Positions 1 through 14,705 of a DNA stretch of 14,705 bases are shown here, in pieces (positions within the stretch are counted from its first letter, which is position 1; each line of letters begins with the position of its first letter). Under the pieces are notes generated by a model, which worked only from the letters and a program-made list of their open reading frames with translations, was not told where the DNA came from and made no database searches. The DNA lies in contig JAUXDE010000036.1 in assembly GCA_030618495.1 (NCBI GenBank), positions 1 to 14,705 on the forward strand, written 5' to 3'. The stretch comes from Clostridia bacterium. Its GTDB lineage: Bacteria; UBA6262; WVXT01; JAUXBS01. The translations under genes were made by a program, and so were the position numbers.

Positions 1-74
1 GTTCCTTGACGCTGAAACAAAATACTTTCAGCATATGTAAAGCTATTTAAGTAACGCTACACTATAATATTTTA

Positions 75-103
75 TAGACAAATAAGATATATTAGGGTAT
101 AAT
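75..103 (+). promoter_or_regulatory. Upstream sigma-70-type promoter (P2) for the GT39-sprA unit
   Basis: A TAGACA box (75-80, 5 of 6 consensus bases) is followed after exactly 17 bp by a perfect TATAAT (98-103). The predicted transcription start is near 110. It lies in front of the stronger promoter at 152-180, so the unit may have tandem promoters. A 7-bp inverted repeat overlaps its -10 box and start site. The call rests on sequence match only. Confidence 0.45.
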
Positions 104-121
104 TCCATAAATACATGGAAT
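102..121. repeat. Short perfect inverted repeat, possible operator
   Basis: ATTCCAT (102-108) and ATGGAAT (115-121) are perfect 7-bp arms around a 6-nt spacer. The repeat covers the end of the upstream -10 box and its expected start site, a typical place for a repressor site. The stem is too short and too A/T-rich, and has no T-run, to be read as a terminator. No regulator gene is visible in the window. Confidence 0.35.
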
Positions 122-151
122 GAAGGGGAGCAGGCGCTTGCGCGGAATATT

Positions 152-180
152 TTGACAAAACAAGGTTATTTACATATAAT
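152..180 (+). promoter_or_regulatory. Consensus sigma-70 promoter of the GT39-sprA unit
   Basis: TTGACA (152-157) and TATAAT (175-180) both match the consensus perfectly, with an optimal 17-bp spacer. The expected start site is at about 186-188. The ribosome binding site GGGAG (189-193) then lies at the very 5' end of the transcript, and the leader before the ATG at 200 is only about 13 nt. This is the best promoter in the window by sequence. Confidence 0.75.
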
Positions 181-199
181 TTGAACACGGGAGAAGATT

Positions 200-1735
200 A
201 TGGAAAAGATGGAAGACAGAAAGAAATGGATTATTATTACCGTATCATTCTTATCACTTGTTACTTTATTCAGGATGTTGTATATTAATTTAATACCTAT
301 CTCAGCGGATGAGGCGTATTTCTGGGAGTGGTCAAGACACCCCGCGATGTGTTACCAGGACATGCCTCCGATGATTGCGTATTTTATAGCCCTGTTTACC
401 GTTTTCGGCAGCAGCGTGTTCACGATAAGGTTGACAGGAGTTATTCTTATGCTCCTTATATCCATTCTCGTTTTCATGATTACCGGGAGAATCTCCGCAA
501 GTTCCAAAACTGCCGCTTTTACGGTCATTATTCTGAATACACTGCCGTTTATTGCCGTGATATCGGTAATGCTGGGAACCGATATTGTATTGATTCTACC
601 CTGGACGCTTTCCTTATACCTGCTGTACCTTTCCCTGTTTAAAGGCAATAATGTTTACTGGTACTTGTCGGGCGCGGCATTGGGGTTTGCTCTTCTTTCA
701 AAATACGTTGCGGTAATAATTATCATCTCTCTGTTTGTCTACCTGGTAATTTCAAAGCAGAAGAGGTATCTTCTGGGAAAGAAAGAACCGTATATTATGC
801 TGGCTATATGTTTTGCGATGATGATTCCTGTCATAATCTGGAATGCTTCCAACGAATGGTCAAACTTTTCATTCAATCTGTTTTCGGGAAGGTTCCGTTC
901 TCCCGAGGTGACGATAAAAATAAAATTCTTTCTTGAATACATACTCGGCCAGATGTTGTTTGTCTCGCCCCTGTTTTTTATAGGGTTTGTATGGGCTGTT
1001 GTTAAGGCAGTGAAAAGCAGGAACGAAGTGTTTCTGTTCCTGTCGGTGATGTCCCTGACTATATTGTCTTTTTTCGGGGTATGGAGTTTCTTTGACAGAA
1101 CGGGGCCGCAATGGCCTATCCCGGGGTACATTTCCGGAGTGATTTTATTCTGCGTAGTGATATTCAGGGAGATGGAAAACAAAGCCGGGAAAAAGAAACT
1201 GTCCGTTTTCTTAACGCTTCTAATAGCCGGGAACGTCATATTTTCAGCGGCCATATACGGTATCCCCCTTATTCCGAAACTCATCCCTGATTTCGAGCTC
1301 ATCAAAAATGCCTCGACTAAAAGGATTGCGTGGTTTCTTGCTGGCTGGCACAAGGACCTCGGTAAAAGCGTCAGCAGTGTCAGGGCCGGTATGGGCAGGA
1401 AAAACAATACATTCGTAATATGCAGGGGATTTGCATTGTCCAGCTATATGGCATTTCATATGGAAGGCCAGCCTGAAGTTTATTGTATTGGCCAGAGAAG
1501 AGGAGTCGGGGGAGAGGCATACAGGTTCTGGCAGGACTTCAAGGAGGTAATCGGGCAGGATGCTGTTTTTGTTGAAGAACACAGGGAAAAAGGATACATC
1601 TATCAGATTTCACCGGCATTCGAGAAGGTTGAAAAAGACCGGGTGTTTGTTTATGAATATGACGGGGAACCTATAGTAAAAACCGATATCTGGAGATGCT
1701 ATGGGTTCAAGGGGTTTAAAGAGCCTCAGAACTAA
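200..1735 (+). CDS. GT39/ArnT-like integral membrane glycosyltransferase
   Basis: This 511-residue polytopic membrane protein is of the PMT/ArnT (GT39/GT83, PMT_2) type. Such enzymes use a polyprenyl-phosphate sugar to glycosylate a lipid or protein on the outer face of the inner membrane. Hydrophobic helices fill residues 10-375, and a soluble tail of about 130 residues follows. In the first external loop, ADEAYFWEWSRH (36-47) carries the paired acidic residues D37-E38, and YQDMPP (52-57) follows. The later loop motif FDRTGPQWPIPGY is the other family hallmark. The start at 200 has GGGAG six bases upstream; a second in-frame ATG at 209 is possible. The gene has its own consensus promoter and runs into the sprA-like gene, which suggests an envelope or surface-glycan role. 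Donor and acceptor cannot be read from the sequence. Confidence 0.85.
   Translation: MEKMEDRKKWIIITVSFLSLVTLFRMLYINLIPISADEAYFWEWSRHPAMCYQDMPPMIAYFIALFTVFGSSVFTIRLTGVILMLLISILVFMITGRISASSKTAAFTVIILNTLPFIAVISVMLGTDIVLILPWTLSLYLLYLSLFKGNNVYWYLSGAALGFALLSKYVAVIIIISLFVYLVISKQKRYLLGKKEPYIMLAICFAMMIPVIIWNASNEWSNFSFNLFSGRFRSPEVTIKIKFFLEYILGQMLFVSPLFFIGFVWAVVKAVKSRNEVFLFLSVMSLTILSFFGVWSFFDRTGPQWPIPGYISGVILFCVVIFREMENKAGKKKLSVFLTLLIAGNVIFSAAIYGIPLIPKLIPDFELIKNASTKRIAWFLAGWHKDLGKSVSSVRAGMGRKNNTFVICRGFALSSYMAFHMEGQPEVYCIGQRRGVGGEAYRFWQDFKEVIGQDAVFVEEHREKGYIYQISPAFEKVEKDRVFVYEYDGEPIVKTDIWRCYGFKGFKEPQN
1692..1695 (+). promoter_or_regulatory. Shine-Dalgarno site that favours the early sprA start
   Basis: GGAG lies five bases before the ATG at 1701, inside the end of the upstream glycosyltransferase gene. 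The alternative in-frame ATG at 1743 has no purine-rich site at a usable distance. This favours a start at 1701 with a 35-nt overlap and translational coupling. The 1743 start would give a more ordinary short signal-peptide n-region. Confidence 0.45.
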
Positions 1736-4700
1736 AATAAAAATGAGCGTTAAAAATATAAAAACATTAGGATTAACTTTGGTTTTTCTGTTCCTTTGCG
1801 GATATCTTGCGGCGGAGGAAAATGATAAAATCACTGAACTCGATGATTTTCTTAAAAACATGGGATTAATTGAGTTTAATAAGAGCGACTGGAAACGCAT
1901 GAGGATTGAAAAGGAGAAGGGGACCTTTAAGGTTACCGAAGAAATAGAGGAGCCGGCGGAGGAAGGAGAAGTTGTGAGGGAGCTGAAACGCGCCGCCCCT
2001 AAAAAGGGGGGATTGATTGACGTCATAGAGCTTCCTTACGAATCGGAGCTCAGCATCACGGGCAGGCAGGATATTAAACTGCTTTTAGACTACAAAAAGT
2101 ATTATAACAGGGAAGAGGACGAGGATTATACTGAAAGTCTTGAGCCAAAGATGGAACAAAGGACGCAGGTCAAGATAAAGGGCACGGTGGGGGAAAGGAT
2201 AAAGGTCGACGTGGATTATGACAGCGAATCCGAGAAAAAACAGGACATCTCGATTGTCTATAAGGGGAAGCCCGACGATATCGTGCAGGAGGCGGCATTC
2301 GGCGACGTGACCCTTTCACTGCCGGGTTCAGAGTTCGTTTCATACAGGGGCAGTAAGAAGAGCCTGTTTGGCGGTAAGGTAAGCGGGCAGTACAAGAAAC
2401 TCAAGTTCATGGCGATAGGTTCACAGAGCAAGGGTATTCCCGAAGTAAAGAAGTTTACCGGCAAGAGCACGTTTGAAAGCAAAGACATTAACGATTACTC
2501 GTATATGAGGAGAAAGTACTACAAGATTTACGATAGCACCGCCACGGTCCTTCCGGTATCGGGCGAGGAAATTTATATCGACGACAAGGACCTTTCCAAT
2601 AACATTCCCGTTATCCCCGGCATTGATTACAACATGACGGTGGAGCTGGAGGGCGGGACTACCTATTACGGTTTCTTTAACAAGCAGGTGCCCGGCAGGG
2701 ATTACTACATTAATTACAGGGAGGGCATTATAACCTTCAAGAAAACAATCGGCGATAATGACATTATAGCCGTTTACTACAAGCATGAAGGAGGCGAGGT
2801 TGGCGCGACTTACAAAAAAGTAATAAAAAACGAGGATGAGACACTGAACAACGAATTGAGGAATTATTATAATCTCGGCGCTACCAAAATTTCACGCGGA
2901 GTTGAAGGAAGGGATTTTATAGTAAAAATCCTTGATAAGGACCGTAATGAAATAACAACGATAGGTGACATCTACCAGAAAATAGAAATGGACTATGACG
3001 CAGGTATCCTCAGGTTCAATGATGAGGAATTCTTTAATACTTACCTGGGCAATCCTGATATTTACAATAATATAATCAACCCGAATACAGATCATGAGCA
3101 TATTATATACGTGGAGTACTTCCACAGGAAGAAGACCTACAGCCTGAGGTTCAACATGATAGAGGGCAGCGAAAGGGTTCTTTTAAACGGGAGACAGCTT
3201 GAAAAGGATCAGGATTACATGATTGAATACGGTTCGGGTTTCATTACCTTCTTTAAAGAGGATGAGATAACGGAAGACAGCCAGATTGAGATAAGCTACG
3301 AGTACGCGCCATGGGGAGCCGCGGCAAAGAAGAACCTGCTCGGTTTATGGGGGGAGTTTAAGCCTTCGGATAAGTTTTCCGTAAAGGGCACCTTGATTTC
3401 CGACGGCGCGCCCAGGCCTATCAGCGCGCCTGACCTGGGTTCCATACCCTCTTCGATGTTAATCTATGACGTTAATTCAAGCTTGAAGCTTGAAAGCGAT
3501 AAGTTTCCCCTGAAAACCACGATATCGGGCGAGTACGCTCACAGCAGTCAAAATCCGAACGTTTTCGGCAAAGCCATAGTTGATAACATGGAGGGAATAA
3601 AACTTATAGACAGCGTATCAATGCACGAAGATTCATGGAGGATTGCCAGGAACCCGGACAACTCGGTTGTGTCTTCATCATCTACCTTTACCTGGGATTC
3701 GGAGTCTCAAAGCGAATTTCTCGGCAACATCAGCACGACCGTTGCGACAATAAGCAAGCTTGACAGGGTGCAGGTATTGAAAATTGATTATGACATGGGT
3801 AGTGACAGCGAGCAGGCGTCTATGGTTTATTCAATATCAAAATCAGGCGCCGACTACACGAGAAAAGCCAGCCTGGAATGTTATATCCAAGGGAATTACG
3901 GAGGTGAAGTTCTACGGTTCAGGTTGGGAAACATAGATGAAGACGCGGACAACGACGGTAATCTTGATACGGAGGATTTCGGGTTGAGCCGCAGCGTGCC
4001 CGGTGACGCCGGTGAGAATGATAACATATTGAGCGAGAAAGAGGATGTGGGATGGGAGTTTGAAGGATGGGATGATGTTTACAATGTGGAAGACAGGCTG
4101 GACACGGAGGACATTGACAACGACGGCATACTGGACTATGACTTAAATGACGGGGGTGTATTGGTCACAACAGTGACTTGGGGTGCTGAGGTTGGTGAGG
4201 ATGTTAAGGTTGGTGAGGATGATGGGTGGAGGAAGGTTTCGTTCCACCTTAACGTCAGTACGAGCACTGCCTGGACGAACATCAAGCACCTGAGGTTGAC
4301 GCTCACGGGAGTGAGCGGGAAGGGTTCAATTAAGATTGCCGAGTTAAAAATCGCCGGGAACAGGTGGGAAAAAGGAGTGACGGTTTCCACGGGCACCGGT
4401 TCAATTACGGTGGATGCCATTAACAACGAGGACGACCCTGAATATGAATCGTTTACAGACGAGAACACGAAAATTACAATAGACGGCGAAGAAAAGACCG
4501 TAAGAACATGGTACTACAATGAAATGTACCAGGATTACAATGTTATGCCCGGTCAGCTCATAAGAGAGCAGTCCCTGTCGCTTGAGTACACCCTAATCGA
4601 GCCGGGAGACACGGCGTATACCTTAAGCAAGTTAAACAACGGTGACTTCACGGGGCATGAATCCATAGGGTTTTTTGTTTACAGGAAAAGCGATTCAGAT

Positions 4701-6980
4701 GCGGGGGGAACCTTTTTTATGCAGTTCGGTTCTGAAAACGCTTATTATGAATACAGTATTAACCTGAACTGGGAGGGCTGGAAATACATAGAAATAGACA
4801 TGGTGGATGTTAAGAATGAGTTGAAACTGAAGCCGAGAGAATTCAGAGTGACAGAAGGCACCGGGACCGTAGTAGGCGCCCCGTCATTCTTAAGTATTTC
4901 ACAGATTAAAATGGGAATAATCAACAACAAGGGAGCCCCTATCTCCGGAGAGCTATGGATAAATGAAATACACTTAAGCGGTTCAAGGGAAAGGGAGGGC
5001 AGGGCAGCGCGTCTTACGGTCAATACCGGAGTTCCGAAATGGTTTTCGCTGAGCGGTACCTATAAGGGGAAAGAAGGCGATTTTTCAACCATCACCGCAC
5101 CGAGCACCCGCCAGGAGAGTGAGGATGTTTCCGTAAACGGAAGGTTCGACAGGTTGAAGTTTCTGCCGGTTAACGGTAGTTTCAAGAGGAGCAAAATTAC
5201 TACCCCCGTGGAATCATTTATCCCGGGAGACGTAAAAACTTTTGTAAGCAGTTATGAAGAAGGAGTTGTGACAAGGATAAACAGGAACGGAGGGGCAAGT
5301 TTTATAGTGCCCAAACTGCCGAGGGTCAATTATAATTACAGCAGCAGCAACAACTGGTACTCCTCCGATATGAAAGAAGAAAAAGCCAATTCCCACAGGA
5401 TAGACGGCAGTTACGCGCTTCCCATAAGGTTTTTCCCCATACCCCTGTTCAAACTTCACAAGATATTCAACCTCCTGCCGGAGTCAATCAGCTACAGTTA
5501 CGGGCGTTCAGACAGGGAGACTTTGGGAGAAAGTATCACTGATTTCAGCGAGCGGAACAGGAATTATTCATTGAATATAAAAACCGAATTCATAAAGAAA
5601 ATACCGTTTAACGTTTCTTATTCCTTCAAGTCACTGGAAGAAGAAAAGAATTTAAAGGATAGAGAGCTGAGATTACAGGAAGAGTCCGTGAATTTAGACA
5701 CTTCCGTGAAGGTGTTTCCCTGGTTCCAGCCAACCGCGAAGTATTCGATAAGGAACAAGGAGGACTATAGGATACCCACCGACGGTTCGCTGACGAAGTA
5801 CAAAAACATTTCAAGGACCAGCTCGGGGGAAGTAAGTTTGCGGCTCAAGGCGGCGTCAGTTATAAAGGCGATACCGTTAGTGGGCAGGATAAAACTGTTT
5901 TCCAACCTGGTTTCAGACCTGAACGTGAACGGCAAGTATAAATTCAATGACGGGGATATCCATGAGGATGTCGATAAAAACTATGATTTTTTTACTACTA
6001 CCGGTAATATTAACATTCCAAGGTTTGATCCCGTAAGATGGATAGAGGATGAGGAAATAGTGCACAATGAGGATATTAAAAACGGGAGGCTGAAATCGTA
6101 CGGCATGCAGGACACGATTAACCTTGACGGTTCCTGGACCCCGCTAAGCTTCATTAACCTGGGGAAAGGATTGTCCCTGATTACCGGGGCGAGGTTAAGG
6201 GGCAAGTACAGTGTCCTGAGAAATCAGAGGCAGGACGAGGGTACGCTTTCTGAGAAAAATAACACTACCAGGAGCATTCAGGCTACTGTGAAAAATATTG
6301 AAGAGTTTCCGTTGGTTAAGTGGTTCCCTGTTCTCGGCAAGGGAATAAAGAGCGCGCAGACTATTATTAACTACAGCTCAAAAAGCAACGAAACCAGGGA
6401 TATATCAATTTCCACGAGTACCACCATCAGCATAGATTCAAGGTGCAAATTGTGGGTATTTGATTTATGGCTTAAATATGTAAATACTACCAGCGGTACA
6501 AGGCAGTCGGGTATACTGTCGGGGCAGGGGAATAACGATACTTATAATGGCAATATTAACTTCAGGTTGTTCGGCAACTGGCAGTTTATCATTAAGGGTT
6601 CCTATAATAAAGTCAGGCAGTACACCGGAGAAAAGGATGAGGATAATCCGACATTGAACCTGAAACAGGATGATGAATTATTCAACCTGGGGCTTGATAT
6701 GAATACGAGTATTCAGCCGTCAAAGATAGGCTTGGCTCTGCCGGGCACCGCCAGGATAAGAGGCACGCTTTTTAACGTGAGAATCAGTACAAGCCCGTTT
6801 CTCAGGACGGAATCAAAAATAAACACTACTTTATCGTTTCTAACGATGACGGTTGAATACGACCAGGGGACCAATCTTCTGGTGAGTTTCGGTTTAGGGT
6901 TTAAGTTATATGACTGCGCAACTGACAGGAATGACTATTTCTCTTTTAACGGCTGGGGGAAATTGACATTCCAATTTTAA
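1701..6980 (+). CDS. sprA: SprA-like outer-membrane beta-barrel protein (T9SS translocon family)
   Basis: This 1759-residue protein resembles SprA, the giant outer-membrane translocon of type IX secretion. A signal peptide is visible: basic n-region, hydrophobic core at about 23-36, and a likely cut after A38 (LAA/EE). Residues 150-245 hold the typical SprA opening: a version of TQVKIKGTVGERIKVDVDYD, then DDIVQEAAFGDVTLSLPGSE and FVSYRGSKKSLFG. Repeated 'PGRDYYINYREGIITF'-type units follow. Residues 746-814 hold two Asp-rich DxDxDG loops that may bind calcium. Two jelly-roll-like blocks follow (about 840-893 and 945-1110). The rest is beta-strand-rich barrel ending in aromatic FQF, a normal barrel C-terminus. 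Cys33 does not fit a lipobox. Bacteroidota SprA is about 2,400 residues, so this form is short. The start at 1701 rests on GGAG upstream; 1743 is the alternative. No other T9SS gene is in the window, so the secretion role is inferred from the family. Confidence 0.8.
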   Translation: MGSRGLKSLRTKIKMSVKNIKTLGLTLVFLFLCGYLAAEENDKITELDDFLKNMGLIEFNKSDWKRMRIEKEKGTFKVTEEIEEPAEEGEVVRELKRAAPKKGGLIDVIELPYESELSITGRQDIKLLLDYKKYYNREEDEDYTESLEPKMEQRTQVKIKGTVGERIKVDVDYDSESEKKQDISIVYKGKPDDIVQEAAFGDVTLSLPGSEFVSYRGSKKSLFGGKVSGQYKKLKFMAIGSQSKGIPEVKKFTGKSTFESKDINDYSYMRRKYYKIYDSTATVLPVSGEEIYIDDKDLSNNIPVIPGIDYNMTVELEGGTTYYGFFNKQVPGRDYYINYREGIITFKKTIGDNDIIAVYYKHEGGEVGATYKKVIKNEDETLNNELRNYYNLGATKISRGVEGRDFIVKILDKDRNEITTIGDIYQKIEMDYDAGILRFNDEEFFNTYLGNPDIYNNIINPNTDHEHIIYVEYFHRKKTYSLRFNMIEGSERVLLNGRQLEKDQDYMIEYGSGFITFFKEDEITEDSQIEISYEYAPWGAAAKKNLLGLWGEFKPSDKFSVKGTLISDGAPRPISAPDLGSIPSSMLIYDVNSSLKLESDKFPLKTTISGEYAHSSQNPNVFGKAIVDNMEGIKLIDSVSMHEDSWRIARNPDNSVVSSSSTFTWDSESQSEFLGNISTTVATISKLDRVQVLKIDYDMGSDSEQASMVYSISKSGADYTRKASLECYIQGNYGGEVLRFRLGNIDEDADNDGNLDTEDFGLSRSVPGDAGENDNILSEKEDVGWEFEGWDDVYNVEDRLDTEDIDNDGILDYDLNDGGVLVTTVTWGAEVGEDVKVGEDDGWRKVSFHLNVSTSTAWTNIKHLRLTLTGVSGKGSIKIAELKIAGNRWEKGVTVSTGTGSITVDAINNEDDPEYESFTDENTKITIDGEEKTVRTWYYNEMYQDYNVMPGQLIREQSLSLEYTLIEPGDTAYTLSKLNNGDFTGHESIGFFVYRKSDSDAGGTFFMQFGSENAYYEYSINLNWEGWKYIEIDMVDVKNELKLKPREFRVTEGTGTVVGAPSFLSISQIKMGIINNKGAPISGELWINEIHLSGSREREGRAARLTVNTGVPKWFSLSGTYKGKEGDFSTITAPSTRQESEDVSVNGRFDRLKFLPVNGSFKRSKITTPVESFIPGDVKTFVSSYEEGVVTRINRNGGASFIVPKLPRVNYNYSSSNNWYSSDMKEEKANSHRIDGSYALPIRFFPIPLFKLHKIFNLLPESISYSYGRSDRETLGESITDFSERNRNYSLNIKTEFIKKIPFNVSYSFKSLEEEKNLKDRELRLQEESVNLDTSVKVFPWFQPTAKYSIRNKEDYRIPTDGSLTKYKNISRTSSGEVSLRLKAASVIKAIPLVGRIKLFSNLVSDLNVNGKYKFNDGDIHEDVDKNYDFFTTTGNINIPRFDPVRWIEDEEIVHNEDIKNGRLKSYGMQDTINLDGSWTPLSFINLGKGLSLITGARLRGKYSVLRNQRQDEGTLSEKNNTTRSIQATVKNIEEFPLVKWFPVLGKGIKSAQTIINYSSKSNETRDISISTSTTISIDSRCKLWVFDLWLKYVNTTSGTRQSGILSGQGNNDTYNGNINFRLFGNWQFIIKGSYNKVRQYTGEKDEDNPTLNLKQDDELFNLGLDMNTSIQPSKIGLALPGTARIRGTLFNVRISTSPFLRTESKINTTLSFLTMTVEYDQGTNLLVSFGLGFKLYDCATDRNDYFSFNGWGKLTFQF
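4189..4221 (+). repeat. In-frame 18-nt-period tandem repeat inside the sprA-like gene
   Basis: The 15-mer AGGTTGGTGAGGATG occurs at 4189-4203 and again, identical, at 4207-4221, a period of 18 nt (six codons). It encodes two VGED units, directly after the Asp-rich calcium-loop-like region and before the first jelly-roll-like block. It looks like a small in-frame slippage duplication in a linker. Confidence 0.7.
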
Positions 6981-7120
6981 GGTCTTTGGGGTCAGGTCTG
7001 AATTAAGAAAGCTGAATTTGGGGACACGTACCTAATTATTTAAACAACACTATTTAACAAATAATTAGGTACGTGTCCCCGAATTCAAGACCTGACCCCA
7101 GCTTCCTGACCCCAAAGACC
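6981..7120. repeat. 140-bp nested inverted repeat (REP/MITE-like palindromic element)
   Basis: The outer arms are perfect over 16 bp (6981-6996 with 7105-7120; arm GGTCTTTGGGGTCAGG). The inner stem is perfect over 22 bp (7020-7041 with 7059-7080). One T-G wobble followed by six more pairs extends it to 7013-7087, around a 17-nt loop (7042-7058). The right arm carries two copies of CCTGACCCC (7091-7099, 7105-7113). The left 12-mer GGGGTCAGGTCT (6988-6999) can therefore pair with 7088-7099 instead of the outer arm, so alternative folds exist. The element begins one base after the sprA stop codon and has no coding capacity. The form suggests a non-autonomous element moved in trans, for example by an IS200/REP-associated Y1 transposase. 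No transposase or clear target duplication is seen here. Confidence 0.8.
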
Positions 7121-7127
7121 TTTTTTT
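7105..7127 (+). terminator. Palindrome arm plus T-run, likely terminator of the GT39-sprA unit
   Basis: The outer right arm of the 140-bp inverted repeat ends in GACC and is followed at once by seven Ts (7121-7127). A long G+C-rich stem followed by a U-run is the form of an intrinsic terminator. It sits between the sprA stop and a fresh promoter at 7130, so a terminator fits the layout. The stem is far longer than usual, so termination may be a side effect of the element having landed next to a T-run. Confidence 0.5.
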
Positions 7128-7129
7128 AG

Positions 7130-7158
7130 TTGAAAAGAACGTAAAAGTTTTGTAGAAT
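7130..7158 (+). promoter_or_regulatory. Promoter of the coiled-coil/PEGA/comF unit
   Basis: TTGAAA (7130-7135) and TAGAAT (7153-7158) each match the sigma-70 consensus at five of six positions, with a 17-bp spacer. The expected start is near 7165, inside or next to the SD-like GGAAAGG (7161-7167). The leader before the ATG at 7177 would be about 12 nt. Confidence 0.55.
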
Positions 7159-7176
7159 ATGGAAAGGTAAAACATT

Positions 7177-7632
7177 ATGAACGTACCTCTTATTATAATA
7201 GTACTGGCGGTTGTTTTTATTATCGTTAACCTTGTCCTGTGGATAATTGCCCTGCTGGGTTCAAGGGGAACCCCGGTGGAGTCCGAAGGAAAGGATAAGG
7301 CCGGTTCCCTTCTGGAATCCTCGGTTACCGAAATGCTGAATATCTTCAAAGACGTTGAAGATATGATAAATGAAATCAAGAAGGATAATAAGCAGATGGT
7401 TGAGGGCAGGGATGAACTGCCGCTGGGCAAGGATGAATTGTTTGAAAAGTACGGTAAGGATGTAAAAGAATTAAGCGGAGCCATTGACGGGCTGAAGTCA
7501 AATATTGACAAGTTGAAATCAAACATTGATGTCAATTCCTCGCGGATGGAAAACCTCAAGAACATCATGGAGGAACTTGACGGCTACCTGGTGAAACTCA
7601 GCGGGTCGGCGGAAGAAGCCAAAGAGGATTAG
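7177..7632 (+). CDS. Membrane-anchored coiled-coil protein, function unknown
   Basis: I do not recognise a family for this 151-residue protein. Residues 3-28 form one strongly hydrophobic helix, directly at the N-terminus and without a cleavage site, so it is probably an inner-membrane anchor. The rest is charged and helical. From about residue 98 there are consecutive seven-residue units led mostly by Leu (LSGAIDG, LKSNIDK, LKSNIDV, NSSRMEN, LKNIMEE, LDGYLVK), a clear coiled coil. Two of them are a near-identical 21-nt tandem duplication (7492-7512, 7513-7533). The start has GGAAAGG nine bases upstream and its own promoter. The TAG stop is followed four bases later by the PEGA gene, so the two are probably co-translated. 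It may scaffold or multimerise at the envelope, but this is inference from shape only. Confidence 0.75.
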   Translation: MNVPLIIIVLAVVFIIVNLVLWIIALLGSRGTPVESEGKDKAGSLLESSVTEMLNIFKDVEDMINEIKKDNKQMVEGRDELPLGKDELFEKYGKDVKELSGAIDGLKSNIDKLKSNIDVNSSRMENLKNIMEELDGYLVKLSGSAEEAKED

Positions 7633-7636
7633 GGAT

Positions 7637-8026
7637 TTGAAAAAAACCATAGTATTGGCTGGGCTGGTATTAAATATTATTTTCCTTGTTCTTGTAGCGG
7701 TTTTTCTTTTAACTTCGGGAGACAGGGATAAACTTCGGCCGGAAAAAGTGAAATCTTCTTCGAAAAAACCGGTTTCTTCAAGCATGAAATCATCGGGAGC
7801 CATTCTCCGGGTTACGTCAAAGCCGTCTGAAGCCAAGGTGTTCGTTAACGGTTATTACAAGGGAAAAACCCCTGAAGAAATTGTCGTGGGAACGGTTTCA
7901 AAGACAGCGAAGGAATACATGATTAAAGTCGTTAAAGCAGGGTACATTCCGTACGAGAAAAAAATAAAACTTATTTCAGGCGACAGAAAAAGATTCAAAA
8001 TAAACCTGAAGAGAAAAAGTAAATAA
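7637..8026 (+). CDS. Membrane-anchored PEGA-domain protein
   Basis: This 129-residue protein starts with TTG at 7637; AGAGG (7623-7627) lies nine bases upstream inside the preceding gene, and no earlier ATG fits. Residues 2-26 are a basic start plus hydrophobic helix, which is either an uncleaved anchor or a signal peptide. A Ser/Lys-rich linker runs to about residue 53. Residues 55-126 are a PEGA-type beta module: AILRVTSKPSEAKVFVNGYY, then GKTP, then a second half around KAGYIPYEKKIKL. PEGA domains occur in surface and periplasmic proteins and probably mediate protein or cell-wall contacts; they have no known catalysis. The canonical P-E-G-A string is changed to T-P-E-E. It lies between the coiled-coil gene and comF with 4-nt gaps on each side, so it is in the same operon. 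Confidence 0.75.
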   Translation: MKKTIVLAGLVLNIIFLVLVAVFLLTSGDRDKLRPEKVKSSSKKPVSSSMKSSGAILRVTSKPSEAKVFVNGYYKGKTPEEIVVGTVSKTAKEYMIKVVKAGYIPYEKKIKLISGDRKRFKINLKRKSK

Positions 8027-8030
8027 GAAG

Positions 8031-8681
8031 TTGCTTAAACAAATATTAAATTTTATTTTTCCCCTGGCCTGCGGTGTTTGCGGCAAGCTGCTTGAAGCAG
8101 ATGACCATAGAAGAATATGCGACGGGTGCTGGAGCAGGATTGCCTACAGCAGGCGAATGGTTTTTCCGTTGCCGTACTGGATGGATGATATATATGCGTG
8201 CTGTTCCTATGAAGGGGTGATAAAGGAGTGCATACACCTGTTTAAGTACAGGGGCAGGGAATATATGGCGCGGCCCCTGGGCGGCATCATGGCTGATTGC
8301 CTTGAAGGCGGAATCGATATTAGCGGTATCGATATCCTTGTGCCGGTTCCGCTTCATAAAAGGAGCAGGTCAAAAAGAGGGTTTAACCAGTCAGAGCTTC
8401 TAATAGGAGAGATTTTAGTAAAACACGCAAAAGTGTTGTCTAATGATAACCTGGTAAGGGTTCAGAATACCCGTTCGCAGGTCCGCCTGTCAAGCAAGGA
8501 AAGAACGATGAACGTAGAGGATGCTTTCCGGGTAAAAAATCCCGAACTGTTTTCAGGCAGGAATGTTTTACTTGTTGATGACGTATGCACTACGGGAGCA
8601 ACACTTAACGAATGCGCGAAATCACTGAAAAACGCGGGAGCGAAAAAAGTGTTTGGCATTGTCCTTGCCCATGGGAGATAA
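8031..8681 (+). CDS. comF: ComF-family phosphoribosyltransferase-like protein
   Basis: This 216-residue protein has the full ComF layout. An N-terminal zinc finger is formed by C14, C17, C30 and C33 (CGVC...CDGC). The central VPVPLHKRSRSKRGFNQSE (104-122) is the most conserved ComF stretch. A type-I phosphoribosyltransferase PRPP loop, VLLVDDVCTTGATL (179-192), carries D183-D184. ComF proteins assist uptake and integration of single-stranded DNA during natural transformation. They are also common in species where competence is unproven, so the name is by family. The start is TTG at 8031, four bases after the PEGA stop codon, with only a weak AAGAAG upstream. The length is normal. It is the last gene of its unit; no strong terminator follows. 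Confidence 0.88.
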   Translation: MLKQILNFIFPLACGVCGKLLEADDHRRICDGCWSRIAYSRRMVFPLPYWMDDIYACCSYEGVIKECIHLFKYRGREYMARPLGGIMADCLEGGIDISGIDILVPVPLHKRSRSKRGFNQSELLIGEILVKHAKVLSNDNLVRVQNTRSQVRLSSKERTMNVEDAFRVKNPELFSGRNVLLVDDVCTTGATLNECAKSLKNAGAKKVFGIVLAHGR

Positions 8682-8724
8682 AAGAGGGCAAAATGCGATT
8701 ATTGTTTAATTATCAATTATTTAC

Positions 8725-8752
8725 TTGACTTTAACGGTTGATTAAATATAAT
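8725..8752 (+). promoter_or_regulatory. Strong promoter in front of gap
   Basis: TTGACT (8725-8730) and a perfect TATAAT (8747-8752) are separated by 16 bp. The expected start near 8759 leaves a leader of about 31 nt before the ATG at 8790. It probably drives the whole gap-accC-thiD2-thiC-uvrC run, since no other promoter or terminator is evident between these genes. Confidence 0.65.
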
Positions 8753-8776
8753 GCAACGAATAAATTATTTAAATTG

Positions 8777-8783
8777 AAAGGAG
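8777..8783 (+). promoter_or_regulatory. Strong Shine-Dalgarno site of gap
   Basis: AAAGGAG lies six bases before the ATG at 8790. It is the closest match to the anti-SD sequence in the window, as expected for a highly expressed glycolytic enzyme, and it fixes the start. Confidence 0.75.
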
Positions 8784-8789
8784 TTATTC

Positions 8790-9791
8790 ATGGGAGTTAA
8801 GGTAGGCATCAATGGTTTTGGGAGGATTGGAAAGCTTGTGTTCCGCGCGGCAATTGAAAGAGGAGTAAAGGACATCGATTTTGTGGCCGTTAACGATTTA
8901 ACGGATGCAAAAACGCTTGCGCATCTCTTGAAGTACGATTCGACGTTCGGGGCATTTGACGCGGAAATATCCTGTAAGGATGACACTATAGTAATAAACG
9001 GAAAGAGTTTAAAAGTCCTTTCCGAGAGAGACCCCTCGAAATTGCCCTGGAAGGACCTTGGGGTGGACGTTGTGGTTGAATCCACCGGCATATTCAAGGA
9101 CAGGGAGGGCGCGTCCAAACATCTTAGCGCCGGAGCGAAAAAGGTTATTATAAGTGCCCCCGCCAAAGGGGAGGATTTGACCATAGTTCTTGGAGTTAAC
9201 GAAGACAAGTATGATGGTTCAAAACATAACATCTTATCCAACGCCTCATGCACCACGAACTGTCTTGCTCCTGTCGCAAAAGTGATACTGGATGAGTTCG
9301 GGATTGAAAGAGGTTTAATGACAACCATTCATTCATTTACCAATGACCAGGTGACTCTTGATTTTCCACACAAGGACTTGAGGCGCGCAAGGACCGCAAG
9401 CGCTTCGATGATTCCCACAACTACCGGAGCCGCAAAGGCGATAGCGCTGGCCATTCCGGAACTCAAAGGCAAATTAGACGGCCTTGCCATAAGGGTTCCC
9501 ACTCCGAACGTTTCACTTGTAGATGTTGTTTTTCAGGTGAAAAAGGAAACCACGAAGGAAGAGGTCAATGCGGCATTGAAGAAAGCGGCGGAAGGCAGTA
9601 TGAAGAATTACCTTGAGTTCTGTGAACTACCGCTGGTTTCAATAGATTTTAACGGCAACCCGAAGTCTTCAATTGTGGACAGTCTGTCAACGACCGTAAT
9701 AGGGAATATGGTAAAGGTTCTTTCATGGTATGACAATGAATGGGGCTATTCCAACAGGACAGTTGACCTGATACAGTATATTTCAAAGTAA
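8790..9791 (+). CDS. gap: Glyceraldehyde-3-phosphate dehydrogenase (type I)
   Basis: This 333-residue cytosolic enzyme converts glyceraldehyde-3-phosphate, NAD+ and phosphate to 1,3-bisphosphoglycerate in glycolysis, or the reverse in gluconeogenesis. The N-terminal Rossmann fold starts [19 protein letters not shown]36 in VNDLTD suggests NAD rather than NADP preference. The catalytic motif [12 protein letters not shown] carries Cys154, and His181 lies in [10 protein letters not shown]. The C-terminal [12 protein letters not shown] is also intact. Length and start are normal and the gene has its own strong promoter and SD site. The accC gene follows after 19 nt on the same strand, an unusual neighbour: in many genomes gap is followed by pgk, which is absent here. 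Confidence 0.97.
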
Positions 9792-9810
9792 AAAGGTTTA
9801 CGGGGAATAA

Positions 9811-11187
9811 ATGTTCAAAAAAATATTAATTGCAAATCGCGGTGAGATTGCCGTAAGGATAATAAGGGCGTGCAGGGAACTCGGAGTCAAGACCGTTGCA
9901 GTCCACTCCGAGGTGGACACGGAGTCCCTTCACGTCGCTTTTGCGGACGAGAGTGTCTGTATCGGACCGGGTCCGTCCATTGAAAGTTATCTGAATATAC
10001 CCAATATTATCAGCGCGGCGGAGATAACGAAATCGGACGCTATCCATCCGGGGTACGGTTTTCTTGCTGAAAACACGTATTTTGCCGAGGTGTGTGAATC
10101 CTGCAATATAACGTTTATCGGGCCTTCAAAAGAAGTAATCCTGAAAATGGGCGACAAGATAAGGGCTAAGAAGGTGATGGAAAAATCAGGAGTACCCGTT
10201 ATCCCGGGAAGCAAGGGAGCGATAAGGGATGTCAGGGATGCGTTGAAAATAGCCAAAAAGATAAAGTACCCGGTTATCATCAAGGCTTCCGCGGGCGGCG
10301 GCGGGAAGGGAATGCGTATAGTTCAAAACTCAGAGGCCCTGAAGAATGCCATCATTATGGCTCAGACCGAGTCCAAGGCGGCTTTCGGCAATGATGAAGT
10401 ATATCTTGAGAAGTATTTCAACGAACCGAAACACATAGAGTTCCAGGTAATGGCGGACAGGCACGGAAACGTTGTATACCTTCCTGAAAGGGATTGTTCA
10501 ATACAGAGAAGGCACCAGAAGTTAGTCGAGGAATCGCCTTCGGTAGCGATTGATTCCAAGCTGCGCAGGAGGATGGGGCAGATTGCGGCGCGCGCCACGA
10601 AAGCGATTAAATACCATACGGTAGGGACGGTTGAGTTCCTGCTGGACAAGAAAAAGAATTTCTATTTCATGGAAATGAATACGAGAATACAGGTTGAACA
10701 CCCCGTATCGGAGCTTATCACGGGAATTGACTTAATTAAGACGCAGATACGCCTGGCAAACGGAGAAAAACTGAATCTCCAGCAGGACAAGGTTAAGATA
10801 AGGGGGCATGCGATTGAGTGCAGGGTAAACGCTGAAGACCCCGCTAAGGATTTCATGCCTTCATCGGGAACCGTAACGAAATTCGTATTACCCGGAGGCC
10901 CCGGCGTGAGAGTTGATACGGGTGTTTATTCAAATTATACGATTCCGCCGTACTATGATTCCATGGTTGCAAAGCTGCTGGTACTCGGGCATAACAGGGA
11001 AGAAGCGATTATCCGCATGAAGAGGGCCCTAAGCGAATTTATTGTCGAAGGTATTAAAACCACAATACCGTTTCACCAGAAGGTCATGGCAAGTTCTTAT
11101 TTCCAGAAAGGTGAAATATATACGAATTTCCTGCAAAAGAGGATCCTTCCGGAAAAGAACAGCAAGAAAAACAATCAATCCAAGTAA
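9811..11187 (+). CDS. accC: Biotin carboxylase (acetyl-CoA carboxylase subunit AccC)
   Basis: This 458-residue ATP-grasp enzyme carboxylates biotin on a carrier protein with ATP and bicarbonate, the first half-reaction of acetyl-CoA carboxylase in fatty-acid synthesis. The N-terminal [20 protein letters not shown], the glycine loop AGGGGKGM (161-168), K158, and the metal/bicarbonate residues E275, E288, N290, R292, E296 and R338 ([14 protein letters not shown]) are all visible. The start has GGGGA four bases upstream. It lies 19 nt after gap. The usual partner accB (biotin carboxyl carrier) is not upstream, and thiD2 follows 5 nt later. A role as the biotin carboxylase part of another biotin-dependent carboxylase (for example a two-subunit pyruvate carboxylase) cannot be excluded; the length fits AccC better. 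Confidence 0.93.
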
Positions 11188-11192
11188 CAAAA

Positions 11193-11615
11193 ATGAATAA
11201 AAACAGTTCTAAGTACAGAATATTGGATGCGAATCTTAATCGTGCCCGTGAAGCATTCCGGGTAATAGAGGATATCGTTCATTTTTCGGAAAATAACAGG
11301 TTTCTGTATGGTAAGTTGAAAAGAATAAGGCATGATTTAAGCAGGTTGGCAAAGAGCATTTATCCCAGGCTGCTTGAAAGCCGTGACAGCAGAAAGGATG
11401 TTTCATTGCCAGGCAGGGAAAAACCCAGGGATGACGTTAGAGATATATTGATTGCAAATTTAAAACGGGCAGAAGAGTCATTAAGAGTACTTGAAGAATT
11501 TGCTAAGTTAATATCCGTTGATGCGGGTTACAAACTTAAGAGGATAAGGTTCAGGACGTATGGGATTGAGAAGGATTTAATGAAGGATTATAATGCGAGG
11601 ATAAAGAAAAAATGA
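11193..11615 (+). CDS. thiD2: ThiD2-type HMP-phosphate kinase, stand-alone
   Basis: This 140-residue protein matches ThiD2, a small domain found alone or fused to the N-terminus of ThiE. ThiD2 phosphorylates hydroxymethylpyrimidine phosphate (HMP-P) to HMP-PP in thiamin synthesis and does not act on free HMP. The two signatures, RILDANLNRAREAFRVIEDI (9-28) and ILIANLKRAEESLRVLEEFA (85-104), resemble each other and suggest an internal repeat. DSRKDVSLPG (65-74) is the conserved middle loop. No ThiE domain follows: the protein ends at 140 and its stop codon overlaps the thiC start (ATGA), so the two are translationally coupled. It starts 5 nt after accC with no good SD site, so ribosomes may re-initiate from accC. 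Next to ThiC, the HMP-P producer, the role is well supported. Confidence 0.82.
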   Translation: MNKNSSKYRILDANLNRAREAFRVIEDIVHFSENNRFLYGKLKRIRHDLSRLAKSIYPRLLESRDSRKDVSLPGREKPRDDVRDILIANLKRAEESLRVLEEFAKLISVDAGYKLKRIRFRTYGIEKDLMKDYNARIKKK

Positions 11616-12889
11616 CTTTGGTTGAAGCGGCAAAAAAAAGGAAGATTACCGCTGAAATGAGTGCGGTGGCGAAGGATGAAGGCGTATCCGCGGAGTTTGT
11701 CCGTTCCGGGGTGGCGGATGGAACGATTGTTATACCAAGGAATAATCAAAGGAAAATGTCTGCCGGGAAATGGCAATTGAGAGGCGTAGGCAGGGGTTTG
11801 CGGGTAAAGGTGAACGCTAATATCGGTTCTTCACCCGATTCTACCGGTGTTCTAAAAGAAAAAAAGAAGTTAAATGCCGCGCTGAAAGCGAAGGCGGATG
11901 CGGTTATGGACCTTTCTACCGGAGGGGATTTAAGAAAAATCAGGAAAATGGTGCTGGACAATTCCACGGTGCCCGTGGGGAACGTTCCCATCTATGAAAC
12001 AGTATGCGACCTGTTCAGGCGGGGTAAAAGTTTAAAGGACATGGACCCCGACAAACTTCTGCGCACCATAGAAGATAATGCCCGCCAGGGAGTGGACTTC
12101 ATTACCGTTCACTGCGGGGTAACCAGGGAGGTTGTCAGGACCTTAAAGCAGAGCAAGCGAATTACAGGTATAGTGAGCAGGGGAGGGGCCTTCCTGGCGG
12201 AATGGATTATCTCGAATAACAGGGAGAATCCGCTATATGAGAATTTTTCAGACCTGCTGGATATATGTCACAAGTATGACGTTACATTAAGCCTCGGGGA
12301 CGGTCTTCGTCCCGGGTGCCTGGCTGACGCAACCGATGCTTCGCAGATTGCCGAGCTTTCGGTGCTTGGTAAACTTACGAAAATGGCAAGGGACAGGGCT
12401 GTGCAGGTGATGGTTGAAGGGCCGGGGCATGTGCCGATAAACCAGATTGAGGCGAATGTTCTGCTCCAGAAGCGCCTGTGTCATGATGCCCCGTTTTACG
12501 TGCTTGGTCCGCTTGTTACAGATATCGCTGCCGGTTATGACCATATTACCTGCGCTATAGGCGGCGCGGTGGCGGGCGCGGCAGGCGCTGATTTCCTGTG
12601 TTACGTTACCCCGTCCGAGCACCTGGGCCTGCCGGAAGCCGATGATGTTTACAGCGGCGTAATTGCGACACGTATAGCGGCGCACGCTGCGGACATTGCA
12701 AGAGGGGTTAAGGGCGCGTTGGAGACGGACACAGAGCTGTCGAAGGCAAGAAAGAAGTTTGACTGGAAGAAACAGGAGAAACTTGCGCTTGACCCTGAAA
12801 GGTTCAGAATCCAGAGAAAGAAGTCGAAGTCCCAGAGCGAGGCGTGCACGATGTGCGGCAGGTACTGCTCGATGAAGAAGTACGAGTAA
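11612..12889 (+). CDS. thiC: Phosphomethylpyrimidine synthase (ThiC), short form
   Basis: This 425-residue radical-SAM enzyme rearranges aminoimidazole ribotide to HMP-phosphate for thiamin. Family strings are clear: VNANIGSSPDSTG (67-79), MDLSTGGDL (99-107), VPIYE, DFITVHCGVT (162-171), SRGGAF, SLGDGLRPG, VMVEGPGHVP (267-275) and GPLVTDIAAGYDHITCAIGG. The C-terminal cluster motif is C412-x2-C415-x3-C419, one residue shorter than the CX2CX4C of the long enterobacterial form. From memory this spacing is normal for the roughly 430-residue clade. That clade also includes the benzimidazole synthase BzaF. Adjacency to thiD2 (4-nt overlap) favours ThiC. The start has GAGG 11 bases upstream. No TPP riboswitch can sit immediately upstream, since the preceding genes are contiguous. 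Confidence 0.92.
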   Translation: MTLVEAAKKRKITAEMSAVAKDEGVSAEFVRSGVADGTIVIPRNNQRKMSAGKWQLRGVGRGLRVKVNANIGSSPDSTGVLKEKKKLNAALKAKADAVMDLSTGGDLRKIRKMVLDNSTVPVGNVPIYETVCDLFRRGKSLKDMDPDKLLRTIEDNARQGVDFITVHCGVTREVVRTLKQSKRITGIVSRGGAFLAEWIISNNRENPLYENFSDLLDICHKYDVTLSLGDGLRPGCLADATDASQIAELSVLGKLTKMARDRAVQVMVEGPGHVPINQIEANVLLQKRLCHDAPFYVLGPLVTDIAAGYDHITCAIGGAVAGAAGADFLCYVTPSEHLGLPEADDVYSGVIATRIAAHAADIARGVKGALETDTELSKARKKFDWKKQEKLALDPERFRIQRKKSKSQSEACTMCGRYCSMKKYE

Positions 12890-12913
12890 TCAAGTGCAAG
12901 CAATGAAGTAGTT

Positions 12914-14224
12914 ATGGATCTTAAGAAAAAGATAAAATCACTTCCTGTAAGTCCCGGTGTTTACCTGATGAAAGACGGTAGCTCCGGGATTATTTATGTA
13001 GGCAAGGCAAAGGACATAAAGAAAAGGGTCTCTTCGTATTTCAGGTCTCAAGCCGCCTTGCCGGTAAAAACAGTAGCGCTGGTTTCAAGCGTACGCCAGA
13101 TAGAGTACATTACCACCAACACGGAAAAGGAAGCATTGATTCTTGAAAACGAACTTATAAAAAAGTTCCATCCCAGGTATAACGTTCTTTTTCGCGACGA
13201 CAAAACATATCCCCACCTGAAGCTGGACACTGCCGTGGATTTTCCCCGCCTTGAAATTGTAAGAATAAAAGGCGCCCCTGAAAGCAAAAGCGGAAAGGCG
13301 AAGTACTTCGGGCCTTATCCCGACGTAACATCCTTAAAGAGGACATTAAAAATAATCGGTAAAATATTTCCACTGGTAAGGTGCAATGAAAGGACTTTTA
13401 AATCCAGGTTAAAAGCCGGCGTTCCCGACAGGTGTCTTGATTACCAGATGGGACAGTGCCTTGCGCCCTGCGCGGGGAGAATCAGCAGGAAGGAATACGG
13501 AAAAATTGTCAGGGACATCAGGCTTTTTCTGTCCGGCAGGAAGGAGCGGTTAACGAGGAAGCTGGCAGGGGAAATGAAAAAATCCTCGGACAAACTTGAT
13601 TTTGAAAAGGCAAGGATGACGAGGGACAGGATAAGCTCGATAAACAGCATTACGGAGAGGGTAAACATGCGCGGCACCACCATTGATAAACTGGATTTGC
13701 TAAGTAAAAAGAATGAACTTCTTGAGTTGAAAAAAGCGTTGGGTTTGAAAAGACTGCCCGTTCTCATCGAGGGTTTTGATATATCAAATATTTCCGGAAA
13801 GGAACCGGTGGGTTCCATGGTCCTTTTCAGGGACGCAGAGCCCCAAAAGTCAGGTTACAGGAAATTCAGGATTAAAACTGTGGATTCAATAGACGATGTT
13901 AAAATGATGAAAGAATTGGTGAAGCGCAGGTATGCAAGGGTTATCAAGGATAAACTTCAAATCCCTGACCTGATTGTCATAGACGGGGGCAAGGGGCATT
14001 TGAACGGGGCCAGGACGGTAACTATGGGATTGGGGTTGAAAAATATTCCCGTCGTTGGGATTGCAAAGTCCGAGGAGTTGATTTACGTTCCCGGCAGGAA
14101 CAAGCCGGTCTATCTTGCCCGCTCATCATCCGCGCTGCACCTGCTGCAGCGTGTCAGGGATGAAGCGCACAGGTTTGCCCTCAGCTACCACCGTAAACTA
14201 AGGCATAAAAAAGAATTTTCATAA
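12914..14224 (+). CDS. uvrC: Compact UvrC-type excinuclease subunit, lacking the central block and HhH tail
   Basis: UvrC makes both incisions in nucleotide excision repair. This protein has 436 residues where about 600 is usual. The GIY-YIG 3'-nuclease is intact (1-90: Y17, Y28, K31, R38, Y42, E78, N90). The Cys region CLDYQMGQCLAPC (174-186) and the UVR helix for UvrB (KLDFEKARMTRDRI, 227-240) follow. The sequence then passes almost directly to the RNase-H-like 5'-nuclease (284-430). There the four catalytic positions are present: D289 in FDIS, D327 or D328 in SIDDVKMM, D357 in VIDGGKGH and H419 in DEAHRFA. The segment of about 120 residues that normally precedes LIEGFDIS is missing. The protein stops at HRKLRHKKEFS, where a tandem HhH domain normally follows. 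The frame is open throughout, so this looks like a genuine compact form and not a frameshift. It starts 24 nt after thiC with a weak SD site. Confidence 0.88.
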   Translation: MDLKKKIKSLPVSPGVYLMKDGSSGIIYVGKAKDIKKRVSSYFRSQAALPVKTVALVSSVRQIEYITTNTEKEALILENELIKKFHPRYNVLFRDDKTYPHLKLDTAVDFPRLEIVRIKGAPESKSGKAKYFGPYPDVTSLKRTLKIIGKIFPLVRCNERTFKSRLKAGVPDRCLDYQMGQCLAPCAGRISRKEYGKIVRDIRLFLSGRKERLTRKLAGEMKKSSDKLDFEKARMTRDRISSINSITERVNMRGTTIDKLDLLSKKNELLELKKALGLKRLPVLIEGFDISNISGKEPVGSMVLFRDAEPQKSGYRKFRIKTVDSIDDVKMMKELVKRRYARVIKDKLQIPDLIVIDGGKGHLNGARTVTMGLGLKNIPVVGIAKSEELIYVPGRNKPVYLARSSSALHLLQRVRDEAHRFALSYHRKLRHKKEFS

Positions 14225-14232
14225 TAAAATAA

Positions 14233-14260
14233 TTGACTTTATATCTAATAAATATATAAT
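14233..14260 (+). promoter_or_regulatory. Promoter of the alkyltransferase gene
   Basis: TTGACT (14233-14238) and a perfect TATAAT (14255-14260) have a 16-bp spacer, the same boxes and spacing as the gap promoter. The expected start is near 14267, three bases after the first possible ATG (14264). This argues for translation from the in-frame ATG at 14279. Confidence 0.6.
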
Positions 14261-14263
14261 GAA

Positions 14264-14500
14264 ATGGTTTTTAATGAAATGCGCCATGATTCAATTAGAA
14301 AAACTTTGAGTAATTATCCCGATTTTTACCAAAAAGTGTGGAGGGTTACTGCAACTATACCCTGCGGAGAAACCCGTTCGTACCGGTGGGTCGCTTCGAA
14401 AACAGGTAATCCTGAATCCTGCAGGGCAGTCGGACGGGCGCTGGCTGAAAATCCCGTTCCGGGGGAGATGCTCTGTGACATAAATTACCGATATTTTTGA
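14264..14500 (+). pseudogene. Ogt/ATL-type alkylguanine-DNA alkyltransferase gene, interrupted at its active site
   Basis: The 78-residue frame holds the first two-thirds of a stand-alone MGMT/ATL DNA-binding domain: FYQKVWRVTATIPCGETRSY (21-40) and GNPESCRAVGRALAENPVP (48-66). The family continues as NPxPxxxPCHRV, with Cys as methyl acceptor (or PWHRV in ATL proteins). Here the sequence runs NPVPGEMLC-D, so Cys71 falls exactly where the active-site Cys should be. The HRV sequence and everything after it are missing, and the frame ends 7 codons later. The end of homology coincides with a structured segment that may be a group II intron. If it splices, the gene may still be functional; otherwise it is broken. 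GEML before the Cys is also not typical. The start is probably 14279 (Met6), because the promoter start falls after 14264. Confidence 0.65.
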
Positions 14501-14705
14501 GGCTATAGTCTGAGGCGAATTCAATTAGAATAGAAAATAAATCGATAAAAGGGGGAGGCAGTGACCGAAAGCTTGCTGAGGGAACGTCACCCCGGGGGAG
14601 AATGTGTTTCCCCCATGATTGAGGCGGATTCACTAAGGTGAGGGCGCAATGCGTTGGCATTGTAACCGACGAAACAACGAAGAAGTCGCCCATAAGTGCC
14701 TTGTT
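14475..14705 (+). mobile_element. Probable 5' part (domain I) of a group II intron, running off the window
   Basis: From the alkyltransferase Cys codon on there is no coding frame but dense local base pairing. GTGAC (14561-14565) pairs with GTCAC (14586-14590) around CGAAAGC...GCTGAGGGAAC. GGGGGA (14594-14599) pairs with TCCCCC (14609-14614). TCAC/GTGA closes a TAAG loop (14630-14641). GGGCG (14642-14646) pairs with CGCCC (14687-14691) and encloses the perfect hairpin CAATGC-GTTG-GCATTG (14647-14662). The order ACCGAAAGC, GCTGA, GGGAAC, then a later ATAAG is like domain I of the Lactococcus Ll.LtrB intron, and the ACCGAAA lies about 90 nt from GTGAC at 14475, close to its place in Ll.LtrB. 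The proposed 5' end GTGAC deviates from GUGYG. Domains II-VI and any reverse-transcriptase gene would lie beyond the window. Confidence 0.5.

Follow-up and report, generated by a model that had tools for sequence, protein, structure and literature searches.

A divergent SprA homologue with PorV-family carriers and sorting-domain cargo in a lineage placed by RpoB outside the clade of Flavobacteriaceae

The reading frame at positions 1701-6980 on the forward strand of the window (the whole 14,705-nt stretch of DNA analysed) is a true, if divergent, homologue of SprA. SprA, the very large outer-membrane pore of the type IX secretion system (T9SS), is established along with that system in Bacteroidota; the finding here is that SprA, carriers and cargo also occur in lineages outside the clade in which RpoB groups Flavobacteriaceae. 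The best reading of the sequence comparisons is that this sprA is an orthologue, vertically inherited in an uncultured clade outside the FCB superphylum, with the placement taken from one marker, RpoB. A vertically inherited SprA outside FCB would give the T9SS a wider range than stated in PMC11285876 (2024), where it is listed in several FCB phyla and called absent elsewhere, and would bear on the age of the system. Among the papers listed in literature searches of a library with few subscription journals or preprints, none joined type IX secretion with Elusimicrobi, Lindowbacteria or similar names. The source genome (G000) is a metagenome-assembled genome of 1.7 Mb that is 98% complete.

The frame is uninterrupted and encodes 1,759 aa, a SprA/Sov homologue and putative outer-membrane type IX translocon barrel. 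The preliminary description had named it SprA-like from an N-terminal signature, jelly-roll blocks and an aromatic barrel end, and these assignments were borne out. The SprA/Sov equivalog model TIGR04189 matched in three stretches at E = 7.8e-51, although its 172.6 bits fall short of the 200 set as curated cut-off, and it also matched all 10 members of the own clade, and Pfam SprA_N scored 28.5 bits, above its gathering score of 27. The N-terminal signature (positions 2043-2522, residues 115-274) falls on TIGR04189 positions 97-254, and the second block (3150-3668), which contains the motif GSE..LNGR..DYxIxYxxGxITF, falls on positions 602-790. The third block (4254-5096) is overlapped by the SprA_N match at residues 855-1157. 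A CBM11-like jelly-roll span with inserts covers approximately residues 619-1098 (3555-4994) and includes a weak Pfam CBM_11 match at residues 973-1046, and the product terminates in KLTFQF. An end-to-end alignment joins the protein to ten SprA homologues at 18-38% identity; nine of these come from other lineages, and the sister family supplies the tenth. With the single protein as query, the PDB sequence search gave no match and the contig scan of genomes gave no relative, whereas profile queries did recover SprA and the alignment query did retrieve relatives. A profile built from the ten own-clade members alone retrieved a single protein from the PDB, F. johnsoniae SprA (4e-27).

Two properties that had been noted for this copy are more widely distributed. 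The Asp-rich, EF-hand-like loops are present (3939-4124, residues 747-808, with DADNDG at residue 748 and DIDNDG at 804), but a comparable block occurs in every aligned SprA that covers the region. The protein is indeed about a quarter shorter than the 2,403-residue F. johnsoniae SprA (1759/2403 = 0.73), but its short length is common to the clade, in which complete relatives have 1,700-1,718 aa; the other aligned SprA copies have 1,815-2,260 aa.

Structures were predicted in two overlapping parts, residues 90-1240 using a 20-sequence alignment and residues 560-1759 using a 19-sequence alignment, with moderate mean pLDDT values of 69 and 64, respectively, and low confidence over the last ~130 residues. 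In the HMM and structure comparisons proposed with the preliminary description, SprA was the best fold match for both halves among all solved structures, far above every other family, and the outcomes named there as refuting the description were not seen. For the N half, the top four PDB entries were all F. johnsoniae SprA (E = 5e-51 to 2e-36, the next family following at 1e-8), and for the C half the top four were again SprA (4e-38 to 1e-31; next unrelated entry 2e-5). VIA-align gave Z scores of 19-22 for the N half and 17-20 for the C half. The halves aligned to SprA residues 132-1690 and 771-2396, each model covering part of the chain of what would be a closed 36-strand barrel. CBM11 modules aligned on the jelly-roll region of the models at Z ~14. 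A TonB-dependent receptor or an LptD barrel was considered and rejected, as such structures ranked well beneath SprA among the fold matches. The window copy thus resembles F. johnsoniae SprA (PDB 6h3i, 6h3j, 8gl6, and 8gl8) in both halves, the N-terminal signature, the jelly-roll region, and the predicted barrel fold, and differs in length, in its 13-19% identity in structural alignments, and in its lineage, which the RpoB tree separates from the clade containing Flavobacteriaceae.

The comparison set comprised one same-genus and four same-order genomes, with all other relatives related at domain level only. In the RpoB tree, the own lineage is sister to the UBA6262 group (NCBI label Elusimicrobiota) with an SH-aLRT of 100 and falls outside the clade with Flavobacteriaceae, in a single-marker tree with weakly resolved deep branches. 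The SprA tree recovered the identical grouping at 100/100 and kept the SprAs of FCB-like genomes separate. The concordance of the two trees argues for vertical descent of sprA, as does the sprA-comF and lptFG-sprA synteny described below; lateral transfer from Bacteroidota was rejected because the SprA tree separates the clade from FCB-like SprAs at 100/100. Further close SprAs were found in records titled Elusimicrobia (including UBA6262 and fen_1175) and Lindowbacteria.

The source genome was searched for PorV and T9SS sorting domains, as had been suggested, and both were found, with 5 PorV-family matches and 14 sorting-domain matches (TIGR04183, best 4.6e-9). The PorV model PF19572 was above cut-off in this genome and in all members of the order. 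Each of the five PorV-family genes in the source genome is the one immediately 3' of a gene for sorting-domain cargo. A Pfam scan of four cargo-carrier pairs and the fifth carrier was consistent with this, with several sorting domains and one PorV match below the Pfam cut-offs. Similar closeness was seen in G001, G002, G004, and G005, with gaps of 99-144 nt between matches. The cargo carries CarboxypepD_reg, PKD, fn3 or Big_1/invasin domains, to which relatives add a subtilase and an M6 peptidase. Across genomes, the PorV family exceeded the cut-off in 14/15 SprA-positive and 2/24 SprA-negative genomes, and the sorting domain in 15/15 and 3/24, respectively. Sorting domains in the source genome often score higher as FlgD_ig than as Por_Secre_tail, so some of them may not be T9SS signals. 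PorV-family and sorting-domain genes are also close together in G023 and G032, which gave no SprA match; an SprA of yet greater divergence may be present in them. A separate observation is a 643-aa protein, encoded directly 3' of a sorting-domain gene (L113:3205-5133, contig C95 of the source genome), in which a PorV-like barrel is fused to TPR repeats; PorV-matching frames of 615-648 aa also occur in G002, G004, G005, G041, and G042. The fusion is of interest because in F. johnsoniae a TPR protein, SprE, belongs to the extended translocon.

Upstream of sprA lies a GT39-type (PMT_2) membrane glycosyltransferase gene (positions 200-1735, forward strand, PMT_2 1.2e-30). The preliminary description had taken this enzyme to stand in for other T9SS genes and to be coupled to SprA, possibly glycosylating the exported cargo. 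The replacement is not supported, as PorV-family carriers and sorting-domain cargo are encoded in the same genome, away from sprA. Coupling is very improbable: the two genes are co-directional and overlap by 35 nt, and on contig C93 a sorting-domain gene has another PMT_2 gene upstream of it, but GT39 adjoins sprA in the source genome only, in none of the relatives examined, and the 21 PMT_2 matches in 1.7 Mb make chance adjacency plausible. In relatives, the place beside sprA is taken by lptF-lptG and/or comF, which leaves the GT39 gene as a local neighbour. Divergent lptF and/or lptG adjoin sprA in the sister family (G002-G005, partly assembled), L067, L069, L070, L072, G006, and G011, and comF is directly 3' of sprA in L066-L069, so that comF in the window (8031-8681, forward strand), the third gene downstream of sprA, marks conserved synteny. 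With gapA (GAPDH; 8790-9791, forward strand), the window keeps the order sprA-comF-gapA of L069 with two small genes inserted. The divergent lptF-lptG genes in several deep lineages would suit an SprA-derived large barrel that no longer exports sorting-domain proteins and serves the envelope in some other way, such as alongside the Lpt system. This too is a very unlikely account, given the strong genome-level co-occurrence of SprA with PorV-family and sorting-domain proteins, and lptF-lptG does not adjoin sprA in the window.

The search for T9SS partners that the preliminary description had proposed found PorV-family proteins and sorting domains but did not detect GldL or GldM. The GldL model (TIGR03513) matched nothing in the source genome, against 9.1e-65 in the Flavobacteriaceae genome G046, and gave marginal E-values at best (0.003 and above) in the own clade and the other SprA-positive genomes tested. 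The GldM model (TIGR03517) matched no genome searched, other SprA-positive genomes included, a result in which no positive control responded and which is weak evidence by itself. Peptidase_C25/PorU (PF01364) was absent from G000-G003, G005, and G041-G043 and was represented in G004 by a short piece of about 57 residues, and it was strong in G012, G045, and G046 (3.8e-103 in G046); of the PorU model NF033707, only the C-terminal part was matched. These results could be explained by an ordinary, complete type IX system with standard function, in which the GldLM motor, GldKN ring, SprE, and sortase are too diverged for the Bacteroidota profiles. The profiles for GldL and GldM likewise fail in some SprA-positive genomes with full-length PorU, among them G012 and G014, so the failure may reflect divergence. 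PorU/C25, however, was easily found in G012 and G045, neither of which is a Flavobacteriaceae genome, and not in the own clade, so that the sortase at least is truly not detectable there. We consider a diverged standard system rather unlikely overall. The proposal of an SprA in an uncultured phylum with a partner set unlike that of Bacteroidota was supported.

The reading that we favour as probable is a vertically inherited type-IX-like system outside FCB, in which each surface adhesin has its own PorV-like carrier and no sortase takes part. By homology, the Sec-exported outer-membrane SprA barrel would let sorting-domain cargo out of the periplasm, and the gene pairing suggests that each cargo, mostly surface proteins with Ig, fn3, PKD or invasin repeats, would pass from the pore to a PorV-family barrel of its own, the product of the gene that follows it. 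The SprA pore of F. johnsoniae is capped and opens laterally, and cargo exported through it is drawn out by a carrier (PMC10994853). Since no PorU-type sortase was found, the cargo here probably remains on the surface bound to its carrier, as type B cargo does with SprF-like shuttles in F. johnsoniae, and since canonical GldL and GldM were not detected, energy would have to be supplied by an inner-membrane motor that is either diverged or of another kind. What the analysis shows is homology, a fold match, gene pairing, co-occurrence, and the absence of detectable PorU and canonical GldL; that the cargo is exported and anchored, and that the energy source differs or has diverged, is our inference.

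Compared with the T9SS of Bacteroidota (GldKLMN, SprA, SprE, PorV, and PorU), the system is alike in SprA, PorV-family carriers, and type-A-like C-terminal sorting domains, and it differs in that canonical GldL, GldM, and PorU were not detected in the own clade and in that its PorV family has several members, each forming a pair with a single cargo gene. In F. johnsoniae, type A cargo uses one common PorV, and type B adhesins use cognate SprF-like shuttles that are often encoded next door (PMC12618676). The cargo here is likewise adhesin-like and encoded beside its carrier barrel, whereas the carriers are recognised by the PorV model (one of them weakly by PorP_SprF as well) and the sorting domains score as type A. 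We offer more tentatively, as a possibility, that this is a sortase-free, GldLM-less type IX system outside FCB in which each cargo keeps a PorV-family carrier of its own as its surface anchor; the division of Bacteroidota cargo into types A and B would then be a later specialisation of such pairing. A vertically inherited SprA with carriers and cargo outside the Flavobacteriaceae clade would also provide natural cases in which SprA operates in the absence of the known motor and sortase, so that what powers SprA becomes directly testable by comparison.

Several minor observations were also made. A second large family of 1,093-1,456 aa shares an SprA motif (around residues 486-536) and includes L051:6244-10611 (contig C68 of the source genome), L073:6176-9454, and L074:6149-9550; it occurs in Cloacimonadota and Flavobacteriaceae and matches no Pfam family above cut-off. 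The divergent lptF and/or lptG beside sprA at L035, L043, L045, L063, L067, L069, L070, and L072, which belong to several deep lineages, may indicate a link between LPS export and the type-IX-like system. The UvrC encoded at positions 12914-14224 of the window has 436 aa, compared with 567-698 positions in the matched UvrC models. Between sprA and the next gene, positions 6981-7120 hold a nested inverted repeat with arms GGGGTCAGGTCT and GGGGACACGTACCTAATTA. L111, also in the source genome, has two further copies of the inner repeat, and L041 has the outer motif; with this recurrence at other loci it looks like a dispersed element.
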